From Conexibacter arvalis (GTDB lineage Bacteria; Actinomycetota; Thermoleophilia; Solirubrobacterales; Solirubrobacteraceae): a stretch of 64,000 nt of DNA. Numbering within the stretch: the stretch's first letter is position 1; each line of letters begins with the position of its first letter. Under the pieces are notes generated by a model, which saw nothing but the letters and a program-made list of their open reading frames with translations, did not search any database and was not told the origin of the DNA. Where the stretch lies: positions 496,001 through 560,000 of the forward strand of contig NZ_JACHNU010000001.1 in assembly GCF_014199525.1 (NCBI RefSeq), written 5' to 3'. Positions 1 to 64,000 of the stretch are shown here, piece after piece. The position numbers and the translations under genes are program-made.

Positions 1-124
1 GCGCCAGCGCGAGGTCGAGGTCGGCGACCACGAGCCGTCTCACCCCGGCGTCGCGCGCCAGCTCCAGCGCGATCGCGCGGCCGATCCCGCGCCCCCCTCC
101 GACCACCACAGCGGTCCCGCTCAT
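1..124 (-). CDS. SDR-family oxidoreductase, N-terminal fragment (runs off the window)
   Basis: Only the first ~41 codons lie in the window; the 3' part is beyond base 1. The visible start reads MSGTAVVVGGGRGIGRAIAL, the glycine-rich NAD(P)-binding turn of short-chain dehydrogenases, followed by a strand ending in an acidic residue (VVADLD), which usually favours NAD(H). Its ATG overlaps the TGA of the upstream SelA-like gene as ATGA, so it is co-transcribed with the ABC transporter/lactonase operon. By context it would oxidise or reduce a sugar acid or keto acid intermediate; the substrate is not visible. Confidence 0.8.
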   Translation of the reverse strand, partial: MSGTAVVVGGGRGIGRAIALELARDAGVRRLVVADLDLALA

Positions 125-1356
125 GCCGTCCAGTCCTTCCTGTCTTCCGTGTCGATTGCCGCGGCGGCTTCCCGCTGCCGCAGCGAGGCGGCGAGGGAGG
201 TCGCGACGACCTCGGCCTCGCCCGCTTGCAGTTGGGTGGGGGTGACGCGCAGCAGCCCGCGCCACGCCAGCGCCTCGTCGAGCGCGATCGACGGCGTCCC
301 CGCCGCCAGCTCGCGCACGACGTCGTAGGCGGTGCGGCCGAGCGCGCGCTCGTCGAGCGCGATCTCGGCGACCGGCCAGCCGCGCTCGCGGCCGTCGGCG
401 GGGAGCACCTCCGCCCGCACGCCGTCGATCCCGTCGAGCGCCGCGACGACCGTCTCGCAGTCGGCGGTCCAGCGGGCGCGGTCGGCGTCGTGGTCGCGCG
501 CGACCCAGGCGCGGAGCGCGGCGAGCAGGCCGGCGATCTCCTCCTTGCCGACCTTGAGCGCGCGCCCGATCCCCTGGTGGGGCGGCCCGGGGACGATCCC
601 CTCCGCGACCAGCGGCGCGCCGTGCCAGGTCTCCATCCGCACGTCCTGGTCCTGGTGCTGGAGCGCGACCGAGCGGATCAGGTCGGCGCGGCCGTAGAGG
701 AAGCCCGACGCCGCCGGGCCGCCGATCCACTTGCCGCCGCTGACGGCGACGAGGTCGACGCCGAGCGCGGCGAACCGTCTCAGGTTCGCGACCGGCGGCA
801 CTGCCAGCGAGGCGTCGAGGATCACCGGCACGCCGCGGCGATGGGCGATCGCGACGACCTGCTCGAGCGGGATCGCGTTCGCGCCGCTGTTGGAGAGGTA
901 GGCGACCGCGGCGGTCCGCTCGCCGATCGCCGCGTCGAGCTCGCGCGGGAAGGTGAGGTCGTGGAAGCCGATCTCGACCAGCCGCGCGCCGGCGGCGCGC
1001 AGCGCGTGGTCGTAGGCGATCCGCTGGCCGCGGTGGATGACGATCTCGTCGCGCGCGCCGGAGGCGTCGGGCAGCCGGTCCATCAGCGCCGGGTCGTCGC
1101 CGGCGATGCAGGCGGCGGCGGCGAGCATCAGCCCGCCCGCGGCGCCGTTGGTGACGTAGCCGGCCTCGGCGCCGCAGATCGCCGCGATCTCGGCGCCGGC
1201 CGCCGCCTGCAGCTCGTGCATGCGGACGAAGGCGCCGGCCGCCTCGGCCATCGCCGCGAGCACGTGCGGCCCGGGGGTCGACGAGCCGAGCCGGGTCGCC
1301 GGACCGACGGCGTTGACGACCGGCTCGAGGCCGAGCGATGCGAGCAGCTCGCTCAC
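121..1356 (-). CDS. SelA-like PLP-dependent lyase/transferase
   Basis: 411-residue fold-type I PLP enzyme of the SelA-like group, which includes L-seryl-tRNA(Sec) selenium transferase and the D-glucosaminate-6-phosphate ammonia-lyase type. The likely Schiff-base lysine is K209 in VSGGKWIGGP, and D181 in VILDAS should contact the pyridine nitrogen. It lacks the N-terminal tRNA-binding extension of true SelA and sits among sugar-uptake genes, so a role in deaminating or dehydrating an amino-sugar acid is more likely than selenocysteine synthesis (inference). The GTG start overlaps the TGA of the lactonase-like gene (GTGA). A longer open frame running upstream to ~2319 lies inside the neighbouring gene and is not coding. 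Confidence 0.82.
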   Translation of the reverse strand: MSELLASLGLEPVVNAVGPATRLGSSTPGPHVLAAMAEAAGAFVRMHELQAAAGAEIAAICGAEAGYVTNGAAGGLMLAAAACIAGDDPALMDRLPDASGARDEIVIHRGQRIAYDHALRAAGARLVEIGFHDLTFPRELDAAIGERTAAVAYLSNSGANAIPLEQVVAIAHRRGVPVILDASLAVPPVANLRRFAALGVDLVAVSGGKWIGGPAASGFLYGRADLIRSVALQHQDQDVRMETWHGAPLVAEGIVPGPPHQGIGRALKVGKEEIAGLLAALRAWVARDHDADRARWTADCETVVAALDGIDGVRAEVLPADGRERGWPVAEIALDERALGRTAYDVVRELAAGTPSIALDEALAWRGLLRVTPTQLQAGEAEVVATSLAASLRQREAAAAIDTEDRKDWTA

Positions 1357-2414
1357 GCGGCGCCCTCCGCCACGGCGGCGGCGCCGCTCGCGCCGCCCGC
1401 CGGGCCGTCGCCGGCCGCCGGCTCCCCGGCGGGGGCCGGCTCGATCGCGACGCCGGCCTCCGCGGCCAGCGCCTCGACGCGCGAGAGGTCCCACGCGAAC
1501 GCCTTCGCCGGGTTCTCGACCATCATCGTGTGGATCTGCTCGTCGCTGACGCCGCGCTCGCGCAGCATCGGGACGAAGTTGACGATCACGTTGTCGTAGC
1601 CGCAGCCGCCGTAGAACGACAGCTGGCCGAGCTCGCAGATGTCGTTGGAGAGCATGATCTGCCCGACGAGGCCCTCGGCGCACAGCCCGGCGACGTTGTC
1701 GGCCCGAACCGACAGCGGCGCGTAGCCGCCGATGAAGGCGAGGTTGTCGACGTCGAGCCACGCGCCCTTCTCGGCGATCGGGAGCCAATGGCGGATGCCG
1801 GGCCGGTCGCCGAGATGGGAGATGACGATCCTGCTCGGGTCGACGCCCTCCTCGCCGAGCAGGTCGATCTGCTCGACCGCCAGCTCGCCCCAGTGGGTCG
1901 TGTGGGTCATGATCGGTACGCCGGTGCGCGCATGGGCGCGCCCGGCCGCGCGGAAGACCCGCTCCTGCGCCGGCGTCACGTGGAACCGCTCCGTCCCGAT
2001 CTCGCCGATGAAGCCGGGCCGCACGCCGGTCCCCTCGGCGCCGCGGACCAGCTCGTCGACCAGCCGGTCGGCGAGCTGGCTGGGCAGCTCCTCGTGGACG
2101 TAGTCGGGGTAGACCCGCTCGCGGTACCAGCCGGCGCCCATCACGACGTGGACGCCGCTGCGCTCGCTGATCCGCCGCAGCGCGGCCGGGTCGCGTCTGA
2201 GCCCGACGTTGGTCGGGTCGCAGATCGTCCCGCCGCCGGCCGCCTTGTAGCGCGCGGCCTCGGCGACGGCCAGCTCCTCGTCGTCGAGGATCGCCTCGTA
2301 CAGCTCGCGGATCCCCCACCCGTCGACGAGCAGGTGGTCGTGGCTGAGCGTGATCCCCATCCGCTCCGGCGCGATCGGCCCGCGGACGGTCATCACCTGC
2401 TGCTCTCGATTCAT
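1353..2414 (-). CDS. phosphotriesterase-family metal-dependent hydrolase (lactonase-like)
   Basis: 353-residue amidohydrolase-superfamily TIM barrel. The metal-site residues are visible in order: H25 and H27 (SHDH), a bridging acid E138 in GEIGT, H171, H200 in ISH, and D258 in SNDIC. Glu instead of carboxylated Lys at the bridge is typical of the PHP-like branch rather than of organophosphate hydrolases. Many relatives hydrolyse sugar lactones. In this operon, between sugar permeases and a SelA-like lyase, opening of a lactone made by a sugar dehydrogenase is a reasonable inference. The ATG overlaps the permease TGA (ATGA). Confidence 0.85.
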   Translation of the reverse strand: MNREQQVMTVRGPIAPERMGITLSHDHLLVDGWGIRELYEAILDDEELAVAEAARYKAAGGGTICDPTNVGLRRDPAALRRISERSGVHVVMGAGWYRERVYPDYVHEELPSQLADRLVDELVRGAEGTGVRPGFIGEIGTERFHVTPAQERVFRAAGRAHARTGVPIMTHTTHWGELAVEQIDLLGEEGVDPSRIVISHLGDRPGIRHWLPIAEKGAWLDVDNLAFIGGYAPLSVRADNVAGLCAEGLVGQIMLSNDICELGQLSFYGGCGYDNVIVNFVPMLRERGVSDEQIHTMMVENPAKAFAWDLSRVEALAAEAGVAIEPAPAGEPAAGDGPAGGASGAAAVAEGAA

Positions 2415-3385
2415 CGGACGCTCCCGCGGGCGAGCCCGCTGACGATGTAGCGCTGGAAGAGGACCGCGATCAGGACCGGCGGGATGAGGCTGAAGATCGA
2501 CGCCGCGGCCAGCGTCGTCCACGAGAACTGCTGCAGGTTCTGGAGCCCCGCGACGACCGGCGGCGCGGTCAGCTCGTTGGTCAGCACCAGCGCGTAGAAG
2601 AACTCGCTCCACGCCTCCAGGAAGACGAGCAGCCCCGCGGCGATCAGACCCGGCCGCGCCAGCGGCAGGACGATCGAGATCAGGCACTTCAGACGCGAGG
2701 CGCCGTCGAGCATCGCCGCCTCCTCCAGCTCCTTCGGGACGCTGTCGAAGTAGCTCTTCAACAGCCAGATCGCCAACGGGAGCGTGAAGACCAGGTAGCT
2801 GATGATCAGCGCCGGAGCCGTGTTCAGCAGCTCGGTCTTGCGGAAGAAGACGAAGAACGGCGAGACGATCGCGATCGCCGGCACCACGCGCGAGGCGAGC
2901 AGGCCGAGGTAGGCGATCTTCGCCCCGCGGAAGGGGTAGCGCGAGAAGGCGTAGGCCGCCGCGCCGCCGACCACGAGGTTGATGAAGACGACGACGAGGC
3001 CGACGATCACGCTGCGGCCCATCGCCGGCATCAGCCGCTCGACGGCGTTGGTGCTGGAGGCGACGACGCCGCCGCCGGCGTCGTCGGAGAAGGGCGTCGA
3101 GTCGCCGCGCAGGATCGCCGAGTAGTTGGCGAGGGTCGGTCTCTCCGGCACCCAGTGGAACGGCACTCTGCCGACCTCCGCCGGGGTCATGAAGCTGCTC
3201 GTGACCGTGAAGTAGAGCGGGAACAGGACCCAGATCGCGAACAGCAGCACCGCGAGGTAGATCAGGACCTGGCGCAGCGGGCGCCGTCTCGCCTTGCGGC
3301 CACGCCCAGGCCGGGGGCGCGAAGGAGCCCCTGGCGAGTTCGCGGACGGAATCCGAGGCCTCAGGCCGAGTGATTTCGCGCTCAA
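2411..3385 (-). CDS. carbohydrate ABC transporter permease (MalG/AraQ type)
   Basis: 324-residue inner-membrane permease with a basic N-terminal tail, then about six hydrophobic segments. The cytoplasmic EAA loop reads EEAAMLDGASRLKCLISIVL followed by PLARPG, which docks on the ATPase. I chose the TTG at 3385 because it overlaps the TGA of the partner permease (TTGA), matching the coupling used along this operon; the frame is open further upstream but overlaps the partner gene. It forms the translocation pore with the preceding permease. No ABC ATPase lies nearby, so a shared MsmK/UgpC-type ATPase elsewhere is expected (family knowledge). Confidence 0.9.
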   Translation of the reverse strand: MSAKSLGLRPRIPSANSPGAPSRPRPGRGRKARRRPLRQVLIYLAVLLFAIWVLFPLYFTVTSSFMTPAEVGRVPFHWVPERPTLANYSAILRGDSTPFSDDAGGGVVASSTNAVERLMPAMGRSVIVGLVVVFINLVVGGAAAYAFSRYPFRGAKIAYLGLLASRVVPAIAIVSPFFVFFRKTELLNTAPALIISYLVFTLPLAIWLLKSYFDSVPKELEEAAMLDGASRLKCLISIVLPLARPGLIAAGLLVFLEAWSEFFYALVLTNELTAPPVVAGLQNLQQFSWTTLAAASIFSLIPPVLIAVLFQRYIVSGLARGSVR

Positions 3386-4374
3386 GAGACTCCCTCCGTC
3401 ACGTCGCCGGAGCGGTACAGCAGCTTCACGAACAGCAGCCCGATCAGCAGCGCGACGACGCCGAGGACGACCGCGACGGCCGAGCCCATGCCGACGTTCG
3501 TGTACACGAACAGCTGCTGGTACAGGAAGATCGACAGCACCTCGGTCGCGTTGCCGGGGCCGCCCTGCGTGAGGGCGTAGATGACGTCGAACTGCATGAA
3601 GCCGAAGATCACGTTGATGACGATCACGACGACGATCACCGGCTTGAGCCACGGCAGCGTGATGAGGCGGAACCGCTGCCACGCGGTCGCGCCGTCGACC
3701 TTCGCCGCCTCGGGCAGCTCGTGCGGGATCGTCTGCAGGCCGGCGAGGAACAGCAGCGCCGCGAACGACGCCTGCCGCCACGCGGCCGCGAGCACGCTGA
3801 TGATGAGCGCGCCGGTGTCGCTCGACAGCCACGCCTTGTACTCGTCGATGACGCCGAGCTGGTAGAGCGCGCCGTTGAGCGCGCCGACGTCGCCGTCGGC
3901 GAACCACTTCCAGATGATGCCGGCGATCACCCACGGGCAGGCCCACGGGACGATCAGCAGCGTGCGGGCGAGGAAGCGCCCGCGGAACTGCTCGTTCAGC
4001 AGCAGCGCGAAGGCGAGCCCGAGGCCCGTCGAGACGACCAGGAAGGCGATCGCGTAGACGGCCGTCAGCCACAGCGAGTGGATGAAGTCGGGGTTCTTGA
4101 ACAGCAGCTCGAAGTTTCTGAAGCCGACCCATCTCGTGTCGCCGTTGAGCGCGACTCTCTGCAGCGAGTAGATCAGCGTCTGGATCGCCGGCCAGGCGAT
4201 CAGCCCGAGCACCACCACCAGCGCCGGCAGCGCCAGGTAGAGGCCGAAGCGGCGGTCCGCGGCAGCGCGGCGCGAGCGCTTCTGCGCCCGCGTCCGCGCC
4301 GGCTTCGACGGCCGGGGGGAGGATGCGGTGGCGGTGCGGCCCGCCGCCGCGGCGGTGTCAGCCTGCGGCGGCAA
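3382..4374 (-). CDS. carbohydrate ABC transporter permease (MalF/UgpA type)
   Basis: 330-residue permease, the MalF-like half of a CUT1 sugar importer. A Ser/Ala/Arg-rich cytoplasmic tail of ~45 residues precedes the first membrane segment (LYLALPALVVVLGLIAW). The EAA loop is ELPEAAKVDGATAWQRFRLI then TLPWLKP. It starts with TTG and overlaps the end of the binding-protein gene by 17 bases; there is no convincing Shine-Dalgarno, so the start is moderately certain and translation is probably coupled. It pairs with the MalG-type permease directly downstream. Confidence 0.88.
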   Translation of the reverse strand: MPPQADTAAAAGRTATASSPRPSKPARTRAQKRSRRAAADRRFGLYLALPALVVVLGLIAWPAIQTLIYSLQRVALNGDTRWVGFRNFELLFKNPDFIHSLWLTAVYAIAFLVVSTGLGLAFALLLNEQFRGRFLARTLLIVPWACPWVIAGIIWKWFADGDVGALNGALYQLGVIDEYKAWLSSDTGALIISVLAAAWRQASFAALLFLAGLQTIPHELPEAAKVDGATAWQRFRLITLPWLKPVIVVVIVINVIFGFMQFDVIYALTQGGPGNATEVLSIFLYQQLFVYTNVGMGSAVAVVLGVVALLIGLLFVKLLYRSGDVTEGVS

Positions 4375-5764
4375 AGTTCTTCGCGTCGTCGGCGAGCGAC
4401 GAGATCGTGTCCTTCACGCTCGCCTGGCCGAGCAGCATCGCCTGGATGCGGTCGCCGACCTTCGTCTGGAAGGACGAGTACCACGGCAGCACGCGCGCCG
4501 GGACGACCTGCGAGGCCTCGAACGCTCTCTCCAGCTGGCCGAGGTCGTAGTAGTCGGGGAACGCTCTTCTGAACTGCGGATCCTGGAAGAGGCCGGGGTA
4601 GGGACCCAGCAGCGCGGCCGACTCGGCCCACGAGACGAACGTGCCGTAGCGGCCGTCCTTGTCCTTCCAGCCGTAGAACTTGAGCAGCTCCCAGGCGGCG
4701 TCGGCGCGGCCGCCCTCGGCGGCGGCGCCCAGCTGGACGACCTCGCCGATCTGCAGCGACTGGCCGTTCTCGCCCGGTATGCGGTAGTCGAGCACGACGT
4801 CGCTCGACGCCGGGCCTCTCGCGTTGCGGATCTCCTTGAGGAAGTAGTGGTGCAGGGTGAAGTAGGTGGAGGTGCCCTGCGCCATCGCCGCGACGTGCTT
4901 GCCGGGATCGTCGGTGAGGATCGATCTCGCGGTGAGGCCGTCCTGGTACATCGACGTCCACCAGTCGAGGACGCCCTCGGTCTTGGCGTCGTCCTGGAAG
5001 GTCGGGTTGCCCTCCTCGTCGAACGGGACGATCCCCTCGGCGACGAGGTAGAGGATGAAGTACTCCTCGGAGAACTGCTTGGTCCAGTAGGCGGCGTACG
5101 GGGCGCGGACGCCGTCGGCCTTCAGCTTCTCGCACTGGTCGTAGATCTCGCTCAGCGACTGGGCCGGTCTCGCGAAGCCCGCTCTTCTGAGCTGCGCGGC
5201 GTTGTACATCGGCAGGTGGACCGCCGAGAAGTACGGGACCGAGACGATCCGGCCGTCGGGCAGCTTGTGCCGCGCGGCGGAGGTCTCGAACATGTCGTCG
5301 AGCATCTCCTCGACGCCCGGGAGGTCGTTCAGCTCCTTCGCCCAGCCGGCGTCGACGAACTTCGTCGAGTTGTACGCGAAGTTGTAGTAGGCGTCGATCT
5401 CCTGACCGCCCTGGAGGCGCGTCTGGAGCGCCGGGCCGTAGCCGATGTTCGGGATCAGCGTCAGGTCGACTCTGTTGCCGTACTGCTTGGAGAAGGCGGC
5501 GAGGTTCGCTCTGATCTGGTCCGGATAGGCCTCCCACGCGGTCATCGCCAGCGCGCCCGCGTACGCCTCGCCGGAGCCGCCGGAGCCGCCGCTCGTGCCG
5601 GTCGAGCCCTCGTCGTCGCTGCTGCCGCAGGCGGCCAGCAGACCCATCGCCGGAAGCGCGACGCCGGCCGCCATCGCCCCGCGCAGCAGCGATGCGCGCG
5701 AGACCTTCAGGCCTTCCTCGTCGCCACCGCGCTCAGGCGCGCCGGCGTCCCGATCCTCGTGCAT
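4358..5764 (-). CDS. extracellular sugar-binding lipoprotein of an ABC importer
   Basis: 468-residue family-1 type solute-binding protein, first gene of the minus-strand operon. The N-terminus has SRASLLRGA, a hydrophobic stretch and a lipobox LLAAC, followed by a Ser/Gly linker (CGSSDDEGSTGTSGG), so it should be lipid-anchored outside the membrane. The lone Arg in SRASLL makes Tat export possible but unproven. Aromatic residues suited to sugar stacking are plentiful. A purine-rich stretch (AGGAAAGGGATGAGGG) directly precedes the ATG. The ligand cannot be read from sequence; downstream genes suggest a sugar, amino sugar or sugar acid. Confidence 0.9.
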   Translation of the reverse strand: MHEDRDAGAPERGGDEEGLKVSRASLLRGAMAAGVALPAMGLLAACGSSDDEGSTGTSGGSGGSGEAYAGALAMTAWEAYPDQIRANLAAFSKQYGNRVDLTLIPNIGYGPALQTRLQGGQEIDAYYNFAYNSTKFVDAGWAKELNDLPGVEEMLDDMFETSAARHKLPDGRIVSVPYFSAVHLPMYNAAQLRRAGFARPAQSLSEIYDQCEKLKADGVRAPYAAYWTKQFSEEYFILYLVAEGIVPFDEEGNPTFQDDAKTEGVLDWWTSMYQDGLTARSILTDDPGKHVAAMAQGTSTYFTLHHYFLKEIRNARGPASSDVVLDYRIPGENGQSLQIGEVVQLGAAAEGGRADAAWELLKFYGWKDKDGRYGTFVSWAESAALLGPYPGLFQDPQFRRAFPDYYDLGQLERAFEASQVVPARVLPWYSSFQTKVGDRIQAMLLGQASVKDTISSLADDAKNFAAAG

Positions 5765-5814
5765 CCCTCATCCCTTTCCTTGGTCCTCGTCGCTCTTCCC
5801 GGGGGCCAGACTCA

Positions 5815-5830
5815 ATTCACATACGTGAAT
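5815..5830. promoter_or_regulatory. inverted repeat, probable operator of the sugar-uptake operon
   Basis: ATTCACATACGTGAAT: 6-bp perfect arms (ATTCAC/GTGAAT) around ATAC, 51 bp upstream of the binding-protein ATG. The half-site TTCACATA recurs upstream of the Gfo/Idh gene (8968-8981, opposite orientation) and weakly at 5920-5931. Size and symmetry fit a dimeric repressor; no regulator gene lies in this part of the window. Confidence 0.6.
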
Positions 5831-5896
5831 CTGAGTTCCTGTATGCGTATTGTTACGGTGACGCCGCCGAGGAGTCAAGGGGTGAGAGCGAAATTT

Positions 5897-5956
5897 GTTC
5901 TCACTCGGGAATCGGCGTACTCATACTTGAACCCGATCGGGATGTCGAGATAGGGT
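5897..5956 (+). promoter_or_regulatory. promoter region of the MBL-fold/PLP gene pair
   Basis: TTGAAC at 5928-5933 and TAGGGT at 5951-5956 are 17 bp apart; TAGGGT ends 7 bp before the ATG at 5964, so the mRNA would be leaderless or nearly so. Just upstream, GTTCTCACTCGGGA (5897-5910) is nearly identical to a block at 8988-9001 read on the other strand, and CTCATACTTGAA (5920-5931) resembles the operator half-site. Confidence 0.6.
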
Positions 5957-5963
5957 CGCCGCC

Positions 5964-6731
5964 ATGCACCACGCGCTGACCGCCTGCCCGGTCGCCGTCC
6001 ACGAAGTGCCGACCTCGAAGTGCTTCTTCGGCCGCGACGACGACCGCGTGATCGACCTCTGGTTCTACGTCTGGCTCGTCCGCTCCGAGGACGGCGGGAT
6101 CGGCCTGATCGACAGCGGCCTGCCGCCCGACGCCGACGACCTCGCCGCGCTGCGCACGACCGGCGTCTACCGCGACGTCGTCGGCCTCGCCGACGCGCTC
6201 GCCGCCCACGGCGTGGCGGCCGAGCAGGTCGACTGGTGCTGCGTCACGCAGCCGGTCACCTACCACTCGGGCGGCCTCGTCCCCGAGCTGCTGCCGCGCG
6301 CCGAGGTGTGGCTGTCGAAGGCCGGCATGACCGAGCTGCTGTGCGACCCGCCCGGCCACCCGCCGACCGAGTTCTTCTTCACCGCCCGCTCGTGGGCCTA
6401 CCTGCGCGAGCTGGCGATCGAGGGACGGCTGCACGTCGTCGACGAGCCGACCGAGGTCGTCCCCGGCGTCGTCTTCGAGACGACCGGCGGCCACCATCCC
6501 GGCTCGGCGGGCGTCAGAGTCCGGACCCGCGACGAGGGCGTCGTCGGCATCCTCGAGACCGCCTTCCTGCAGGAGAACGTCGACGCCGAGATCCCGATCG
6601 GGATCGCCGAGCACGTCGCCGAGTGCCGCCGCGCGATCAGGCGCTGGAAGCGCGACTGCGACGTCGTCCTCGCCGACCACGACCCGTCGCTGGCGCGGCG
6701 ATACGGCGGCGCCGCGGCGGCGGCGCGATGA
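5964..6731 (+). CDS. metallo-beta-lactamase-fold protein with degenerate metal site
   Basis: 255 residues with the overall MBL layout: a strand ending LIDSGLPP, the region where HxHxDH should be, a later GGHHPGSAG, then GILETAF and a final ADHDPS. The canonical motif is replaced by TQPVTYHSGG (residues 95-104): Q96, V98 and Y100 stand where H, H and D are expected; only H101 remains. The bridging Asp appears as Glu (ILETAF). The AiiA-like lactonase reaction therefore cannot be assumed; it may bind metal differently or have another role. It overlaps the downstream PLP-enzyme gene by ATGA and is divergent from the sugar-uptake operon. Confidence 0.75.
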   Translation: MHHALTACPVAVHEVPTSKCFFGRDDDRVIDLWFYVWLVRSEDGGIGLIDSGLPPDADDLAALRTTGVYRDVVGLADALAAHGVAAEQVDWCCVTQPVTYHSGGLVPELLPRAEVWLSKAGMTELLCDPPGHPPTEFFFTARSWAYLRELAIEGRLHVVDEPTEVVPGVVFETTGGHHPGSAGVRVRTRDEGVVGILETAFLQENVDAEIPIGIAEHVAECRRAIRRWKRDCDVVLADHDPSLARRYGGAAAAAR

Positions 6732-7828
6732 GCGTCGCCGGCGCGCCCGGCGCGATCGGGCCCGAAGCGCTGGCCGAGCGGCTGGCCGCCTTCCCGCGCG
6801 CCGGCCTCGGGACCTTCCCGACGCCGCTGGAGCGGTGGGACCGGCTCGCCGGCCAGCTCGGCCTCGGCGACCGCCTGCTCGCCAAGCGCGAGGACCTCTC
6901 CGGGCTCGCCTTCGGCGGCAACAAGGTCCGCCAGCTCGACCTGCTGCTCGGCGACGCGCTCGCGCAGGGCGCCGACACGATCGTCCACGGCGGGGCGCTG
7001 CAGTCGAACTACTGCCGCATGCTCGCCGCCGCCTGCGCGCGGCTCGGGCTCGACTGCCAGCTCGTGCTCAGCCGCGCCTACGGCCAGCCCGACGACCAGG
7101 GCAACGTGCTGCTCGACCTGCTCGCCGGCGCGACGGTCCACACGATCGACGGCCCGCTCGGCGCCGACCACGAGGCGGTCAAGGCGCGGCTGGCCGAGCG
7201 CCTGCGGGAGCGCGGCCGGCGGCCGTACCTGATCACCTATCCGCGCTCGGAGACGCTCGGCACGGTCGCCTTCGTCGAGGCGGCGCTGGAGACGCTGGCG
7301 CAGTGCGACGACCCGGCCGGCCCGACCGGCGGGCGGCGGCCCGAGCTGCTGGTGACGGCCGCGGTCGGCTCGGCGCAGGCCGGCTACCTGCTCGGCTCGC
7401 GCGCGCTCGGCTGGGAGCTGCGCGTGCGCGGGATCGCGCCGCTCGGCGCCGAGTACCCGGTCGCCGAGACGATCGCGGCGGCCGCCGGCGCCGCCGCCGA
7501 GCTGCTCGGCCTGCCCCGCGCGCTCGTCGCGCGCGCCGACGTCGACAACAGCGCCGCGCACGTCGGCGGCGGCTACGCGGTGCCGACGCCGGAGGGGCTG
7601 GCCGCGATCCGCCGCGTCGCGCGCGCCGAGGGCGTCTTCCTCGACCCGGTCTACACCGGCAAGGCGATGGCGGCGCTGATCGCCGACGCGGAGGCCGGCG
7701 CGCTCGCGCGCGAGCACGAGCGCGTCCTCTTCCTCCACACCGGCGGCAACGTCGCGCTCTTCGCCTACGCGCCGCAGCTGCTCGACGACCTGCGCGCGGC
7801 TGACGGCGCGCTGCTGCGGCCGCTGTAG
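6728..7828 (+). CDS. D-cysteine desulfhydrase/ACC deaminase-like PLP enzyme
   Basis: 366-residue fold-type II PLP enzyme. The cofactor lysine is K66 in AFGGNKVRQLD, the hallmark of the D-cysteine desulfhydrase/1-aminocyclopropane-1-carboxylate deaminase family, followed by GGALQSNYCR, which grips the substrate carboxylate, and a C-terminal LHTGGNVALFAY segment that binds the PLP phosphate. Length matches the family. Members eliminate or deaminate D-amino acids, so with the SelA-like enzyme this locus has two PLP enzymes, hinting at a D-amino or amino-sugar-derived substrate (inference). ATGA overlap with the MBL-fold gene indicates one mRNA. Confidence 0.85.
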   Translation: MSVAGAPGAIGPEALAERLAAFPRAGLGTFPTPLERWDRLAGQLGLGDRLLAKREDLSGLAFGGNKVRQLDLLLGDALAQGADTIVHGGALQSNYCRMLAAACARLGLDCQLVLSRAYGQPDDQGNVLLDLLAGATVHTIDGPLGADHEAVKARLAERLRERGRRPYLITYPRSETLGTVAFVEAALETLAQCDDPAGPTGGRRPELLVTAAVGSAQAGYLLGSRALGWELRVRGIAPLGAEYPVAETIAAAAGAAAELLGLPRALVARADVDNSAAHVGGGYAVPTPEGLAAIRRVARAEGVFLDPVYTGKAMAALIADAEAGALAREHERVLFLHTGGNVALFAYAPQLLDDLRAADGALLRPL

Positions 7829-7955
7829 CGCAGGCGCCCGCCGGCGGCATCTCCTGCGGCGGCCGCCGCCGGCGCGGGCGCGGCGCCGACGCGGCCGCCG
7901 CCGCGCGCACGCCTGCAGCGGCGCCCGAGCTCCGGCGCGGCCGCCGCCGCACCCC

Positions 7956-8954
7956 CTACGGCGCCACGTCGACCGCGCTCCCCGTCCGCGCCGACTCCTT
8001 CACGGCGAGCGCGACGCGCAGCGCGCGGTGGCCGTCGCGGCCGGTGACGGAGGGGTCGCGGCCCTCGCGGATCGCGGCGACGAACTCGGCGACCTCGGCG
8101 CCGAGCCAGTCGTCGCGGCGCTGGCGCTGGGTGAAGGCCGAGCGCGCCGTCTGCGCCTCGACGTGGCTCCACGTCTCCAGCCGCACGTGGCCGCGCGTCC
8201 CCTGGATCACCAGCTCGACGACGCCGTCGCCGTCGTAGCCGGTCACGAACGACGCGGCGGAGGTGCCGACGGCGCCGTTGGCGAAGGTCAGCGTGACGGC
8301 GGCGGCGAGGTCGACGGCGCCGGAGGGGCCGACCTCGCGCTCGTGCAGCTCGGCCTGGACGCGCACGATCGGGCTGCCGAGCAGCCACGCGAGCCGGTCG
8401 AAGCTGTGGTGCATCTGGAGCTGGACGACGCCGCCGCCGGCGGCGCGGTCCCAGTACCAGGCGGGGCCGTTCGGAGCGCTGTCGACGATCTGGTCGGTCG
8501 CCAGCACGACGTCGCCGAGCTCGCCGGCCTCCAGCAGCCGCTTCGCGGTCGCCAGCTCGACGTGGAAGCGGTGGCTGAAGCCGACCATCAGCCGCACGCC
8601 GGCGCGCTCGACCGCGGCGAGGATCCGATCGCCCTCCTCGAGCGTGTTGCAGAGCGGCTTGTCGAGCAGCAGGTGGAGCCCGGCGTCGGCCGCGGCGCAG
8701 GCGGCGTCGGCGTGGAGATGGTGCGGCAGGCCGACGTACACGGCGTCGATCCCGCCGGCGGCGATCAGCTCCTCCCACGTCGCGAAGGCGGCCGCGCCGA
8801 ACCGCTCGGCGAGGCGGGCGCGGCTGTCGGGGTTCGCGTCGGCGACCGCCCGCACCTCGACGCCCGCCAGCGCCGCGGCCGCGTCGGCGACCCGCTCGCC
8901 CATGATCCCGCCGCCGGCGATCCCGAGCCGGATCGCCTGCTCGCTCCCACCCAT
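7956..8954 (-). CDS. Gfo/Idh/MocA-family oxidoreductase
   Basis: 332 residues. The N-terminal Rossmann domain starts LGIAGGGIMGERVADAAAAL. The family EKP motif appears as LLDKPLCNT, with the Lys expected to act in hydride transfer, and the C-terminal domain supplies HHSFDRLAWLLG. Such enzymes oxidise or epimerise sugars, inositols or sugar acids with NAD(P). It is convergent with the PLP-enzyme gene and is preceded by an upstream element shared with the MBL-fold promoter, so it probably belongs to the same pathway, possibly making the lactone for the phosphotriesterase-family enzyme (inference). Confidence 0.88.
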   Translation of the reverse strand: MGGSEQAIRLGIAGGGIMGERVADAAAALAGVEVRAVADANPDSRARLAERFGAAAFATWEELIAAGGIDAVYVGLPHHLHADAACAAADAGLHLLLDKPLCNTLEEGDRILAAVERAGVRLMVGFSHRFHVELATAKRLLEAGELGDVVLATDQIVDSAPNGPAWYWDRAAGGGVVQLQMHHSFDRLAWLLGSPIVRVQAELHEREVGPSGAVDLAAAVTLTFANGAVGTSAASFVTGYDGDGVVELVIQGTRGHVRLETWSHVEAQTARSAFTQRQRRDDWLGAEVAEFVAAIREGRDPSVTGRDGHRALRVALAVKESARTGSAVDVAP

Positions 8955-8967
8955 CTCACCACTCCAT

Positions 8968-9002
8968 TTCCATATGTGAACATGCCGTCACGAGTGAGAA
9001 CC
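8968..9002 (-). promoter_or_regulatory. promoter/operator region of the Gfo/Idh gene
   Basis: Read on the minus strand: GGTTCTCACTCGTGA, then ~7 bp, then GTTCACATATGGAA, the latter ending 14 bp upstream of the ATG at 8954. The same two blocks in the same order and at similar spacing precede the MBL-fold gene at 5897-5931. The half-site TTCACATA is also in the 5815-5830 palindrome. Confidence 0.55.
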
Positions 9003-9023
9003 GAGCGTAACGAACCTCAACAT

Positions 9024-9053
9024 TTGACCGCAAAACGGAAAATTGATTAGGCT
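9024..9053 (+). promoter_or_regulatory. probable leaderless promoter of the gene at 9062
   Basis: TTGACC (9024-9029) and TAGGCT (9048-9053) are 18 bp apart in a locally AT-richer stretch; the -10 box ends 8 bp before the ATG at 9062 and no Shine-Dalgarno is present. Confidence 0.55.
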
Positions 9054-9061
9054 CGAACGCG

Positions 9062-9961
9062 ATGAGACCCGCCTTCCTGGGAGAGCTGCTCGCCGACCCG
9101 GCCGAGTGGTCGCCGGCGCTGCTGCGCCTGATCGGCGACCCGGGCACCAGCCCGGCGGTCAGACGGGCGGCCGTGACCGGCCTCGGGCGCAGCGGCCTCA
9201 GCGCGCTCGTGCTGCAGCCGGCGCTGCTCTCCGACGAGGAGGCGCTCGCGCTGCACGCCTGGAAGATCGTCGCCGGGCTCGCCGACGCCGCCGAGCTGGG
9301 CGTGCTCGCGGCGCTGCCGCCGCACCGCTCGTCGTCGGTCGCCGCGCAGGCCCGCTTCGGCGTGGCGACGGTCGCCCACCGCCACGGCCTGCCCGGCTAC
9401 GAGCTGATGCCGCCGCAGCACCTGCTCGCCGCCGCCGACGGATGCGCGACGGCGCCGATCGCGCTCGCGCCGGCCAGCGCTGCCGACGCGGTCGCGCTGG
9501 CGCGGCTCGACCGCGCCGACCTCCACGGCCTGCGGCCGTCGACGCGCGCGACGTGGCGGCTGGACTGCGCCGGCCGCTCGCTGCTGCTCGCGCTCGACCC
9601 GGCGCTCTCCGGCGACCCGCGCCGCCACCTCTCCGTCCCGCGCCTGCTCGGGGTCGTCGCGACGACCGACGCCGTCAACCGCCACGCCGCGGTCGAGCTG
9701 CTCGTGCTCGCCGACCCGACCGGCCCGGCCAACTTCGACGTCGCCGTCTGCCGTCGCGACGGACGGGTCGTCTGCGCCGGTCACGGCACCGTCTGCGGCG
9801 AGCGCGCCGGCGCCCCGGCGCCGCACGTGACGCTGCGGCGCGTCGCGCGCGCCGGCGCGACGCCGCTGGAGCTGCCGCTCACGCTCGACGACGGGCGGCT
9901 CGCCGCCACCGCCGCGGCGTGGGCCGGCCGCCGGCCGGCCCGCCGCTCACTCCTCCTCTGA
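9062..9961 (+). CDS. uncharacterised protein, HEAT-like N-terminal half
   Basis: 299 residues, no family recognised with confidence. Residues ~1-115 look like short paired helices (LLRLIGDPGTSPAVRRAAVT, then DEEALALHAWKIVAGLADAAEL, then SSSVAAQARFGVATVAHRHG), resembling HEAT/ARM repeats. The C-terminal half is strand-rich, with LLVLADPTGPANFDVAVCRR and GRVVCAGHGTVCGE; its four Cys could be structural. No signal peptide or membrane segment. Its last 15 bases overlap the end of the convergent M48 protease gene. A leaderless promoter fits the ATG start. Function unknown. Confidence 0.7.
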   Translation: MRPAFLGELLADPAEWSPALLRLIGDPGTSPAVRRAAVTGLGRSGLSALVLQPALLSDEEALALHAWKIVAGLADAAELGVLAALPPHRSSSVAAQARFGVATVAHRHGLPGYELMPPQHLLAAADGCATAPIALAPASAADAVALARLDRADLHGLRPSTRATWRLDCAGRSLLLALDPALSGDPRRHLSVPRLLGVVATTDAVNRHAAVELLVLADPTGPANFDVAVCRRDGRVVCAGHGTVCGERAGAPAPHVTLRRVARAGATPLELPLTLDDGRLAATAAAWAGRRPARRSLLL

Positions 9962-10954
9962 GCCGCCGGCGCCGCCGATGTCCTCGCGCGCCTTGCGCAG
10001 CCAGTCGGCGATTCTCTGGCCGCCCTGGCCGAGCGTCTCGCCGGCGTCCTTGAAGGCGTCCCTGAAGCGGTCGCTGTAGAAGGAGACGGCGTCGCCGGCC
10101 TCGGCTCTGGGGCTGACCGGCTCCTCGCGTCGGACGTACTCGCCGCCGACGATCCGGTCGAACTCGCCGGAGCGGACCCACGTCATCAGCTCGCGGGTGC
10201 GCCGCACCGGCAGCGGGTGGGTCTGGTTGAGGTCGAGCATCAGCCGCGTCAGCCGCTCGAGCCCGTTGCCCGTCTCCGCGTACTCCATGCTCTGGGTCAG
10301 GAAGGCGTCGAGGTCGAGCTGCTCGACCATCGTCCCCGCCGCCATCGACAGCATCGTGCGGCAGACGGCGAGCGGGTCGCGCGTCACGAGCGCGGCGGCG
10401 CGGTCGCAGCTCAGCTCGGTCGCGCGGTACCACTCCAGCAGCGCCACCCGCACCGGCCGCAGCGGCAGCGGGACGGCGGCGTTGCTGAGCTGCAGCAGGA
10501 TCAGCAGCGCGGTGCGGTAGAGCTGGTGGTCGGCGAGGATGTGGGCCGCCTCGTGGGCGAAGACGGCGCGCCGCTGGGAGGCGTCGAGCAGCTGCAGCAG
10601 CTCCGACTGGACGACGACGATCGGCCGCTTGGCGCCGATCGCGAAGGCGTTCGGCTGCGGGTACTGCGTGACGTAGAGCGGCGGGACCTCCGCGATGTCG
10701 AGCGTCGAGTACGCGAAGACGTGGTCGCTCCAGACCTCCGGCAGCTGCTGCTCGCCGAGCCGCACCGAGGCGCCGAGCGAGACCTGGCGCAGCGCCCGCT
10801 CGTAGCCGAGCTCGATCAGCGTCCTCACGACCTTGTCGAGGTACGGGACCGACGCCAGCGCCGCCGTCGCCGCCCGATCGGCCGGGTGCTGCCACGCACG
10901 CGGCGAGATGTCCTTCAGCTGGAAGCCCTTGACGGGTGCGTCGGAGGAGGTCAT
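9947..10954 (-). CDS. M48-family zinc metalloprotease
   Basis: 335 residues with the zinc signature FAHEAAHIL (H134, E135, H138) and the third ligand expected at E180 in ATELSCDRAA, both typical of M48/HtpX-like peptidases. The stretch LLILLQLSNAAVPLPL after the active site is the only strongly hydrophobic segment, so it is either peripheral or cytoplasmic rather than a multi-pass HtpX. The C-terminus is Gly/Glu-rich. It ends inside the 3' end of the convergent gene at 9062 (15-bp overlap). It stands alone; substrates cannot be inferred. Confidence 0.85.
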   Translation of the reverse strand: MTSSDAPVKGFQLKDISPRAWQHPADRAATAALASVPYLDKVVRTLIELGYERALRQVSLGASVRLGEQQLPEVWSDHVFAYSTLDIAEVPPLYVTQYPQPNAFAIGAKRPIVVVQSELLQLLDASQRRAVFAHEAAHILADHQLYRTALLILLQLSNAAVPLPLRPVRVALLEWYRATELSCDRAAALVTRDPLAVCRTMLSMAAGTMVEQLDLDAFLTQSMEYAETGNGLERLTRLMLDLNQTHPLPVRRTRELMTWVRSGEFDRIVGGEYVRREEPVSPRAEAGDAVSFYSDRFRDAFKDAGETLGQGGQRIADWLRKAREDIGGAGGSEEE

Positions 10955-11020
10955 CCACGCACCTTATGTCCTCACCTCAAGCGGTCATAACCGGCAGGCC
11001 CGCCGCGCCCGCGGCCGGCG

Positions 11021-11446
11021 CTATCCCGCGGTCGACGGGTGCGGCGGGTCCTGCGGGGTCGGGAAGCTGCCGTCGATCAGCTCGACGCGGTAGCCGTCGG
11101 GATCGCTGACGAAGCAGATCCGCCCGACCTCCTCGCGGCCGCCGGGCGCGTACGGCGGCTTCTCGGGCTCGATCCCCGCTGCCGACAGCCGCGCCAGCAG
11201 GCCGTCGAGGTCGTCGACCGTCAGCGCGATGTGGTTGTAGCCGTCGCCGAGGTCGTAGGGCTCCTCGCGCCCGACGTTGACGGTCAGCTCGAGCGTGTCG
11301 GGGCCGCCGGGCAGGCCGAGGTAGACGTTGTAGGCGCTGTCGAAGTTGAGCCGGCCGCGCAGCTCGTAGCCGAGCAGCCCGTAGAAGCGCAGCGAGGCGT
11401 CGACGTCGCGGACGCGCACGCAGGTGTGGACGAAGGTGGTGGCCAT
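11021..11446 (-). CDS. glyoxalase I-like VOC enzyme
   Basis: 141-residue vicinal-oxygen-chelate protein with two beta-alpha-beta-beta-beta modules. Candidate metal ligands fall where lactoylglutathione lyase has them: H7 (TFVHTCVRV), Glu in TLELTVN, His in YNHIALTV and Glu in YRVELIDG. FYGLLGYELRGRL is typical of GloA. Actinobacteria generally use mycothiol rather than glutathione, so the thiol partner is uncertain. It lies 10 bp downstream of the HXXEE gene on the same strand, probably one transcript. Confidence 0.85.
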   Translation of the reverse strand: MATTFVHTCVRVRDVDASLRFYGLLGYELRGRLNFDSAYNVYLGLPGGPDTLELTVNVGREEPYDLGDGYNHIALTVDDLDGLLARLSAAGIEPEKPPYAPGGREEVGRICFVSDPDGYRVELIDGSFPTPQDPPHPSTAG

Positions 11447-11456
11447 GGCGATGAAG

Positions 11457-12086
11457 CTAGCGCCGCGCGAGCCGCGCGCGCATGGCGGCGAACGTCCCGA
11501 CGGCGGAGGCGGCGCCGACCGCCAGGCCGACCGCGACCGGGCGCGCGCCGCCGCGAGGGTCGCGCGCGATCGCGGCGAGGCCGCCGACGCCGAGCGGCAG
11601 GAACAGCAGCGCCGAGGAGGCGGCGCCCGGGTTCCAGCGGCGGTCGCGCAGCGCGAGGCCGACGTGCATCAGGCCGTTGGCGACGTCGACCGCCAGCGCC
11701 GCGGCGCCGACCGTCGGCGTGCGCATCCCGCCGACCGCGGCGGCGCCGGTCAGGCCCCACCCGATCGCGACGTTGATGACGAGTCCGTCGCGACGCGTGA
11801 TCGGGAACTCGTCGGCGCCGGAGCCGATCACCTCGCGGTTGAACCACGGCAGGAAGCCGCCGGGCAGGAACCACTCCTCGGTCTGGTGCCACAGCAGCGC
11901 GACCGGCGCGCTCCACAGCGCCCAGCGGTGGTCGACGCCCAGCTCACCGCGGCGGCCGGCGAGCGCGGCGGTCGCGAGCGGCGCCGCCGCCGCTGCGAGC
12001 CACGGCCAGCGGCCGTGCGTGCGATCGACGTCGAGCAGCGCGCTCATCTCGACGGGGAGCATGCACGATCGCACGTGCCCGCGCAC
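11457..12086 (-). CDS. HXXEE-domain membrane protein
   Basis: 209 residues (195-201 if an internal ATG at 12062 or 12047 is used; none has a clear ribosome site). The signature HQTEEWFLPGGFLPWFN matches the HXXEE family, small integral-membrane proteins of unknown function with a His/Glu-rich active-site-like helix. Several hydrophobic segments follow (WPWLAAAAAPLATAALAG, LVINVAIGWGLTGAAAVGG, ALAVDVANGLMHVGLAL, SALLFLPLGVGGLAAIA). It is just upstream of the glyoxalase gene. The function is unknown in the family as well. Confidence 0.75.
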   Translation of the reverse strand: MRGHVRSCMLPVEMSALLDVDRTHGRWPWLAAAAAPLATAALAGRRGELGVDHRWALWSAPVALLWHQTEEWFLPGGFLPWFNREVIGSGADEFPITRRDGLVINVAIGWGLTGAAAVGGMRTPTVGAAALAVDVANGLMHVGLALRDRRWNPGAASSALLFLPLGVGGLAAIARDPRGGARPVAVGLAVGAASAVGTFAAMRARLARR

Positions 12087-12265
12087 CCCGAGTCGCGCGT
12101 GCGAACGCCTCCCGCACGCCGGTTCGCTACGGTCTTCGTGGCTCGTCGAACACGACCTCGCGTCCGCCGGCGAGCCACTCGTGCCGCGCAGCGCCGGCGA
12201 CCCGGCGCCGCTCGCGGCGATCGGCCGCGTCGCGGCCGAGGGACTGCGGTTACCGAAGAGGAACG

Positions 12266-13033
12266 ATGTCCACGCTCGACCACCAGGAGTACGTCATCCA
12301 CATGCCCGCCGCCGGCGCGGACGGGCTCGACCAGCACGAGGAGTATTGCGAGGTGGAATGGGATGGCGAGCGCCGTCGCATCCGCTTCCACGACTACGAC
12401 GAGATCTTCAAGGTCCCGGGCCTGTACGAGCGGCTGTTCGCCGACGCGCTCAGCTGCGACTCGCCGCGGGTCGTCGTCGACCTGCTGCACGACGCGCTGC
12501 GGCAGGAGGACGAGCGGCCGCAGGACCTGCAGGTGCTCGACTTCGGCGCCGGCAACGGCATGGTCGGAGCCGAGCTCGCGCGGATCGACAGCGGCGCGAT
12601 CGTCGGCGTCGACCTGCTCGAGGCGGCGAAGGAGGCGGCCGAGCGCGATCGCCCCGGCGTCTACGACGCCTACCACGCGCTCGACATGACCGAGCTGGCC
12701 CCGAGCGCGCGCGAGGAGCTGGAGCAGCACGACTTCAACTGCCTCACCTGCGTCGCCGCGCTGGGCTTCGGGGACGTGCCGCCGGAGGCGTTCGCGAGCG
12801 CCTTCGAGCTGGTCGCCGACGAGGGCTGGGTCGCCTTCAACATCCGCGAGCGGTTCGTCGAGGAGGCCGACACGAGCGGCTTCTCGCGCACGTTGGCGAC
12901 CGCCCTGGAGGAGGGGACGATCGTCGAGCACGCGCGCGTCACCTACACCCACCGCCTGTCGGTCTCCGGCGATCCGCTCCCCTACGTCGCCCTGGTGGGA
13001 CGGAAGCAGGGTGAGCTCGAGCTCGTCGCCTGA
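12266..13033 (+). CDS. class I SAM-dependent methyltransferase
   Basis: 255 residues. Motif I is VLDFGAGNGMVGAELARIDS, followed by the acidic strand end IVGVDLLEAAKEAA and a post-motif region FNCLTCVAALGFGDVPPEAF; the C-terminus has a strand-rich YTHRLSVSGDPLPYVALVGR. This is a Rossmann-type small-molecule methyltransferase; the acceptor is unknown. The first ~70 residues are acidic and include HDYDEIFKVPGLYERLFADAL. Its 3' end overlaps the gamma-glutamylcyclotransferase-like gene by 23 bp, suggesting co-transcription. Confidence 0.85.
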   Translation: MSTLDHQEYVIHMPAAGADGLDQHEEYCEVEWDGERRRIRFHDYDEIFKVPGLYERLFADALSCDSPRVVVDLLHDALRQEDERPQDLQVLDFGAGNGMVGAELARIDSGAIVGVDLLEAAKEAAERDRPGVYDAYHALDMTELAPSAREELEQHDFNCLTCVAALGFGDVPPEAFASAFELVADEGWVAFNIRERFVEEADTSGFSRTLATALEEGTIVEHARVTYTHRLSVSGDPLPYVALVGRKQGELELVA

Positions 13034-13583
13034 GCAGTACGTCTTCGGCTACGGCTCGCTGGCGGCGGCGGCGGCCGCGACGGCGGTCGCGAACGGCGGC
13101 CACGTCGCCGAGCTGCGCGGCCACCGCCGCCGCTGGGGCGTCGCGATGGACAACGCCCGCGACCTGCCGGGCTACAAGTGGTACCGGCTGCGCGCGACCG
13201 GCGAGCGGCCGCAGGCGTTCGTCGCCTTCCTCGACGTCGTCCCTGGCGACGGCGCCGTCAACGGGCTCTGCCTGCCGGTGGACGCCGCGGCGCTGCGGCG
13301 GCTCGACGCGCGCGAGCGCAACTACGACCGCGTCGACGTGACCGAGCGGGTCGCCGGGGCCCGCGGTCGCGTCTGGACCTACGTCGGCAGCGCCGCCGGC
13401 CGCGCGCGGCTGGCGCGCGGGGTGCGCGAGCGGCGGACGCTCGTCAGCCAGGAGTACCTCGACGACGTGGAGCACGGCTTCCGCGCGCTCGGCGCCGATG
13501 CGCTCGCGGCCTACCGCGCCTCGACCGACCCGCCGCCGGCCGGCTGCGAGGTCGTCGCGCTGGAGCGGATCGACCTGCCGTAG
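13011..13583 (+). CDS. gamma-glutamylcyclotransferase-like protein
   Basis: 190 residues with the GGCT/AIG2 opening YVFGYGSL, which forms the oxyanion loop, and a candidate catalytic Glu in ARERNYDRVDV. ELRGHRRRWGVAMDN is also typical. The family cyclises gamma-glutamyl amines to 5-oxoproline and the amine, but many bacterial members are uncharacterised. The GTG start at 13011 lies inside the end of the methyltransferase gene (23-bp overlap). It is convergent with the Nudix gene, with only 7 bp between the stops. Confidence 0.78.
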   Translation: MSSSSSPEQYVFGYGSLAAAAAATAVANGGHVAELRGHRRRWGVAMDNARDLPGYKWYRLRATGERPQAFVAFLDVVPGDGAVNGLCLPVDAAALRRLDARERNYDRVDVTERVAGARGRVWTYVGSAAGRARLARGVRERRTLVSQEYLDDVEHGFRALGADALAAYRASTDPPPAGCEVVALERIDLP

Positions 13584-13590
13584 CCGGCCG

Positions 13591-14133
13591 CTACGCGAAG
13601 CGGCCGAGCGCGATGCCCGCGAGCGCGAGCGCGGCGATCGTCTCGCCGTCGACGATCTCCCCGCCGGCGATCTTGCGCAGCACCTCGTCGAACGGGACGC
13701 GCAGCACGGCGGTGATCCCCTCGGCGTGGCGCTCGTCGCCCTCCGGCGCGGACGACAGGCCGGTCGCGAGGAAGACGAGCTCCGGCGCGTTCGCGATCCC
13801 GTTGAGCGCGTTCATCCGCCCGAGCGGGCGCCAATCCTCCGCGACCAGCCCGGTCTCCTCGCGCAGCTCGCGCTGGGCGGCGTGGAGCGGGTCCTCGCCG
13901 TCGGTCGCGCCCGCCGGGACCTCGAGCGAGCGCTCGCCGGTCGTGTAGCGCTCCTGCTCGACGAGCACGACCTCGTCGAGCGCCGACAGCGCGACGACGA
14001 AGACGGCCGGCTGGACCATCTCGACGACGCCGTAGATCCCCTGCTCGCCGTCGGGCCGCACGACGGCGTCCTCGCGGACGCGGATCCATCTGTTCTCGTA
14101 GACCGTGCGCGACCGCAGCGCCTTCCAGCTCAC
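13591..14133 (-). CDS. Nudix hydrolase, ADP-ribose pyrophosphatase type
   Basis: 180 residues. The Nudix box is complete: GATDGEDPLHAAQRELREET then GLV, supplying the REXXEE metal-binding glutamates. The N-terminal pattern with VVEMVQPAVFVVAL and EVPAGATDGED is characteristic of the ADP-ribose pyrophosphatase/NudF-like branch that splits ADP-ribose to AMP and ribose 5-phosphate. The exact substrate is uncertain. It stands alone on the minus strand, divergent from nudC with ~54 bp between starts. Confidence 0.87.
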   Translation of the reverse strand: MSWKALRSRTVYENRWIRVREDAVVRPDGEQGIYGVVEMVQPAVFVVALSALDEVVLVEQERYTTGERSLEVPAGATDGEDPLHAAQRELREETGLVAEDWRPLGRMNALNGIANAPELVFLATGLSSAPEGDERHAEGITAVLRVPFDEVLRKIAGGEIVDGETIAALALAGIALGRFA

Positions 14134-14187
14134 GCGCCCAGACTAACGCGGTCGCGCCCCGGCGGCCCGGTCTGCGACAGTCAGGGC

Positions 14188-15120
14188 ATGCGCGCTCCGA
14201 ACACCTTCGCCGGCTCGACCCTCGACCGCGCGGGAGGGCGCCGGACCGATGCCGGCTGGGTGCAGGAGCGGCTCGCCGACCCCGGCAGCCGCGCGCTGGC
14301 GCTGACGCGCGACGGCATCCTCGTGACCGGCGACCCGCCGGCGCTGGTGCGGATCGCGCTCGGCCAGATCCCGGGCGGCGCGCCCGAGCCGGCCGTGCTG
14401 CTCGGCGTCGGGCCCGACGGCGACGCGCTGTTCGCGGTCGACGTCGAGCATCTCCACGCCCGCCGGCCGCTGATCCCCGGCGCCCGCGCGCTCGGCCTGC
14501 GCGAGGTCGGCGCCCGGCTGCCGGCCGAGGAGGCCGGCCTGGCGGCGCAGGCGGCGGCCCTGCTCAACTGGCACCGCTCCCACCCCCACTGCTCCCGCTG
14601 CGGCGCGGTCACCGACGCCACCGCGGCCGGCCACCTGCGCTGCTGCCCGGTCTGCGGCGGCGAGCACCACCCGCGCACCGACCCGGTCGTGATCATGCTC
14701 GTGCTCGACGGCGACCGCGTGCTGCTCGGCCGGCAGGCGAGCTGGCCGGCCGGCCGCTACTCGGCGCTCGCCGGCTTCGTCGAGGGCGGCGAGTCGCTGG
14801 AGGAGGCGGTCGCGCGCGAGGTGATGGAGGAGGCCGGCGTCGCCGTGCGCGACGCCCGCTACGTCAGCAGCCAGCCGTGGCCGTTCCCGAGCTCGCTGAT
14901 GCTCGGCTTCACCGCGCGCTACGCCGGCGGGGAGCCGGAGGTGCGCGACGGCGAGCTGGAGGACGTGCGCTGGTTCACCCGCGCGCAGGTCGCCGCGGCC
15001 GCCGCGCGCGAGGGCTCGGCCGACTGGGCGGCCCCGCCGGGCGACGCGGAGCTGCTGCTGCCGCCGCCGATCGCGATCGCCCGGCGCCTGCTCGACGGCT
15101 GGCTCGCCGACACCGCCTGA
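14188..15120 (+). CDS. nudC: NADH pyrophosphatase (NAD-capped RNA/NADH-hydrolysing Nudix)
   Basis: 310 residues, the NudC layout: an N-terminal domain, a four-Cys zinc ribbon (HCSRCGAVT and RCCPVCGGEHHP), then the Nudix box GFVEGGESLEEAVAREVMEE AGV and the NudC-specific SQPWPFPSSLM motif. Family members hydrolyse NADH to NMNH and AMP and remove NAD caps from RNA. The ATG at 14188 is chosen because the family N-terminus begins there; longer upstream frame is inside the divergent Nudix gene. The 3' end faces the HemQ gene, with a 54-bp tandem repeat between them. Confidence 0.9.
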   Translation: MRAPNTFAGSTLDRAGGRRTDAGWVQERLADPGSRALALTRDGILVTGDPPALVRIALGQIPGGAPEPAVLLGVGPDGDALFAVDVEHLHARRPLIPGARALGLREVGARLPAEEAGLAAQAAALLNWHRSHPHCSRCGAVTDATAAGHLRCCPVCGGEHHPRTDPVVIMLVLDGDRVLLGRQASWPAGRYSALAGFVEGGESLEEAVAREVMEEAGVAVRDARYVSSQPWPFPSSLMLGFTARYAGGEPEVRDGELEDVRWFTRAQVAAAAAREGSADWAAPPGDAELLLPPPIAIARRLLDGWLADTA

Positions 15121-15132
15121 CCCGCTCCGCTC

Positions 15133-15286
15133 CTACGGCAGGTCGGCCACCACCTCGGCCAGCGGCTTGCGGATCCGCGGGATCCGCTACGGCAGGTCGG
15201 CCACCACGTCGGCCAGCGGCTTGCGGATCCGCGGGATCCGCTACGGCAGGTCGGCCACCACCTCGGCGAGCGGCTTGCGGATCCCG
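15133..15286. repeat. 54-bp tandem repeat, three copies, derived from the hemQ 3' end
   Basis: Unit begins CTACGGCAGGTCGGCCACCA and ends GGATCCGCGGGATCCG. Copies: 15133-15186, 15187-15240 and a partial copy from 15241. The third is the coding end of the minus-strand hemQ gene; the other two lie just past its TAG. Copies differ at one or two bases. 54 bp is 18 codons, so each copy carries the same frame and the same TAG. Confidence 0.95.
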
Positions 15287-15945
15287 GTGAAGAACGGCAG
15301 CTCCTCGCGCGTGTGGCGGCGGGCGTCGGCGGCGCGCAGGTGGCGCATCAGGTCGACGATGCGGGTCAGCTCGTCGGCCTCGAAGGCGAGCAGCCACTCG
15401 TAGTCGCCGAGCGCGAAGGCGCTGACCGTGTTCGCGCGCACGTCCGGGTACTCGCGGCCCATCATGCCGTGCTCGCGCAGCATCTCGGCCCGCTCCTGCG
15501 GCTCCAGCAGGTACCACTCGTACGAGCGCACGAACGGGTAGACGCAGACGTACTTGCGCGGCTCCTCGCCGGCGAGGAAGGCGGGGACGTGCCCCTTCGC
15601 GAACTCGGCCTCGCGGTGGACGCCGATGTTGGTCCAGTGGGCGTCGAGCGAGCGGCCCAGCTCGGTGTGGCGGAAGGCGACGAGCGCGTCCTGCAGCGCG
15701 TCGGCCGTCGGCCCGATCAGCCACAGCAGCAGGTCGGCCTCGGCGCGGAAGCCCTGCAGCGAGTAGCTGCCGCGCACGACGACGCCGGTCGCGACGAGCG
15801 CGGCGTCGGCCTCGGCGGCCGCGGCCGCGCGGCGCTCCTTGGGCAGGCGGCGCGCGGCGGGCGCGCTGAAGGCGGCGTAGAGCGTGTACAGGTTCTGATC
15901 GGTCGTCACGGTCGTCTCCAAGCGGGGTCTGAGCGGTCCGGCCAT
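15241..15945 (-). CDS. hemQ: coproheme decarboxylase (HemQ/ChdC, chlorite-dismutase family)
   Basis: 234 residues, actinobacterial HemQ. The family regions are clear: [16 protein letters not shown] contains the redox-active Tyr (Y136), and [20 protein letters not shown] contains the proximal heme His (H159). It converts coproheme to heme b in the coproporphyrin-dependent pathway, in the cytoplasm. The ATG at 15945 gives a 12-residue leader not typical of the family; the GTG 12 codons in (VTTDQNLY) is a credible alternative. The last residues [12 protein letters not shown] are repeated in frame after the stop codon. No other heme genes are adjacent. Confidence 0.88.
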
Positions 15946-16271
15946 CGTAGGCGACCGCTCCCGCGTGCCGGTCGTGGCGCCGCGACGCGCCCGCCGGCGT
16001 CGAGATCCGAGCGCCGATCCGCCAGAACGGCGCGAGACGGGCCGCCGTTCCTACCCAAAGCCGTGCAGAAGCCGCAGTGCGCCTACAGGAAATCTGACCA
16101 TGGCCGACAGTTCGATCGCTCAAGGGAATTCACGTCGTGCGCTGTGGGAGGCGCTGGCAGGGCATCGGGGCGGGCACGACCCGCCCTCGCCGTCGGGACG
16201 ACGGCCGATGAAGGCGCGGACAGGGCCGCGTCCAGCTCCCCCATGCCGCACCCGGACAAGGAAGGCGGGAG
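15946..16271. other. intergenic region between hemQ and a secreted-protein gene
   Basis: 326 bp without a credible gene. Positions ~16050-16135 are AT-richer than their surroundings and probably hold the promoter of the plus-strand gene. AAGGAAGG just before 16272 is its ribosome-binding site. I see no riboswitch, repeat or strong hairpin. Confidence 0.5.
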
Positions 16272-17987
16272 ATGGACCTCAACCTCTCGACGAGGCGGTC
16301 GCTCGGAGGGCGGCCGCTGATGCTCGCGCTGCTCGCGCTGCTGGCCGCGATCGTCGCCGCCGCGGCGACCGCTCCGGCGGCCTCGGCCGACGGCTTCAGC
16401 TGCCGCGGCAGCGCCCTGCGCGCCGAGGCGCTGGTCGCCGGCATCGGCGCCGACGCCGAGCCGGTCGTCGCCAACGCCGCGAACGACCCGTGCGCGGCGG
16501 AGGACAGAAGACTGGTGACGCTGCCGGCGACGCTCTCGACGCTGCTCGACGGCGGCGTCGCGGAGGCGTCGACGGCCGCCACCGCCGACGGCGGCGTGAC
16601 CGCGCGCGGCGCGATCACCGGCGTCAGCCTGCTGAGACTGCTCGGCGGCGGCATCGGCGTCACCGCGACGGAGGCGACCGTCGGCTACCAGTGCGTCGCC
16701 GGCGATCCGGTCGCGCGCAGCGACGGCCGCGTCGTCGGGCTGTCGCTGTTCGGCCAGACGATCGCGGACACGAGCGAGCCGACGACGCTCGACCTGACCG
16801 TCGACGTGCTGCTCGCGCGCGTGCGGATCGGCGAGATCGCGCTCAACCAGACGACGACGACGGCCGACGCGGTGACGCGCACCGCCGTGCGCGTCAGCAT
16901 CGATCCCAGACTCGACCTCGGGCTGCTCGGGCCGATCCTCAACCCGACGCTCAACGCGCTGCTCGGCAGACTGCTCGGCAGCGACATCGTGCTCGGCGAG
17001 GCGCGCGCCGGCATCGCCGGCAACCCGTGCCCGCCGGTGACGACGCCGCCGCCGACGCCGAGAACGCCGCTCGAGAACCCGATCGACACGACGATCGGAG
17101 CGCCGGTGATCGACGACGGCCCGCCGGCGAGAACGCCGCTGAGCACCGCGACGCTGCGCTACCACACGACCCAGAGCGACGTGACGCTCGAGTGCCGGAT
17201 CGACGGCGGCGCCTGGGCGGCCTGCAACGGCCGCAGCGACTACCGCGGGCTGTCGCTCGGCGAGCACTGCTTCGAGGTGCGCGCCCGCCGCGGGGCCAAC
17301 GTCGGCCCGGCGACGCGGTACTGCTGGACGGTCGTCGAGCTGCCGACCGGCTGCATAGCGACCTACCGCCACGGCTACTTCGTGAAGGCCGGCAACGCCG
17401 CGCTCGGCCGGCGCCAGGCGGTCTTCCACGCGACCTCGCGCGACGGCAAGCTGGTGCTGTCGACGAGATCGGCGCGCGGCGTGCTGCGGCAGGTCGTCTA
17501 CCGCCTCAACGGCAAGGTCGTCGCGAAGCGAGCGCGCGCGACGATCCCGTTCGCGCAGCTCGACCGCGACGCGCAGCAGACGCTGTCGGTGCGCGTCCGC
17601 GGCAACGGGAAGGCGCGCACGATCACGCGCACCTTCCGCTACGTCAACTACGTCGCGCTCGACTGCGAGGGCCGCGAGGTCGTCGACGGGATCGCGCCGC
17701 GGACGGTGAAGGTCGGCGGGACGCGGGTGACGATCCGCCCGCAGGTCCCGAACGAGATCCGCGGCACGACGAAGCTGCGCTTCTTCGTGCAGCCCGCCAG
17801 ACGCCACGCGCTGCGCGCCGTCTCCTTCTCGCTCGACGGCAGAGCGCGCCGCGAGCACGCCCGCAGCACGGTGATGACCGCGCCGCAGCTGAAGGCGAAC
17901 GGCAGCCAGACGCTGACCGTGCGGCTGGCGCCGAAGCGGGGCGCCGTGAGGGTCGTGCGGATCACGTTCAGAACGGTCAGAACGTGA
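16272..17987 (+). CDS. large secreted protein with Ig-like repeats, function unknown
   Basis: 571 residues. An N-terminal signal (PLMLALLALLAAIVAAAATAP then ASADG) predicts export. Residues ~40-255 form a Thr/Leu/Gly-rich domain. A Pro/Thr linker (PPVTTPPPTPRTPLENP) follows, then a small domain with the VTLECRIDGGAWAACNGRSDYRG pattern common in extracellular Ig-like modules of this phylum, with paired Cys, and two or three strand-rich repeats to the end (KLVLSTRSARGVLRQVVYRL, FVQPARRHALRAVSFSLDGR). No catalytic motif is seen; a surface or adhesive role is possible. AGA arginine codons are frequent. A strong hairpin follows. Confidence 0.78.
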   Translation: MDLNLSTRRSLGGRPLMLALLALLAAIVAAAATAPAASADGFSCRGSALRAEALVAGIGADAEPVVANAANDPCAAEDRRLVTLPATLSTLLDGGVAEASTAATADGGVTARGAITGVSLLRLLGGGIGVTATEATVGYQCVAGDPVARSDGRVVGLSLFGQTIADTSEPTTLDLTVDVLLARVRIGEIALNQTTTTADAVTRTAVRVSIDPRLDLGLLGPILNPTLNALLGRLLGSDIVLGEARAGIAGNPCPPVTTPPPTPRTPLENPIDTTIGAPVIDDGPPARTPLSTATLRYHTTQSDVTLECRIDGGAWAACNGRSDYRGLSLGEHCFEVRARRGANVGPATRYCWTVVELPTGCIATYRHGYFVKAGNAALGRRQAVFHATSRDGKLVLSTRSARGVLRQVVYRLNGKVVAKRARATIPFAQLDRDAQQTLSVRVRGNGKARTITRTFRYVNYVALDCEGREVVDGIAPRTVKVGGTRVTIRPQVPNEIRGTTKLRFFVQPARRHALRAVSFSLDGRARREHARSTVMTAPQLKANGSQTLTVRLAPKRGAVRVVRITFRTVRT

Positions 17988-18017
17988 GCTGACCCGCGTC
18001 GGGCACCCCCGCGGATC

Positions 18018-18050
18018 GACGCCCCGGCCGGCTCGCCCGGCCGGGGCGTC
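18018..18050 (+). terminator. 14-bp GC hairpin downstream of the secreted-protein gene
   Basis: GACGCCCCGGCCGG and its exact complement flank a CTCGC loop, 31 bp past the TGA. There is no T-run, as is usual for high-GC actinobacterial terminators. Confidence 0.7.
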
Positions 18051-18172
18051 GTGCGTTCGGGGCCGATGGCGCTGGCTTCGAAGCGCCGGTCCTTCACCAG
18101 AAGTTCATCGTTCTCCCGGCGATCTTCGGTTTCGTTGAGGTTCTCTTGAGGAAAGCGCGCTGAGGTGAAGCG

Positions 18173-18580
18173 ATGACCACCACGCCGACGGAACACACGG
18201 TCGCGTTCGAGCCCACGGTGGCGATCGACCCGGTCGACGAGCTGGCGCACGGCGAACGCCCGGACGGCACCGGCGAGCCGCAGCCCGGCCGCTGGTTCGC
18301 GATCGAGGAGGACGGCGGCGTGCGCCTCGTCCCGCTCGAGCGCACGATCACCCACATCGGCCGCGGCTTCACCGCGGACCTCCAGCTCGAGGACGTCAGC
18401 GTCTCGCGCCGCCACGCGATCGTGACGCAGCGCAAAGGCGCGGTCCGCATCCTCGACGACCGCAGCTCCAACGGCACCTTCGTCAACGGACGGCAGGTGC
18501 AGGAGGCGCAGCTGCACGACGGCGACGTCGTCGTGATCGGCCGCGTCGTGATGCAGTACCGCGACGTCCCCGGCGAGTGA
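18173..18580 (+). CDS. small FHA-domain protein
   Basis: 135 residues. A loosely structured, acidic N-terminal half (~45 residues) is followed by a complete forkhead-associated domain: HIGRGFTADLQLEDVSVSRR with the phosphothreonine-binding GR, SxxH (SVSRRH) and SSNGTFVNGR. It should bind pThr peptides. The Thr-rich N-terminus (TTTPTEHTVAFEPTVAI) resembles the phosphorylatable tails of GarA-type regulators, so a Ser/Thr kinase target or autoinhibited switch is possible (inference). No kinase lies nearby. Confidence 0.85.
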   Translation: MTTTPTEHTVAFEPTVAIDPVDELAHGERPDGTGEPQPGRWFAIEEDGGVRLVPLERTITHIGRGFTADLQLEDVSVSRRHAIVTQRKGAVRILDDRSSNGTFVNGRQVQEAQLHDGDVVVIGRVVMQYRDVPGE

Positions 18581-18589
18581 GCCGGGCGC

Positions 18590-18934
18590 TCACCGCCGCA
18601 CGACGACCGTCCCGTCCATCCCGGGATGGAGCGTGCAGCGGTAGCGGAAGGTCCCGGCTCTGCGGAACGTGACGCCGTAGCTGCCGCTGCTGCGCGCCCC
18701 GGTCCCCCGGAAGGAGCGGCTGACGACGTTGTGGCGGATCCCGCCGTCGCGCCAGCGCCAGACGACGCGGTCGCCGCGCGCGATCGTCACCCGCGCGGGG
18801 TGGAAGGCGATGTCGCGCAGGGTGACCGTACGGGTCGCCGCCTGGGCGACGCCGCCGGGCAGCGTCGCGGCGCCGCCGGCCGCGGCCACGAGCGCGAGCG
18901 CGAGAAGGGGTCGGTTCCTGCGGCGTGCGGACAT
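18590..18934 (-). CDS. secreted cupredoxin-like (plastocyanin-type) protein
   Basis: 114 residues: signal peptide (LLALALVAAAGGAATLPGGV AQA) then one cupredoxin domain. The copper ligands are in place: His in IRHNVV, Cys and His in YRCTLHPGM, and the axial Met. Length and motifs match small blue-copper electron carriers or copper-binding proteins outside the membrane. It is convergent with the FHA gene (10 bp between stops) and sits just downstream of the anti-sigma gene on the same strand. Confidence 0.85.
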   Translation of the reverse strand: MSARRRNRPLLALALVAAAGGAATLPGGVAQAATRTVTLRDIAFHPARVTIARGDRVVWRWRDGGIRHNVVSRSFRGTGARSSGSYGVTFRRAGTFRYRCTLHPGMDGTVVVRR

Positions 18935-19007
18935 CGCTCCAGCTCCTCCGTCGACGGGGTCCTCGCCCGCACAGACGCCGGCCGGCCGCGATCCTTCCCG
19001 GCGCGGG

Positions 19008-19778
19008 TCAGGCCTCCCGCGGCGCCGCGAGGTCGAGCAGCGTCTCCTCGTCGACCCCTCTCCCGGCGACGACGCAGGTGCGCCCGTCGCGCAGCCACAT
19101 CACCGCCTTCGTCCCGTCGTCGAGCTCGTAGACCCACATCGGCTCGCCGCCGCGCTCGACGTAGCGGCCGCCGATCGGCAGCCGCGGCGCCGCGGCGATC
19201 GCGTAGCCGACCCGCTCGCCGGCGTCGTTGGCGTAGACGACCGTCGTCACGTCGCGGTCGCCGACGCGGTCGCTGCGCGTGCCGGTCGCGCGCCAGCCGC
19301 CGGCCTCGGCGGAGGACCAGTCGGGGAAGGGGATGCCGTCGCCGGCGACGTCGAGCCGGCCGTTCGGCAGCGTCGCGGGCGCCGGCGCGGCCGGCCGCTT
19401 CAGCGCGACCTCGGCGACCTGCGGCACGGTCGGCGCGCCGGCCTCGCCGCCGGGGAGCGCGAGCACGAGCAGCAGCGCGACGACGGCGGCCGCCGCGAGC
19501 GCACCGCCGGCCCAGACGAGCGGACGGCGGCGCGACCGCCCGAGCGCATCGCCGGCCCAGGCGAGCGGACCGCCGAGCAACCGCCCGAGCGCACCGCCGG
19601 CCCACGCGAGCGGACCGCGGCGCGACCGCCCGCCCCGGCGCCCGGCGGCCTCGGCCGCGGCGACCGCCGCCGCGACCGACGAACGCAGCCGCTCGGGCGC
19701 CGGCGCGTCGAGCGCCCGCAGCCGCGCGACCAGCCGCGCGACGCGCTCGTCCTCTCTGTCGTTGCGTTCGCGCTCCAT
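19008..19778 (-). CDS. anti-sigma factor-like membrane protein with a 15-residue tandem repeat
   Basis: 256 residues, 10 bp downstream of an ECF sigma gene. Residues 1-45 are charged and helical (cytoplasmic sigma-binding side). Then come three 15-residue repeats, variants of PLAWAGGALGR, the last leading into one membrane helix (ALAAAAVVALLLVLALPGG). The outer part (~150 residues) has DWSSAEAGGWRATGTRSDRV and ends with TCVVAGRGVDEETLLDLA, as in anti-sigma proteins of this phylum. No zinc HxxxCxxC motif, so not a ZAS type. It probably holds the sigma factor at the membrane until an outside signal arrives (family knowledge plus context). Confidence 0.72.
   Translation of the reverse strand: MERERNDREDERVARLVARLRALDAPAPERLRSSVAAAVAAAEAAGRRGGRSRRGPLAWAGGALGRLLGGPLAWAGDALGRSRRRPLVWAGGALAAAAVVALLLVLALPGGEAGAPTVPQVAEVALKRPAAPAPATLPNGRLDVAGDGIPFPDWSSAEAGGWRATGTRSDRVGDRDVTTVVYANDAGERVGYAIAAAPRLPIGGRYVERGGEPMWVYELDDGTKAVMWLRDGRTCVVAGRGVDEETLLDLAAPREA
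19501..19613. repeat. 45-bp in-frame tandem repeat inside the anti-sigma-like gene
   Basis: The block GCACCGCCGGCCCACGCGAG (with 1-3 substitutions) starts at 19501, 19546 and 19591, an exact 45-bp period (15 codons). It encodes the three PL(A/V)WAG(G/D)AL units in front of the membrane helix. Confidence 0.9.
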
Positions 19779-19788
19779 CGCGTCCTCG

Positions 19789-20325
19789 CTACCTCAGACT
19801 CCTCCGCTCCCCCGACCCTTCCCGGCGCCCCGGCGGGCCCGGCGCCTCGAGCGCCTGCGCGACCCGTCCGCGGGCGCGATGGAGCCGCGTCGTGATCGTC
19901 GCCTCGCGCGTGCCGAGCAGGTCGGCCGCCTCGCGGTAGGAGAGGCCGACGAGGTCGACCGCGACGAGCGCGAGCCGGAACTCCTCCGGCAGCGCGGCGA
20001 TCGCGGCGAACAGCTCCTGCGTCTCCAGCGCCGCCTCCGGCTGGCCGCCGGGCCGCGAGTCGGCCGCCGCGACGTCGTCGAGCGTCGCCGCCTCCCGCGG
20101 CCGCCGCGACGCGGTCCGGCGCGTCGTCAGGAAGGTGTTGCGCAGCGCGCCGAGCAGATAGGCGAGCTCCTCGTCGCCGTGCAGCCGCCGCGGCTTCGCC
20201 AGCACGCGGACGACCGTCTCCTGGACGAGGTCCTCGGCCTCCTCCCGCGACCCGCAGAGCGCCCACGCGGCCCGGTAGAGCCGATCGAGGTGACGGACCA
20301 GCGCCTGCGGGTCGAGGCGCGTCAT
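19789..20325 (-). CDS. ECF-family RNA polymerase sigma factor
   Basis: 178 residues. Region 2 is recognisable (RAAWALCGSREEAEDLVQET then VVRVL), as is region 4 with its helix-turn-helix (LPEEFRLALVAVDLVGLSYR then EAADLLGTREATITTRLHRAR). The ATG at 20325 is chosen because homology begins at MTRLDPQALVRHL; the open frame upstream runs into the divergent lipoprotein's promoter. It is co-transcribed with the anti-sigma-like gene and faces the lipoprotein gene at 20435, a likely target. Confidence 0.9.
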   Translation of the reverse strand: MTRLDPQALVRHLDRLYRAAWALCGSREEAEDLVQETVVRVLAKPRRLHGDEELAYLLGALRNTFLTTRRTASRRPREAATLDDVAAADSRPGGQPEAALETQELFAAIAALPEEFRLALVAVDLVGLSYREAADLLGTREATITTRLHRARGRVAQALEAPGPPGRREGSGERRSLR

Positions 20326-20434
20326 CGCCGGACTGTAGCGCCGTGCCGGATTCGCATGGGAGGGGAAGGAGCGGGTCCATACCGGCGTCCTCTCATGCGG
20401 AAGGCCCCGACCCTCACGCGACGCAGGAGGACCC

Positions 20435-21016
20435 ATGCGACGCCTCATCATCCTCGCGGCCGCCCTCGCGGCCGCGGCGCTCATCGCTGCCGGCTGCGGA
20501 AGCAGCGGCGGCTCCTCGACCGGCGGCTCCACGACCGGCGGCGGCTCGTCCGGCGCGGGCACCTCGAGCGCCGCCTCCGGCGGAGGCTCCTACGGCTACG
20601 GCGGCGCGATGACGCAGTCGACGACGACGCGGCCGGCATCCGGCGGCGCCGCCGTCGTCAAGACCGCCTCGACGCCGCTCGGCACGATCCTCGTCGACGG
20701 CGGCGGCAGGACGCTCTACCTGTTCGAGAGAGACACGACCTCGACGAGCACGTGCGACGGCGCCTGCGCCGCGGAGTGGCCGCCGCTGACGACGAGCGGC
20801 AGAGCGACGGCCGCCGGCAAGGCGAGCACGGCGCGGCTCGGCACCACGAGACGGGCCGACGGCACGACCGAGGTGACCTACGCCGGCCACCCGCTGTACC
20901 GCTACGCCGGCGACGCCGCGCCGGGCGACACCCACGGCCAGAACATCGACGCCTTCGGCGCCGAGTGGTACGTGCTCGCGCCGAGCGGGACGGCGGTCAC
21001 CGGCCACGGTTCGTGA
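20435..21016 (+). CDS. secreted lipoprotein with COG4315-type repeats
   Basis: 193 residues. Lipoprotein signal with lipobox IAAGC, then a long Gly/Ser/Thr linker (residues ~22-70), then two units of the secreted-repeat family: LGTILVDGGGRTLYLFERDT with CDGACAAEWPPL, and VTYAGHPLYRYAGDAAPGDT with HGQNIDAFGAEWYV. The paired Cys in CDGAC are conserved in the family, whose function is unknown; it is often found next to ECF sigma/anti-sigma pairs. It is divergent from such a pair here, so it may be its target. A GGAGG box precedes the ATG. Confidence 0.85.
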   Translation: MRRLIILAAALAAAALIAAGCGSSGGSSTGGSTTGGGSSGAGTSSAASGGGSYGYGGAMTQSTTTRPASGGAAVVKTASTPLGTILVDGGGRTLYLFERDTTSTSTCDGACAAEWPPLTTSGRATAAGKASTARLGTTRRADGTTEVTYAGHPLYRYAGDAAPGDTHGQNIDAFGAEWYVLAPSGTAVTGHGS

Positions 21017-21070
21017 TCGAAGCCTCTCGCGACCGGCTTGCATCGCGATATCCGACCATGGCAGTATGTA

Positions 21071-21084
21071 TTAGGTCACCCTAA
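21071..21084 (+). promoter_or_regulatory. DtxR/IdeR-box-like inverted repeat
   Basis: TTAGGTCACCCTAA: TTAGG and CCTAA arms, 14 bp upstream of the ATG at 21099. It matches the left part of the classical TTAGGTTAGSCTAACCTAA iron box. A DtxR-family regulator gene begins 750 bp downstream (21829), so direct control is plausible. Confidence 0.55.
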
Positions 21085-21098
21085 AACGACCCTCCCTC

Positions 21099-21755
21099 AT
21101 GCTCCCATTCGCTCTCCAAGCCGTCTCGGAATGCCCCGCTCACGCCGACCTCGCGCTCGCGCTCGGGGCGGAGTTCGAGCCGCTCGCGGTCGATGACGCG
21201 CGCGCCGAGATCGAGGCGCTCGCCGCCTCGATCTCGCCGCTGCGCCATGCCGTCCCCGCCCAGCAGCTGGCCGGTTGCGCCGCGGCCGTCGCCGAGCGCT
21301 ACGCGAGCGTCGAGGAGCCGCAGAGGATCGCGCGCGACTGCGTGCTCGACGACCTCCTGCTCCACCGCGTGCTGGCGCACGGCCACGGCCACCGGCTGCC
21401 GCTGACGGTGATCGCCGTCGAGGCCGGCCGCCGCGCCGGCATCCCGCTCGGCGTCGTCGGCGCCGGACGCGAGCAGTACCTCGCGCACGCCGGGCTCGCC
21501 GACCCGCACGTCGCCGATCTCGGCCGCGACGGCGCGATCGTCGACCTCGCCGGACGCGAGCAGTCGGTCGGCTGGCAGTGCGCCCACCAGGTCGCCGCGC
21601 TGCTGCTCAACCGGATCGCCGCGCGCGCCGAGCGGATCGGCCACATGACGTGGGCGCTGCAGGCCGCCGAGCTGCGGCTCGCGCTGCCGGCCGGGCCGGA
21701 GACGCGCGAACGGATGGAGCGCGACGTCGAGCGCGTGCGCGCACGCCTCAACTGA
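21099..21755 (+). CDS. SirB1/transglutaminase-like protein
   Basis: 218 residues resembling the SirB1 N-terminal/transglutaminase-like family: ERYASVEEPQRIARDCVLDD, then HRLPLTVIAVEAGRRAGIPL GVVG, and DPHVADLGRDGAIVDLAGRE. Where transglutaminases have a catalytic Cys-His-Asp triad, the Cys in IARDCVLDDLL is unlikely to be in the active position, so the protein may be non-enzymatic. The function is unknown; some relatives occur near metal or quinone genes. A DtxR-box-like site overlaps its short leader, suggesting metal control, and it is followed by the DtxR-family gene. Confidence 0.65.
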   Translation: MLPFALQAVSECPAHADLALALGAEFEPLAVDDARAEIEALAASISPLRHAVPAQQLAGCAAAVAERYASVEEPQRIARDCVLDDLLLHRVLAHGHGHRLPLTVIAVEAGRRAGIPLGVVGAGREQYLAHAGLADPHVADLGRDGAIVDLAGREQSVGWQCAHQVAALLLNRIAARAERIGHMTWALQAAELRLALPAGPETRERMERDVERVRARLN

Positions 21756-21828
21756 GCGCCGCGCGGCGCGGCCGGACCGCGCCCGCGACGAGCCGCGCAG
21801 CGCCGAGCGGGCATCGTATGATCGCCCG

Positions 21829-22536
21829 GTGCCCAACCCGCGCGGACATACCGCCGACGACTACCTCGAAGCGATCTACGCGCTCGTCTTCCCGGTCGGC
21901 GAGTACCGGCCGGCCGACGCCGCGACGCCGATCGCCGCCCGCGTCGCCGACCGCCTCGGCGTCTCGCGCGCGGCCGTCGGCGAGACGCTGAGACGGCTGG
22001 AGGACGAGGGGCTCGTCGAGCGGCTGCCCAACCGCTGGATCAACCTGACGCCCAAGGGCATCGCGCGGGCCGAGCAGGTCGTGCGCCGCCGCCGCATCTT
22101 CGAGCGGTTCCTGACCGACTTCCTCGACTACGAGCCGGCGGAGGTCCACGACGCCGCCGCCGGCGTCGGCGACGCCTTCAGCGACGAGATGGTCGAGCGG
22201 ATGCACGAGCGGCTCGGCCGTCCGGAGCGCGATCCGCACGGTTGGCCGGTCGCGCCGCAGGTCGAGCAGGCCGAGAACGAGCAGCTGCTGACGCTGGCCG
22301 AGCTGACGGCCGGCGAGGGCGCCGAGATCGTCCGCGTCGCCAAGGACGACCGCGACCTGATCGGCTGGCTGTACGCCGAGGGATTCCGCCCCGGCGCGCA
22401 CGTCCACGTCGAGGACGTCCAGCCGGCGGCCGGCCACCTGCGGGTGCGGATGAGCGGCGACGGCCCGAGCGGCGACGAGCGACTGATCGCCGAGAAGGCG
22501 GCGCGCAGCCTCTTCGTGCGGCGCGCCGTCGACTGA
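21829..22536 (+). CDS. DtxR/MntR-family metal-dependent transcriptional regulator
   Basis: 235 residues. The N-terminal winged helix starts HTADDYLEAIYAL, with Asp and Glu at the MntR-type metal positions, and contains VADRLGVSRAAVGETLRRLE and LTPKGIARAE. A dimerisation domain follows (RRRIFERFLTDFLDYEPAEV; DEMVERMHERLG), then a C-terminal FeoA/SH3-like domain. The set fits an iron- or manganese-responsive repressor; the second site looks diverged, so the metal is uncertain. GTG start preceded by TATGAT at 21817-21822, only 6 bp away: leaderless. Probably acts on the box at 21071. Confidence 0.85.
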   Translation: MPNPRGHTADDYLEAIYALVFPVGEYRPADAATPIAARVADRLGVSRAAVGETLRRLEDEGLVERLPNRWINLTPKGIARAEQVVRRRRIFERFLTDFLDYEPAEVHDAAAGVGDAFSDEMVERMHERLGRPERDPHGWPVAPQVEQAENEQLLTLAELTAGEGAEIVRVAKDDRDLIGWLYAEGFRPGAHVHVEDVQPAAGHLRVRMSGDGPSGDERLIAEKAARSLFVRRAVD

Positions 22537-22541
22537 CGGCC

Positions 22542-22560
22542 ACCCCCCGGACCGGGGGCC
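22542..22560 (+). terminator. possible short hairpin after the DtxR-family gene
   Basis: A run of C and a run of G (CCCCC/GGGGG) flank GGACC a few bases past the TGA. The stem is short and there is no T-run. Confidence 0.35.
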
Positions 22561-22670
22561 TGCTCCGCCCGGGTGCCCCACAATGGGGAGCCGCACGCGG
22601 CGGAGGCGGTCGCCGATCCAGTAGACCCGTCGCGTCGCACGCCGTTCCGACTGAACCCAAAAGGAGCTTC

Positions 22671-23273
22671 ATGGCAACCGCATCCGCGCCCACCCTGCCG
22701 CGTCGCGGCCTCGTCCTCGCCGACGCGATCCCCGGTGCTCGCGTGCGCGACGCCGTCCTGGTGCTCGCCGGCGCCCTGCTCACGGCGCTGCTGGCGCAGG
22801 TCGCGATCCCCGTCCCGCCGTCGCCGGTGCCGGTGACCGGCCAGACGCTCGCCGTCGGCCTCGTCGGCGCGACGCTCGGCGCCCGCCGCGGCACCGCCGC
22901 GATGGGCCTCTACGTCCTCATGGGCCTGTTCATGCCGGTCTACTCCGACGGCGGCCAGGGCTGGGACGTCCTCACCGGCGCCAGCGGCGGCTACATCTTC
23001 GGCTTCATCGTCGCGACCGGCGTCGTCGGCTGGCTCGCCGAGCGCGGCGCCGACCGCAAGGCGCTGACGGCGTTCGTCTCCTTCTGCGCCGCCCAGCTGA
23101 TCGTCTTCGCCTTCGGCCTCGTCGGCCTCAAGCTGGCCGTCGGCCAGGACTGGAGCTGGACGATCCACAACGGCCTCACGATCTTCATCGTCGGCGGCCT
23201 GATCAAGGCGCTGATCGGCGCCGCGGTCCTGCCCTCCGCCTGGAACCTCGCCAGACGGTTCGAGCGCGGCTGA
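22671..23273 (+). CDS. bioY: biotin transporter substrate-binding component (ECF-type S protein)
   Basis: 200 residues, about six membrane segments. BioY signatures are clear: VAIPVPPSPVPVTGQTLAVG LVGATLGARRG and LTGASGGYIFGFIVATGVVG. BioY binds and imports biotin, alone or with the shared EcfA/EcfT module, neither of which is adjacent. AAGGAG is placed 5 bp before the ATG, an unusually good ribosome site here. The 134-bp leader has a small CCCC/GGGG hairpin (GTGCCCCACAATGGGGAGC, ~22572) but no recognised riboswitch or BirA-type operator. A clear hairpin follows the gene. Confidence 0.9.
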   Translation: MATASAPTLPRRGLVLADAIPGARVRDAVLVLAGALLTALLAQVAIPVPPSPVPVTGQTLAVGLVGATLGARRGTAAMGLYVLMGLFMPVYSDGGQGWDVLTGASGGYIFGFIVATGVVGWLAERGADRKALTAFVSFCAAQLIVFAFGLVGLKLAVGQDWSWTIHNGLTIFIVGGLIKALIGAAVLPSAWNLARRFERG

Positions 23274-23287
23274 CCGTCCGCGCGGAT

Positions 23288-23312
23288 GCCGGAGCCCGCA
23301 CCGGGCTCCGGC
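23288..23312 (+). terminator. hairpin terminator of bioY
   Basis: GCCGGAGCCCG and its exact complement around a CAC loop, 14 bp past the TGA; no T-run follows. Confidence 0.7.
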
Positions 23313-23370
23313 ACCGCCCGCCGGCGGCCGGCCGCCGGCCCTCCTCGACCCCCTCGCCCGCGCCGCCGAG

Positions 23371-23399
23371 TTGACACGACCGGCAGGTCGGGGATGATC
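23371..23399 (+). promoter_or_regulatory. promoter of the LapA-like gene
   Basis: A consensus TTGACA (23371-23376) and GATGAT/ATGATC 16-17 bp later, ending ~7 bp before the ATG at 23406, so the transcript is likely leaderless. Confidence 0.5.
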
Positions 23400-23405
23400 C
23401 GGACC

Positions 23406-23657
23406 ATGTCCGACTCTCCGACCCACGGGCACGGCGGCGCTCCCGCCGAGTCCAAGCGCGACCGCAACCGCACCATCGCGGTCGGCATCCTCGCCACGCT
23501 CGCCGCGGTCTTCGCTGTGGCCAACCTCGACGAGGTGAAGGTCAGCTTCCTCTTCGGGTCGGTGCACATGCCGTTGATCATCGTGATCGTCGGCTGCCTG
23601 CTGATCGGCGCCGCGATCGGCGCCTTCCTGACGCGGCGCGGCTCCAAGCGGGGCTGA
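23406..23657 (+). CDS. LapA-domain (DUF1049) small membrane protein
   Basis: 83 residues: polar N-terminus (SDSPTHGHGGAPAESKRDRN), two membrane helices (IAVGILATLAAVFAVANLD and MPLIIVIVGCLLIGAAIGAFL) and a basic tail RRGSKRG. Two helices separated by EVKVSFLFGSVHM match the lipopolysaccharide-assembly-protein-A domain. In organisms without LPS its role is unknown. The ATG at 23406 is preferred over an upstream one at 23286, which would put the bioY terminator hairpin inside the gene. Confidence 0.75.
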   Translation: MSDSPTHGHGGAPAESKRDRNRTIAVGILATLAAVFAVANLDEVKVSFLFGSVHMPLIIVIVGCLLIGAAIGAFLTRRGSKRG

Positions 23658-23664
23658 GCCGCGG

Positions 23665-24081
23665 CTACAGCGTCGCCGCCGCCTCCGCGAGCGGTCGCGC
23701 GAGATCGGCCGCGAGGGCGACGATCTGCTCGTCGGCCGTGACGAGCAGCGCGCCCGCGCCCTCGGCGACGGCGACGTACGCGGCGTCGTACGCGGTCAGC
23801 CCGGCCGCCGTCCAGCGCGCCACCGCCGGCAGCGGCGGCTCGATCAGCTCGAACCGAAGCCCGCCGAGCGCCTCGACGAGCGCGTCGAGCCGCTCGGCCG
23901 GCCAGCGCCATTTGCGACCGGCCGCGTTGACGACCTCGAGTGGCAGGAGCGACGGGGCGAGGAAGCGGAGCCTGCCGGCCTCGAAGGCGGCGAGCACCGC
24001 CTCCGCCTCCTCGACCTGCGCCTCGCCGTCGGGCCGCAGCCACTTGACGACGACCGACGCGTCGACGACGACGTCGTTCAC
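23665..24081 (-). CDS. vapC: VapC-type PIN-domain toxin
   Basis: 138 residues of a PIN-domain ribonuclease. The four acidic residues are visible: D in VVVDASVVVKW, E in LPLEVVNA, D in LTAYDAAYVAVAE and D in LLVTADEQIV. VapC toxins cleave RNA, often initiator tRNA or rRNA, and are neutralised by the partner antitoxin. The GTG start overlaps the antitoxin TGA (GTGA), the usual antitoxin-toxin order. It is convergent with the LapA-like gene, 7 bp between stops. Confidence 0.88.
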   Translation of the reverse strand: MNDVVVDASVVVKWLRPDGEAQVEEAEAVLAAFEAGRLRFLAPSLLPLEVVNAAGRKWRWPAERLDALVEALGGLRFELIEPPLPAVARWTAAGLTAYDAAYVAVAEGAGALLVTADEQIVALAADLARPLAEAAATL

Positions 24082-24344
24082 GGGAATCGCTCCCCGCGCT
24101 CGTCGCGCATCCGCCGCACGAGCGCGGTCGTGTCCTCGGTCGTCGCGGCCGGCGCGCCGGCGAGCGAGCGCAGGCGCGCGATCGCGCCGCGGACCTCGGG
24201 CGTCGCGCCCGGGCCGAGCCGGCGGTCGATGTCGTTGCGCGCCAGCTCGGAGAGGTAGGCGCTGCGCGTGAGGCCGCGGTCACGCGCGGTGCGGTCGATG
24301 CGCCGCAGGAGGGGGTCTTCGATCGTTACGAGCACCTTTGCCAT
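24078..24344 (-). CDS. vapB: VapB-like ribbon-helix-helix antitoxin
   Basis: 88 residues. The N-terminus MAKVLVTIEDPLLRRIDRTA then RDRGLTRSAYLSELARND is a ribbon-helix-helix DNA-binding domain; the C-terminal part, with TTEDTTALVRRMRDERGERF, would wrap the toxin. It precedes vapC with a GTGA overlap. Upstream, GGATATGCGGGATATC (two GGATAT repeats on the plus strand at 24352 and 24360) lies ~8-22 bp before the ATG and is a likely autoregulatory operator. Confidence 0.85.
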   Translation of the reverse strand: MAKVLVTIEDPLLRRIDRTARDRGLTRSAYLSELARNDIDRRLGPGATPEVRGAIARLRSLAGAPAATTEDTTALVRRMRDERGERFP

Positions 24345-24458
24345 GCAGCCAGGATATGCGGGATATCTCAAGGGGGCAAGCGAGTGTTTGTTGTGATTTG
24401 CAGGGAAGATGTGGCGGTCCCGCACACCGCTGTGACGGGATCGCGATACTGAGGCGCG

Positions 24459-24875
24459 ATGGACGACCCGATGCCGATCACGCGCGACCTCGCGCTGCCG
24501 CTCTCGGAGATCGCGCTGCGCGCGAGCCGCTCGTCGGGCCCGGGCGGCCAGCACGCGAACGTGACCGCGTCGCGGATCGAGGCGGTCTTCGACGTCGCCG
24601 CCTCCGCGACGCTCGCGCCGTGGCAGAAGGAGCGGATCAGAGCGCGCTGCGGACCGCGCGTCACCGCCGTCGCGCAGGAGGCCCGCAGCCAGCTGCGCAA
24701 CCGCGAGCTGGCGCTGGAGCGGCTGCGCGAACGGCTCGCGGCGGCGCTGGCCGTGCCGCGCCATCGCACGCCGACCAGACCGACGCGGGCGTCGAGAAGA
24801 CGGCGGTCGGAGGCGAAGCGCCGGCACTCCCAGCGCAAGCAGGCCCGCCGCCGGCCGGGCGGCGGGTGGGAGTAG
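24459..24875 (+). CDS. arfB: peptidyl-tRNA hydrolase ArfB/YaeJ-like ribosome-rescue factor
   Basis: 138 residues: a release-factor catalytic domain with the GGQ motif in RSSGPGGQHANVTASRIEAV, and a strongly basic C-terminal tail (KRRHSQRKQARRRPGGGWE) that enters the empty mRNA channel. ArfB/ICT1 proteins release peptides from stalled ribosomes without a stop codon. Length matches the family and it lacks class-I release-factor codon-recognition domains. An upstream pattern with only weak ribosome-site similarity suggests a leaderless or weakly translated message. Confidence 0.9.
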   Translation: MDDPMPITRDLALPLSEIALRASRSSGPGGQHANVTASRIEAVFDVAASATLAPWQKERIRARCGPRVTAVAQEARSQLRNRELALERLRERLAAALAVPRHRTPTRPTRASRRRRSEAKRRHSQRKQARRRPGGGWE

Positions 24876-24886
24876 CCGGGCGGCGC

Positions 24887-24892
24887 TAGGCT
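24887..24892 (+). promoter_or_regulatory. -10 box of a leaderless promoter
   Basis: TAGGCT ends 7 bp before the ATG at 24900, the same geometry as the TAGGGT before 5964. No clear -35 box is seen. Confidence 0.45.
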
Positions 24893-24899
24893 GCCGCCG

Positions 24900-26068
24900 A
24901 TGACGACGAGAACGCCCGCTCCCGAGGCCGAGCTGACGCTGGAGCAGGCGGTCGGCCTGCGGCTGGCGCGGCAGCGGCTCGACCGGCCGGCGCCGCCCGC
25001 GGAGGCGCTCGGCGTCGTCTCCGGCCTCTGCGGGCTGCATGCGCAGCTGATGTCGAGCGCGGAGCTGACGCTGTGGGCGCGCGTCGACGGGCTCTCGACC
25101 GCGACGCCGTCGCGACGGCGCTGTGGGAGGAGCGCACGCTCGTGAAGACGTGGGCGATGCGGGGGACGCTCCACCTGCTGCCGGCCGCCGAGTACGGCGC
25201 GTGGATCGGCGCGCTCGCCGCCCGCGCGCCCCGCGCCTACCTCAACGCGAGCCGGCTGCGCTACTTCGGCGTCACACGCGAGCAGGTCGAGCGGATCGCG
25301 GGCGCGCTCGACGCGGTCCTGCGCGACGGCACGACGCGCAGCCGCGCCGAGCTGGCGGAGGCGGTCGCGCGCGAGAGCGGCGAGGCGGCGCTCGGCGAGC
25401 AGGTGCGCGAGAGCTGGGGCTCGCTGCTCAAGCACGCCGCCGCCGTCGGCGCGCTGATCTTCGGCCCCGGCGACGGCCAGCAGGTCCGCTTCACCCACCC
25501 GACCGCATGGCTCGGCGGCTGGGAGCCGGAGCCGGCCGAGACGGCGCTCGCCGCCGCGGCGCGCCGCTGGCTGGCGCTCGCCGGCCCGATGACGCGCGAG
25601 GAGCTGGCGCGCTGGTGGGGCGTCTCGCCGGCCGACGGCAGACGGCTGCTGCGGGGGCTCGGCGACGAGGTCGCGCCCGTGACCGTCGGCGGCGAGCCGA
25701 TGTGGGCGCTCGCCGCCGACCTTCCGGCGCTCGCCGCGGCGGCGCCGACCGAGGGCGTCGTGCGCCTGCTGCCGGCCTTCGACCAGTGGACGATCGCCGC
25801 GACGCGGCATGCCGAGGCGCTGCTGCCTGCCGGCGTCGGTCGGGAGCGGATCTACCGCGCGCAGGGCTGGATCTCTCCGGTGCTGGTCGTCGACGGCCGC
25901 TTCGCCGGCCTCTGGAGACACGAGCGGGCCGGCGGCGAGCTGCGCGTCGCGATCGAGCCGTTCGGCAGAACGCCGCGCGCCGTCAGAGCGGCCGCGGAGG
26001 CCGAGGCGCGCCGGCTCGGCGCCTTCCTCGGCTCCGAGCCGGCGCTTCGCTGGGGGCCGCTCGACTAG
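24900..26068 (+). pseudogene. AlkZ-like winged-helix DNA-binding protein, frameshifted
   Basis: The first 65 residues (to LTLWARVDGL) and the rest (DRDAVATALWEERTLVKTWA to the end at 26068) belong to one ~388-residue protein of the winged-helix DNA-binding/AlkZ-like family, but they are in different frames. An extra TC in GGGCTCTCGACCGC (CTCTC at 25092-25096) breaks the frame; without it the join reads VDGLDRDAVATALW as in the family. The rest looks intact, including MRGTLHLL, GSLLKHAAAVGALIFGPGDG and PAFDQWTI. AlkZ proteins unhook DNA crosslinks. Either a recent mutation or an assembly error; the downstream ORF alone is open from 25073. Confidence 0.85.
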
Positions 26069-26077
26069 GGTCGGCCG

Positions 26078-26428
26078 ATGCGCCGCCTGTTCGGCCCGCT
26101 CTTCATCGCGACGGGCATCCTCCACTTCGTCATCCCGCGCGTCTACGAGGCGATCATGCCCGACTGGCTGCCGGCCCACCGCGAGCTCGTCCACGCCAGC
26201 GGCGTCGCCGAGATCGCCGCCGGCGCCGCGCTGCTGCACCCGCGCACGCGCCGCCTCGGCGGCACGCTGAGCGTCGCGACGCTGGTCGCCGTCTTCCCCG
26301 CGAACCTGCACATGGCGCTCAACGCCGAGCGCTACGAGGCGGTCCCGGGCGGGCGCGCGGCGCTGCTGGCGCGGCTGCCGCTGCAGCTCGCGCTGATCGC
26401 CTGGGCGCGCGCCGCCGCGCGCGACTGA
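26078..26428 (+). CDS. DoxX-like small membrane protein
   Basis: 116 residues, four predicted membrane segments: FGPLFIATGILHFVIP, HASGVAEIAAGAALLHP, LGGTLSVATLVAVFPANLHM and LLARLPLQLALIAWARA. The pattern, including GILHFVIPRVYEAIMPDWLP, is that of DoxX/DUF4345-like proteins of uncertain function, some linked to quinone or redox reactions. A TAGGGT box (26066-26071) overlaps the preceding gene's stop and ends 6 bp before the ATG, so it may have its own leaderless promoter. Confidence 0.75.
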   Translation: MRRLFGPLFIATGILHFVIPRVYEAIMPDWLPAHRELVHASGVAEIAAGAALLHPRTRRLGGTLSVATLVAVFPANLHMALNAERYEAVPGGRAALLARLPLQLALIAWARAAARD

Positions 26429-26522
26429 CGCGAACCGCAAATCGGCACCTGGACACGTTCTCCCACATACCGGTCCGTTCCGCGTAGGGTCGGACGGTCA
26501 ACGGACCTTGGGAGGAGAGGTC

Positions 26523-27353
26523 ATGGGGAAACACTCGCGCCGCGCTCGCCGCGGCGCCGTCGCGCCGCTCGGCGCGACGGCCCGTCGCGCGCTGGTCGTC
26601 GTCCTGCTCGCCGCGCTCGCGTCGCTGTCCGCCGCCGGCGCGGCCGCGGCGGAGAAGTACGTCGCGCTCGGCGACTCGTACGCGTCGGGCACCGGCACGC
26701 GCCAGTACACCGACGCCGGCTGCCAGCGCAGCGTCTACGCCTATCCGTCGCTGATCGACGCGCAGCGGCCGGACACCGACCTCGTCTTCGCCGCCTGCTC
26801 GGGCGCGACGACGAGCAGCGTGCTGAGCGGCCAGGTCGCGTCGCTGACCAGCGACACCGACATCGTCACCATCAGCGTCGGCGGCAACGACGCCGGCTTC
26901 TCGAGCGTCATCACCCAGTGCGCGCTGCCGTGGCCGTGGTCGTGCACCTCGCACCTGAACGACGCGCAGGCGTTCATCAGAGGCACGCTGCCGGGCCGCC
27001 TCGACAGCGTCTACGCCGAGATCGCCAGACGGGCGCCGGCCGCGACCGTCGTCGTGCTCGGCTACCCGCGCCTGTTCATGGGCGTCGACTGCAACGCCGG
27101 CACCTTCTTCAGCGGCGACGAGCTGACGCGGATGAACCAGACCGCCGACCTGCTGCGCGACGTCACCAGAGCGCGCGCGACGGCCGCCGGCTTCGCCTTC
27201 GTCGACGCGATCCCGGCCTTCACCGGGCATGCCGTCTGCTCCAGCAGCGAGTGGATCAACGGGCTCTCCAACCCGGTCGGCGAGAGCTACCACCCGAACA
27301 GAGCCGGGCACAGCGCCGGCTACGCGCCGCTCGTGCGCGCGGTGATCGGCTGA
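26523..27353 (+). CDS. secreted SGNH/GDSL-type lipase/esterase
   Basis: 276 residues: a signal peptide (basic RRARRG, hydrophobic LVVVLLAALASLSAAGAAAA) then an SGNH hydrolase. The blocks are VALGDSYASG (catalytic Ser), an Asn/Gly block VTISVGGNDAGFSS, and the His block ESYHPNRAGHSAGY. Six Cys in the mature part fit the three disulfides known in actinomycete SGNH esterases. It probably hydrolyses lipid or polymer esters outside the cell. The ATG at 26523 is chosen for its GGAGGAG ribosome site; a TAGGGT -10 box lies at 26485. Confidence 0.9.
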   Translation: MGKHSRRARRGAVAPLGATARRALVVVLLAALASLSAAGAAAAEKYVALGDSYASGTGTRQYTDAGCQRSVYAYPSLIDAQRPDTDLVFAACSGATTSSVLSGQVASLTSDTDIVTISVGGNDAGFSSVITQCALPWPWSCTSHLNDAQAFIRGTLPGRLDSVYAEIARRAPAATVVVLGYPRLFMGVDCNAGTFFSGDELTRMNQTADLLRDVTRARATAAGFAFVDAIPAFTGHAVCSSSEWINGLSNPVGESYHPNRAGHSAGYAPLVRAVIG

Positions 27354-27381
27354 CGTGAAGCACTGAATTCCGACCGCGACA

Positions 27382-27416
27382 TCACGGTGAACGTGGCGCG
27401 TTGGCGTTTACCGTGA
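27382..27416. repeat. 12-bp inverted repeat upstream of the GGDEF/EAL gene
   Basis: TCACGGTGAACG (27382-27393) and CGTTTACCGTGA (27405-27416) are complementary except for one G/A position, separated by 11 bp. It lies between the esterase gene and the GGDEF/EAL gene and is AT-richer than the genes around it; either an operator or a terminator. Confidence 0.6.
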
Positions 27417-27464
27417 GACGCGCACGTACTTCACTCTCACGCCGTCGGAGCCGATGAACGGGCC

Positions 27465-29756
27465 ATGGACCCCGCCTCGCACCCGGTCGCCGGTGCGGTG
27501 CGCGCGTCGGCCGATCGTCTGCGCGCATGGCTGCCGCACGGCTCATCGCTGCCCGACGAGGTCTGGCGCCGCCGGCACGCCGGCCTGCTCGCGCTGCTGT
27601 GGGCGCACGTCCCCGCGCTCTTCGTCTTCGCGCTCGCCAGCGGCGTCTCGACCGGCCACGCGCTGCTGGAGCTGGTGCCGATCGTCTCCTGCGCCGCGGT
27701 CGGGCACGCCGAGCGGCTCGGCCGCAGCGGCCGCGCCGCCGCCGTGACGATCGGCCTGCTGACCTGCTCGGCGCTCCTCGTCCACCTGTGGGGCGGCACG
27801 ATCGAGGCCCACTTCCACTACTTCGTGATGGTCGCCGCGCTCGCCGCCTACGAGGAGTGGTTCCCGTACCTGCTCGCGTTCGGCTACGTCGTCCTCCAGC
27901 ACGGGCTGATGGGGATGATGGAGCCCGGCTCGGTCTACGCCCACGGCGAGGGCGACGAGCGCAGCCCGTGGCTGTGGGCCGCGGTCAACGGCGGCTTCAT
28001 CGCCGCGCTCGGGATCGCGAGCATGGTGACGTGGCGGGCCAACGAGGACGTGCGCGCCCACATGCGCGCGAGCGAGCGCCGCTTCCACAGCGCCTTCGAC
28101 GACGCGCCGATCGGGATGGCGCTGCTCGACCGCGACGGCCGCTTCCTCGACGCCAACCGCTCGCTCGCGCGCCAGTCGGGCTACTCGCGCGAGGAGCTGC
28201 TGTCGCTGCACGTGTGGGCGCTGTGCGAGGCGAAGCTGCGGGAGGAGCACGCGGCCCGGTGGCCGCCGGCCGCGGACGTGCGCGTCCTCGAGTACGCGCT
28301 CGAGCGCAAGGACGGCTCGCTCGGCTGGGCGCTCTGGAGCGTCTCGCGGATGCACGGCGCCGACGACGCCGTCGACAGCTACGTGATGCAGATCCTCGAC
28401 GTGACCGACCGCCGCCGCGCCGAGGAGCAGCTCGCCTACCAGGCCCACCACGACCCGCTGACGGGACTCCCCAACCGCACGCAGCTGTCGGAGCGGCTGA
28501 CCGACGCGCTCGCCCGCGGCGCCGAGCATCGCCGCGGCGTCGCCGTCATCTTCGTCGACCTCGACAACTTCAAGGTCATCAACGACTCGCTCGGCCATGA
28601 AGCCGGCGACCGGCTGCTGCGCGACGTCTCCGAGCGGCTGCGGCGCGTGTTGGGCCCCGGCGACCTGCTCGCCCGCTTCGGCGGCGACGAGCTGGCGGTC
28701 TGCGTCGAGCAGGTCGACGACGAGGGCCGCGCGCTGAGGATCGCCGACCGGATGGCGACGGCGCTGCGCGCGCCGTTCGTGCTCGACGGCGAGCAGCGGT
28801 TCGTGACCGCCAGCTTCGGGATCGCGATCGCCGGCCCCGACGACGTCGACCGCTCGCCCGAGACGTTGCTGCGCGACGCCGACGCCGCGATGTACCGCGC
28901 GAAGGAGCGCGGCAAGGCCCGCTCGGAGGTCTTCGACACGACGATGCGGCGGCGGGCGGTCGAGCGGCTCGAGCTGGAGAGCGGACTGCGCGAGGCGCTC
29001 GCGCGCGAGCAGCTGCGGATCGTCTACCAGCCCGAGGTGTCGCTCGAGCACGGCCGGATCGTCGCGGTCGAGGCGCTGCTGCGGTGGGAGCACCCGCAGC
29101 TGGGCCCGGTCTCGCCGGCGCGGTTCATCCCGATCGCCGAGCAGAGCGGCCTGATCGTCCCGATCGGCGCCTGGGCGCTGCACGAGGCATGCCGCCAGGC
29201 GGCGCGCTGGAACGCGCAGCCGGGCGGCGAGGAGGTCGTCGTCGCGGTCAACCTCTCACCGCGCCAGCTCGGTGCGAGCGACCTGGCCGCGACGGTGCGC
29301 GGCGCGCTCGCCGGCTCCGGCCTGTCGCCCGAGCGGCTCTGCCTGGAGATCACCGAGAGCGCCGTGATGGCCGATCCCGACGCGGCGATCGAGTCGCTCC
29401 ACCGGCTGAAGGCGCTCGGCGTGAAGCTGGCGATCGACGACTTCGGCGTCGGCTACTCGTCGCTCAGCCATCTGCGCGAGCTGCTGCCGGTCGACGTGCT
29501 GAAGATCGACAGATCGTTCATCGACGGCGTCGTGCGACGCGGCGAGGACAAGGCGATCGTGACGGCGATCGTCGAGCTGGCCCGCTCGCTCGGCGTCGAC
29601 GCCGTCGCCGAGGGCGTCGAGACGGCCGAGCAGGCGTCGCTGCTGCACGAGCTGCGCTGCCACGTCGCGCAGGGCTTCCACTTCGCCAGACCGCAGGCGG
29701 CGGCCGACGTCGCGCAGCTGCTCGACGTCCACCAGCTCGGCGAGCTGCTCGGGTAG
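27465..29756 (+). CDS. membrane sensor protein with PAS, GGDEF and EAL domains
   Basis: 763 residues acting on cyclic di-GMP. An N-terminal sensor of about five or six membrane helices (residues ~38-190, with an unusual His/Glu-rich loop WGGTIEAHFHYF) is followed by a PAS domain (~205-320), GGDEF domain and EAL domain. The cyclase motif is RFGGDELAV, a GGDEL variant still active in many enzymes. The EAL domain keeps VEALLRWEHP, CLEITESAV, AIDDFGVGYSSL and LKIDRSFI, so phosphodiesterase activity is likely. Its ATG has no obvious ribosome site. An inverted repeat precedes it. Confidence 0.88.
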   Translation: MDPASHPVAGAVRASADRLRAWLPHGSSLPDEVWRRRHAGLLALLWAHVPALFVFALASGVSTGHALLELVPIVSCAAVGHAERLGRSGRAAAVTIGLLTCSALLVHLWGGTIEAHFHYFVMVAALAAYEEWFPYLLAFGYVVLQHGLMGMMEPGSVYAHGEGDERSPWLWAAVNGGFIAALGIASMVTWRANEDVRAHMRASERRFHSAFDDAPIGMALLDRDGRFLDANRSLARQSGYSREELLSLHVWALCEAKLREEHAARWPPAADVRVLEYALERKDGSLGWALWSVSRMHGADDAVDSYVMQILDVTDRRRAEEQLAYQAHHDPLTGLPNRTQLSERLTDALARGAEHRRGVAVIFVDLDNFKVINDSLGHEAGDRLLRDVSERLRRVLGPGDLLARFGGDELAVCVEQVDDEGRALRIADRMATALRAPFVLDGEQRFVTASFGIAIAGPDDVDRSPETLLRDADAAMYRAKERGKARSEVFDTTMRRRAVERLELESGLREALAREQLRIVYQPEVSLEHGRIVAVEALLRWEHPQLGPVSPARFIPIAEQSGLIVPIGAWALHEACRQAARWNAQPGGEEVVVAVNLSPRQLGASDLAATVRGALAGSGLSPERLCLEITESAVMADPDAAIESLHRLKALGVKLAIDDFGVGYSSLSHLRELLPVDVLKIDRSFIDGVVRRGEDKAIVTAIVELARSLGVDAVAEGVETAEQASLLHELRCHVAQGFHFARPQAAADVAQLLDVHQLGELLG

Positions 29757-29765
29757 CGCGAGGCG

Positions 29766-30668
29766 TCAGGCGCCGAGGTCGCGCAGCTCCGCGACCAGCG
29801 AGGCGCCCGAGCGGCCGGAGCTGACGCGGACCCGGTTGAGCACGAAGCGGGCGCCCGCCTCGGGCGAGGCGAGGCCCGGGTTGACCGTCGTCGCGCCGAG
29901 GTAGCCGGCCTGCTCGACGGCGGCGATCACGGCGTCGTCGTATCTGCCGGCGGGATAGCAGAAGAAGTCGACCGGGACGCCGAAGGCGCGCTGCAGCCGT
30001 CTGCGCGACTCGCCAACCTCGCGCGCGAGCGCCGCGGCGTCGACGGTCGTCAGGTCGGGATGGTCGATCGTGTGCGAGCCGATCTCCCAGCCGAGCGCGA
30101 TCAGCTCTCTCACCTGACCGGGCGTGACGCCGTAGTCGGGCTCGTGGAGGTTGCCGAGCTTGAGGTTGAGGACGGCCGGCCAGCCCAGTCTCGCGAGGAT
30201 CGGACGGGCGTTGAGGTAGTTGGAGCGGTAGCCGTCGTCGATCGAGACGACGACCGCTCTCGCCGGCAGCGGGCCGCCTCTGTGCCACGCCGCCCACACC
30301 TCGCTCTGGGTGACCGCGACGTAGCCGGCGTCGCGCAGCGCCGTCATCTGATCCTCGAACTCCGACCGGCTGACGTACAGGTCGGGGAAGGGCGCGTCGG
30401 CCGGCGGGTCGGTCGTGACGTGGTACATGAGGATCGGCACCGGCCGCGGCGGCCCCGGTCTGCCCATGTCGCGTCTCGTCGTCGGGTCGGCCGGCCCGCT
30501 CGGAGGCGCTCTTCTCGCGTTCGCGCGGACGCCGTCCTCGCGCGCGGCGGTCGTCGCGACGGCGTGCGCCGTCGGCGTGTCGTCGCCGGCCGTCACGGCA
30601 ACGACGAGCGCGACGACGGCCGCGATCGCGGCGGCGATCACGAGCAGCGCCGCGACGCGCCGTCGCAT
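29766..30668 (-). CDS. membrane-anchored polysaccharide deacetylase (NodB fold)
   Basis: About 300 residues: an N-terminal membrane anchor (VAALLVIAAAIAAVVALVVA), a disordered Arg/Pro linker, then a NodB domain. Motif 1 is SIDDGYRSNY (catalytic Asp and metal Asp), motif 2 SHTIDHPDL (metal His residues), followed by FFCYPAGRYDD. It should de-N-acetylate a cell-surface polysaccharide or peptidoglycan outside the membrane. Start uncertain: ATG 30668, ATG 30692 or TTG 30698; the shorter gives the usual short basic tail (MRRR). Divergent from the PCMT gene. Confidence 0.85.
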   Translation of the reverse strand: MRRRVAALLVIAAAIAAVVALVVAVTAGDDTPTAHAVATTAAREDGVRANARRAPPSGPADPTTRRDMGRPGPPRPVPILMYHVTTDPPADAPFPDLYVSRSEFEDQMTALRDAGYVAVTQSEVWAAWHRGGPLPARAVVVSIDDGYRSNYLNARPILARLGWPAVLNLKLGNLHEPDYGVTPGQVRELIALGWEIGSHTIDHPDLTTVDAAALAREVGESRRRLQRAFGVPVDFFCYPAGRYDDAVIAAVEQAGYLGATTVNPGLASPEAGARFVLNRVRVSSGRSGASLVAELRDLGA

Positions 30669-30706
30669 GATGTGCGGCGGGGTCCCTGACATTCCCAAGA
30701 GGCAGC

Positions 30707-31369
30707 ATGGTGCCAGAAGCGGACGGGAAGCTTCCCTCCATGGACGAGGCGCGGAAGCTCGCGCGGTCGCTGCGGCCGCTGGTGCGCGACGAGCGCGTGC
30801 TGGAGGCGGTCGCCGCCGTCCCCCGCCATCTGTTCGTGCCGGCCGGCCTGCGCGAGCGGGCGTACGAGAACGTCCCGCTGCCGATCGGCAAGGGCCAGAC
30901 GATCTCCCAGCCGCTGATCGTCGCGCGGATGCTGGAGCTGCTCGCGCTGCGGCCGGGCGACCGCGTGCTCGACGTCGGCACCGGCTCCGGCTGGCATGCG
31001 GCGCTGCTCGCCGAGCTCGCCTCCCGCGTCTGGACGATCGAGCGGCTGCCCTCGCTCAGCCGCTGGGCCGAGCGGAACCTGCGCGCCGCCGGCTTCGGCC
31101 CCGAGCGGGTGACGGTGATCGCCGGCGACGGCTCGCGCGGGCTGCCCGACGAGGCGCCGTTCGACGCGATCAACGTCGCCGCCGCCGCATGGCCGGCCGT
31201 GCCGGAGCCGCTCGAGCGCCAGCTCGCGCCGGGCGGGCGGCTGGTCGCCCCGGTCGGCGCCAGCGGGCAGCAGCTCGTGCTCGTCGAGCGCAGCGCCGAG
31301 GGCGCCGCGCTGGAGCGCACGCCGCTGGAGGCGGTCCGCTTCGTGCCGTTGATCGAGGGGGAGGCGTAG
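30707..31369 (+). CDS. pcm: protein-L-isoaspartate O-methyltransferase
   Basis: 220 residues. Family signatures: VPRHLFVPAGLRERAYENVP LPIGKGQTISQP, motif I VLDVGTGSGWHAALLAEL and the later APFDAINVAAAAW with GGRLVAPVG. The enzyme transfers a methyl group from SAM to isoaspartyl residues in damaged proteins. AAGAGG precedes the ATG. The 77 bp after the stop, up to the convergent LacI-family gene, contain only GC-rich sequence. Confidence 0.9.
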   Translation: MVPEADGKLPSMDEARKLARSLRPLVRDERVLEAVAAVPRHLFVPAGLRERAYENVPLPIGKGQTISQPLIVARMLELLALRPGDRVLDVGTGSGWHAALLAELASRVWTIERLPSLSRWAERNLRAAGFGPERVTVIAGDGSRGLPDEAPFDAINVAAAAWPAVPEPLERQLAPGGRLVAPVGASGQQLVLVERSAEGAALERTPLEAVRFVPLIEGEA

Positions 31370-31447
31370 CGCCGCGGCGGCCGCCCGCAGCGCGCGACGG
31401 CCCCGCGCACGGAGCGGGCGCGATCGCGGTCGACGCGGGAGGGCGGC

Positions 31448-32461
31448 TCAGCCCGCGGGCGCCGCGGTCGTCTCGCGCTTGACGAGGTGCGGCGGGAAGA
31501 CCTCGCGCCGCGGCGGGGCGGCGGGCGGCGGGGAGCCGCCGGCCGGCCGCAGCCGCTCCAGCAGCAGCCGCACCGACCGCTTCGCCATCTGCGCGAGCGG
31601 CTGGCGGATCGTCGTCAGCGCGAACGCCTCCCAGCCGGCCATCGCGATGTCGTCGTAGCCGACGATCGACAGCCGCCGCGGCACCTCGACGCCCAGCCGC
31701 TTGGCGGCGTCGAGCGCGCCGAAGGCGACGACGTCGCTGGCGCAGACGACCGCCGTCGGCGGCTCCGGCAGCCGCAGCAGCTCGACGCAGCCCTGGTAGC
31801 CGGAGTGGTGGGAGAAGGAGCCGGCGCGGCGCAGCTCGGGCGCCAGCGGAAGGCCGCGCGCGGCGAGCGCGGCGCGCATCCCCTGCTCGCGGTCGCGCGC
31901 GGTCGACGTGTTCGGCGGCCCGGCGATCAGGCCGATCCGCCGGTGGCCGAGCTCGAGCAGGTGGTCGACGACGAGCGCACCGCCGGCGACGTTGTCGGAG
32001 AGGACGCGGTCGGCGGCGATCTCGTCGAGGTCGCGGTTGAGCAGCACGAGCGGGACGCCGAGGCGGGGCAGCCGCGCGGCGAGGCCGTCGTCGAGCGTCG
32101 CGGAGACGACGATCAGCCCGTCGACCGAGCGGCCGCGCAGGTGGCGGGCGAGGTCGTCGGCGCGCGGGTCGTTGAGCAGCACCGTCGCGTAGCCCTCGCG
32201 GCCGAGCTCGGCGTGGAGCACCTCGACGATCTCGGGATAGAAGGGGTTGGTGATGTCGGCGACGACGACCCCGACCGTGAGCGTGCGGCCGGTCGTCAGC
32301 CAGCGGGCCGCCGCGTCGGGGACGTAGGCGAGCCGCTCGGCCGCCGCGCGCACGCGCGCGAGCGTGTCGGGCGCGACGCGCGGATCGCCGCGCAGCGCGC
32401 GGGAGACGGTCGTCTGCGAGAGGCCGACCTCGCGGGCGATGTCGCGGCTGGTGACCGACAT
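31448..32461 (-). CDS. LacI-family transcriptional regulator
   Basis: 337 residues. The N-terminal helix-turn-helix and hinge helix are typical: TSRDIAREVGLSQTTVSRAL and RLAYVPDAAARWLTTGRT. A periplasmic-binding-like effector domain follows (VGVVVADITNPFYPEIVEVL; VVCASDVVAFGALDAAKRLG; LSIVGYDDIAMAGWEAFALT TIRQP). Effectors are usually sugars. It is divergent from the HisD-like gene; the 130-bp gap holds a perfect 14-bp palindrome with a central CG (32563-32576), a good operator candidate for this protein. Confidence 0.92.
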   Translation of the reverse strand: MSVTSRDIAREVGLSQTTVSRALRGDPRVAPDTLARVRAAAERLAYVPDAAARWLTTGRTLTVGVVVADITNPFYPEIVEVLHAELGREGYATVLLNDPRADDLARHLRGRSVDGLIVVSATLDDGLAARLPRLGVPLVLLNRDLDEIAADRVLSDNVAGGALVVDHLLELGHRRIGLIAGPPNTSTARDREQGMRAALAARGLPLAPELRRAGSFSHHSGYQGCVELLRLPEPPTAVVCASDVVAFGALDAAKRLGVEVPRRLSIVGYDDIAMAGWEAFALTTIRQPLAQMAKRSVRLLLERLRPAGGSPPPAAPPRREVFPPHLVKRETTAAPAG

Positions 32462-32547
32462 GACTCAGCCGTGCAGCATATGCGACGAGCGGCGTCGCGA
32501 GCGCGTTCGCCTGTGCGAACGGACGATGCCGCGCTTGCCGACTGATC

Positions 32548-32562
32548 GCATATGCTATAGCG
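32548..32562. promoter_or_regulatory. copy A of the ACGCTATAGYATRT motif
   Basis: GCATATGCTATAGCG, 29 bp upstream of the HisD-like ATG. Its complement shares ACGCTATAGCATAT with the sequence before the heparinase-like gene (54080-54093) and most of it with the palindrome at 48573-48593. Confidence 0.65.
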
Positions 32563-32576
32563 TGACTCCGGAGTCA
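32563..32576. promoter_or_regulatory. perfect 14-bp palindrome, likely LacI-family operator
   Basis: TGACTCCGGAGTCA, symmetric about CG as LacI-family sites are, 15 bp before the HisD-like ATG and just inside its leader. The adjacent LacI-family gene is the natural candidate regulator. Confidence 0.65.
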
Positions 32577-32591
32577 TCAAAGGAGTCATCG

Positions 32592-33953
32592 ATGTCAGTC
32601 GTTCTGAAAGCCGCCGCCCGCGCCAAGGAGGGCGACGAGCCGGCAGCGCCCGGCGGGGGCGCGACCGCGCCGGGAAGCCACGGGGGAGCCGCGGCGGCCG
32701 CGACCGGCGACGGGGTCGCCGCCGTCGTCGCCGGGATCGTGCGCGACGTGCGTCAGCGCGGCGACGCCGCCGTCCGCGAGCTGTCCGCCCGCTTCGATCG
32801 CTGGGCGCCGGAGTCGTTCCGGCTGACCGAGGAGCAGATCGTCGCCTGCCTCGCGCAGGTCGACGAGCAGGCGCTCGCGGACCTGCGCTGGTGCCAGGAG
32901 CAGGTCCGCGCCTTCGCGCTCGCGCAGCGGGCGACGCTCGGCGACCTCGAGGTCGAGACCCAGCCGGGCGTCCGGCTCGGTCACCGCCACGTCCCGATCG
33001 AGCGCGTCGGCGCGTACGTCCCCGGCGGCCGCTACCCGATGCTCGCCTCGGCAGCGATGTCGATCGTCACCGCCAAGGCGGCCGGCGTCGACCACGTGAT
33101 CGCCTGCACCCCGCCGCTCGACGGCGCGCCGCCGGCGATCACCGTCGCCGCGATGCACGTCGCCGGCGCCGACGAGATCCTGGTCCTCGGCGGCGTCCAG
33201 GCGATCGCGGCGATGGCCGTCGGGACCGAGACCGTCGCGAAGGTCGACTTCCTCGCCGGCCCGGGCAACAGCTACGTCGCGGAGGCGAAGCGACAGCTGT
33301 TCGGCGAGGTCGGGATCGACCTCTTCGCCGGCCCGACCGAGATCCTCGTGATCGCCGACGACGGCGCCGACCCGGAGATCGTCGCCGCCGACCTGCTCGG
33401 ACAGGCCGAGCACGGCCCGACCTCCCCGGCCGTGCTGATCTCCACCAGCGAGCGGGTCGCGCGCGCGACGCTCGCCGAGATCGACCGCCAGCTCGAGACG
33501 CTGCCGACCGCCGACGTCGCCGGCCCCGCCTGGCGCGACTTCGGCGCGGTCCACGTCGTCGGCGGCGACGAGGAGGCCGCGGCGCTGGCCGACGACTACG
33601 CCTACGAGCACGTCGAGATCCTCACCGCCGATCCGCGCTGGTACCTGGAGCGGCTGCGCAACTACGGCGCGCTCTTCCTCGGCGAGGGCACGACCGTCGC
33701 GTACGGCGACAAGGCGATCGGCACCAACCACGTCCTGCCGACCGCCGGCGCCGCCCGCTACACCGGCGGCCTCTGGGTCGGCAAGTACCTCAAGACCGTC
33801 ACCTACCAGGAGTGCGACCCGGAGGCGAGCGTCCGGATCGGCGAGATCTGCGCCCGCCAATGCCGCCAGGAGCGGTTCGAGGGCCACGCGCGCAGCTGCG
33901 ACGTGCGCGTGCGCAAATACGCCGACGCGCTGACCGGCGCGCGGCAGCCGTGA
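32592..33953 (+). CDS. histidinol dehydrogenase-family NAD-dependent dehydrogenase
   Basis: 453 residues of the HisD fold: VGAYVPGGRYPMLASAAMSI, FLAGPGNSYVAEAKRQLFGE, zinc-ligand region LGQAEHGPTSPA, general-base pair in DDYAYEHVEIL and C-terminal FEGHARSCDVRVRKY. It is not in a histidine operon but is controlled with a catabolic island. HisD relatives outside his operons oxidise diols or amino alcohols (e.g. sulfopropanediol dehydrogenase, HpsN), so a two-step alcohol-to-acid oxidation of a sugar-derived polyol is more likely than histidine synthesis (inference). The first ~40 residues include a Gly/Ala-rich insert. AAGGAGTCATCG precedes the ATG. Confidence 0.82.
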   Translation: MSVVLKAAARAKEGDEPAAPGGGATAPGSHGGAAAAATGDGVAAVVAGIVRDVRQRGDAAVRELSARFDRWAPESFRLTEEQIVACLAQVDEQALADLRWCQEQVRAFALAQRATLGDLEVETQPGVRLGHRHVPIERVGAYVPGGRYPMLASAAMSIVTAKAAGVDHVIACTPPLDGAPPAITVAAMHVAGADEILVLGGVQAIAAMAVGTETVAKVDFLAGPGNSYVAEAKRQLFGEVGIDLFAGPTEILVIADDGADPEIVAADLLGQAEHGPTSPAVLISTSERVARATLAEIDRQLETLPTADVAGPAWRDFGAVHVVGGDEEAAALADDYAYEHVEILTADPRWYLERLRNYGALFLGEGTTVAYGDKAIGTNHVLPTAGAARYTGGLWVGKYLKTVTYQECDPEASVRIGEICARQCRQERFEGHARSCDVRVRKYADALTGARQP

Positions 33954-34021
33954 CCACCCGCGTGCGCGGCGGCGGGCGGGCACGCGCCGCCGCCGCGCGC
34001 GCCAGAGCAAGGAGAGAGCCG

Positions 34022-36805
34022 ATGTCCATCTGGTCAGCCGCGCGCCGCGCGGCTCCGACCGCGCTCGCCGCCGCCGCCGTCGCGTGCGTCGCGAGCGCCC
34101 AACCCGCGGCCGCGGCGCCGGGCGACCCCTCCGCCGACGTCACCGCCGCGCCGTACCACGCCGCCGGCGACGACGCCACGAACGACCGCGCCGCGATCCA
34201 GCAGGCGATCGACGACATCGCCGCCAAGGGCGGCGGCGAGGTCGTGATCCCGTCCGGCAGGACGTTCCTGACGGGAAGCCTGATGCTCAAGTCGGGCGTC
34301 ACGCTGCGGCTCGACGGCACGCTCAGACAGAGCCAGGAGATCGGCGACTACGCGAAGGCGCCGGTGCCCGGGCTCGACATGCCGACCGACATCCCGTGGC
34401 ATCGCGCGTACTTCCACAACGACCCGCTGATCGGCGCGGTCGGCGTCCGCGACGTCGCGATCGTCGGCAGCGGCATGCTGCAGATGACCCACCAGGCCGA
34501 CCACGCGAGACGGATCGACGTGATCCCGGTCGGCTTCTTCGAGGCGAGACGGTTCGCGGTCCGCGGCATCACGATCCGCGAGGCGCGCACGACGATCATC
34601 ACGATGCTGCACAGCAGCGACGGCACGGTCGCCAACGTCGACGTCGCGACCTCCAGAGACCTCGGCGCCGACGGCATCGTCGTGAGCGGCTCCCAGCACG
34701 TGAAGGTGCTGCACAACAGGGTCCGCACGAGCGACGACGGCATCGTGCTGGAGACCAAGCACCTCGACCCGCGCGACGAGGGCTCGTGGTGGTCGTCGGC
34801 CACCTCGACGCCGCTGCACGACGTAGAGGTCGCGTACAACGACATCGAGAACTTCGGCGTCCGCAACGCGATCGCCTTCCTGCCGTGGGCCAGCACGCCG
34901 GCCGACAAGCGCGACGCGGAGATCTCCGACCTCTGGATCCACGACAACAGACTCGTGTCGCGCAACGACACCTGGGTCAACTGCGACTGCGACAACCCGT
35001 TCAACCCGGAGAGAAGACCGTTCGTCCAGCCGATCCGGCGTGGCGAGCAGGCGCCGATGACGCGCGTCGTGATCGAGAGAAACGAGGTCGACGGCCAGAT
35101 GTGGCCGTTCTACTCGTGGGTGCCGCCCTACTTCACCGACTCGCGCCTGCAGGTCGACTTCCCGAACGTCCGCGCGCTGATGAACGGCGACTTCGAGCAG
35201 ACGGCCGCCGTCTGGTGGAGCCCGGAGGGCAACGCCGGCGCGACCGACCGGGCGGCTGACGTGCCGGAGGCGGCCGAGGCGGCGTTCGCGCGGCGCGGCG
35301 GCGACTTCGCCGGCTGGCTGGAGACCCGCCGCAACGAGCCGGCCGCGCTCATGCAGGGCATCGCGCTCGAGGACGCCGCCGAGCTGCAGCTCAACCGCTT
35401 CGGCCTCGGCACGAGCATGACGTACACGCTCGAGGCGGACGTGGTCACCAGCGGCCACGCCTTCGCGCTCGTCGCGTACGACACCTGCGCCGACAGGGTC
35501 CTCGCCCGCCGGCTCGTCGCCCCGCGCGAGTGGCGCCGCGAGCGGCTGCTGATCCCGGTCACGGCGAGCTGCGACCTCGTCCGCGTCGGCATCGAGCGGA
35601 CGGCCGCCGACGGCGCCTGGGCGATCGTCGACGACGTCGAGCTGCACATGCCGGTGATCGACTCCGAGGACCCGCGCTGGGTGCTGAGAGGGACGTGGGC
35701 GCGCGACTGGTCCGGCTGGGACGCCGGCGGCACCGATCACCACAACGGCGAGGCCGGCGCCTCGGCCGCGATCGCGTTCGAGGGCAGACGGGCGAAGCTG
35801 TACGGCGCGAACAAGCCGTTCGGCGGGATCGGCGAGCTGGCGGTCGACGGCGTCGTCGCCGGCACCGCCGACTTCTTCGGCGCGCAGATCGGCGGCCTGG
35901 AGAAGTTCGACACCGGCGAGCTGGGCGCCGGCACGCACACGATCAGGCTCACGACGACCGGCGACAGAGACCCCGCGTCGGAGGGCATCTACACGAGCTT
36001 CGACGCGCTCGTGCTGCCGGAGTGGGCCGAGCCGGCCGCACCGGACCCGCATCTCGACGAGCTGCGCCCGGACCTGACGGGGCTGGTCGTGCCGGCGAGA
36101 GCGCTCGTCGGCCACCCCGTCTCCTTCGACGCGCCGACGTGGGCGCCGCTCGGCGGGCCGGTGACGGTCGCGTGGACGCTCGGCGACGGCGCGACGGCGA
36201 GCGGCACCCGCGCGACGCACGTCTACGACGCGCCCGGCACGTACACGGTGACGGTCACGGCGAGCGACACGCACGGCGAGACGACGACCGCGACGCGCAC
36301 GATCGCCGTCTCCTCCGGTCCGAGCGGCGACCGCGGGGCCGACGGGGCGCCCGGCGCCGACGGCGCGCCGGGCGAGCGCGGCGCCGACGGCGCCCCGGGG
36401 GCGACCGGACCGGCGGGCCCGGCAGGCCCGGGCGGATCGGTCGGGCCGGCGGGTCCGGCGGGCCCTGCCGGCGCGAAGGGCGACACGGGGGCGAAGGGGG
36501 CGAAGGGCGACCGCGGCGCGACGCCGCGGATCGCCGTCCGCTGCACGCTCGTGAAGCGCCGTACCGCCATCCGCTGCAAGGTCGCGACGACCACCGCCCG
36601 CGCCAAGCGGTCGCGCATCACCGCGACCTTCCGCGCCGGCGGCCGGACCGTGAAGGCGAGCGGCAGGGGCCGCGTCGCCGCGACGGTCCGACCGCGCAAG
36701 CTGACCGCCCGCACGCGCGTGTCGATCGCGCTGCGCGTCGACGGGCGGGTCCACAGGCTGGTCGTGCCGACGGACACGGCACGCCGGCTCGCGCCGCTCC
36801 GCTAG
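34022..36805 (+). CDS. secreted beta-helix (pectinase-like) protein with PKD domain and collagen-like tail
   Basis: 927 residues. Signal peptide (1-~34, ending PAAAAPG). Residues ~50-390 form a right-handed parallel beta-helix of the polygalacturonase/pectate-lyase type: AIQQAIDDIAAKGGGEVVIP, FLTGSLMLKSGVTLRLDGTL, DLGADGIVVSG and VRTSDDGIVLETK, whose Asp pair sits where GH28 enzymes have catalytic acids. Then come a jelly-roll-like region, a carbohydrate-binding-like module (~555-675, GTWARDWSGWDAGG to FDALVLP), a PKD domain (~690-770, GDGATASGTRATHVYDAPGT), a Gly-X-Y collagen-like run (~775-840) and a basic tail. Probably extracellular polysaccharide breakdown. AAGGAGAGAGCCG precedes the ATG. 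Confidence 0.82.
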   Translation: MSIWSAARRAAPTALAAAAVACVASAQPAAAAPGDPSADVTAAPYHAAGDDATNDRAAIQQAIDDIAAKGGGEVVIPSGRTFLTGSLMLKSGVTLRLDGTLRQSQEIGDYAKAPVPGLDMPTDIPWHRAYFHNDPLIGAVGVRDVAIVGSGMLQMTHQADHARRIDVIPVGFFEARRFAVRGITIREARTTIITMLHSSDGTVANVDVATSRDLGADGIVVSGSQHVKVLHNRVRTSDDGIVLETKHLDPRDEGSWWSSATSTPLHDVEVAYNDIENFGVRNAIAFLPWASTPADKRDAEISDLWIHDNRLVSRNDTWVNCDCDNPFNPERRPFVQPIRRGEQAPMTRVVIERNEVDGQMWPFYSWVPPYFTDSRLQVDFPNVRALMNGDFEQTAAVWWSPEGNAGATDRAADVPEAAEAAFARRGGDFAGWLETRRNEPAALMQGIALEDAAELQLNRFGLGTSMTYTLEADVVTSGHAFALVAYDTCADRVLARRLVAPREWRRERLLIPVTASCDLVRVGIERTAADGAWAIVDDVELHMPVIDSEDPRWVLRGTWARDWSGWDAGGTDHHNGEAGASAAIAFEGRRAKLYGANKPFGGIGELAVDGVVAGTADFFGAQIGGLEKFDTGELGAGTHTIRLTTTGDRDPASEGIYTSFDALVLPEWAEPAAPDPHLDELRPDLTGLVVPARALVGHPVSFDAPTWAPLGGPVTVAWTLGDGATASGTRATHVYDAPGTYTVTVTASDTHGETTTATRTIAVSSGPSGDRGADGAPGADGAPGERGADGAPGATGPAGPAGPGGSVGPAGPAGPAGAKGDTGAKGAKGDRGATPRIAVRCTLVKRRTAIRCKVATTTARAKRSRITATFRAGGRTVKASGRGRVAATVRPRKLTARTRVSIALRVDGRVHRLVVPTDTARRLAPLR

Positions 36806-36828
36806 CCGCGGCGCGAGGCGCCGCGCGC

Positions 36829-36855
36829 GGCCGGTCCTCCCGGGGAGGGCCGGCC
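36829..36855 (+). terminator. hairpin terminator of the beta-helix gene
   Basis: GGCCGGTCCTCC pairs with GGAGGGCCGGCC (one G-T pair) around CGG, 24 bp past the TAG. It also faces the end of the minus-strand operon and may serve both. Confidence 0.65.
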
Positions 36856-36939
36856 GCCCGGCGCAGGCGCCGCCGAGTGACGCGACGCGGGGTGCGCGCG
36901 ACGGGACGGCGTGCTGGCGGCGCGCCCGGAGGACGGCCG

Positions 36940-37281
36940 CTACGCGACCGGGTGGCGCGCGGACATGTCGGCCCGCACGATCGCGCCGTCGGCGACCTCG
37001 AAGACGGCGACGAGCTCGTTCGTGCCGGCAGGCCCGGTCACCTGCTCGTGCGCGACCGCCCAGCGGCCGCCGATCTCGTGCAGCGCGCTGACCTCGCAGC
37101 GCAGCGGGCGCTGCGTGAAGCGCTCGGCGTAGAGCGCGCGCAGCGCCTCCTTGCCGGCGACCGGGTCGGGGCCGAGGCCGTTGACGACGGCGTCGTCGGC
37201 GTAGGTGGCGAGGAACGCCTCGAGGTCGGCGGCGTTGAACGCGTCGACCTGGGCGAGGAAGACCTGGGCGGGGTCAGGCAT
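36940..37281 (-). CDS. SnoaL/NTF2-like small protein
   Basis: 113 residues with the cone-shaped NTF2-like pattern: FLAQVDAFNAADLEAFLATY ADDAVVNGLG, GKEALRALYAERF and a strand-rich C-terminus. Such proteins are small isomerases, dehydratases or binding proteins; no specific activity can be read. It is the last gene of the long catabolic operon; its ATG overlaps the end of the upstream SDR gene by 8 bp. Confidence 0.75.
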   Translation of the reverse strand: MPDPAQVFLAQVDAFNAADLEAFLATYADDAVVNGLGPDPVAGKEALRALYAERFTQRPLRCEVSALHEIGGRWAVAHEQVTGPAGTNELVAVFEVADGAIVRADMSARHPVA

Positions 37282-38044
37282 CGATGCGGAGCCCTCCGTT
37301 GACGTCGTAGGTGGCGCCGGTCGTGAAGCCGGCGGCGGGCGAGGCGAGCAGCGCGATCGCCGAGGCGGCCTCCTCGGGGCGGCCGAACCGTCTCAGCGGC
37401 ACGGCGGCGGCGAGGTCGTCGTGGCGCGCGTCGCCGAGCTGGCTGGTGATGCCGCTCTCGACCGGGCCGGGCGCGACGACGTTGACGCGGATCCCCTCCG
37501 CCGCCAGCAGCCGCGCGTAGGTGCGCGAGAGCGCGAGGATCGCGCCCTTGCTGGCGGCGTAGTGGACGCTGGTCGAGACGCCGCCGGCCTGGCCGGCGAG
37601 CGAGGCGACGTTGACGACGGAGCGGTCGCCGGAGGCGGCGCGCAGCAGCGGCAGCGCGCCGCGCAGCATCAGGAACGTCCCGCGCGCGTTGGTCTCGTTG
37701 ACCGCGTCCCACTCGTCGACGGTGATCTCGTCCGCGGCGGTGTAGGGGCAGATGCCGCCGTTGTTGACGAGCACGTGCAGCTCTCCCCAGGAGGCGCGCG
37801 CCTCCTCCAGCACCGCGTCGATCGACGCCGGGTCGCGCAGGTCGAGCCGCGCGACGCGCGGCGCCGCTCCGCGCTCGGCGCACGCCGCGGCGGTCGCGGC
37901 GGCGCCCTCGGCGTCGCGGGCGTAGGTGATCAGCAGCTCGCAGCCGGCCGCGGCAAGCGCGACGGCGGTCGCCGCGCCGATGCCGGAGCTGGCCCCGGTC
38001 ACGAGCGCGCGGCGCGGGGCGGGCGGGTCGGTTCGATCGCTCAT
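37274..38044 (-). CDS. SDR-family oxidoreductase
   Basis: 256 residues of a classical SDR: cofactor loop TGASSGIGAATAVAL, structural NNGGI (a variant of NNAG), catalytic Ser in VVNVASLAGQ and YxxxK in VHYAASKGA. The acidic end of the second strand is replaced by TYARD, so NADP(H) is possible. It is the third SDR of the operon and is separated from the MBL gene by 22 bp, then overlaps the SnoaL-like gene. Probably handles a keto/hydroxy sugar acid. Confidence 0.88.
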   Translation of the reverse strand: MSDRTDPPAPRRALVTGASSGIGAATAVALAAAGCELLITYARDAEGAAATAAACAERGAAPRVARLDLRDPASIDAVLEEARASWGELHVLVNNGGICPYTAADEITVDEWDAVNETNARGTFLMLRGALPLLRAASGDRSVVNVASLAGQAGGVSTSVHYAASKGAILALSRTYARLLAAEGIRVNVVAPGPVESGITSQLGDARHDDLAAAVPLRRFGRPEEAASAIALLASPAAGFTTGATYDVNGGLRIDA

Positions 38045-38066
38045 CGTTCTCGGCGTGTCCTCTCGG

Positions 38067-39029
38067 TCAGGGTCTGGCGTCGGGATCGGCGGCGAGGCGC
38101 CATGCGACCGGCCGTCCGCCGGCGCGCGCGACGAGCCCGCGCGCGGCGAGCTCCTCGAGGTGGCCGACGACCGGCTGCGCGAGCGTCCCGTCGGCCGCCG
38201 GCGGCCAGCTGCGCACCCGCTCCGCGACGGCCGCGATCAGCTCGGCGGCCGTCCGCGGCGCGCCGCCGGCGAGGGCGTCGAGCACCGCCCGCTCGATCGC
38301 GTCGCAGGCGCGCTCGCTCTCGTCGAGGAAGGCGGCGACCCGGTCGCCGCCCTCGACGACCGGGAAGTGCGAGGTCAGCAGCCGGCTCGGCGCGAGCGCC
38401 CGCAGGCGCGCGATCGTCGCGCGGTAGTCGGCGACGTCGCGGTAGGTCGGCGCGAACGCCGCCCTGCCGTCGCCGTCGCGCGCAGCGGCGCCGAGCACGG
38501 CGTCGGCGACGATCGCGGTGCCGTCGGCGGGGTCGTGCAGGGCGAGGTGGCCGGGCGTGTGGCCGGGCAGGTGGAGCACGTCGAGCGCCCAGCCGCCGCC
38601 GAGGTCGAGCCGGTCGCCGTCGGCGACCGTCTCGGTCACCGCGCCGTCGTCGGCGTTGTCGCGCACCCACGCGACGAACGCCGGCTCCTGGTCGATCGCG
38701 TGCTCGTCGCGGAACTCGCGGTAGCGGCGCGCGAGCATCAGCTCGACGGAGGCGATCTGCTCGCGGTCGCGTGCATGGGCCGCCGCCGGCAGGCCGGGGC
38801 GCAGCCGCTGGAGCGCGCCGAGGCCGCCGGAGTGGTCGACGTCGGCGTGGCTGACGACGACGAGGTCGAGCTGCCGGCCGAGCCGCCGCAGCGCCGGCGC
38901 GACGGTGCGCGCCGGGGTCGCGGCGACGCCGGCGTCGAGCAGCACCGTGCGCCCCTCGCCGGCGAGCAGGAAGCAGCACAGCTCGCGGCCGTCGAGCGGC
39001 TCGGAGAGGCGGTGGATCGTCCCGCTCAC
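38067..39029 (-). CDS. metallo-beta-lactamase-fold hydrolase
   Basis: 320 residues with an intact metal site: VVSHADVDHSGG (HxDxDH, where the second motif His is Asp), HLPGHTPGHLALHD, IVADAVLG and LTSHFPVVEGG. The C-terminal ~80 residues (RAVLDALAGGAPRTAAELIA, VVGHLEELAARGLVARAGGR) look like a winged helix, as in LACTB2-like and glyoxalase II-like hydrolases. A lactone or thioester is a plausible substrate in a sugar-acid operon. Its ATG overlaps the upstream SDR stop (ATGA). Confidence 0.82.
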   Translation of the reverse strand: MSGTIHRLSEPLDGRELCCFLLAGEGRTVLLDAGVAATPARTVAPALRRLGRQLDLVVVSHADVDHSGGLGALQRLRPGLPAAAHARDREQIASVELMLARRYREFRDEHAIDQEPAFVAWVRDNADDGAVTETVADGDRLDLGGGWALDVLHLPGHTPGHLALHDPADGTAIVADAVLGAAARDGDGRAAFAPTYRDVADYRATIARLRALAPSRLLTSHFPVVEGGDRVAAFLDESERACDAIERAVLDALAGGAPRTAAELIAAVAERVRSWPPAADGTLAQPVVGHLEELAARGLVARAGGRPVAWRLAADPDARP

Positions 39030-39844
39030 CCGGCGCCGCCGTCGTCGTCGTCGGAGCCGGCGGCGGCGGGGAAGCGGGCCGCGTAGGCGGGGTCGACCGG
39101 CGAGCTGGCGCAGGCTGCGGTCCAGCCGCCGTCGACCGCGATCGACTGGCCGCTCAGGTAGGAGGCCTCCTTGGAGAGCAGGAAGGCGGCGACCGCGGCG
39201 ATCTCCTCGGCGCGCGCGATCCGCCGCAGCGGCGGACCCTCGCCCAGCTTCGCCTCGGCCGCGGCCGGGTCGGGGGCGGCGTCGATGTAGCGGCGCAGGT
39301 GCGGCGTCATCACGCCGCCGGCCGCGATCGCGTTGGCGCGCACGCCGACCGGCCCGTAGGAGACGGCGACGTTGCGGGTCAGCGCGTCGATCCCGCCCTT
39401 CGTGAAGTCGTAGGCGGCGTGGTCGGCGAAGCTCGCGCGGCCGTGGACCGAGGAGACGTTGACGATCGCGCCCGGCAGGCCCTGCTCGCCGAAGGCGCGC
39501 ACCGCCGCCTCGCAGCCCCAGACGTAGCCGTAGCCGTTGAGGTCGACGATCTCGCGCACGACCGCCTCGTCGAGGTCGTGCAGCGGCGTCCGCTGCGTGA
39601 TGCCGGCGTTGTTGACCCAGCCGCGCAGCGGCGCCAGCTCGCGCGCGGCCGCCGCGGCGCGGCCGTGGTCGGCGCGGACCGAGGCGTCGCCCTCGACGAG
39701 CGCGGCGATCGACGCCGCGACCTCGCGCGCCCGCTCGGCGCTGCGCACGAGGCCGACGACCTGCCAGCCGTCGGCGGCGAGCCGCTCGGCGATCGCGCGG
39801 CCGATGCCGGCGCCCGCGCCCGTCACGACGACACTGCGCTCCAT
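39026..39844 (-). CDS. SDR-family oxidoreductase
   Basis: 272 residues: cofactor loop TGAGAGIGRAIAERL, WVNNAGITQRTPL, catalytic Ser in VNVSSVHGRASF, YDFTKGG for YxxxK, and the usual end LSGQSIAVDGGWTA. A longer than normal acidic tail (SDDDDGGAG) is odd. VVGLVRSAER after the second strand lacks an acid, so NADP(H) may be used. It overlaps the enolase-superfamily gene upstream (ATGA) and the MBL gene downstream (ATGA). Confidence 0.87.
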   Translation of the reverse strand: MERSVVVTGAGAGIGRAIAERLAADGWQVVGLVRSAERAREVAASIAALVEGDASVRADHGRAAAAARELAPLRGWVNNAGITQRTPLHDLDEAVVREIVDLNGYGYVWGCEAAVRAFGEQGLPGAIVNVSSVHGRASFADHAAYDFTKGGIDALTRNVAVSYGPVGVRANAIAAGGVMTPHLRRYIDAAPDPAAAEAKLGEGPPLRRIARAEEIAAVAAFLLSKEASYLSGQSIAVDGGWTAACASSPVDPAYAARFPAAAGSDDDDGGAG

Positions 39845-41013
39845 CACGTCTGCTCCCATCGCTCGAAGCGGTCCCAGTCGAGGTCGAAGCCGAGGCCCGG
39901 CGTCCGCGGCGGGGTCGCGCGGCCGCGCTCGAAGCGCGGGCCGCCGTCGGCGATCAGCAGCGGCGCCGGGTCGTAGCGGTTGCCGCGCGGCGGCTCGCGG
40001 TCGAAGGTCTCCACCCCGACGCCGGGCAGGTGGACCGACACCTCCGGGTAGACGTGGCAGGAGACCGGCACGCCGGCGGCGGCCGCCCGCGCCAGCTCGC
40101 GCCGCGCGGCGGTCACCCCGCCGATCGCGACGACGTCGAGGCGCAGCACGTCGAGGGCGCCGGCGCCGAGCAGGTCCGCGTACGTGCGCCCGTCGGTGAC
40201 CTCGTCGCCGACCGCGACCGGCAGGCCGCTCTCGCGCCGGATCCGCGCCGCGCCGGCGGCGTCCTCGGGCGGCAGCGGATCCTCCAGCCAGGCGAGCGCG
40301 CCGGCCGGGACCTCCCACTCGCGCAGCTCCGCCAGCGCCTGCTCGGCGTCGCGCCAGCCGAAGCCGACGTCGACGACCGGGCGCGAGCCGGACGACAGCT
40401 CCCGAGCCAGCCGCGCGATCAGCTCGCGCATCAGCGCCGCGTCGGGCGAGCGGGCGACCTTCAGCAGCGGCCAGCCGCCGGAGCGGGCGTGGCCGAGCAC
40501 CTCCTCGGCGAGGTCGGCGGCGGTCCGGCCCGGCGTGCCGTAGGCGGCGACGAGCATCGCCTCCTTCGCCGCGCCGGCGGCGGCGCGGGCGGGATCGCCG
40601 AGCGGCGCGCCGCCGGTCGCCTCGCGCGCGAGCAGCTCCCACAGCGGCAGACCGGCGCGCTGGGCGGCGACGTCCCACAGCGCGACGTCGACCAGCCCGA
40701 GCGCGCGCACGAGCAGGCCGACGCGGCCGACGATCGCGGTCGCGCGGAAGGCCTGCTCCCAGGCGGCCGCCACGTCGGCCGGCGACTCCAGCGCGAGGCC
40801 GGTCACCTGCGGGGCGACCATGCGCGCCACGAGCGCCGCCATCGGCGCCTCGCGCGTGAGGCAGTAGGCCTTCCCGACCAGCCCCTCCTCGGTCACGACC
40901 CGCACCGCCGCGTACTCGCGCCGGCGCACCGTCATCGCCCCGAGCTGGAGCGGCTCGGGCAGCGGCACGACGGCGTGCGCGGCCTCGACCGCGCGGATCC
41001 GATCGCCGGTCAC
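39844..41013 (-). CDS. enolase-superfamily sugar-acid dehydratase/racemase (MR/MLE type)
   Basis: 389 residues. Two-domain enolase-superfamily protein: capping domain with LPEPLQLGAMTVRRREYAAV, then a barrel with metal ligands D in VVDVGFGWRD, E in LAWLEDPLPPED and E/D in AVGDEVTDG, and the mandelate-racemase-type His base in SCHVYPEVSVHL with RLDVV. The KxK position carries only one Lys (LLKVARS). The set fits an acid-sugar dehydratase forming a 2-keto-3-deoxy acid, which the SDRs of the operon could process (inference). GTG start overlaps the SDR stop (GTGA). Confidence 0.85.
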   Translation of the reverse strand: MTGDRIRAVEAAHAVVPLPEPLQLGAMTVRRREYAAVRVVTEEGLVGKAYCLTREAPMAALVARMVAPQVTGLALESPADVAAAWEQAFRATAIVGRVGLLVRALGLVDVALWDVAAQRAGLPLWELLAREATGGAPLGDPARAAAGAAKEAMLVAAYGTPGRTAADLAEEVLGHARSGGWPLLKVARSPDAALMRELIARLARELSSGSRPVVDVGFGWRDAEQALAELREWEVPAGALAWLEDPLPPEDAAGAARIRRESGLPVAVGDEVTDGRTYADLLGAGALDVLRLDVVAIGGVTAARRELARAAAAGVPVSCHVYPEVSVHLPGVGVETFDREPPRGNRYDPAPLLIADGGPRFERGRATPPRTPGLGFDLDWDRFERWEQT

Positions 41014-41765
41014 GACGGCTTCGCGAGCGGCACGCCGTAGTCGGCGAGGAAGCCGCCGTCGACGAACAGCACCTGGCCGTTGACGTAAGCGGCCTGGTCG
41101 GAGACGAGGAAGGAGACCATCTGGGCGATCTCCTCGGGCCGGCCGAGGCGGTCGGCCGGGATGCGGTCGAGGATCGCCGCCGGGTCGAGTCTGCCGGCGG
41201 CGACGCCCTCGTGGTAGACGCCGGTCTCGATGTAGCCGGGGCCGACGGCGTTGACGCGCACCCCCCGCGCCGCCCACTCGACGCCCGCGGCGCGCGTGAG
41301 GCCGATCACGCCGGCCTTCGTCGTCGAGTACGGGGCGCGGCCGGGCGAGCCGCGCTCGCCGGCGATCGAGGTGATGTTGACGATCGCGCCCGCGCCGGCC
41401 GCGAGCATGTGGCGGCCGGCGGCCTGGAGGCAGTGGAAGACGCCGTTGAGGTTGACGTCGACGACCTTGCCCCATTCCTCCGCGGTGAGGTCGACGAGCG
41501 GGCCGTGGCGCTGGATGCCGGCGTTGTTGACGAGCACGTCGAGCCGGCCGCGGTCGGAGACGATCGCGTCGAACAGCGCGGCGACCGCGTCGCGGTCGGT
41601 GACGTCGAGCGCGCGCCACTCGACGCCGCTGCCGGGCGTCTCGCCCTCGACGAGGTCGGCCGCGATCACATGCATGCCGTCGGCCTGCAGGCGCCGCGCG
41701 ATCGACCAGCCGATCCCCGCCGCGCCGCCGGTGACGACGGCGACCCTCTGCTGCTGCCCGCTCAT
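41010..41765 (-). CDS. SDR-family oxidoreductase
   Basis: 251 residues, a canonical SDR: TGGAAGIGWSIARRL, an acid at the end of strand 2 (AADLVEGE, suggesting NAD), VLVNNAGIQRHGPL, IVNITSIAGERGSPGRAPYS TTKAG with catalytic Ser, Tyr and Lys, and VNGQVLFVDGGFLADYGVPL. Typical of gluconate 5-dehydrogenase-like or hydroxy-acid dehydrogenases. ATGA overlap with the ceramidase-like gene and GTGA overlap with the enolase-superfamily gene. Confidence 0.9.
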   Translation of the reverse strand: MSGQQQRVAVVTGGAAGIGWSIARRLQADGMHVIAADLVEGETPGSGVEWRALDVTDRDAVAALFDAIVSDRGRLDVLVNNAGIQRHGPLVDLTAEEWGKVVDVNLNGVFHCLQAAGRHMLAAGAGAIVNITSIAGERGSPGRAPYSTTKAGVIGLTRAAGVEWAARGVRVNAVGPGYIETGVYHEGVAAGRLDPAAILDRIPADRLGRPEEIAQMVSFLVSDQAAYVNGQVLFVDGGFLADYGVPLAKPS

Positions 41766-43171
41766 CGAGCGATCTCCTTCTCCACGTTGCCGACGGCTTC
41801 CAGCCCCTCCTTCATCGCCGCGTGCAGCCGCTCGAGCGAGCCGGCCGCCAGCGGCGTCTGCCACGCCGCGTAGGCGCCGCGGTCGTAGGCCGCCTGCGTC
41901 GGCAGGTAGACGAAGCCGGGCCCGTTGACGAGGTTGGCGACCAGCAGCGGGCGCTCCGGCAGCTCGGCGCGCAGCGTCCGCTGGAGCCACTGGAACGCCT
42001 CGCCGGGGTGGGCGGCGAGCAGCGCGTCGCCGATCCGCCACAGCCAGATCGGATGCCGGACGGTCGGCCCCTCGACGTAGCCGTCGCGCAGCGCGCGCGC
42101 CCGCCGCAGCCGCTCGTCGCGGCTCTGGGGGTCGATCCCGGCCCACTCGGCCGCCAGCTGCGCGAGCGTCGGCAGCTCGCGGAAGGCGAGCTCGACCTCG
42201 CGCCGCTCGGCGGCGAGCGCGCGCGAACCGGCGTGCGGGACGGCCTCCCACAGCGCCAGCGGCGCGCCCGACTCCTGCACGCCGGACAGCTCCAGCGCGC
42301 TGCCGGGCGGCGGCAGCGTCTCCAGCGCGGCGAGCACGGCGTGCGCGACGGCGCGGCCGTGGCGGTCGGCGACCTCGACGTCGCCGACGTACTGCTCGCG
42401 CGGGGCGAGGTCGCCCGAGGCGCCCTGCAGGAAGAGGCACGGCGCGCCGGTCGCCGCCTCGACGGTCGCGCGCATCGCGCCGGGCCAGTCGGGCGAGATC
42501 AGCCGGCACTGCCAGGCGAGCGTCGTCGGGTGGCAGGCGTAGTTGACGAGCGTCCCGAGCGGCGTACGGCGCTCGTCGGCCGCGGCGATCCGGCCGATCA
42601 GCAGCGTGTCGTCCGCTGCGCCGGCCGGGTTGAAGCCGACCAGCGCACGGCCCTCCCGCAGCAGCTCGCGCTCGGCCGCGAGCGCGCACCGTCCGGTCGC
42701 CCACTCGATCGTCGCCGGCCGCAGCGCGCCGATCGCCTCGCGCGCCGCCTCGGTCGCGGCGGCCAGCAGGCGGCCGCGGTAGCCGGCGATCTCACCGCCG
42801 CCGTCGAGGTCGGCGTCGCCGAGGTCGGTCGACGGGCCGGCGTGGGTGTGCGAGAGCGCGAACAGCAGCCGCTCCGGCGGCAGGTCGAGCGCCTCCAGCA
42901 GCGCCGAGCGCAGCGCCCACTCGGAGTCGACGCCGCGCCACCAGCCAAGGTCGGCCTCGATCAGCACGAGCGGCCGCTCGCCGGCGGCCGGCGCGCCCTC
43001 CTCGCCGGCGGCGGCCAGCGCGAGCGCGCTGAGCGTCAGCGGCCGGTGGACGCCCGCGGCGACGTCCCACGTCGCAGGCCCCCAGTTGCGCGCGCGGATG
43101 CCGGGCGGCGGGGTGATGTCGCGGCGGGCGACGCCGGCCAGGCCGGCGAACGACGGGGTCTCGACGATCAC
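41762..43171 (-). CDS. neutral ceramidase-like hydrolase
   Basis: 469 residues resembling the catalytic domain of neutral/alkaline ceramidases: GLAGVARRDITPPPGIRARN, zinc-region FALSHTHAGPSTD, VNYACHPTTLAWQCRLISPD WPGAM and LFLQGASGDLAPREQY. Shorter than full ceramidases (no immunoglobulin-like C-terminal domain), as in the uncharacterised bacterial family often found beside sugar-catabolism genes. It likely cleaves an amide or ester of the imported compound. No signal peptide is seen, so it acts in the cytoplasm. GTG start overlaps the ABC ATPase stop. Confidence 0.75.
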   Translation of the reverse strand: MIVETPSFAGLAGVARRDITPPPGIRARNWGPATWDVAAGVHRPLTLSALALAAAGEEGAPAAGERPLVLIEADLGWWRGVDSEWALRSALLEALDLPPERLLFALSHTHAGPSTDLGDADLDGGGEIAGYRGRLLAAATEAAREAIGALRPATIEWATGRCALAAERELLREGRALVGFNPAGAADDTLLIGRIAAADERRTPLGTLVNYACHPTTLAWQCRLISPDWPGAMRATVEAATGAPCLFLQGASGDLAPREQYVGDVEVADRHGRAVAHAVLAALETLPPPGSALELSGVQESGAPLALWEAVPHAGSRALAAERREVELAFRELPTLAQLAAEWAGIDPQSRDERLRRARALRDGYVEGPTVRHPIWLWRIGDALLAAHPGEAFQWLQRTLRAELPERPLLVANLVNGPGFVYLPTQAAYDRGAYAAWQTPLAAGSLERLHAAMKEGLEAVGNVEKEIAR

Positions 43172-44037
43172 GCGCCGACCCCCTCGGCCAGCGCCGCGCT
43201 GCGGCGGCGGTGGCGCTCGGTCGCCGGGTCGGCCGACGGGATCGCGGCCATCAGCCCTCTCGTGTACTCCTGCCGCGGGTCGCCGAACAGCTCGTCGCGG
43301 CTTCCCTGCTCGACGATCCTGCCGTGCTGCATGACACAGACCGTCTGCGCCATGTAGCGGATGACGGCGAGGTCGTGGCTGATGAAGAGGTAGGTGAGGC
43401 CGAGCCGCCGCTGGAGGTCGCGGAGGAGGTTGAGGATCTGCGCCTGGATCGAGACGTCGAGCGCGGAGACCGATTCGTCGAGCACTACGAAGTCGGGGTC
43501 GAGCGCGAGGGCGCGCGCGATCGCGACGCGCTGGCACTGGCCGCCGGACATCTCGCGCGGGCGGCGGTCCCGGTAGGCGGGGCCGAGGCCGACGAGGTCG
43601 AGCAGCTCCGCGACGCGCGCGGCGCGGGTCGCGCGGTCGCCGACGCCGTGCGCCTCCAGCGGCGCGGCGACGATCTGGGCGACCGACTGGCGGCGGTTGA
43701 GCGCCGCGAACGGATCCTGGAAGACCATCTGCATCCGCCGCCGCAGCCTGCGCATCTCCCCTCTGCCCAGTCTCGTCACCTCCTGGCCGTCGAACCTGAC
43801 CGAGCCGGAGTCGAGCGGGAGCAGGCCGAGCAGCGCGCGTGAGACGGTCGACTTGCCCGAGCCGGACTCGCCGACGAGGCCGAACGTCTCGCCGCGGCGG
43901 ATCGTCAGCGACACGTCGTCGAGCGCCTGCAGCTGCTCGCCGTGGCCGAGCCGGAACGTCTTCATCAGGTGCTCGGCGACGACGAGCGGGGCGCCGGCCT
44001 CCGGCGCGGCGGCGGGCGTGGCGTCAGGCGCCGACAT
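43168..44037 (-). CDS. Opp/Dpp-type ABC transporter ATP-binding protein (DppF-like)
   Basis: 289 residues: Walker A LVGESGSGKSTVSRALLGLL, Q-loop MVFQDPFAALNRRQSV, signature EMSGGQCQRVAIARALALDP, Walker B FVVLDESVSALDVS (Glu-Ser in place of Glu-Pro). The C-terminal DELFGDPRQEYTRGLMAAIP matches the oligopeptide-transporter extension. It forms the ATPase pair with the DppD-like protein, overlapped by 14 bp. Such transporters carry peptides but also oligosaccharides in many actinobacteria. Confidence 0.92.
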   Translation of the reverse strand: MSAPDATPAAAPEAGAPLVVAEHLMKTFRLGHGEQLQALDDVSLTIRRGETFGLVGESGSGKSTVSRALLGLLPLDSGSVRFDGQEVTRLGRGEMRRLRRRMQMVFQDPFAALNRRQSVAQIVAAPLEAHGVGDRATRAARVAELLDLVGLGPAYRDRRPREMSGGQCQRVAIARALALDPDFVVLDESVSALDVSIQAQILNLLRDLQRRLGLTYLFISHDLAVIRYMAQTVCVMQHGRIVEQGSRDELFGDPRQEYTRGLMAAIPSADPATERHRRRSAALAEGVGA

Positions 44038-45016
44038 GCGTGTCCTCCTTCGCGGCCGCGGCCCGCTCGTCGGCGAGATGGCACTCGACGAGCCGGCCGG
44101 CGACCTCCTCCAGCAGCGGCGCCTGCGCCGTGCAGACGTCGCGCGCGTAGCGGCAGCGCGGATGGAAGCTGCAGCCCTGCGGCAGCCGGCCCGCGAGCGG
44201 CGGCTGCCCGCCGATCGTCGGGATCGGCTGGTCGAGGTCGAGCGTCAGGTCGACCGCGGCGCCGAGCAGCGCCTCGGTGTACGGGTGCAGCGGGGTGCCG
44301 TAGAGCGGCTCGGCCTCGGTGCGCTCGACGATCCGGCCGCCGTACATCACCTGCACGGTGTCGCAGAAGCCGGCCGCGACGCCGAGGTCGTGCGTGATCA
44401 GCATCACCGCCGTCCCGCGCTCGTCGACCAGCCGGTCGAGCAGGTCCATGATCCGCGCCTGCGTCGTCACGTCGAGCGCGGTCGTCGGCTCGTCGCAGAT
44501 CAGCACCGCCGGGTCGGCGCACATCGCCATCGCGATCATCACGCGCTGCCGCATGCCGCCCGAGAACTCGTGCGGATATTGCTCGACCCGCCGCGCCGGG
44601 TGCGGGACGCCGACGTCGTCGAGCAGCTCGATCGCCCGCTCGCGCGCGGCGCTCCTGTCGGCGATCCCGTGCAGCCGGATCGCCTCCTCGAGCTGCCGGC
44701 CGATCGTGAAGACCGGATTGAGCGCCGACATCGGGTCCTGGTAGACCATCGCGACCCGGCCGCCGCGGATCCGCTCCATCTCGCGCGGCTTCAGCTTCAG
44801 CAGGTCCCTTCCCTCCAGCAGCACCTCGCCCCGCAGCGTCGCCCGCCGCGCCAGCCGCATGATCGCCAGCGCGGTCAGCGACTTGCCGGAGCCGGACTCG
44901 CCGACGAGGCCGAGTCGCTCGCCCCTGCGCAGCGCGAAGGAGACGCCGCGCACCGGTTCGATCTCGCCGAACGACACGCACAGGTCGCGCACGTCCAGCA
45001 CGGTCTCGGTCGTCAT
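44024..45016 (-). CDS. Opp/Dpp-type ABC transporter ATP-binding protein (DppD-like)
   Basis: 330 residues: Walker A LVGESGSGKSLTALAIMRLA, Q-loop MVYQDPMSALNPVFTIGRQL, signature HEFSGGMRQRVMIAMAMCAD, Walker B VLICDEPTTALDVTTQ. The C-terminal Opp/Dpp extension contains four Cys/His (GCSFHPRCRYARDVC and VECHL), as in OppD-type proteins, some of which bind an Fe-S cluster. Its ATG overlaps the permease TGA (ATGA). Confidence 0.93.
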   Translation of the reverse strand: MTTETVLDVRDLCVSFGEIEPVRGVSFALRRGERLGLVGESGSGKSLTALAIMRLARRATLRGEVLLEGRDLLKLKPREMERIRGGRVAMVYQDPMSALNPVFTIGRQLEEAIRLHGIADRSAARERAIELLDDVGVPHPARRVEQYPHEFSGGMRQRVMIAMAMCADPAVLICDEPTTALDVTTQARIMDLLDRLVDERGTAVMLITHDLGVAAGFCDTVQVMYGGRIVERTEAEPLYGTPLHPYTEALLGAAVDLTLDLDQPIPTIGGQPPLAGRLPQGCSFHPRCRYARDVCTAQAPLLEEVAGRLVECHLADERAAAAKEDTHVGA

Positions 45017-45876
45017 CCGGTCCGTCCTCGCAGGTCGTCGGTGCCGCCGAGCTGATCGGCGAGCAGGTTGAGCATCCAGATCGTCACGAAGATCGCGAGC
45101 GCGGGGAAGATCACGTACGTCGTCGACTGGTACATCTTCTGGTAGCCCTGCTGGAGCAGCGTGCCCCAGGAGGCGTCCGGCGGCTGGATGCCGAGGCCGA
45201 CGAAGCTGAGCGCGGCCTCCAGGATCAGCGCGTTGGCGGCGTTGATCGCCGCCTGCACGCCGAGCGGCGCCGAGATGTTCGGCAGCAGCTCGCGCAGCAT
45301 CAGCCGCGGCGTCGAGGCGCCGTAGGCGACCGCCGCGGTGAAGTAGTCGGCCTGCAGCTCGCCGAGCACCGCCGAGCGCACCATGCGCGCGGTGACCGGC
45401 GTCAGCAGCGCGCCGATGATGATCGCCAGGCCCGGGCCGGTGGCGCCGAAGGCGGCGACGAAGACGAGCGCGAACAGCATCTGCGGGATCGCCATCGTCA
45501 CGTCGGCGAAGCGCATCAGCAGCTCGTCGACCAGCCCTCTGCCGAAGGCGGCGGCGAAGCCCCACACCGCGCCGGCGAGCATCGCCACGAGCGTCGCGCC
45601 GAAGGCGATGCCGAGCGAGTAGCGGCCGCCGTAGAGGACGCGGCTGAAGAGGTCGCGGCCGAGCTCGTCGGTGCCGAACGGGTGGGAGCCGCTCGGGCTG
45701 AGGAAGCGCTCGGTCGGCGCCAGTCTCGTCGGGTCGTACGGGGCGACCGCCGACGCGAGCAGGCAGGCGAGGACGATCGTGCCGAGCACGCCGAGCGCCA
45801 CCTTCGTGACGACCGGCCGGCGGCGCCCAAGGGTGCGGCCGCGGCGGCGCAGGCCGATGGCGGAGACGCTAGCCAC
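45013..45876 (-). CDS. Opp/Dpp-type ABC transporter permease (DppC-like)
   Basis: About 287 residues with six membrane segments, the DppC pattern HPFGTDELGRDLFSRVLYGG near the N-terminus and the EAA loop TAAVAYGASTPRLMLRELLP. The GTG at 45876 has GGAGG 8 bp upstream; a GTG at 45885 is also in frame but lies directly on that box. It overlaps the DppB-like gene's end. Imports the bound substrate together with DppB, powered by the two ATPases. Confidence 0.9.
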   Translation of the reverse strand: MASVSAIGLRRRGRTLGRRRPVVTKVALGVLGTIVLACLLASAVAPYDPTRLAPTERFLSPSGSHPFGTDELGRDLFSRVLYGGRYSLGIAFGATLVAMLAGAVWGFAAAFGRGLVDELLMRFADVTMAIPQMLFALVFVAAFGATGPGLAIIIGALLTPVTARMVRSAVLGELQADYFTAAVAYGASTPRLMLRELLPNISAPLGVQAAINAANALILEAALSFVGLGIQPPDASWGTLLQQGYQKMYQSTTYVIFPALAIFVTIWMLNLLADQLGGTDDLRGRTG

Positions 45877-46834
45877 GGGAGCCACCTCCCACGCGCAGGC
45901 GCGGGTCGAGCACGCCGTAGAGCAGGTCGACGACGAGCGTGGTGAAGATGAACAGCGCCGAGATCAGCAGCACGACCGACTGCAGCACCGCGTAGTCGCG
46001 CTTGAAGACCGACTCGACGGCGAGCGATCCGAGGCCGGGGATGCCGAAGACGTACTCGATGATGACGGCGCCGCCGAGCGTGTAGCCGACGATCATGCCG
46101 AGCATCGTCAGGCCCGGGATCAGCGCGTTGCGGAGCGCGTGGCCGATCACGACGCGCCGTCTCGGCACGCCCTTGCCCTCGGCGGTGCGCACGTAGGAGG
46201 AGGCGAGCGCCTCGATCATCGACGCGCGCAGGAAGCGCAGCACGAGCGGGGAGGCCGCGAACGCGAGCGTCAGCGCCGGCATCACCATCCGCTCGAGGTT
46301 GCCGACGGGATCGTCGGCGAACGGCACGTAGCCGCGTGCCGGCAGCACTCTCAGCTGCACGGCGAAGACCATGATCAGCAGGACGCCGAGCAGGAACTGC
46401 GGCAGCGCCATGCCGGCGGTCGAGAGCCCCGTCGCGAAGCGGTCGAAGGCGCCGCCCGGGTTGAGGGAGCACTTGACCGCCGCCGGCACCGCGATCAGCA
46501 GCGAGAACAGGATCGCGATGAAGGTCAGCTCGAGCGTCGGCCCGATGCGGCGGCTGATCAGCTCGGTGACCGAGAACTGCGAGAAGTAGGACTGGCCGAA
46601 GTCACCCGTCAGCGCTCCGCCGATCCAGCTGAAGTACTGCGAGAGGATCGAGTCCTCGAGGCCGGCGTCGCGGCGGAGTCTGTCGAGCAGCTCCGGGTTG
46701 GCGCCGGCGGTCGCGCCGAGGCGCGTGATGACGGGGTCGCCGGGCAGGAGCCGCAGGACCGCGAAGACGAGGACCGACGCGGCGACCAGCATCAGGATGC
46801 TGGTCGCCACACGGCGGAGCACGAAACGGGTCAC
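45869..46834 (-). CDS. Opp/Dpp-type ABC transporter permease (DppB-like)
   Basis: 321 residues: N-terminal helix VATSILMLVAASVLVFAVLR LLPGDPV, then DFGQSYFSQFSVTELISRRI, several membrane helices and the EAA loop YVRTAEGKGVPRRRVVIGHA LRNALIP. Typical DppB/OppB length. GTG start, 4 bp after the binding-protein stop. Confidence 0.92.
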   Translation of the reverse strand: MTRFVLRRVATSILMLVAASVLVFAVLRLLPGDPVITRLGATAGANPELLDRLRRDAGLEDSILSQYFSWIGGALTGDFGQSYFSQFSVTELISRRIGPTLELTFIAILFSLLIAVPAAVKCSLNPGGAFDRFATGLSTAGMALPQFLLGVLLIMVFAVQLRVLPARGYVPFADDPVGNLERMVMPALTLAFAASPLVLRFLRASMIEALASSYVRTAEGKGVPRRRVVIGHALRNALIPGLTMLGMIVGYTLGGAVIIEYVFGIPGLGSLAVESVFKRDYAVLQSVVLLISALFIFTTLVVDLLYGVLDPRLRVGGGSRG

Positions 46835-46838
46835 GTCG

Positions 46839-48428
46839 CTACCCGGCCAGGCCTGCGTTCTCGAGGTGAAGCTGGCCGCCGCCCTCGACCCAGGCGCCGG
46901 CGACGTCCGCGGTCTGCGCGGAGACGACGGTCGCCTGCAGCGGGACGATCAGCGGGACCTCTCTGTTGATGATCTCCTGGACTCTGCCCCACAGCTCCTG
47001 ACGAGCGCTCTCGTCGGGCTCGGCGACCGCGGCGCGGTAGGCCGCCTCGAACTCGGGGCTGTCCCAGTTGCACTCGCAACGGCCCTTCAAGTAGAAGTTC
47101 AGCGAGTAGGCCGGCTCGGGCGGCGTCGACTGGAAGTTCGGGACGATCATGCCGGGGAACTTCTTGCCGGCCGGATAGAACTTGTCGGCCCACTTCGAGA
47201 CCTCGTTGTTCTGGATCTCGAGCTCGATGCCGATCTCCTTCAGGCTCGCCTGGAGGATCTCGCCGCTGGTCTGCCACTCGGGGTTGGCGCCGGCCGTGCC
47301 CCACCAGATCAGCTTGTCGCCCGCTCTGACGCCGGCCTCGGCGAACAGTCTCTTCGCCATCTCGAGGTCGTAGGGGTACTCCTGCAGGTCGCCGCCGTAG
47401 GCCGGGTTGTCGGTCGCGAGCGCGTTGTTGGTCGGCGCCAGCAGGCCCTGGCCGAAGTAGGCGGCCTCGAGGATCGCCTCGCGGTCGGTCGCGTAGGCGA
47501 CGGCCTGACGGGCCTTCGGGTCGTCGAACGGCGGGGAGGTCGCGTCCATCTCCCACGACGGCCACTGGCTCGGCAGCTCCGGCTTCAGCAGCTTGACGGC
47601 GGTGTCGCCCTCGAACTGCGCGGCGTCGGAGGCCGGCATCGACCAGAGGACGTTGAGGTCGCCGGAGCGCAGCGAGTTGACGGCTGCGGTCGGGTCGGAG
47701 GTCTTGACCAGTCTGATCTCGTCCAGCGGCGCCGGGTCGCCGAAGTAGTCCGGGTTTCTGACGAGTCTGACGCTGTCGTCGGGCAGGAACTCGGCGACCG
47801 TGTACGGGCCGGTGCCGACCGGTCTCTTGTCGATCGTTCCGAGCGATCTCGTGTCGAGGATCTTGACGTTCGTGATCGCCGACGGGAACAGCGCGTTGGC
47901 CGTTCTGAGCTGGAATACGACGGTGTCGTCGCCTCTCGCCGTCACCTTCGCGATCGGGGCGAGCTTGTTCGCCTCCTGCGTCGGCGTGTCTCTGTCGGTG
48001 TAGTAGTCGAAGACGCTGACGACCGACGCGGCGGTGACCGGCGTGCCGTCGTGGAATCTGACGCCGGAGCGCAGCGTGAAGGTCCACGTCCGCTGGTCGG
48101 CCGAGGCCTCCCATCTCTCCGCCAGGTCGGGCTCGACGGCGCCGCTCTCGGTCACCTTCGAGAGGCCGTTCCAGACCAGCGGGAAGAGGACCTCCTCCCA
48201 CGCGAACGTGCGGATCGCGGGGTTGAGCTGGGGGATGCCCTGGGCGGCGCCGACCGTGATCGCCCCGCCGCTGGAGGCCGGTGCCGCGGTCGTCTCGCCG
48301 CCGTCGGCGCCCATGCCGACGTCGGTGTCGGTGCCGTCGGAGCCCGATCCGCCGCAGCCGGCGATCGCCACTGCCGCCAGCACCGCCGCGAGCACGCTCG
48401 CGAGCCAGGTGATTCGTGTCCTTCTCAT
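46839..48428 (-). CDS. Opp/Dpp-type ABC transporter substrate-binding lipoprotein
   Basis: 529 residues, first gene of the 12-gene operon. Lipoprotein signal (LASVLAAVLAAVAIAGC, lipobox IAGC) then a Gly/Ser/Asp linker and a family-5 binding protein with the landmark AEFLPDDSVRLVRNPDYFGD and KARQAVAYATDREAILEAAY. Family 5 binds peptides, nickel or oligosaccharides; the catabolic genes downstream favour an oligosaccharide or sugar derivative (inference). AGA codons are common in it. Copy B of the shared palindrome lies 145 bp upstream. Confidence 0.92.
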   Translation of the reverse strand: MRRTRITWLASVLAAVLAAVAIAGCGGSGSDGTDTDVGMGADGGETTAAPASSGGAITVGAAQGIPQLNPAIRTFAWEEVLFPLVWNGLSKVTESGAVEPDLAERWEASADQRTWTFTLRSGVRFHDGTPVTAASVVSVFDYYTDRDTPTQEANKLAPIAKVTARGDDTVVFQLRTANALFPSAITNVKILDTRSLGTIDKRPVGTGPYTVAEFLPDDSVRLVRNPDYFGDPAPLDEIRLVKTSDPTAAVNSLRSGDLNVLWSMPASDAAQFEGDTAVKLLKPELPSQWPSWEMDATSPPFDDPKARQAVAYATDREAILEAAYFGQGLLAPTNNALATDNPAYGGDLQEYPYDLEMAKRLFAEAGVRAGDKLIWWGTAGANPEWQTSGEILQASLKEIGIELEIQNNEVSKWADKFYPAGKKFPGMIVPNFQSTPPEPAYSLNFYLKGRCECNWDSPEFEAAYRAAVAEPDESARQELWGRVQEIINREVPLIVPLQATVVSAQTADVAGAWVEGGGQLHLENAGLAG

Positions 48429-48748
48429 CTCTGCAACGCCTCTCTTCTCCCGGGGAGTCGCCTGTCGCCGGACGGACCCGGCGTCTCTCTCGGCCGGACG
48501 TCCCGACCGTCTCGCCGGGCCCCGCCGGCCTGGTCGCCGACGCCGCCCGACGCCTTCACACTGCGCACACTAGACGCTATAGTATGTAGCGTCAAGCGTG
48601 GCGAGTGGGGCCGCTTTCCCAGGCGCCACGGGGGATCGGAGTCGGGTCCGCGTGCGCCAACACGCGGACCGCGCTCCACCCGGACAGGCGCTCGCCGTTC
48701 CACCCCGCCGGCCTCCCAGGGCGTCGGCGGGACCGCAGAAGAGGAGAC
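48429..48748. promoter_or_regulatory. 320-bp divergent control region
   Basis: Gene-free region between the ABC operon (minus) and the dehydrogenase gene (plus). It contains palindrome B (48573-48593) and, on the plus side, GTGGCG (48598-48603) paired with CGCCAC (48624-48629), a possible leader hairpin. GAGGAG precedes the ATG at 48749. I see no small gene here. Confidence 0.55.
48573..48593. promoter_or_regulatory. copy B of the shared motif, a perfect-armed palindrome
   Basis: GACGCTA and TAGCGTC arms (7 bp each, exact) around TAGTATG. The left part GACGCTATAG is identical to copy D at 54079 and the motif is shared with copy A at 32548. Position between two divergent units suggests it controls both, most likely through the GntR/FCD regulator encoded at 49841. 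Confidence 0.7.
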
Positions 48749-49747
48749 ATGACCGAACCGCTCGTCGTCGTGACCGACATCGATTTGCCCTCCGACGGCG
48801 GGGCCGCCGACCTGCTGCGCGCGGCCGGCTGCCGCGTCGAGGTCGCCGCCTGCACGACGGCGGATGAGGTCGCCGCGGCGGCCGCGGGCGCGACCGCGCT
48901 GATCGTCCAGTGGGCGAACGTTGACGCCGCTGCGCTCGACGCGCTGCCGGAGGTCCGGTTCATCAGCCGACTCGGGATCGGCTACGACATGATCGACGTC
49001 GACGCCGCGACGGCGCGCGGCGTCGCCGTCGCGAACACGCCCGACTACTGCGTCGAGGAGGTCGCGACCCACACCGTCGCGATGGCGCTCTCGCTGCTGC
49101 GGGCGCTCCCGGGCCTGGAGGCCGGCATGCGCGCCGGCCGCTGGGCGCCGACCGCCGACGGCAGCGGCGCCGTCCGCCCCTCCGAGACGACCGTCGCGAT
49201 CGTCGGCTTCGGGCGGATCGGCTCCAGTGCCGCGCTGGCGCTGCGCGCCGCCGGCTTCCGCGTGCTCGTCAGCGACCCGTTCGTGAGCGCCGAGCGGATC
49301 GCCGCCGCCGGCCTCGAGGCGGCGCCGCTCGACGAGGCGCTGGCGCAGGCCGACCTCGTCTCGCTCCATACGCCGCTGACGGCCGAGACCCGCCACCTGC
49401 TCGACGGCGAGCGGCTCGCGACGATGAAGCCGGGCGTGCGGATCGTCAACACCTGCCGCGGCGGCCTGATCGACGAGCAGGCGCTGATCGCTGCGCTCGC
49501 CGGCGGCCAGGTCGGCGGCGCCGCGCTCGACGTCTACGAGGACGAGCCGCTGCCGGCCGACAGCGGCCTCCGCCACGCGCCGAACCTGATGCTCACGCCG
49601 CATGCGGCATGGTTCTCGCCCGCGGCGCTCGCCGAGCTGCCCCGCCGTGCGGCGGAGAACGTCGTGGCATTCCTGGCGAACCATCCCGTCCCGTCGATCG
49701 TCAACCCGGCGTACGTGGCGAGTGCAGGAGCACGCCAACCCGTCTAG
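48749..49747 (+). CDS. D-isomer-specific 2-hydroxyacid dehydrogenase
   Basis: 332 residues. NAD-binding domain with VAIVGFGRIGSSAALALRAA and acidic VLVSDP (NAD preference). The catalytic residues are visible: R in NTCRGGLID, E in VYEDEPLP and H in LTPHAAWFS. Related to phosphoglycerate/hydroxypyruvate dehydrogenases and C-terminal-binding-protein-like members. In this island it could interconvert a 2-keto and 2-hydroxy sugar acid. ATG with GAGGAG 3-8 bp upstream; it is followed by gntR. Confidence 0.9.
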   Translation: MTEPLVVVTDIDLPSDGGAADLLRAAGCRVEVAACTTADEVAAAAAGATALIVQWANVDAAALDALPEVRFISRLGIGYDMIDVDAATARGVAVANTPDYCVEEVATHTVAMALSLLRALPGLEAGMRAGRWAPTADGSGAVRPSETTVAIVGFGRIGSSAALALRAAGFRVLVSDPFVSAERIAAAGLEAAPLDEALAQADLVSLHTPLTAETRHLLDGERLATMKPGVRIVNTCRGGLIDEQALIAALAGGQVGGAALDVYEDEPLPADSGLRHAPNLMLTPHAAWFSPAALAELPRRAAENVVAFLANHPVPSIVNPAYVASAGARQPV

Positions 49748-49772
49748 CGACCGGAAGGGCTGCCGCGCCGTC

Positions 49773-49798
49773 TGCTATTTGCCATACCATGTAGCAAA
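49773..49798. promoter_or_regulatory. copy C, diverged shared motif before gntR
   Basis: TGCTATTTGCCATACCATGTAGCAAA contains nested inverted repeats (TGCTA/TAGCA and TTTGC/GCAAA). GCCATACCATGTAGC matches GCTATAGTATGTAGC of copy B at 12 of 15 positions. It lies 43 bp upstream of the gntR TTG start, fitting autoregulation. Confidence 0.5.
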
Positions 49799-49840
49799 CC
49801 TGCGCAAGAAGCAACCGTCCGATCGAGGGGGAGAACCGCA

Positions 49841-50524
49841 TTGCCGGGCTTGGAACCGGTCACCGACAAGAGCCTTGCCGACCGCGTCGTCGACCAGCTG
49901 CGCGACGCGATCCAGAACGGCGCCTACGCACCGGGCGACCGCCTCGTCGAGCGCAGACTGGCGGCCGAGCTCGGCGTCAGCCACATCCCCGTCCGCGAGG
50001 CGCTGACCCGTCTCGCCGAGGAGGGCCTGGTGGAGCGGCTGCCGCGCCGCGGCTCGCGCGTCGCCGCGATCGACGCGAAGGAGCTCGACGACCTCTCGAG
50101 CCTCCGCGTCGTGCTCGAGCAGTACGTCGTCGAGCGGGCGATGCAGAACTGGACCGCCGAGGCCGACGCGACGCTGCGCGCGATCGTCGCCGAGATGGAG
50201 GAGGCCGCCGAGGCCGGCGACACCTCGCGGCTGTTCGACCTCGACGTCCGCTTCCACGAGCAGCTCTGGGCGTTGACCGACCACGCGATGCTCGTCGACC
50301 TCGTCGCCCAGCTGCGCGGCCGCATCAGCCTCTTCCTGCGCGCGGCGACCGTCGCCCTGGAGCCGCAGGCGCTGAAGGCGCACGCCGCCTCCCACGCCGC
50401 GCTCGTCGACGCGATAGCGGGCGGCGACCGCCCGACCGCGCGCGAGGCGATGGCCGCCCACATCCAGGTCGCCGCCGAGCGGATCGAAGCGGGCCTGCCG
50501 GCGCCGGCCGACGGCGACGGGTAG
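49841..50524 (+). CDS. GntR-family regulator with FCD effector domain
   Basis: 227 residues. Winged helix (ADRVVDQLRDAIQNGAYAPG DRLVERRLAAELGVSHIPVREALTRL in sense of family, ending LVERLPRRGSRVAAI) followed by an all-helical FCD domain, with DVRFHEQLW and SHAALVDAIAGGD carrying the Asp/His residues that bind a metal and an acid ligand. FCD regulators of this type respond to sugar acids or hydroxy acids. TTG start with GAGGGGGAG upstream. It is the best candidate for binding the ACGCTATAGYATRT sites of the island. A 60-bp tandem repeat follows its stop. Confidence 0.9.
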   Translation: MPGLEPVTDKSLADRVVDQLRDAIQNGAYAPGDRLVERRLAAELGVSHIPVREALTRLAEEGLVERLPRRGSRVAAIDAKELDDLSSLRVVLEQYVVERAMQNWTAEADATLRAIVAEMEEAAEAGDTSRLFDLDVRFHEQLWALTDHAMLVDLVAQLRGRISLFLRAATVALEPQALKAHAASHAALVDAIAGGDRPTAREAMAAHIQVAAERIEAGLPAPADGDG

Positions 50525-50540
50525 CGCGGGCGGGCGGCCC

Positions 50541-50774
50541 GCGCCGCCTCGCCCGCGCCGCCTCCCGCGCCAGCCGCGCCCTCGCCCGGGCCGCCTCGCC
50601 GCGCCGCCTCGCCCGCGCCGCCTCCCGCGCCAGCCGCGCCCTCGCCCGGGCCGCCTCGCCGCGCCGCCTCGCCCGCGCCGCCTCCCCGCGCCAGCCGCGC
50701 CCTCGCCCGGGCCGCCTCGCCGCGCCGCCTCGCCCGCGCCGCCTCCCCGCGCCAGCCGCGCCCTCGCCGGGCCG
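50541..50774. repeat. 60-61 bp GC-rich tandem repeat, ~3.9 copies
   Basis: Unit starts GCGCCGCCTCGCCCGCGCCG and ends GGGCCGCCTCGCC. Copies start at 50541, 50601, 50661 and 50722; the last two have one extra C. It lies in the gap between the convergent gntR and heparinase-like genes (50525-50827). Open frames across it (Arg/Ala repeats) are composition artefacts. Confidence 0.92.
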
Positions 50775-50827
50775 ATTGCGGCCGCGCCGGCGACCGCGTC
50801 CGCGGGGACGCGGTCGCCGAGCGGCGG

Positions 50828-53800
50828 TCAGCGGCGGCCGCGCACGATCGCGCTCGCCCGCAGGCGCGCGGCGCCGTCGCGGCGCGGGAGGAAGACGACC
50901 GAGACGGTGAGGCGGGCCGACGGCCGGCGCAGGCGGCGGGCCTCGCCCGGCCGCAGCCGCACGTGGAGCCGGTGGACCGCGGCCCGTCGCACCGCCGTGC
51001 GCTGCGCGACGACGCCCCGGCCGTGAACCCGGAGCCGACCGGCGCCGGGCGTCCGCACCGACAGCAGCAGTCTCCGCCCGCGGACTCTGGCGCCGACGAC
51101 GCGCAGCCGGACCGTCCGCGACGCGACGCCGGCCGGTCCCCGCGCGCCACGCGGCCCCGCGGCGCCGGCCGGACCCGTCGGTCCGGCAGCGCCGGTCGGG
51201 CCGGTCGGTCCGGCGGCACCGGTCGGTCCGGCCGGCCCAGCCGGCCCCTGCGGCCCTTCCGGCCCCGGTCTCGCTCCGCCGTCCGGCGTCTCCGACGGCG
51301 CCCGCGACGGGTCGACCACGAGGAGCGCGCCGTCGCGCTCGACGGCGACTGCTCTGCCGTTCACGGTCGCGGCGACGACCGCCGTCGGCGCGGCGATCCG
51401 CAGCTCGCCGGGCAGCGCCGCCGCCTCCAGCGCCAGCGTGCCGCCGACGACACGGCCCGACAGTCGCTCGATCGGGGCGTCCGTCCGCACCAGCTCGACG
51501 CCGTCGGCGCCGACGATCCGGCTGCCCTCGACGAGCGCGAAGGCGCGCAGGCCCGCAGCGCCGACCGACCACCACGCCCGTCTGCCGTCGGAGGCGGCGC
51601 CGCCGAAGCGCAGCGTCGTGCCGGGGAGGTCGGAGCTGAGGAAGCGGTCCTCGGCTCCGGCGCGCCGGATCGCGAGCGCCGAGGCGGCGGCGGGCGCCAG
51701 CGCGCCGCCGTCGGCGCGCGCGACCGCGAGCCGCGTCGCCGACACCGGCGGCGCGGTCACGCCGGCGAACGGGTGGACGAGCGTGCTGGCGACGTGGGGC
51801 AGCGGGCCGGTGCGCAGGAACGAGGCGACCGGCGCCGCGAACTTGACGTTGTAGGTCGGCGAGTACCAGCCGCGGATCGGGTCCTCCTGCCCCTGCGCGA
51901 CGCTGACGGCCGCGTCGTCGCCGCTGTCGACGACGACGCCGGCACGGGGCTTGCCCTCCTCCTCGGCGGTGACGAACGTGACCGCGCTGCGCGTGCGCGA
52001 GACGGTCGCGCGGCCGGGCGCGAACTGGAACTGCGCCGCGGTCTGCGCCGGCCGCTCGCCGACGACCCGGTCGGTGACGATCCAGTAGTCGGGCTTGGCG
52101 AAGAAGACCTCGCGGCGATGGGTCGCCGATCTGTCGCGCGCCGCTCCGTAGCCGTCGGCGTAGACGCCCGCGGCGTCGTCGAAGGTCGCGTCGCTCTTCC
52201 ACCCCATGTCGAGCGGCGTCTCCGTCTCGTAGGTCGCCGTCAGCCCGAGCCGCCGCTGCCCCTCCCCGTCGACGAGGACGGTGCTGTGCGCCGCTGTCGA
52301 GGCGAAGAACGGCCGCCACGGCCCGGTCGCGGCGTAGGTGTAGCGCCCCGGGTCGACGATCAGCTCGCGGTCGTGCGCGTAGAGGTCGATCGCGAGCTTG
52401 TCCTCATGCTGATGGGCGATGCCGAACGGCCCCGCGTCGAAGATCAGCGACGCCGAGCCGGCCCGCTCGACGGCCTGGCCGCCCCACGGGAACAGCCGCG
52501 AGTCCGCGGCCGGCACGAGCGTCGGGTCGTCGTAGATCTCGGCGGCGATCCGCAGCAGCGTCTCCGGCGTCTCGGCGAGCGTGTGGTGGGCCGGGTCGCG
52601 CTCGCCGATCTCGCGGTACGCGGGGATGCCGGAGCCGTCGAGGTAGGTCCCGCCGCCTCCGAGCGTCTGCTCGGTCAGGTAGCGGTCGGAGTCGCCGAGC
52701 ATCGGGATCGTGCCGTCGGCGCGGACGAGCCAGCGGAGGTAGTCGACCGTCGCGCGACCGCGCGGGGAGCGCATGAAGCTCGCGTCGTGGCCGTTGCGCT
52801 CGGCGAGCAGGCCGAGCCCGAGCAGGTACTGCGGGAAGACGCCGTGGTAGTGGGTCGCGAGCTCCTTCTCGGTCCCGTCCGGATAGATGTCTCTCTCCAG
52901 GATCGCCTCGACGTCGGCGATGCCGTGCTCGCGCCAGGTCGCGGCATCCCGGAACTCGGGGAACATGATCCCGACGTGCGCGAGCGCGGCCGAGATCATC
53001 CAGGCGATGTTGCCGCGCGTGTAGGACGTCCAGCGCACGGCGTCGAGCTGCCGCGCCCGCGCGAGCATCGACTTGAGGAAGGCGATCCGCGCGTCGACGC
53101 CGAACTCCGGCGCCTCGCGCAGCGTCTGCCAGGCATGCATCCACGGGCCAACCTGCAGCGCGCTCGTGAGCGGGTTGAGCGCGTGCTGCGGCTGCCCCTC
53201 CTCGGCGCTCCTCCGCAGGTAGCCGGCGAGGCTGGTGGCTTAGAGGGCGTCGCCCGTCCACCAGTACGCGTCGGCCAGCTCGTACATGTAGATCTGGTTG
53301 CCGTTGAGCTGGCTGGTGCGCGTCGTCTGGCTGTAGGTGATCCCCGCGACGATGTCTTCGGCGACCGTCCGGTCGAAGCCGGCGAACGGGGCCGGGCGCG
53401 AGCCGTTGCGTCTCAGCCACCGCGGCGCGGCGCGGTCGCGCATGTAGTCGGACAGCGCCGACCGGGCGGCCGGCCAGTCGGCCGCGTCGACGCCGCGCTG
53501 ACCGCTTCGAGGCCGGGCCGGTCGAGGTCGAGCGCCGCGAAGAGGGCGTCGTCGGAGAGCTCCGCGTCATGCGGGAGGCGCAGGCGCGAGCCGAAGACGA
53601 GCGCGTCGAACGGGATGAAGAATCCGCTCGCCGCAGGGTGCTTCTCGCCGGTGACGCGCAACGTCATCGTGTGTGGCCCCGGCTCCAGCGGGCCGCTGTC
53701 GAACACGACGGCGGGCGCGATGCCGGAGGACGAGTAGAGGTCGACCGTGGCGACGACGGCGCCGTCGATCGCGACCTCCATCTTGCCGAGGTTCGAGGCC

Positions 53801-54072
53801 TTCGCGCCGATCACCTGGACGCGCGTCGCCTCGAACGGGATCGTCGCGGTCGCGCCGGCGGTCCGGCCGACGACGCGCGAGCCGCCGATGTCGTTGGGGC
53901 TCGTGTAGGTCTGCCAGGTCCCGGTGTAGGTGATCGCGGGGTCGGCCGAGTCGACCGCCTCCGGGACGGTCTCTGCGACGGCGCTCGAAGCGCCGATTGC
54001 GGCGCCCGCGAACATGGCGATTGCGGCCAGCGCGGCGAGTGCCCCGCGCCGACGGATGCGTTCTCTCCTCAT
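50828..54072 (-). pseudogene. heparinase II/III-like secreted lyase with collagen-like tail, broken by a frameshift and a stop
   Basis: One ~1080-codon gene read in three pieces. Piece 1 (54072 to ~53500): signal peptide, carbohydrate-binding-like module (GTWQTYTSPNDIGGSRVVGR to FIPFDALVFG) and the first lyase helices (ALFAALDLDRPGLEAV). A one-base loss near 53490-53502 shifts the frame; piece 2 continues VDAADWPAARSALSDYMRDR to YELADAYWWTGDAL and hits TAA at 53240-53242, which is in frame with piece 3 (ATSLAGYLRRS to the end). Piece 3 has the heparinase domains (HQHEDKLAIDLYAHDRELIV) and ends with Gly-X-Y repeats and a basic tail. From 53140 a 770-residue product could start at ATG, but it would lack a signal. 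Confidence 0.82.
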
Positions 54073-54078
54073 GGCGGA

Positions 54079-54099
54079 GACGCTATAGCATATAGACTA
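54079..54099. promoter_or_regulatory. copy D of the shared motif, at the heparinase-like gene start
   Basis: GACGCTATAGCATATAGACTA sits in the 34-bp gap between the DNA methyltransferase stop (54107) and the lyase ATG (54072). GACGCTATAG is identical to copy B, and ACGCTATAGCATAT to copy A. It is so close to the ATG that a bound repressor would cover the promoter; the lyase mRNA is probably leaderless. Confidence 0.65.
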
Positions 54100-54106
54100 G
54101 CTCTCT

Positions 54107-55042
54107 CTACGACGTCTGCGTCGTCGACCCCAGCCGTCTGCGCATCACCTCGATCGCGTCGGCGCGCTCGTCGATCAGGACGTAGCGGCGGCCGAGCTCG
54201 CCCGCGACGGCGCCGAGCGTGCCGGAGCCGGCGAAGAAGTCGAGGCACCAGCCGCCCGGCCGCGAGGAGGCCGCGACCATGCGGCGGACGATCCCCTCCG
54301 GCTTCTGCGTCGGGTAGCCGGTCTTCTCGGCGCCGTTGGTCGGCACGATCGTGTGCCACCAGACGTCGGTCGGGCGCTTGCCGCGCGCCGCCTTCTCCGG
54401 CGTCACGAGGCCGGGCGCCATGTACGGCTCGCGGTCGACGGCCTCGGCGTCGAAGTGGTGCGCGCCGGGCGCGCGGACGTAGACGAGGATCGTGTCGTGC
54501 TTCGCCGGCCAGCGGTTTCTCGGCTTGCCGCCGTAGTCGTAGGCCCAGATGATCTCGTTGAGGAAGCAGTCGCGCCCGAACAGCTCGTCGAGCAGCAGCT
54601 TGCAGTAGTGGGCCTCGCGGTAGTCGATGTGGAAGTAGAGCGTGCCGTGCTCGGCGAGCAGGCGGCGGGCCTGCTTCAGCCGCGGCTCCAGGAAGGCGAG
54701 GTAATCGCCGAAGCGGTCCTCGAAGGCGAGCGCGGCGAGCAGCTCGGTGCGGTAGCGGCGGCCGCCGAAGCCGACCCGGTCGCCGTCCTCGTGCGGCGCC
54801 GTCGCGACCGTCCGCCGCCGCTGCGAGCGGCCGGTGTTGAACGGCGGGTCGATGTAGATCACGTCGAAGCTGCCGCCGGGCAGCCGTATCAGCGCGTCGA
54901 GGTTCTCGCCGTGGAGGACGAGGTCGTCGTCGCCGAGCGGCAGCTCGTCGGGCAGCTCGTCGGTCCGCAGCACGCGCATCGCGCGCGGGACGGTATCCGG
55001 CCGGGCGGCCGCGTGGGCCGGCCCGGCGATCGCGGCCGTCAT
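54107..55042 (-). CDS. DNA methyltransferase, beta-class N6-adenine/N4-cytosine type
   Basis: 311 residues. Motif IV is YIDPPFNTG (residues 64-71) and comes before motif I LDFFAGSGTLGAVAGELGRR (~268-287), the order of beta-class amino-methyltransferases. TLYFHIDYREAHYCKLLLDE LFG and YPTQKPEG are typical of type III/beta enzymes of the MboII/HinfI group. It would methylate adenine or cytosine in a specific site. The preceding XRE gene overlaps by ATGA. No restriction endonuclease gene is nearby, so this may be an orphan epigenetic methylase or the remnant of an R-M system. The recognition site cannot be read. Confidence 0.9.
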   Translation of the reverse strand: MTAAIAGPAHAAARPDTVPRAMRVLRTDELPDELPLGDDDLVLHGENLDALIRLPGGSFDVIYIDPPFNTGRSQRRRTVATAPHEDGDRVGFGGRRYRTELLAALAFEDRFGDYLAFLEPRLKQARRLLAEHGTLYFHIDYREAHYCKLLLDELFGRDCFLNEIIWAYDYGGKPRNRWPAKHDTILVYVRAPGAHHFDAEAVDREPYMAPGLVTPEKAARGKRPTDVWWHTIVPTNGAEKTGYPTQKPEGIVRRMVAASSRPGGWCLDFFAGSGTLGAVAGELGRRYVLIDERADAIEVMRRRLGSTTQTS

Positions 55043-55320
55043 CGGTGGGGCCGCCCGTGCGGCTCGGCGCGGCGCGCCTCGTAGAGCACGACCAGCTCCG
55101 ACAGCGGCACGCCGAGGCCGCGGCTGAGCGCCAGCAGCGTTCTGAAGGTCGCGTTGATCTCGCCCCGCTCGATCGCGCCGACGTAGTTGCGGTGGAGGCC
55201 GGAGCGATGGCCGAGCTCCTCCTGGGAGCAGGCGCGGCGGGCGCGCAGCTCGCGCGCGGCGCGGCCGAGGACGAGGTGCTCGGACGAGATGACCGCGCTG
55301 GAAGTACGCTTGTCGTGCAT
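55039..55320 (-). CDS. XRE-family helix-turn-helix regulator
   Basis: 93 residues: RAARELRARRACSQEELGHR SGLHRNYVGAIERGEINATF is a Cro/C1-type helix-turn-helix, the layout of restriction-modification controller (C) proteins. The ATG of the methyltransferase overlaps its TGA. No good ribosome site precedes its ATG. It probably times expression of the methylase; the inverted GC hairpin at 55344-55380 lies in its leader. Confidence 0.85.
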   Translation of the reverse strand: MHDKRTSSAVISSEHLVLGRAARELRARRACSQEELGHRSGLHRNYVGAIERGEINATFRTLLALSRGLGVPLSELVVLYEARRAEPHGRPHR

Positions 55321-55343
55321 GAGGAGTTCTGGTCCTTGTGCCG

Positions 55344-55380
55344 GGCCGGGGGCTGTGTGCGCAGCGCCCCGGCCGTTTTT
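55344..55380 (+). terminator. plus-strand terminator-type hairpin with T-run
   Basis: GGCCGGGGGCTG pairs with CAGCGCCCCGGCC (one bulged G) and is followed by GTTTTT, the best textbook-type intrinsic terminator in the window. No plus-strand gene lies upstream, so it would stop antisense transcripts or act as an attenuator ahead of the plus-strand gene starting at 55552. Confidence 0.65.
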
Positions 55381-55551
55381 CGGGGTGAGCAGCACCGTAG
55401 GCGGGGGGTCGGACGAGGACGGGGGGCGAACAGGCGTTCTGCGCGAAGTTGGTGCAGATGCTGCGCAGAGCGTGCGCGGAGCGGGGTCGCCGCGTTGCGT
55501 CTGCGGTGGGCGCGACGCCGCGCGAGCGCGTCTGTCACGGTGGAGGGAGTC

Positions 55552-57024
55552 GTGCCGCAGAGCCCCCGCCGCCGTCGCTCCTCCCCTTCGTCCGCGTCCG
55601 CCAGCCGCTTCCGGCTGCTGCTGGCCGTGCTCGCGCTCGCGGGGATCGTCGCGCTGGTGCTGACGCAGCGGGGCGACGACGAGCCCGGCCCGCTGCCGCC
55701 GGCCGGCCGCGTCGCCGGCAGCGACGACGATCCCTTCCGCTACGACCCGGCGCGGGCGCGGGAGCTGACCGAGCGGGCCGCGCGCGGCACCGCCCACCCG
55801 CTCTTCACCAGAAGCCCCGGCGGCGCGATCGCGACCGCCGAGCGGGTCGCGCGGCTGCGCCCGCTGGTCGACGAGGCGGCGCGCGCGAGCGGCGGCGTCG
55901 TCGACGCGGCGACGCTGGAGGCGATGGTCTTCCTCGAGAGCGCCGGCCGCCCCGACGCGCTCTCCTCGACCGACCTCGACGGCGCCGTCGGGCTGACGCA
56001 GATCCTCGCCGAGACCGGCAGCGGGATGCTCGGCATGCGGGTCGACGTCGCCGCCAGCACGACGCTGACGCGGCGCCTGCGGCGCGCCGAGGCCCGCGAG
56101 GACCGGCGCGCCGCCGAGCGGATCGCCGAGCGCCGGCGCGCGGTCGACGAGCGCTTCGACCCGCGCAAGGCGCTCGCGGGGACGGTCCGCTACCTCGAAT
56201 TCGCGCAGGAGCGGCTCGGGCGCGACGACCTCGCCGTCGTCTCCTACCACATGGGCGTCGGCAACCTGCAGCGCGCGATCGCGGCCTTCGGCGAGGGCGA
56301 TCGGCCGCCGTACGTGCAGCTCTACTTCGGCAGCTCGCCGACCGAGAAGCCTGAGGCGTGGGAGATCCTCGCCGGCCTCGGCGACGAGTCGGCGCTCTAC
56401 TACTGGAAGGTGCTCGCGGCGCGTGAGCTGATGGCGCTCCACCGCGACGACCCCGAGCGGCTGGAGCGGCTCGCCGAGCTGCAGACGCAGAAGGCGTCGA
56501 GCGAGAACGTGCTCCACCCGCCCGACGGCGAGGAGGCGTTCGCCGACGCCGACGCGCTGCTCGCCGCCTACGACGACGGGACGCTCGAGCGGCTGCCGAC
56601 CAACGCCGCCGCGCTCGGGCTGCGCTTCGACCGCCAGATGGGCGAGCTGGCGTCGAAACTGGGCCAGCCGCAGACGCTCTACCGCGGGCTGCGGCCCGAC
56701 GCGCTGAGGCTGCTCGTCGAGCTGGCCGCCGGCGTCAGAAGGATCTCCGGCGTCGACGCGCCGCTGATCGTCACCAGCACCGTCCGCGACCAGGACTACC
56801 AGGGGCAGCTCGCCGACGGCAACGGCGAGGCGACCCGCGCCCACTCCGTCCACACGACCGGCTGGTCGTTCGACATCCTGCGCCGGTACGAGAACGACCG
56901 CCAGGCGCGCGCCTTCCAGTTCATGCTCGACCGGCTCCAGGCGATGAACCTGATCGCATGGGTGCGGGAGCCGGCCGCGATCCACGTCACCGTCGCCGGC
57001 GACGCGGACCGCTGGCTGCGCTGA
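55552..57024 (+). CDS. secreted lytic transglycosylase with C-terminal DUF5715-like domain
   Basis: 490 residues. Short basic tail, one membrane anchor (LLLAVLALAGIVALVLTQ) and an SLT-type lysozyme domain: MVFLESAGRPDALSSTDLDG AVGLTQILAE, where the Glu is the catalytic acid, then AERRRAVDERFDPRKALAGT and VVSYHMGVGNLQRAIAAFGE. The last ~130 residues (LIVTSTVRDQDYQGQLADGN, SVHTTGWSFDILRRYENDRQ) match the DUF5715/D,D-peptidase-like fold. It should cut peptidoglycan strands outside the membrane. GTG start with GGAGGGA 5 bp upstream. Confidence 0.82.
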   Translation: MPQSPRRRRSSPSSASASRFRLLLAVLALAGIVALVLTQRGDDEPGPLPPAGRVAGSDDDPFRYDPARARELTERAARGTAHPLFTRSPGGAIATAERVARLRPLVDEAARASGGVVDAATLEAMVFLESAGRPDALSSTDLDGAVGLTQILAETGSGMLGMRVDVAASTTLTRRLRRAEAREDRRAAERIAERRRAVDERFDPRKALAGTVRYLEFAQERLGRDDLAVVSYHMGVGNLQRAIAAFGEGDRPPYVQLYFGSSPTEKPEAWEILAGLGDESALYYWKVLAARELMALHRDDPERLERLAELQTQKASSENVLHPPDGEEAFADADALLAAYDDGTLERLPTNAAALGLRFDRQMGELASKLGQPQTLYRGLRPDALRLLVELAAGVRRISGVDAPLIVTSTVRDQDYQGQLADGNGEATRAHSVHTTGWSFDILRRYENDRQARAFQFMLDRLQAMNLIAWVREPAAIHVTVAGDADRWLR

Positions 57025-57027
57025 GCG

Positions 57028-59022
57028 CTACAGCAGCTCGCGCACCTTCGCGGCGACCGCCGCGGGCGTGATGCCGTACTCCTCCAGCACCAGCGCGCCG
57101 GGGGCGGAGGCGCCGAATCGCTCGATCGAGACGACGCCGTCGACCCACCGCTCCCAGCCCTGCGAGATGCCGGCCTCGACGGCGACCTTCGGCTGCCCGG
57201 GCGGCAGCACGCCGTCGCGGTAGGCCTGGTCCTGGGCCGCGAACAGCTCCCAGCTCGGCATCGCGACGACGCGCGTCGAGATCCCGTCGGCGGCGAGCAT
57301 CTCGCGCGCGGCGAGCGCGACGCCGACCTCCGAGCCGGTCCCGACGATCGTCGCGACGGCGTCGCCCGACTCGGCGAGCACGTAGGCGCCCTTGTCGAGG
57401 CCCTGCGCGGAGCCGAGGACCGAGCGGTCGAGCGTCGGCACGTTCTGGCGCGTGAGGATCAGCACGGCCGGCCCCTCGACCTCCTCGATCGCGACCCGCC
57501 ACGCCTCGGCGGTCTCGTTCGCGTCGCTGGGGCGGATCACGGTCAGGTTCGGGATCGCGCGCAGCGCCGCGAGGTGCTCGACCGGCTGATGGGTCGGGCC
57601 GTCCTCGCCGAGCGCGACCGAGTCGTGCGAGTAGACCCACAGGACCGGCAGGTTCATGAGCGCCGAGAGGCGGATCGCCGGGCGCATGTAGTCGGCGAAC
57701 TGGAGGAAGGTCGCGCCGTAGGGCTTGACGATGCCGCCGTGCAGCGCGAGGCCGTTGACGGCGGCGCCCATCGCGTGCTCGCGGATCCCCCAGTAGACGT
57801 TGCGGGTCGCCTGCTCGCGCGAGTACGGGCCGTCGGCCTTGATCCCGGTCTTGACGCTCTCGTTGAGGTCGGCCGAGCCGCCGACGTGCGTCGGCAGGAA
57901 CGGCGCGATCGCCTGGATCGTCTCGCCGGAGGCGCCGCGCGTCGCCAGCGACGGCTTCTCGGCCGGGTCCCAGCTCGGCAGCGCGGCGTCGAGCCCCGGC
58001 AGCGGCTTGCCGGCCCAGGCGAGGTCCCACTCGCGCGCCCGCTCGGCGTCGGCGGCGCGCCACGCCTGGAAGCGCTCCTCCCACGCGGCCTGCGCGGCCG
58101 CCCCGCGCTCGACGGCGCCGAAGGTCTCGTAGACGCCGTCGGGGACGTGGAACTGCTGGTCCGGATCCCAGCCGAGCACCTCCTTCGTCGCGCGCACCTC
58201 GTCCTCGCCGAGCGCGGCGCCGTGGGCGCCCGGGGTGCCCTGCTTGTTCGGGGCCGGGTAGCCGATCGTCGATCTGACGCGGATCAGCGACGGGCGGCCG
58301 GTCTCGGCCTGCGCCGCGGCGATCGCGGCGCGCAGGGCGTCGAGGTCGTTGGCGTCGTCGACGTCCAGCGTGTGCCAGCCATAGGCGTCGAAGCGCTTGT
58401 TGACGTCCTCGCGGTCGAACGTCAGCGACGTTCTGCCGTCGATCGAGATGTGGTTGTGGTCGTAGAGGAAGATCAGGTTGCCGAGGCCGAGGTGGCCGGC
58501 GAGCGAGGCCGCCTCCGCGCTGACGCCCTCCATCAGGTCGCCGTCGGAGCAGATCCCGTAGATGCGGTGGTCCTGGACCTCGGCGCCGTACCGCTCGCGC
58601 AGGAAGCGCTCCGCGAGCGCCATCCCGACCGCGTTGGCGACGCCCTGGCCGAGCGGGCCGGTCGTCGTCTCGACGCCCGGCGTGTGGTGGACCTCCGGGT
58701 GGCCCGGCGTCTTGGAGCCCCACTGCCGGAACGCTCTCAGGTCCTCCATCGAGACGTCGTAGCCGGAGAGGTGCAGGAGCGCGTAGATCAGCATCGACCC
58801 GTGGCCGGCCGACAGCACGAAGCGATCACGGTCGGGCCAGTGCGGGTCGCGCGGGTTGTGTCTCATCACCTCGGCGAACAGCAGGTAGCCGACCGGCGCC
58901 ATGCCCATCGGCATGCCCGGGTGGCCGTTGCCGGCGTGCTCGATCGCATCCATCGCGAGGGTGCGGATCGTGTCGACGGCGAGCTGCTCGGAGGTGGCGG
59001 ACTTGGGCGCGGTGGTGGCCAT
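57028..59022 (-). CDS. tkt: transketolase
   Basis: 664 residues, full length. TPP-binding residues in [17 protein letters not shown] and [20 protein letters not shown], metal region [12 protein letters not shown], pyrimidine-domain [20 protein letters not shown] and C-terminal domain [18 protein letters not shown]. Moves two-carbon units between ketose and aldose phosphates in the pentose phosphate pathway. The ATG at 59022 gives the usual N-terminus; the longer open frame to 60051 crosses the next gene. It is convergent with the transglycosylase (3 bp between stops) and starts divergent from 59224. Confidence 0.95.
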
Positions 59023-59223
59023 GGGTTCCCGTGGTGGTCGGCGCGGACGGATGGCCGGACGCACGGCGACGCGCGCCGACCTCGCGCGAAAGGGTAACCG
59101 CGTGCGCGGGGCGGCATCGGCATGGTCCGCACCCGCTTTCCGGTGCGGCTGCCGGCGCCTCCGGCTGGCCGGCCGGCTAGCCTGCACGCTTCGGCCAAGG
59201 CGGAAATGGGGCGCTGAGTTGTC

Positions 59224-60114
59224 GTGAGCACCGGGACGGGTCAGATCTCGCGAACGCCGGAGGACCGCTTCGACGGCCTCCCGGAGTTCCCGTGGAGAGC
59301 GCGCTACCGCGAGGTCGACGGGCTGCGGCTCGCCCACCTCGACGAGGGCGACGGCCCCCCGGTCGTGCTGCTGCACGGCGAGCCGACGTGGTCGTTCCTG
59401 TGGCGCAAGACGATGCGGCCGCTGCTCGACGCCGGCTACCGCGCGATCGTCCCCGACCACGCCGGCTTCGGCCGCTCCGACAAGCCGACCGCGCTCGACT
59501 GGTACTCCTACGACCGTCACACGGCGCTCGCCGCCGAGCTGCTGGAGCGGCTCGACCTGCGCGACGCGACGATCGTCGTCCACGACTGGGGCGGGCCGAT
59601 CGGGCTGCGGCTCGCGGTCGAGCAGCGCGAGCGGATCGGGCGGATCGTGATGACCGACACCGGCCTTTTCACCGGTCGCCAGCAGATGAGCCCGGCGTGG
59701 GAGGCGTTCCGCGACTTCGTCGCCGGCAGCGAGGACCTGCCGATCGGGATGCTCGTGAGAGGCGGCTGCCACGCCGATCCCGGCGAGGAGGTGATCGCCG
59801 CCTACGAGGCGCCCTACCCGGACGCCGCCTCGAAGGCCGGCGCGCGCGCCTTCCCGCTGCTGATCCCGCGCACCCCGGACGAGCCGGGCGCCGAGGTCGG
59901 CCAGCGGACGCTCGACGCGCTCGCCGCCGACACGCGGCCGAAGCTCGTGCTGTGGGCCGACGGCGACCCGGTCATCCCGCTGAGCACCGGCGAGCGGTTC
60001 GCGGCCGCGATCGGCTCCGAGGTCGCGCACGTCGTGCCGGAGGCGGGGCATTTCCTGCAGGAGGACCAGGGCGAGCTGGTCGGACGGCTGATCGCGGAGT
60101 GGCTGGCGGCATGA
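59224..60114 (+). CDS. haloalkane dehalogenase-like alpha/beta hydrolase
   Basis: 296 residues. Oxyanion/halide-stabilising region [20 protein letters not shown], nucleophile Asp in [17 protein letters not shown], catalytic Asp in [13 protein letters not shown] and His in [11 protein letters not shown], a complete dehalogenase-type triad; the Trp after the nucleophile and the Trp of EPTWSF are the halide-binding pair in this family. It could remove halides from alkanes, but epoxide or ester hydrolysis cannot be excluded. GTG start. ATGA overlap with the downstream methyltransferase. Confidence 0.82.
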
Positions 60115-60929
60115 CCATGCTCGACGAGACCGAGCTGCCGCTCGTCGTCTCGCCGGCGAGCGACCACGGCTTCGCGCTGCGCTTCCTCGACGCCGGCAAC
60201 GCGCTGCCGGGGATCCGCGCGCTGAAGCCGCTGATGCTCGAGCAGCTGGCGCTGCGCCGCGGCATGCACGTGCTGGAGCTCGGCTGCGGCGCCGGCGACG
60301 ACGTGCGCGCCTTCGCCCGCCGCGTCGGCCCCGAGGGGCGGGTCGTCGGGATCGACGCCTCGCCGCCGATGGTCGCCGAGGCGGCGCGCCGCACCGCCGG
60401 GCGCAACCTCGCCGTCGAGTTCGCCGTCGGCGACGCGCTCGCGCTCGAGCTCGAGCCGGGCAGCTTCGACCGCGTGCGGATCGAACGGCTGCTGATGCAC
60501 GTCGCCGGCGACCCGGCGACCGTCCTGCGCGAGAGCGCGCGCGTGCTGCGGCCCGGCGGGCGCGCCGTCGTCTTCGACTTCGACTGGGACGCGCTCGTGA
60601 TCGAGGGCGCCGACCGCGAGCTGACCCGCCGGATCGTGCGCAGCTGCTCCGACGCGATCCGCAACGGCTGGGTCGGACGGGCGCTGCCGCGGCTGCTGCG
60701 CGGCGCCGGCTTCGCCGACGTGACGGCGGTCCCGCACGGCGTCGCGATCCCCTACGACTTCTTCGGCTGGCTCGTCTCCAGCCACCTCGACGAGGCGCTC
60801 GCGACGGGGCTGTTCACGCCCCAGGAGCTGATCGCGTGGTGGGACGAGCTCGACCGCGCCCACGCCGCCGGCGACTTCTACGCGGCGCTGCTCGGCATCG
60901 TCGCGACCGGCACGATCGCCGCCCCGTAA
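60111..60929 (+). CDS. class I SAM-dependent methyltransferase
   Basis: 272 residues. Motif [21 protein letters not shown], then [40 protein letters not shown] and the family [39 protein letters not shown]. This is the UbiE/small-molecule methyltransferase branch. It overlaps the dehalogenase-like gene (ATGA), suggesting a joint role in handling a halogenated or methylated compound; substrate unknown. Confidence 0.85.
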
Positions 60930-61067
60930 CGGCGGGCACGCGGGCCGATCCCACGCCCGCCCCCGGGCCGCATGCGATCGCGTGCGGGCGTCGCCGCGCG
61001 GTCAGCGCCCGTGCACGCGATCGTGCGGACGCGCATCGGGCGGCCTGCCAAGGTGTTGGGAGCCGTG

Positions 61068-62969
61068 ATGTCGTTCCGTCGTGCCGCATCCGCCGTGCCG
61101 CTCGCCGTCGCCGCCGTGCTCGCGAGCGCTGCCGGAGCCTCCGCCGCGCCGGCCGGGCCCGCCGCGCAGGCCGCCCCAGCAGGCTCCGCCGCCACTGCGC
61201 AGGCGGCGCCGTCCGCCCCAGCCGACTTCGAGCAGCGCGCGCCCGCGCTGACCGGCTCCCCGACCGCGCCCGACCCGCACCGACCGGCCGACGCCGCGCA
61301 CGCGGCCGACGCCGGGCATGGGGCCGGCGCGGGGCACGGGGCCGGCGCCGCGCGCGCGGCCGGGGCGGGGCGCGCGGCCGGGGCGGGGCGCGCGGCCGGG
61401 GCGGGGCGCGCGGCCGGCGCTGGGCACGGGGCCGAGGCCGCACTGCGCGCGAGCGCGCCGGTCCGCGCGCCGCGGCCGTTCGACCTGCTCGGCCTCCGCG
61501 CCCGCGGAGCGCGCGACCTCGGCCACGTCGAGGTGCGGGTCCAGCGCGCGAGCGGCCGCTGGAGCCGCTGGGGCGAGATCCCGCACGGCGAGGACGTGCC
61601 GGCCGCCGACGGCCGCGGCGCCGTCTCCGGCCCGCTCTGGACGGGCCGCGCCGTCGCCTACCAGCTGCGCGCCGAGCGGCTGCCGCGCGACCTGCGCGTG
61701 CACTTCGTCGCCGTCCCGCGCACCGCCGCGCCCGCGGCGCCGATCGCCGCGGCCGCCGTCGGCGGGCGACCGGCGATCGTGCCGCGCTCACAGTGGGACC
61801 CGAGCGGGAGCTGCCAGCCGCGCACCCCGCCGAAGTACGGGCGCGTCGACTTCACGGTCGTCCACCACACCGAGTCGCTGACCGGCTACTCGCGTGCGAG
61901 CGCGGCCGCGATGGTGCTCGGGATCTGCCGCTTCCACCGCAACGGCAACGGCTGGCTCGACATCGGCTACAACCTGCTCGTCGATCGCTTCGGGACCGTC
62001 TACGAGGGTCGCGGCGGCGGCGTCGAGCAGCCGGTGATCGGCGCCCATGCCGGCGGCTGGAACGGCGTCTCGGCGGGGGTCGCGCTGATCGGCAGCTTCA
62101 GCAGCCGGCGGCCGACGACGGCCGCGCGGCGAGCGCTGACGAAGACGCTTGCGTGGAAGCTGTCGCTCGCCGGCGTGCCGGCGAGGGGGACGATCGCGAA
62201 GGTCTCCAGCGGCGGCGCCGAGAACCGCTGGAGCAGCGGGACGCGCGTCCCCTTCCAGCGCGTCTCGGGCCACCGCGACGCCGATCACACCACCTGCCCC
62301 GGCGGCGCCCTCTACGCGCTGCTGCCGAGCGTGCGCCGCGAGGTCGACGCGCAGCTCGCCGAGCCGCGCGACCTGCTCACGAACGCGCCGTTCGGCGGCG
62401 TGCTGGCGCAGGGCGGCCCGGCCTACCTGACCGGCCGGCTGGCGCTCGCCGACGGCCGCCGTCCCAACGGCGCGCGGCTGTCGCTGCAGCGCCGCGACGA
62501 CGCCGACGACGCGTGGGAGCCGCTCGAGACGATCAGGACCGGCGCCGACGGGATCTGGTCGGCGAGCGTGCCGGTGACGGTCAACGGCAGCTTCCGCGTC
62601 GTCTCCGACGCGGTCGGGATCGGCTCGCCGGCCGCCGCCGTGCGGGTCGCGGCCGGCGTCACGGCGACCGTCTCGCCGCAGCTGCTGCGGCCGGGCAGAC
62701 GCGTGACCGTCCGCGGCACGACGACGCCGGCCAAGGCGACGGTCGCGCTGCGCGTCGAGCGGCAGGCGCGTGCCGGCGGCCCGTGGCGGCGCGTGCGGGC
62801 GACGACGGTGCGGACCGTCGACGGCGACTGGTCGACGCAGGTGCGTCTGCCCGCGGCCGGACTCCACCGCTTCGTCGTCACGACCGCCGCCGACGACCTC
62901 AACGCCGCCGGCGCCGCGCCGGTCCGCACCGCGCAGGTGCGGGCGGCCGCGCGGTCGACGCGGCGGTGA
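61068..62969 (+). CDS. secreted PGRP-type N-acetylmuramoyl-L-alanine amidase with Ala/Gly repeat linker
   Basis: 633 residues. Signal peptide (ASAVPLAVAAVLASAAGASA). Residues ~60-130 are an Ala/Gly/His/Arg repeat region. A strand-rich domain follows (residues ~135-235), then the peptidoglycan-recognition/amidase-2 domain: AIVPRSQWDPSG, FTVVHHTESLTGYS (zinc His), NGWLDIGYNLLVDRFGTVYE and VSGHRDADHTTCPGGALYA (second His and Cys). Residues from ~445 carry two Ig-like regions. It should cut the amide bond between muramic acid and L-alanine in peptidoglycan. The ATG at 61068 follows an AGGTGTTGGGAGCC patch. Confidence 0.87.
   Translation: MSFRRAASAVPLAVAAVLASAAGASAAPAGPAAQAAPAGSAATAQAAPSAPADFEQRAPALTGSPTAPDPHRPADAAHAADAGHGAGAGHGAGAARAAGAGRAAGAGRAAGAGRAAGAGHGAEAALRASAPVRAPRPFDLLGLRARGARDLGHVEVRVQRASGRWSRWGEIPHGEDVPAADGRGAVSGPLWTGRAVAYQLRAERLPRDLRVHFVAVPRTAAPAAPIAAAAVGGRPAIVPRSQWDPSGSCQPRTPPKYGRVDFTVVHHTESLTGYSRASAAAMVLGICRFHRNGNGWLDIGYNLLVDRFGTVYEGRGGGVEQPVIGAHAGGWNGVSAGVALIGSFSSRRPTTAARRALTKTLAWKLSLAGVPARGTIAKVSSGGAENRWSSGTRVPFQRVSGHRDADHTTCPGGALYALLPSVRREVDAQLAEPRDLLTNAPFGGVLAQGGPAYLTGRLALADGRRPNGARLSLQRRDDADDAWEPLETIRTGADGIWSASVPVTVNGSFRVVSDAVGIGSPAAAVRVAAGVTATVSPQLLRPGRRVTVRGTTTPAKATVALRVERQARAGGPWRRVRATTVRTVDGDWSTQVRLPAAGLHRFVVTTAADDLNAAGAAPVRTAQVRAAARSTRR
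61321..61437 (+). repeat. 18-bp in-frame tandem repeats in the amidase gene
   Basis: GCGCGCGGCCGGGGCGGG repeats about three times with an exact 18-bp period around 61351-61412, flanked by related GGGCACGGGGCCGGCGC units. It encodes (GAGHGA/GAGRAA) repeats, a flexible linker before the folded domains. Confidence 0.85.
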
Positions 62970-63052
62970 ACCGCTTCATCCGGTCGTCCTCCGCTCGTCG
63001 ACTCGCTCGCTTCGGGACCGTCCGCGGCGACCGCCGCCAGGCCGGGTCTCCG

Positions 63053-64000
63053 TCAGCGCGGCTTCGGCGGCCCGCCGGGGACGAGGTCGCGGTCGGTCGG
63101 CTCCAACCGCTCGTCGAGCTCGATCTGCCAGTAGTAGCGCGTGAAGGTGCGGCCGGCGTCGAACTCGCCGACGTGCGGGGCGATCGTCTCGCCGCTCGCC
63201 ATCCGCGCGATCAGCTCGGGGTAGGTGCGGCCGGCGGCGAGGGTCGCGTAGGTCGGGCCGGGGAAGGCACCGCCGAAGCGGGTGTTGACGTCGGTGATGC
63301 CGAGGCCGATCTCCTTGTCGCGGAAGGCCTGCACCGTGCAGGGGCCGCGCACGCCGAGCGCCTCGACGACCTCGACGCCGAGGTCGATCAGCTCTCTGTC
63401 CGCGATCACGGTGCCCTTGATCGACTCGCCGCCGCGCGACTCGAGCATCGTGCGCGGGATCGCGTTGAGGCAGCGGCCGTCGAGGTCGGAGAGCAGGTCG
63501 ATCGAGAACTCCGGCCCGTCCATCCACCGCTGCACCATCGTCGGCTCCTTCACGTATCTGACGAAGAAGGCCGCCTCCTCAGCGTCGTGGGCGAGGTGGA
63601 TCGAGCGGGCGCCCGAGCCCTGGCGCGGCTTCACCATCACCGGGTAGGACTCCGGCTGCTCGCCGGGCAGGACGGTCGGCGGCGACGGCAGCCCGTGGCG
63701 TTCCAGCAGCAGGTGGGCCTCGTACTTGTCGTAGGTCGCGCGGGCGATCTCCGGGTCGGGCACGAACGCCGGCAGCAGCCCGTCGGCGCGCGCCTGCGCG
63801 AGCACCTCGATGTCGAGGTCGGTCAGCGGTATCACCGCGCCGACGTCCCATCTCGCGCATGCCTCCTGCAGCGCGGGGACGTAGCCGGGGTCGTCGATCC
63901 GCGGCGGGGCGAAGCGATGGGTGGCGGCGTACTGGGCCGGCGCGAGCGGGTTGGGGTCGGCGGCGACGACGGTCGTGTGCTGCGCGAAGCAGGAGACGAT
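63053..64000 (-). CDS. ATP-grasp-domain protein, C-terminal part (5' end beyond the window)
   Basis: The frame is open from the stop at 63053 to the window edge, with at least 315 residues; no start is visible. It begins with the end of a pre-ATP-grasp domain (VVAADPNPLAPAQYAATHRF, VGAVIPLTDLDIEVLAQARA) then the ATP-grasp fold: PVMVKPRQGSGARSIHLAHD with the nucleotide-binding Lys, EPTMVQRWMDGPEFSIDLLS and the Mg-binding segment LGITDVNTRFGGAFPGPTYA. It resembles carbamoyl-phosphate-synthetase-like or D-ala-D-ala-ligase-like ligases; acid and amine substrates are unknown. Confidence 0.8.
   Translation of the reverse strand: MVSCFAQHTTVVAADPNPLAPAQYAATHRFAPPRIDDPGYVPALQEACARWDVGAVIPLTDLDIEVLAQARADGLLPAFVPDPEIARATYDKYEAHLLLERHGLPSPPTVLPGEQPESYPVMVKPRQGSGARSIHLAHDAEEAAFFVRYVKEPTMVQRWMDGPEFSIDLLSDLDGRCLNAIPRTMLESRGGESIKGTVIADRELIDLGVEVVEALGVRGPCTVQAFRDKEIGLGITDVNTRFGGAFPGPTYATLAAGRTYPELIARMASGETIAPHVGEFDAGRTFTRYYWQIELDERLEPTDRDLVPGGPPKPR

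What the first reader, a model, noticed from the sequence alone, without database searches (positions are those of the whole stretch)
15133..15290. The 3' end of hemQ is tandemly triplicated, with a stop codon in every copy
The last 18 codons including TAG are repeated twice directly after the stop. Because the period is 54 bp, reading through TAG would add RIPRIRKPLADVVADLP units. It may be a recent slippage event, a substrate for stop readthrough that changes the C-terminus, or a mobile micro-satellite that started inside the gene.
Basis: seen in the sequence. Interest (0 to 1): 0.6.

Follow-up and report, generated by a model that had tools for sequence, protein, structure and literature searches.

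The report
Stop-spanning tandem repeat after hemQ
A short stretch of DNA containing the end of a haem-synthesis gene and its stop signal has been copied twice just behind the gene; because the first stop stays in place the protein is unchanged, so this is an ordinary, probably neutral, DNA-copying scar of a kind already known in bacteria.

Summary
hemQ (coproheme decarboxylase, 15241-15945, minus strand) is followed by two 54-bp direct repeats, each carrying a copy of its last 44 nt, including TAG (15187-15240 and 15133-15186). Only one copy would encode ...LADVV...; the other encodes ...LAEVV.... The unit occurs nowhere else in the 5.2-Mb genome.

It is best read as a minisatellite made by slippage or template switching between the convergent genes hemQ and nudC. 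A tandem duplication spanning a stop leaves the upstream gene intact, so selection does not see it. In 1.6 Mb of this genome, 5 of 1,428 gene ends have such a copy (periods 48, 53, 54, 55 and 76 bp), against 0 of 1,428 gene starts. In congener G003 the same junction holds one decayed, out-of-frame copy. Four other congeners have none.

Programmed readthrough is not supported: hemQ ends where its family ends, no TAG-reading tRNA was found in 1.6 Mb, and frame is not conserved. Repeats overlapping stop codons are already described (Yersinia pestis, PMC3689786). Copy number was not checked against reads.

The parts
15241..15945 (-). hemQ (hydrogen-peroxide-dependent haem synthase / coproheme decarboxylase), intact, stop TAG at 15241-15243
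   Evidence: NF042928 HemQ_actino E 1.5e-96, profile 2-219 of 220 on residues 17-233; Pfam Chlor_dismutase E 7e-71
15241..15284 (-). gene-encoded copy of the repeat (44 bp, last 14 codons plus 2 nt, including stop)
15187..15240 (-). first downstream repeat unit (54 bp), ends in TAG; 2 differences from the gene over the shared 44 bp
15133..15186 (-). second downstream repeat unit (54 bp), ends in TAG; 1 difference from the gene over the shared 44 bp
15231..15240 (-). 10-bp junction segment (CGGATCCCGC on hemQ's strand) absent from the gene copy; with its neighbours it forms an inverted repeat GCGGATCC-CGC-GGATCCGC (8-bp stem)
   Evidence: hairpin -14.4 kcal/mol, z -3.25
15177..15186 (-). the same 10-bp junction segment in the distal unit
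14188..15120 (+). convergent neighbour, NAD(+) diphosphatase (nudC-like), ending 12 bp from the array
   Evidence: NF001299 E 2e-70; gene model

Best explanation
A neutral minisatellite (candidate VNTR). Replication slippage or template switching, primed by a short match (GGATCC and its surroundings) between the 3' end of hemQ and the spacer just after its stop, copied the last ~44 bp of the gene behind the stop. Later slippage or unequal exchange between homologous units took it from two copies to three and kept them alike. Since the first stop codon stays attached to the intact gene, HemQ is not altered and the copies are free to expand, decay or vanish. Shown: the anatomy, the intact gene, uniqueness in the genome, the decayed copy in a congener, and the same kind of duplication at other gene ends. 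Inferred: the slippage mechanism, the order of events and neutrality.
For: Array of 54 bp, 96% matches. hemQ is full length and ends where the family ends. The unit is not elsewhere in the genome. Five relatives in the genus have HemQ at 77-89% identity; only G003 has one extra copy, with the same junction, 55 bp away, degenerate and frameshifted, and the other four have none. In 1.6 Mb of the genome 5 of 1,428 gene ends have a stop-containing copy of their last 24 nt at 20/24 or better within 220 bp, against 0 of 1,428 gene starts. Periods of 48, 53, 54, 55 and 76 show that frame does not matter. At 760504 the unit is flanked by a 14-bp direct repeat, the classic slippage footprint. Four of the five lie between convergent genes. 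The genome is rich in arrays of this size: 31 with score at least 150 in 800 kb.
Against: A single simple duplication does not give the exact layout: the 10-bp junction segment CGGATCCCGC is found neither upstream in the gene nor after the last TAG, so a second event (small deletion or second template switch) has to be assumed. The stop-versus-start excess is only borderline on counts (5 v 0, Fisher p 0.06). Presence in G003 but not in others that may be closer on a weakly supported tree requires either losses or two independent events.
Confidence: 0.85

Rival explanations
1. The repeated units act in RNA or DNA: each boundary makes a GC-rich hairpin (8-bp stem) that could serve as a two-way terminator or mRNA 3'-end protector between the convergent genes hemQ and nudC.
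For: Convergent setting with a 120-bp spacer; junction hairpin -14.4 kcal/mol, z -3.25.
Against: The hairpin is not kept in G003's copy (z -0.39) and the other congeners have no unusually stable hairpin there (z -1.04 to +1.08); the whole array has z of only -1.12; no U-tract terminator pattern.
Confidence: 0.08
2. Occasional readthrough of TAG makes C-terminally extended HemQ (+RIPRIRKPLADVVADLP, then again).
For: Both units are in frame with hemQ and each holds no stop other than its final TAG.
Against: One third of random periods are in frame; the congener's unit is out of frame; other gene ends have out-of-frame units; no tRNA for TAG among 20 tRNAs found in 1.6 Mb and no PylS above its cut-off in the whole genome; the family's C-terminus is the gene-encoded one.
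Confidence: 0.03
3. Assembly artefact: wrong number of copies from short reads.
For: The array (152 bp) is about as long as a short read and the assembly has 18 contigs.
Against: The copies differ from each other at specific bases, and a single-contig congener genome has a copy with the same junction.
Confidence: 0.04

Closest known systems
VNTR loci overlapping stop codons in Yersinia pestis (PMC3689786)
   Same: Tandem repeat whose unit holds the stop codon of a gene; ten loci overlap stops and six overlap starts, and the authors note that copy-number change at stops might have less effect on the protein.
   Different: Different organism, mostly shorter units among those shown; variation between strains was shown there and is untested here.
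MIRU / VNTR loci of Mycobacterium tuberculosis (as described in PMC2734929)
   Same: Intergenic tandem repeats of 40-100 bp with few copies in a GC-rich actinobacterium; VNTR3239 includes 55-bp units.
   Different: MIRUs are a dispersed family found at 41 places; the hemQ unit is present at one place only and derives from its host gene.

Membership tests
minisatellite / tandem repeat overlapping a stop codon | head-to-tail copies, unit about 10-100 bp, containing the stop codon of a gene | tested here: met
   54 bp, 2.8 copies, 96% matches, TAG in each
VNTR | copy number differs between strains | tested here: inconclusive
   three copies here, two (one decayed) in G003, one in four other congeners; no strains of the same species were available
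MIRU-like dispersed repeat family | same unit at many unrelated loci | tested here: not met
   no second locus in the genome; only a 29-bp 90% weak match
programmed stop-codon readthrough | conserved open frame beyond the stop and a decoding route for TAG | tested here: not met
   frame lost in G003, no copy in four congeners, no TAG-reading tRNA in 1.6 Mb
HemQ (actinobacterial coproheme decarboxylase) | score above the curated cut-off over the full profile | tested here: met
   321.9 bits against cut-off 235, profile 2-219 of 220

The most novel reading that the evidence does not exclude
The 3' end of hemQ in this genus is a recurrent duplication hot spot whose hairpin-forming junction arose twice independently (here and in G003) by template switching, and the repeats act as an adjustable two-way terminator between hemQ and nudC.
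Probability: 0.04. Interest if true: 0.4.

Novelty: new member of a known kind. Interest (0 to 1): 0.12.

Why it matters
Little on its own. It is a clean example of why tandem duplications can gather at gene ends: when the unit spans the stop codon the upstream protein is untouched. The count made here (5 of 1,428 gene ends, 0 of 1,428 gene starts) is a simple, testable statement about where such scars survive, and the locus could serve as a strain-typing marker in this genus.

Tried and rejected
Mobile or dispersed repeat: rejected, unit is unique. Readthrough: rejected on frame, family end and lack of a TAG-reading tRNA. A remnant of an integration (att) site: considered, not pursued, because the hemQ-nudC order is kept in relatives and no distal copy was seen; in G003 about 0.5 kb carrying a small ORF lies between the copy and nudC. 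Covariation of the junction segment with the gene copy: in both genomes the 9 bp after TAG (CGGATCCCG here, CGGATTCCG in G003) are the exact reverse complement of the gene's own CGG[G/A]ATCCG (read). Templated inversion was considered, but two sequences with one varying pair are too little to claim. Excess of TAG stops among affected genes: three of three at first, then four of five against 23.5% TAG overall; post hoc and left open. Eroded copies in the spacers of the four other congeners: none beyond shuffled expectation. Blast between arrays mostly reflected GC-rich low complexity; the hemQ array matched none.

Full report
Check of the observation. The minus-strand gene at 15241-15945 is hemQ (NF042928 HemQ_actino, E 1.5e-96; Pfam Chlor_dismutase). 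Directly after its TAG stand two 54-bp units, 15187-15240 and 15133-15186, each ending in TAG. Over the 44 bp shared with the gene, the middle unit differs at two bases and the distal one at one. The first 10 bp of each unit on hemQ's strand (CGGATCCCGC) have no counterpart in the gene. The array ends 12 bp from the stop of the convergent nudC-like gene (14188-15120, +).

Is it special in the genome? A DNA search of the own genome (5.2 Mb, 18 contigs) finds the array once and otherwise only a 29-bp weak match. But tandem arrays of this size are common: 31 non-overlapping arrays with score 150 or more in 800 kb, four of them in the window (15133, 19486, 50539, 61285). I called genes by codon usage in 1.6 Mb and asked how often the last 24 nt of a gene recur within 220 nt downstream. 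Five of 1,428 gene ends do at 20/24 or better: hemQ (two units), a MerR-like regulator at contig position 905290 (48 bp), an alpha/beta-hydrolase-like gene at 760504 (55 bp), a folE2-like gene at 1262664 (76 bp) and an rRNA-methyltransferase-like gene at 278576 (53 bp). No gene start has a comparable upstream copy (0 of 1,428). The names of these four genes are from reading the translations and were not searched. Three of the five periods (53, 55, 76) are not multiples of three. Four of the five lie between convergent genes, against 34% of gene ends with a gap of 60 bp or more (p 0.05). The gene at 760504 shows a 14-bp direct repeat at the unit borders (GCCTCGCGCGCGAG), as slippage predicts.

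Relatives. The genus is Conexibacter, by the named records of two of the hits. Of seven genomes held, six have this hemQ. In all six the gene's stop is followed by CGG (TAGCGG). G003 carries one further copy, 55 bp on, with the same junction (TAG CGGATTCCGCGGATTCCGGAAGCC...), degenerate (26 of the last 36 nt match its own gene) and shifted by one base out of hemQ's frame. The spacers of the other four show no copy beyond shuffled expectation, although G004 has a similar start (CGGCATCCCGCG). The hemQ trees do not group this genome with G003, but support is weak (32-81%). One ancestral duplication with losses and two independent events at the same short match are both possible; the shared junction favours the first, the tree the second.

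Mechanism. The shared segment begins at GGATCC, which is present both in the gene and in the sequence just after the stop. Slippage or template switching at that match would put a copy of the gene's end behind the stop, and later exchange between units would give three. One further step is needed because the 10-bp junction segment is not found after the last TAG. This is inference. The result is protein-neutral because the gene keeps its own stop.

Function tests. Readthrough: the gene's end matches the end of the family profile and of solved actinobacterial coproheme decarboxylases; the frame is lost in G003; ARAGORN on 1.6 Mb lists 20 tRNAs, none for TAG, and PylS has no hit over its cut-off in the genome. 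Terminator: the junction hairpin is stable here (z -3.25) but not in G003 (z -0.39), and the array as a whole is not unusually structured.

Known kind. Tandem repeats that hold a stop codon are described: of 16 Y. pestis VNTRs overlapping gene borders, ten overlap stops and six starts, and the authors expect less effect on the protein at stops (PMC3689786). Repeats of 40-100 bp in intergenic regions are well known in M. tuberculosis (PMC2734929). The present array is a new instance of that kind. Limits: copy number was not checked against reads, no strains of the same species were available, the gene calls used for the counts are my own simple codon-usage calls, and only 1.6 of 5.2 Mb was scanned for other cases.

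Noticed in passing
contig C1 of the window's genome: 905290-905733, 760504-761343, 1262664-1263674, 278576-279265: Four other genes have their 3' end including the stop codon duplicated just downstream (periods 48, 55, 76, 53 bp); four of the five affected genes, hemQ included, end in TAG although TAG is 23.5% of stops.
   Followed up: partly
L006 after position 2172: In congener G003 about 0.5 kb with a small unidentified ORF sits between hemQ's decayed repeat and nudC; it was not seen in the other relatives that keep the hemQ-nudC order.
   Followed up: no
window 15241-15945: HemQ of this genus matches actinobacterial HemQ at 50-60% but the homologues in other genera of its own family at only about 33%, which hints at horizontal acquisition in the genus or a paralogue.
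   Followed up: no
window 50539-50774, 61285-61438, 19486-19632: Other strong tandem arrays (60 bp x 3.9, intergenic; 54/18 bp and 45 bp inside predicted genes).
   Followed up: partly
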